A stretch of DNA of 7,187 bases. Source: Deltaproteobacteria bacterium RIFOXYA12_FULL_61_11. GTDB taxonomy: Bacteria > Bdellovibrionota_F > JAHFAK01 > YA12-FULL-61-11. Where the stretch lies: contig MGSU01000224.1 in the NCBI GenBank assembly GCA_001799195.1, forward strand, positions 1 through 7,187, read 5' to 3'. Position 1 is the first letter of the stretch; each line of letters starts with the position of its first letter. The translations under genes and the position numbers were made by a program. Below the pieces are notes generated by a model that saw only the letters and a program-made list of their open reading frames with translations, was not told where the DNA came from and ran no database searches. This document shows, one piece after another, positions 1 through 7,187 of this stretch.

Positions 1-699
1 CTTGACCGAGCTCACGCCCAAGCGCGGGTTGACGTGGAGCACGCCGAACGCCCACAGGGGTCCGGCGAGGATGCCAAGGAGGTCGACCTCGTGTCCGTCC
101 ACCAGGCGCTCTTCGGCGCCAGCACCTCGCACACCCAGTTCGGCGCGACGGTAACGGCCGGTGGTCGTGCGCACGACGAGTCCGAGGTCCTCGTCGAAGA
201 CCTGGGGCAGCACCAGTTTGCTCTCCAGACCGGCCCCGCCGTCGACGAGCTCGCCGACCAGCACCAGGAGTTCTCCCCGACCGCGCAGATTGGCGTCCAG
301 ATAGGCAAGGCCGTAGCGCTCGCGCCAGCCGTCGAGGGTTGCGAAGGGAGCAAGGACCGGGGACCAGCGCTCCCGGAGGTGCAGGTGCAGGGTGGTACCC
401 GCCACGTCAGCGTGGACTTCATGGAAGAGGTGGGTGCGGAGCAGCCGGTGCTCGAGTCGGCGTAGGTCGTCGGGGGCAGCCAGCCGGCAAGGCAGGGGGC
501 AGCCGAGCAGCTCGAGGACGTAGTCGGGTTCGGTGCGGGAGAGGCCGTGCAGGCGGATCTCCTCGATCACGATCCGGTCGGCTTCCGGGGCTGCCGGCGC
601 ATCCTGGCCACGGCCGAGGGTCGCGAGGGTCAGGCCCAAGAAGACCATCAGGCCTGAGCGCTGGGCAAGGCCCCGGTTCGAAAACCGCCGTTCCCTCAA
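1..699 (-). CDS. Omp85/TamA-like outer-membrane protein, N-terminal part (cut by window edge)
   Basis: Only the first 233 codons are in the window; the rest lies beyond position 1. Residues 1-30 form a signal peptide: a basic stretch (RERRFSNRG) followed by the hydrophobic LMVFLGLTLATLG. Residues about 43-112 read as one POTRA domain (IVIEEIRLHGLSRTEPDYVL, then DLRRLEHRLLRTHLFHEV, ending in LHLRERW). After about residue 125 the pattern RYGLAYLDANLRGRGELLVL is typical of the first strands of an Omp85 beta-barrel, with alternating hydrophobic residues following. Proteins of this family insert or secrete proteins at the outer membrane. I chose the TTG start at 699-697 because it restores the basic n-region and has GAGGG eight bases upstream; the ATG at 648 would leave a signal peptide without positive charge. 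Two cysteines (67 and 71) within the POTRA domain are unusual. It follows the HDOD gene by 11 bases, so co-transcription is likely. With only one visible POTRA, assignment to BamA, TamA or another subgroup is not possible. Confidence 0.75.
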   Translation of the reverse strand, partial: MRERRFSNRGLAQRSGLMVFLGLTLATLGRGQDAPAAPEADRIVIEEIRLHGLSRTEPDYVLELLGCPLPCRLAAPDDLRRLEHRLLRTHLFHEVHADVAGTTLHLHLRERWSPVLAPFATLDGWRERYGLAYLDANLRGRGELLVLVGELVDGGAGLESKLVLPQVFDEDLGLVVRTTTGRYRRAELGVRGAGAEERLVDGHEVDLLGILAGPLWAFGVLHVNPRLGVSSVK

Positions 700-707
700 G
701 CCCGAGA

Positions 708-712
708 CCCTC
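708..712 (-). promoter_or_regulatory. Ribosome binding site supporting a TTG start
   Basis: GAGGG on the minus strand lies eight bases before TTG at 699 and overlaps the stop codon of the HDOD gene (711-713). This decides the start in favour of TTG and suggests translational coupling between the two genes. Confidence 0.5.
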
Positions 713-1838
713 AGTTCTTGTAGACCTCCATGAACGAGGAGAGGTCGTCCTGGTATTGTTCGAGGTCGTCCTCGTCGATGCCGAGAGCCTTGGCGCTCTG
801 CTCGAGCTGCTTCTCGTAGGTGTCGTTCTCCAAGACCTTGTAGCCAATGGACTTTGCCAGGGCATTGCCGAATTGCAGCGCGCAGAGGTCCTTCTGCTTG
901 GGGTCCACGGCGAGGTGATGAGCGGTGACGTTCTGCGAGAAGCGCTGGTCAAATTTCCACTGTTGCAGGAGGCGGCCGCCCATTTGAGCGTGGGCCATGG
1001 GGAAGAGCTGCTCGACCAGGGCGAGGGCAAAGTCTTCGTCTTTATTCTTCTGGGCCCACAGGACGTCCGAGATGACCATCACCATCCAGAGCTTGCCAAC
1101 GTCGTGGAAGAGGGTGTTGAGCAGGAGCTTCTCGTGATTCTCCAACCCCAACGCTCGGGACACGTTGAAAGCGCCGTTGGCCGAGGCGGTGCTGTGGTCG
1201 CCGAGGCGTATGACGAGATCTTCGAAGAGCGGGTTGTCGAAGCTGTAGATGTTCTTGGTGGCCAGGGTATAGAGGTGTTTGCGCACCTCGAGCAGGCCGA
1301 TCTTGACGATCGAGGCCTCCAGGGTTTTGACCTGGGTCGTGCCGCCGTAGAAGGCCGAGTTGGAGATGGTAATGATCTTGGAGGTGAGCGCCTGGTCGTA
1401 TTTCATCTCCTTGGCCATCTTCTGCACGTTCAGGTTGGGATCCTCGAGCATGTCGAGGACCTTCTTGGCCACGTGCGGGAAGACCGGCAGCTTGACCTGA
1501 CCGCTCTTGATCCTGGAGATGATCTCGGCCGAGGTCTTCTTGGTGGCCTGGCCGAGTTCGGCTGCAGCTTGGGGGGACATGGCGGGCACCGCGACCGGCA
1601 CCCCCGCCGTGAGGTCTCCGGCTACCTCGTTCTCCGCTTCGTCGGGGCTTGCCCCGGCGCTGGTGCCCTCGAAGCGTTTTCGCGCTTTGCGGTAGCCGGC
1701 TTTGTAGGCCAGGTCGAGGACCAGGTTGAGGACCTCCCGCTCTTCTCCCTCGAGCGCGTCGAGCACGTCCTCGAAGACGGTGCGGTGGTCTTCATCTTTG
1801 ATTTCCTTGAGTACGCTCTTCGCGTCGAACCCGGCCAT
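711..1838 (-). CDS. HDOD domain protein
   Basis: A predicted cytoplasmic protein of 375 residues. Residues about 115-315 form an HDOD domain, a signalling module related to HD phosphohydrolases: LPVFPHVAKKVLDMLEDP opens it, ISNSAFYGG carries the conserved NS, and FHDVGKL (244-250) is the HD-type motif. H215, H245-D246, H283 and H307-H308 are all present, while the position that would match the final metal-binding Asp appears to be Asn325. Residues 1-60 are a charged, probably helical segment; about 60-100 is an Ala/Pro/Glu-rich linker; the acidic C-terminus (350-375) may be a coil. No second output or receiver domain is visible. HDOD proteins usually act in signalling or gene regulation, often without known enzymatic activity. 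The ATG at 1838 was chosen over an upstream in-frame ATG at 1946 because a purine-rich GGGAGGGAG lies seven bases before it and the upstream extension has no domain-like character. Confidence 0.9.
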   Translation of the reverse strand: MAGFDAKSVLKEIKDEDHRTVFEDVLDALEGEEREVLNLVLDLAYKAGYRKARKRFEGTSAGASPDEAENEVAGDLTAGVPVAVPAMSPQAAAELGQATKKTSAEIISRIKSGQVKLPVFPHVAKKVLDMLEDPNLNVQKMAKEMKYDQALTSKIITISNSAFYGGTTQVKTLEASIVKIGLLEVRKHLYTLATKNIYSFDNPLFEDLVIRLGDHSTASANGAFNVSRALGLENHEKLLLNTLFHDVGKLWMVMVISDVLWAQKNKDEDFALALVEQLFPMAHAQMGGRLLQQWKFDQRFSQNVTAHHLAVDPKQKDLCALQFGNALAKSIGYKVLENDTYEKQLEQSAKALGIDEDDLEQYQDDLSSFMEVYKN

Positions 1839-1955
1839 GACGGTGCTCCCTCCCTTGTCCCCGACGCGTGGCGTCCGAGATGTGAACGGGTAATTCGCTT
1901 GCCAAACGCAGGGCCATACTGTAGTCGGATCTAGTCGTTCGAGCAAGCCGTAAAT

Positions 1956-1976
1956 GCCCGCGACCTTCGGTCGGGC
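1956..1976 (+). other. Hairpin in the leader of the M48 protease gene
   Basis: GCCC and GACC on the left pair with GGTC and GGGC on the right around a TTC loop, with a two-base bulge (GC) on the left arm. It is all G/C-rich and has no following T-run, so it is not an intrinsic terminator of the usual form. It lies about 40 bases before the ATG at 2018. Confidence 0.4.
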
Positions 1977-2004
1977 CAGTGCAGGGTCGCCGGTCCCTCA
2001 CCTC

Positions 2005-2010
2005 GGGAGG
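2005..2010 (+). promoter_or_regulatory. Ribosome binding site for the M48 protease
   Basis: GGGAGG ends seven bases before ATG at 2018. It decides against the in-frame GTG at 1979, which would add 13 residues in front of a clear signal peptide. Confidence 0.7.
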
Positions 2011-2017
2011 TAGGTCC

Positions 2018-3271
2018 ATGAACCGTATTGTGCTCACCGTCATCGTGCTCTTCTGCGCCGCCGGGGCGCTGGCCAGAGAGGTCACGGTCGAGGTTCCCAA
2101 GCTCAAGCTGCGCACCGCGCCGAGTTTCCTAGCCACGCTCGCCGGCGAGGTGATGCAGGGAGCCACGCTGACCGTGGTCGGGAGCAAGGGCGCCTGGCTC
2201 CAGGTGCGCGACGCGAAGGGCAACACCGGCTGGTTGACCGAGAACTCGCTCACCTCCAAGAGCGCCGGGCTGCTCAAGGCCGGTGACCCCGGCAAGCTGC
2301 AAGGGCTCTCGACGGCCGAGATGACCGCCTCGATCCGCGGCGTGCTCGAGGTCAAAGACTCGTGCGGGACCAAGCTCCCGGCCTCGATCAAGACCAAGAT
2401 CGAGCAGGACCTCGCCTTTGTGTTCGGGGTCAAGCAAGCTCCCGGGCTCGAGACCTTCCTGTCGGCCAGAGGCTTGAAACCCCGCGAACACGATGGTTCC
2501 GGCGTCAAACCTCCCGTGGACCTGGACACCGAGATGCAGATCGCCCAAGCTTCGCTGTTGCATGTGCTCGGGAGGAATAAAGTCCTGCGCAACGAAACCC
2601 TGGGGCGTTACCTCTCGGCCCTGGCCGACCACCTCGGCGGCGTCAGCGATCGCACCGACCTGCCCTACTACATCATCCCTCTCGACAGCAAAGAAGCCAA
2701 CTCCTTCTCCCTGCCGGGCGGGTTCATCTTCATCACCCGCGGCCTGTTGGCCATGCTTAAGGACGAAGCCCTGCTCGTTGCGGTGTTGGCCCACGAAATC
2801 GTGCACGTTGCGAGGTACCATGGTCTTGCCGAACTCGAGCGCACAGAGGTGCGGACCAAGAGCCATGCGGCCAAGGCCGAGGCGGGTCTGGACGCGGAGC
2901 TGAGCAAGCTCGGTAGCGATGCCAAGCTGAAGGAGCGCGCCTATGAGGATCTCGCGGGCGACGCCTGCAAGCTCAGCACCCTGGTCAACAAGTGGGTTTC
3001 CTCCGGTCGGGCGCAGGCCGACGAGTACGAAGCCGATCGGTATGCCACCGTCTACCTCTACCGTGCCGGGTACGACCCCGCCGCGTTGACTCGTTTCCTG
3101 ACCCTGGTCGGGCAGAGGGGAAAAGCCGAAGTCCAAACCTTCGCCGCCCATCACCCTCCGACCAGCGAGAGGATCAAGAAGGCGAACGCCTATATCTCTG
3201 GTGAGGGGCTAGAGGTGAAGGTCGAACTCGCCCCCCTGCAACGCACCTACAAACTCAACGTCCAACTCTGA
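2018..3271 (+). CDS. Secreted SH3-domain M48 family zinc metalloprotease
   Basis: A protein of 417 residues with a signal peptide (MNRIVLTVIVLFCAAGALA) likely cleaved after residue 19, leaving a soluble periplasmic enzyme. Residues about 21-80 form a bacterial SH3 domain (KLKLRTAPSFLATLAGEVMQ, GAWLQVRDAKGNTGWL). Residues about 81-165 are not recognised. The M48 peptidase domain follows at about 170-395, with the metal site HEIVH at 259-263, the third ligand motif EYEAD at 336-340 (E336 as ligand), and HHPPTSERI at 378-386, a conserved M48 feature. The SLPGGFIFITRGLL block before the metal site also fits this family. Relatives such as BepA and LoiP of Escherichia coli act in outer-membrane protein quality control. 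The SH3 module may bind peptidoglycan or protein partners. It starts the plus-strand series and precedes the first LPP20 lipoprotein by 42 bases, so a role in processing or assembling those envelope proteins is reasonable but inferred. Confidence 0.93.
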   Translation: MNRIVLTVIVLFCAAGALAREVTVEVPKLKLRTAPSFLATLAGEVMQGATLTVVGSKGAWLQVRDAKGNTGWLTENSLTSKSAGLLKAGDPGKLQGLSTAEMTASIRGVLEVKDSCGTKLPASIKTKIEQDLAFVFGVKQAPGLETFLSARGLKPREHDGSGVKPPVDLDTEMQIAQASLLHVLGRNKVLRNETLGRYLSALADHLGGVSDRTDLPYYIIPLDSKEANSFSLPGGFIFITRGLLAMLKDEALLVAVLAHEIVHVARYHGLAELERTEVRTKSHAAKAEAGLDAELSKLGSDAKLKERAYEDLAGDACKLSTLVNKWVSSGRAQADEYEADRYATVYLYRAGYDPAALTRFLTLVGQRGKAEVQTFAAHHPPTSERIKKANAYISGEGLEVKVELAPLQRTYKLNVQL

Positions 3272-3298
3272 GACCCGAGCGATCCGAACAACCCCCCA

Positions 3299-3309
3299 GG
3301 CCGGAGGCC
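3299..3309 (+). promoter_or_regulatory. Ribosome binding site inside a small hairpin
   Basis: GGCC (3299-3302) and GGCC (3306-3309) can pair around a GGA loop, so the Shine-Dalgarno GGAGG (3303-3307), six bases before ATG at 3314, lies partly in the stem. This may lower translation of the large lipoprotein gene. The stem is only four pairs. Confidence 0.35.
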
Positions 3310-3313
3310 CCCC

Positions 3314-4882
3314 ATGACCGCGAGAAGCGTCGGAATCTTCGTCCTGTCCCTGCTCCTGGCCTGTGCCGGAAAACCGCCCAGACCCGATTGGACCGTGCGC
3401 GGCGCGCATCCGGCCTACCCCAACGAGCGATTCCTGGTAGGGCTCGGTCAGGCCAAGGTAGTCGCCGGGGACGAGGTCGAGGCCAAGCGGTTGGCCGAAC
3501 TCGATGCCCTCAATCAGATCGTGTCCCAGATCAAGGTCACCATCGCCGCCGAAGTCCAGACCTCGCTGAAGGCGGTGATGACCCTGACCGCGGGCAAGAG
3601 CGAGGAGACTTCCGAGCAGACCTTCGCCGAACGCATTACTGCCAAGACTAATCTCGACGGCATTGAGGGCGTGACCGTGGTCCAGCGCCATCGCGAGAGA
3701 GACGTACTCTTCGCTCTGGCCGTCCTGGAACGCGAGAAAGGCGCGTTCTCCCTGGCCGCTCGCATCAACGAACGCAGGGCCGCCATCGGCGAGGGGATGG
3801 CCTCGGCCGAGACGGCGCTGAAAGAGGGGAAGGTCTACCAGGCCCTGGCCTCGCTCTTCCCCCTGCGCGGTCAGCTCGAGGACCTGGCTGCGACCGAGAG
3901 TATCCATCGGGTGGTCGCCGGTCGCGTGGCCGAGCCCTGGGGCCAACCCGTGTCCATGGCGCAGCTTGAGGCCAAGGTCACGGCCGTGGTCACCGCCCTG
4001 TCCCTGCGCAAGGTGTCAGGGGATGCACAGCGCGGCGCGCTCGGCACGGCCTTGGGCAAACCACTGATCGCAAAACTCGAATACGGCGAAGGCAAGGGCA
4101 AGAAGAAGAACGCCGTGCCCGGGTTCCCGATGCGCTGCCGTATGGCCGAGGGTTCAGCGACCTTGACCGAAACCCTGGTGAGCGAGGCCGACGGTACGAC
4201 CACCTGTCGGATATCCGCCACCATCCCCAGCGGGACCCGCCATAACCGGGTGGTGCTCGAACCCGATCTGTCCGCCCTCGGCGGCGGCAACTTCGTCCTG
4301 GTCCCGCCCTCGGCCGAGTTCGGCTTCACCCTGCCGACCAAGGCCGATGTGCGCATTCTGGTCCAGGTGGTGGAGAAGAACCACGGCAAGGTCTCGGCCT
4401 CGGCGACCGTCCAGCCGGCCCTGGCTGCTGCGATCACGGCTGCCGGCTTCCGGGTCGTCGATAAACCCAAGGGCGGCGCCCGGGCCCTGTCCCAGGCGAC
4501 TCCCGAGCTTGCCGTCCTGCGCAAGAGTTTCGGCAAGCAGGCCGAGTTCCTGGTCTACGGCGACATCTCGACCGCGTTGCTCTCCCAACCCGGCCCGGAC
4601 AACCGACCGCCATTCTGGACCTCGGAGGCCCATGGTTTCCTGCGGTTGGTCGATCTGCGCCACGGGGTCATGCTCCAGGCCTTCGACCTTGCACCCTTCA
4701 ATCCCGCGGCCGGGGCCGCCAGGTCCCCGGATGCCCTCGACACGCGCGGGTTCGGCAACGACCAAGATACCTCCGGGCTAAAGGCTCTGCAGACCTTCTC
4801 CTCGGCCGCGACCCCGAAGGTGGTCACCGCGCTCGAGCAGGCCTTTGGCACCCCCCCGGTTTCAACCAAAGCACAACGTTGA
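3314..4882 (+). CDS. Large LPP20-type lipoprotein with Ig-like and CsgG/FlgT-like regions
   Basis: A protein of 522 residues. The signal peptide ends in the lipobox LLAC, with Cys17 as the lipid attachment site; the next residue is Ala, so by the enterobacterial rule it would go to the outer membrane. Residues about 24-150 form an LPP20-type domain (PDWTVRGAHPAY, RFLVGLGQAKVV, then a helix AKRLAELDALNQIVSQIKV). Residues about 155-215 are helical (AETALKEGKVYQALASLF). Residues about 247-320 look like a bacterial Ig-like fold of the Big_1 kind: PLIAKLEYG, a short Lys-rich loop, then GSATLTETLVSEADGTTTCRI. Residues about 343-425 (VRILVQVVE, LAAAITAAGFRVVD, AEFLVYGDIST) resemble the alpha/beta fold of CsgG, LpoB and the FlgT middle domain. 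The C-terminal tail is not recognised. The first domain is fairly clear; the other two are calls by eye. The protein is the first of three related lipoproteins and probably anchors an envelope complex. No enzyme motif is seen. Confidence 0.75.
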   Translation: MTARSVGIFVLSLLLACAGKPPRPDWTVRGAHPAYPNERFLVGLGQAKVVAGDEVEAKRLAELDALNQIVSQIKVTIAAEVQTSLKAVMTLTAGKSEETSEQTFAERITAKTNLDGIEGVTVVQRHRERDVLFALAVLEREKGAFSLAARINERRAAIGEGMASAETALKEGKVYQALASLFPLRGQLEDLAATESIHRVVAGRVAEPWGQPVSMAQLEAKVTAVVTALSLRKVSGDAQRGALGTALGKPLIAKLEYGEGKGKKKNAVPGFPMRCRMAEGSATLTETLVSEADGTTTCRISATIPSGTRHNRVVLEPDLSALGGGNFVLVPPSAEFGFTLPTKADVRILVQVVEKNHGKVSASATVQPALAAAITAAGFRVVDKPKGGARALSQATPELAVLRKSFGKQAEFLVYGDISTALLSQPGPDNRPPFWTSEAHGFLRLVDLRHGVMLQAFDLAPFNPAAGAARSPDALDTRGFGNDQDTSGLKALQTFSSAATPKVVTALEQAFGTPPVSTKAQR

Positions 4883-4895
4883 ACCCCGGATCAGG

Positions 4896-4924
4896 TTGAC
4901 AACGCGGCGCGCATCTTCTAGGAA
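4896..4924 (+). promoter_or_regulatory. Candidate sigma-70-type promoter for the two small lipoprotein genes
   Basis: TTGACA (4896-4901) is a perfect -35 element; 17 bases later TAGGAA (4919-4924) matches TATAAT at three of six positions. It lies in the 105-base gap after the large lipoprotein gene, with expected transcription start near 4931. It would let the downstream genes be expressed apart from the protease and the large lipoprotein. The weak -10 keeps confidence modest. Confidence 0.4.
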
Positions 4925-4943
4925 GAACGGGAAGGCAGAAGCA

Positions 4944-4959
4944 GGGGGGATGACCCCCC
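4944..4959 (+). other. Perfect G6/C6 hairpin in the leader of the small lipoprotein gene
   Basis: Six G (4944-4949), the loop ATGA (4950-4953) and six C (4954-4959) form a fully paired stem. There is no T-run after it, so it is not a standard intrinsic terminator. It ends 16 bases before the Shine-Dalgarno at 4976 and may stabilise the mRNA or modulate its translation. Confidence 0.55.
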
Positions 4960-4975
4960 ACCACCACGAACGTAC

Positions 4976-4984
4976 AGGAGGAGG
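4976..4984 (+). promoter_or_regulatory. Strong ribosome binding site
   Basis: AGGAGGAGG is a near-ideal Shine-Dalgarno; its first AGGAGG ends six bases before ATG at 4988. It is the strongest such site in the window and suggests that the small lipoprotein is made in quantity. Confidence 0.7.
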
Positions 4985-4987
4985 CTC

Positions 4988-5560
4988 ATGAAAACCCTCG
5001 TCACCATGACAGCCATCCTCGCCCTGGCCCTGACCGTGGGCTGCGGCGGGAAGAAGAATCCCGAATGGACCATCAAGGGCGCTGCCGCGTTCCCGGGCGA
5101 GAAGGGCAAAGCCCTCTTCGGCGTGGGCCGGGCTCCCTTCTCGGTCAACCAGGTACTTATGTATAAGCAGGCTGACACCGAGGCCAGGAAAGAGATTGCC
5201 AAGGTCCTCGAGGTTTATGTCGCCGGTCTGACCAAGATCTTCCAACAAGAGACCCAGGACTTCCAGAACCCGGACCAGACCGAATCCGTGCAGCTCTTCT
5301 CGGACGTGAGCAAAGAGGTCACCTCGACCACGCTGCAAGGATCTCAGGTCATCGATCATTTCGAGGACAAAGAGGCAAAAATCATGTACGGCCTGGCAAA
5401 ATTGGAGATCGACGACGTGCTCAGCACCTTCAAGTCCAAAGCCGCGGATCTAGCTAGGCGGCGCAAGGCAGCGTTCATCGAAGGCAAGACCGAAGATGCG
5501 CTGAAGGCCCTGGACGAAGCGATCGATCAGAAGGCGAAGGTCGAAGCCGCTCAACAATGA
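4988..5560 (+). CDS. Small LPP20-like lipoprotein
   Basis: A protein of 190 residues with a lipoprotein signal peptide (MKTLVTMTAILALALTVGC), Cys19 being the lipidated residue; Thr at -3 is slightly off the lipobox consensus. The mature part starts GGKKNPEWTIKGAAAF and continues ALFGVGRAP, followed by a helix YKQADTEARKEIAKVLEVYV. This is the same opening block as in the gene upstream, so the two are paralogues of the LPP20 family (H. pylori Lpp20 and FlgP-like outer-membrane lipoproteins). Residues 110-145 (SKEVTSTTLQGSQVIDHFED, AKIMYGLAKLEID) complete the LPP20-like fold. The C-terminal 45 residues are charged, Ala-rich and probably a long helix. It has its own candidate promoter, a leader hairpin and a very strong ribosome site, and is followed after 15 bases by the third lipoprotein gene. 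The molecular role of the family is largely unknown. Confidence 0.75.
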   Translation: MKTLVTMTAILALALTVGCGGKKNPEWTIKGAAAFPGEKGKALFGVGRAPFSVNQVLMYKQADTEARKEIAKVLEVYVAGLTKIFQQETQDFQNPDQTESVQLFSDVSKEVTSTTLQGSQVIDHFEDKEAKIMYGLAKLEIDDVLSTFKSKAADLARRRKAAFIEGKTEDALKALDEAIDQKAKVEAAQQ

Positions 5561-5575
5561 GCTGAGTCCCGGTTC

Positions 5576-6112
5576 ATGCCCCTCTGCACTTCCGTCCTTT
5601 TCTGCAACTCCCTCGTACTCCTCATGGTGCTGTGCGGTTGTACCGCCCATCGCACCGATCCCTGGGGAGGCCGCATCACCCCTGCACCGGCCTGGGTTCG
5701 TGCCCTACCCGAGCGCCCGGGCTATCTCTTCGCGGTCGGGAGTTGCCCCAAAACCTATCATCCAGAAGATGCGCGCAAGAACGCCATCGACGACGCGCGG
5801 GTCCAATTGGCCAAGTCGATCCGGGTCGACATACGCTCCATCGCTGTATCCGAGGTCTCCAGCGGCTCCCTCGGGTCCACGTATTACGAACTCTCGAAGG
5901 AGAGCCTCGACCTAGCTGTGCAGCATTCCCAGGTCGAGGCCTTCTGGTACGACCTGGAGGGAGAGGTAGGCTCCAAAGACACGGCCTATGTCCTGGTCAG
6001 AATGGGCCTATCCCCGGCGAGTCCGGGAGCGTCGGATCGGAGTCCGGGAGCGACGGAGCCCAGATCCGAAGCGCCTCTCGACCACCTCTCCGATGCGTCC
6101 TCAGAACCCTGA
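5576..6112 (+). CDS. Divergent LPP20-like lipoprotein with low-complexity tail
   Basis: A protein of 178 residues. The hydrophobic N-terminus (SVLFCNSLVLLMVLCGC) ends in the lipobox LCGC with Cys22 as the lipid site; there is no basic residue before it, which is unusual for a signal peptide. Residues about 37-145 repeat the LPP20-like layout seen in the two genes upstream: PAWVRALPERPGYLFAVGSC, then a helix ARKNAIDDARVQLAKSIRVD, and a closing strand DTAYVLVRMGL. Similarity to the other two is weak but the order of elements is the same. Residues 147-178 are a Ser/Pro/Ala/Glu-rich tail built partly on a 21-base in-frame duplication. The ATG at 5576 has no good ribosome site and lies 15 bases after the previous stop, so translation is probably coupled. 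Only this ATG gives a complete signal peptide; the next in-frame ATG lies inside it. Confidence 0.68.
   Translation: MPLCTSVLFCNSLVLLMVLCGCTAHRTDPWGGRITPAPAWVRALPERPGYLFAVGSCPKTYHPEDARKNAIDDARVQLAKSIRVDIRSIAVSEVSSGSLGSTYYELSKESLDLAVQHSQVEAFWYDLEGEVGSKDTAYVLVRMGLSPASPGASDRSPGATEPRSEAPLDHLSDASSEP
6019..6057 (+). repeat. In-frame 21-base tandem duplication
   Basis: Two 18-base blocks (6019-6036 and 6040-6057) differ at one base and are spaced 21 bases apart, exactly seven codons. They encode SPGASDR and SPGATEP in the tail of the third lipoprotein. Confidence 0.75.
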
Positions 6113-6130
6113 GCCGAAGGATGAAAAACT

Positions 6131-6988
6131 ATGAACAAGGTACTCTACGAGGTCCGAGACGGTGTGGCCGTCCTTACCGTGAACCGCCCCGAGGCGCTCA
6201 ACGCCCTTGATCTCGAGACCCACGCGGCCATCAAGGAGGCTGCGCTCCGCGCCGAGGGAGCTCGCGAAGTCGCCGGGATACTCCTGACCGGGGCGGGAGA
6301 GAAAGCCTTTGTCGCCGGCGCAGACATTAAAGAATTGGCCGCGGCTCGATCCGCAGACGACCTCGAACGTCTGTCCCTGTTCGGGCAAGACGTCTTTGCG
6401 ACGCTCGCCGCTCTGAAAAAACCGGTGTTGGCCGCGGTCAATGGGTTTGCCCTCGGCGGCGGCTTAGAGTTGGCCATGGCCTGTCATGACCGCGTCCTCT
6501 GTGAGAATGCGCTGCTCGGCCAACCCGAGGTCAATCTCGGTATCATCCCCGGGTACGGCGGCACCCAACGTCTGCCGCGGCTGGTGGGCTTCGAACGCGC
6601 CTGGTCCATGCTGCGCACCGGCCGGCCGATCAAAGCAGCGGAGAGTGCGGCTGCCGGGCTCGGCACGTTGCTGCCTCGCGAGGGCTTCCTCGATGCGGCC
6701 AAGACCAGACTCAAGGTTATGATCGACCACCGACCCCGGAGGCTCGAACCCGCACCCCTGCCCGTGCCGGAAATGCCACCCGAGCTGGAACTCGGCCACC
6801 TGAGCCGCAGTATTGATGCCCTGCTCCAGGCCGCTATCCTCGAAGGCCTCCGCCTGCCGCTCGAGCAGGGGCTTCGCCTCGAGGCCCGCTACTTCGGCGC
6901 CTGCCACGAGACTGAAGACCTGCACCTCGGGCTGCGCAATTTCCTCGAGCAAGGCCCCCGGCACCCGGCCCCGTTCGTCCACCGCTGA
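6131..6988 (+). CDS. Enoyl-CoA hydratase/isomerase (crotonase) family protein
   Basis: A protein of 285 residues with no signal peptide, so it acts in the cytoplasm. Family members typically hydrate trans-2-enoyl-CoA to 3-hydroxyacyl-CoA in fatty-acid breakdown and related routes. FVAGADIKEL (60-69) and NGFALGGGLELAMACH (104-119) supply the backbone of the oxyanion hole and the CoA-binding region. Glu113 and Glu133 (in QPEVNLGIIPGYGGTQRLPR) are 20 residues apart, the same spacing as the two catalytic glutamates of rat mitochondrial hydratase, so hydratase activity is likely. The protein is about 25 residues longer than the usual 255-260; the excess is a Pro-rich segment at about 201-222 before the C-terminal helices, which end in TEDLHLGLRNFLEQGPR. 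A similar linker occurs in some fused hydratase-dehydrogenase proteins, but no dehydrogenase follows here. AAGGA ends nine bases before the ATG, and the gene is 18 bases after the third lipoprotein. The true substrate cannot be read from sequence. Confidence 0.92.
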   Translation: MNKVLYEVRDGVAVLTVNRPEALNALDLETHAAIKEAALRAEGAREVAGILLTGAGEKAFVAGADIKELAAARSADDLERLSLFGQDVFATLAALKKPVLAAVNGFALGGGLELAMACHDRVLCENALLGQPEVNLGIIPGYGGTQRLPRLVGFERAWSMLRTGRPIKAAESAAAGLGTLLPREGFLDAAKTRLKVMIDHRPRRLEPAPLPVPEMPPELELGHLSRSIDALLQAAILEGLRLPLEQGLRLEARYFGACHETEDLHLGLRNFLEQGPRHPAPFVHR

Positions 6989-7005
6989 AACCGACCATCG
7001 CTCTT

Positions 7006-7096
7006 CCTTCCGTCCCCTTTTGTGCTTCGCCACGTCGCTGGGGAAGTCGTTGGGGGACGGGGAAGCCGCTGGGGGAAGCCACTGGGGGACGGAGGG
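7006..7096. repeat. REP-like element: G-rich direct repeats within an imperfect inverted repeat
   Basis: Four copies of a GYCRYTGGGG-type unit lie head to tail at 7034-7045, 7046-7064, 7065-7077 and 7078-7096; copies 2 and 4 carry an extra GGACGG-like segment. The 12 bases at 7006-7017 are the reverse complement of 7085-7096 with one mismatch. The placement after a gene end and the G-rich palindromic make-up fit a REP-type extragenic repeat, possibly spread by a REP-associated transposase, although no transposase is in the window. Confidence 0.5.
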
Positions 7097-7114
7097 TAAC
7101 TTCAACAGAGTGCG

Positions 7115-7138
7115 ACTTCTCCTCGACTTCTCCTCGAC
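7115..7138. repeat. 11-base tandem repeat
   Basis: The unit ACTTCTCCTCG occurs twice without a gap (7115-7125, 7126-7136), followed by the first two bases of a third copy. It lies just downstream of the REP-like cluster in the gene-free end of the window. Confidence 0.6.
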
Positions 7139-7187
7139 AACGAGAATGGTGGAAGACGTGTTGTCCAGTTCTGGAGCCCCTAGGCGG

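Follow-up and report, generated by a model that had tools for sequence, protein, structure and literature searches.

By profile comparison and a domain tree, the lipoproteins BIG, SMALL and THIRD, encoded side by side in a fragmented metagenome-assembled genome, are members of one family, LPP20, as old subfamilies that form a conserved unit across distant lineages. Our best explanation, to which we give about an even chance, is that the three genes make up a conserved module whose products, LPP20 proteins anchored in the outer membrane, probably co-assemble as a scaffold on the periplasmic side of that membrane. The window, i.e. the whole stretch of DNA analysed, is the complete 7187-bp contig C224 of this genome (4.64 Mb over 342 contigs, ~87% complete).

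The plus strand of the window carries a run of five genes, in which the lipoprotein genes follow an SH3-M48 protease gene and precede an enoyl-CoA hydratase gene (Table 1), with intergenic gaps of 42, 105, 15 and 18 nt; SMALL and THIRD share a reading frame, with 15 nt from the SMALL stop codon to the THIRD start (5558-5576). ORF positions and export signals bear out the original prediction of four co-directional genes for exported proteins at 2018-6112. On the minus strand, one gene encodes an HDOD protein and another (window 1-699) is truncated; the start of the latter resembles a POTRA/Omp85 protein by eye, and its Pfam search was without match. Promoter and terminator scans of the window performed no better than shuffles, and NCBIfam searches left all the envelope proteins of the window, as well as the three BIG, SMALL and THIRD homologues from locus L065, below cut-off. 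A defence-system reading was dropped because a PADLOC search gave no match.

Table 1 Features of the plus-strand gene run in the window.
Feature	Position	Strand	Basis
SH3-M48 metalloprotease, exported, 417 aa	2018-3271	+	Pfam profiles; HEIVH and EADRYA motifs
BIG lipoprotein, 522 aa	3314-4882	+	PF02169 28.8 bits; AF2 model; fold matches
SMALL lipoprotein, 190 aa, single LPP20 domain and long C-terminal helix	4988-5560	+	PF02169 33.1 bits; AF2 model
THIRD lipoprotein, 178 aa, single LPP20 domain, low-complexity tail	5576-6112	+	PF02169 24.7 bits; hhalign; tree
Enoyl-CoA hydratase	6131-6988	+	18 nt downstream of THIRD

The LPP20-type identity proposed for the three lipoproteins was upheld by the PF02169 (LPP20) profile for BIG and SMALL, which score above the curated Pfam cut-off of 25.9 bits, and indirectly for THIRD, which scores slightly below it. 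Despite this score, THIRD is placed in LPP20, and not in an unrelated family, on the grounds of its homologue in L068 (28.9 bits), its profile-profile match to SMALL (hhalign, 98.7%, E 4e-16) and its position in the tree; the corresponding comparisons gave 98.8% for SMALL with BIG and 96.3% for THIRD with BIG. The opening block that the proteins were said to share was found in all three (P-x-W, then GVG, GLG or AVG, then an Ala-rich helix), and so were the lipoboxes, seen by pattern reading alone as LLAC in BIG (Cys17), TVGC in SMALL (Cys19) and LCGC in THIRD. An Asp after the lipobox cysteine is present in none of the three, and we infer that they are sorted to the outer membrane. The predicted signal peptide of THIRD has no Lys or Arg ahead of the hydrophobic stretch, i.e. 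no basic n-region, which makes it the weakest export signal among the lipoproteins.

The grouping of these genes recurs in other loci, where gene calls came from a simple ORF caller and borders are approximate. A second, diverged set in the same genome (contig C198, L034) consists of BIG, SMALL and then a divergent third gene; its BIG is 29% identical to that of the window, its third gene is closer to BIG than to THIRD by profile comparison, and the set adjoins a CsgG-PEGA protein and a redoxin. This CsgG-PEGA protein and a kinase-PEGA protein, both beside the second triad, are encoded at L034:5330-9210. The order BIG-SMALL-THIRD is also found in G054 (L039), while L065 and L067 have SMALL-THIRD-BIG followed by a CsgG-like gene and a redoxin, L056 (on the same contig as L068) has SMALL-THIRD and L082 has BIG-SMALL-LPP20; partial sets occur in L071 and in L041, which shares its contig with L069. 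Moreover, G053 (L038) encodes a SMALL-BIG-like fusion as well as a protein with LPP20 in triplicate, and these fused versions, together with the conservation of the unit, favour one complex. Triads are absent from some LPP20-bearing genomes and the THIRD position is divergent, both of which count against our best explanation.

In a tree built on the LPP20 domain (56 rows, with several long branches that make fine placement unsure), THIRD formed its own group (94/98), SMALL appeared as one group (71/17, in 66% of bootstrap trees), and BIG grouped separately (99/96) together with the 340-aa LPP20 proteins of what we call type-B clusters (LpoB-COG3014-LPP20, often joined by SMALL and a trypsin-like protease). 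BIG alone did not occupy one side of a branch, the type-B group being nested inside it, and the window BIG paired with the second-copy BIG (95/82). The four labels needed 3 changes on this tree, the lowest number possible, against a mean of 28.3 when shuffled. The separate groups point to old subfamilies rather than recent tandem copies.

AF2 models of BIG (mean pLDDT 76.7, pTM 0.55, 11 sequences) and SMALL (mean pLDDT 75.7, pTM 0.61) predict a multidomain architecture for the former and an Lpp20 fold for the latter. The SMALL model matched H. pylori Lpp20 (5ok8) with Z 12.5 and rmsd 2.4 over 110 residues, and the N-terminal part of BIG matched the same structure with Z 10.6 and rmsd 3.3 over 110 residues. 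As modelled, BIG would comprise an LPP20/SHS2 domain (24-138), a helical hairpin (140-202), an Ig-like sandwich (~228-341) with fold matches to invasin/intimin Ig domains (Z ~9), and a TolB-N/CsgG/LpoB-like domain (~342-512) with fold matches to TolB, FlgT, PelC, CsgG and HpaA (Z ~9-11). The C-terminal domain of the window BIG had no Pfam match, whereas its homologue in L082 scored above cut-off for LPP20, LpoB (34.8 bits) and CsgG (28.9 bits) and below it for Big_1, backing the predicted architecture independently of the AF2 model. Both ends of BIG were matched, in the same order, by FlgT (3w1e) and HP1454 (4kzs). The alignment of BIG 39-513 to FlgT 3w1e 1-267 had Z 10.6 and an rmsd of 22 across domains, so that the likeness is limited to domain order; moreover, the match ends at residue 267 of the 356 of FlgT, BIG has an Ig insert, and FlgT_N and FlgT_M gave no Pfam match to the BIG of the window at E values of 1 or less.

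FlgP, Lpp20, FlgT and dodecin have an SHS2-like fold in common, and ring formation has been linked to an insert that follows the helix and is a beta-hairpin in FlgP (PMC12222027). This hairpin was not seen in our models, which have a low-confidence helix at SMALL 97-116 and BIG 99-110, a result that counts against a co-assembling scaffold. A close parallel in gene content comes from H. pylori, where the HP1454-HP1456 (Lpp20) operon encodes a multidomain exported SHS2 protein (4kzs) and a single-domain lipoprotein (5ok8), matched by BIG and SMALL; the window differs in its 522-aa BIG with an Ig-like insert, its extra lipoprotein of the THIRD subfamily and its other gene surroundings. HP1454 and HP1456 were pulled down with FapH and FlgP and showed no interaction with each other in two-hybrid tests (PMC11756786), the latter result counting against the co-assembly reading. 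Among the flagellar ring proteins of Vibrio, the SHS2 then TolB-N-like order of FlgT (3w1e) is also present in BIG, and the LPP20 family fold of FlgP is also present in SMALL (PMC12222027); in contrast to the Vibrio FlgT/FlgP/FlgO rings, the window triad lies outside a flagellar locus and has homologous counterparts in genomes that gave no FlgI match. FlgP of C. jejuni is bound by PflC, a scaffold protein derived from HtrA (PMC12222027).

In the co-assembled scaffold that we favour, SMALL and THIRD would act as single-domain subunits, and BIG would combine the same LPP20 domain with an Ig-like spacer and a TolB-N/CsgG/LpoB-like domain reaching towards peptidoglycan or a partner; the assembly may take the shape of a ring or disc, and its peptidoglycan-facing role is likewise conjectural. 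LPP20 proteins are familiar chiefly from flagellar discs and H. pylori. A wider and doubtful proposal is that the three LPP20 subfamilies, one of them with a TolB/CsgG/LpoB-like domain, make up an undescribed non-flagellar outer-membrane scaffold, from which the flagellar FlgT/FlgP discs were possibly drawn. If true, the conserved triad without FlgI, its FlgT-like member and its LpoB-bearing sister clusters would indicate a general envelope role for LPP20, and the origin of the flagellar discs would become testable.

The lipoproteins might instead belong to the flagellar motor of this bacterium, forming an accessory disc or ring in the manner of FlgP and FlgT, a reading that we consider quite improbable. 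It had been claimed that no flagellar gene is visible, which is true of the window and wrong for the genome, where a flagellar cluster (L103) encodes FlgF, G, A, H, I, J, K and L (read by eye, except for the FlgI profile match, E 5e-137). This host cluster, the FlgT domain order of BIG, the fold common to FlgP, FlgT and Lpp20 (PMC12222027) and the copurification of HP1454/HP1456 with flagellar FapH/FlgP (PMC11756786) all speak for a motor component, and so does a SMALL-type LPP20 gene in G070 that is ~0.7 kb away from an oppositely oriented FlgI gene (L096:6231-7367 and 7914-8489); the flagellated host and the G070 gene also count against our best explanation. However, the stretch of the host flagellar cluster that was read contains no LPP20 gene, one genome carries two diverged triads, and triads, fusions and partial sets are found in genomes without a FlgI match. 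FlgI was matched in 24 of 58 other LPP20-bearing genome entries (at least two of which repeat a genome) and not in G290 and G291 (L065, L067), G015 (L068), G041, G053 and G001; the listed completeness of the last four is 95-100%, and a single missing family in MAGs is suggestive rather than conclusive. The original prediction, which noted no curli gene and proposed a non-flagellar use of the family, is favoured in its non-flagellar half by these triads and related clusters, and the module is thus probably non-flagellar. The genes could also be tandem copies within an abundant family of outer-membrane lipoproteins that form no joint complex, which would fit the general tendency of LPP20 genes to cluster and the low identity among the copies, but the subfamilies predate the species split in the tree, each position is taken by its own subfamily in different lineages, and LPP20 domains are fused in G053, which leaves this alternative with a small probability.

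Somewhat less improbable, although still unlikely, is a module that regulates peptidoglycan synthesis, in which the LpoB-like domain of BIG would activate a synthase while SMALL and THIRD anchor or tune it. The above-cut-off LpoB match of the L082 homologue, the presence of LpoB itself in type-B clusters and that of MltC_N-SLT transglycosylases in some LPP20 clusters are in line with such a role; against it, the C-terminal domain of BIG equally resembles TolB-N, CsgG, PelC and FlgT-M, so that synthase binding is not implied, the window holds no peptidoglycan enzyme gene, and the host genome has its own LpoB outside the window. Least likely of all is the proposal that the M48 protease functions together with the three lipoproteins as a unit, processing them or checking their quality as BepA does for outer-membrane proteins. 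The protease has a signal peptide (MNRIVLTVIVLFCAAGALA), Pfam matches to SH3_3 (E 7e-8) and Peptidase_M48 (E 8.6e-23) and apparently complete zinc-protease motifs (HEIVH and the downstream EADRYA), its gene lies 42 nt from BIG on the same strand, and a different exported protease, trypsin-like and with His/Asp/Ser motifs, is often found between the LPP20 genes of type-B clusters. However, a PF01435 search of 49 LPP20-bearing genomes, host included, found M48 in 42, and near an LPP20 gene in none of the 48 others (positions of PF01435 and LPP20 matches, distances compared by eye), the closest noticed outside the window being ~31 kb away in G151. Moreover, the surveyed LPP20 clusters contained no M48, the second triad of the same genome (L034) has no adjoining M48, and G001, the sole same-class genome compared, gave no M48 match. 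The suggested processing or checking of the lipoproteins is therefore unsupported, and the neighbourhood expected to be conserved was found with its protease and lipoprotein genes apart in other genomes, which largely refutes a conserved unit that includes the protease. BepA and the window protease are both exported M48 proteins with zinc motifs, but BepA has TPR where the window protease has SH3, and the window protease scored 59.2 bits in the NCBIfam BepA equivalog test (cut-off 570), with no TPR match. Most likely, this protease is an incidental or lineage-specific neighbour, outside the conserved module.

The type-B clusters resemble the window triad in that LPP20 proteins whose C-terminal domain is similar occur together with a SMALL-type lipoprotein, and differ from it in having LpoB as a separate gene and, often, a trypsin-like protease in place of M48. 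The gene after LpoB, which we take to be COG3014-like, had no significant Pfam match, and searches of the literature collection used here found nothing on LpoB/COG3014/LPP20 clusters, on LPP20 with CsgG or with penicillin-binding protein activator, on FlgP with LpoB, or on PF02169. To judge from contig ends, the host genome probably has a type-B cluster split between C230 and C177, and in G001, of the same class, a fusion of LpoB with a COG3014-like part precedes LPP20. In Nitrospirota and Myxococcota MAGs (L073, L074, L075, L077, L079 and L081), LpoB, COG3014-like, LPP20, trypsin-like and SMALL LPP20 genes are clustered, L077 being short and without the LpoB end, and the type-B trypsin-like proteins retain their His, Asp and Ser motifs. 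Some LPP20 clusters contain SLT lytic transglycosylases whose N-terminus is MltC_N-like (L083:3132-4277, L085:8265-9452 and L089:3630-4901).
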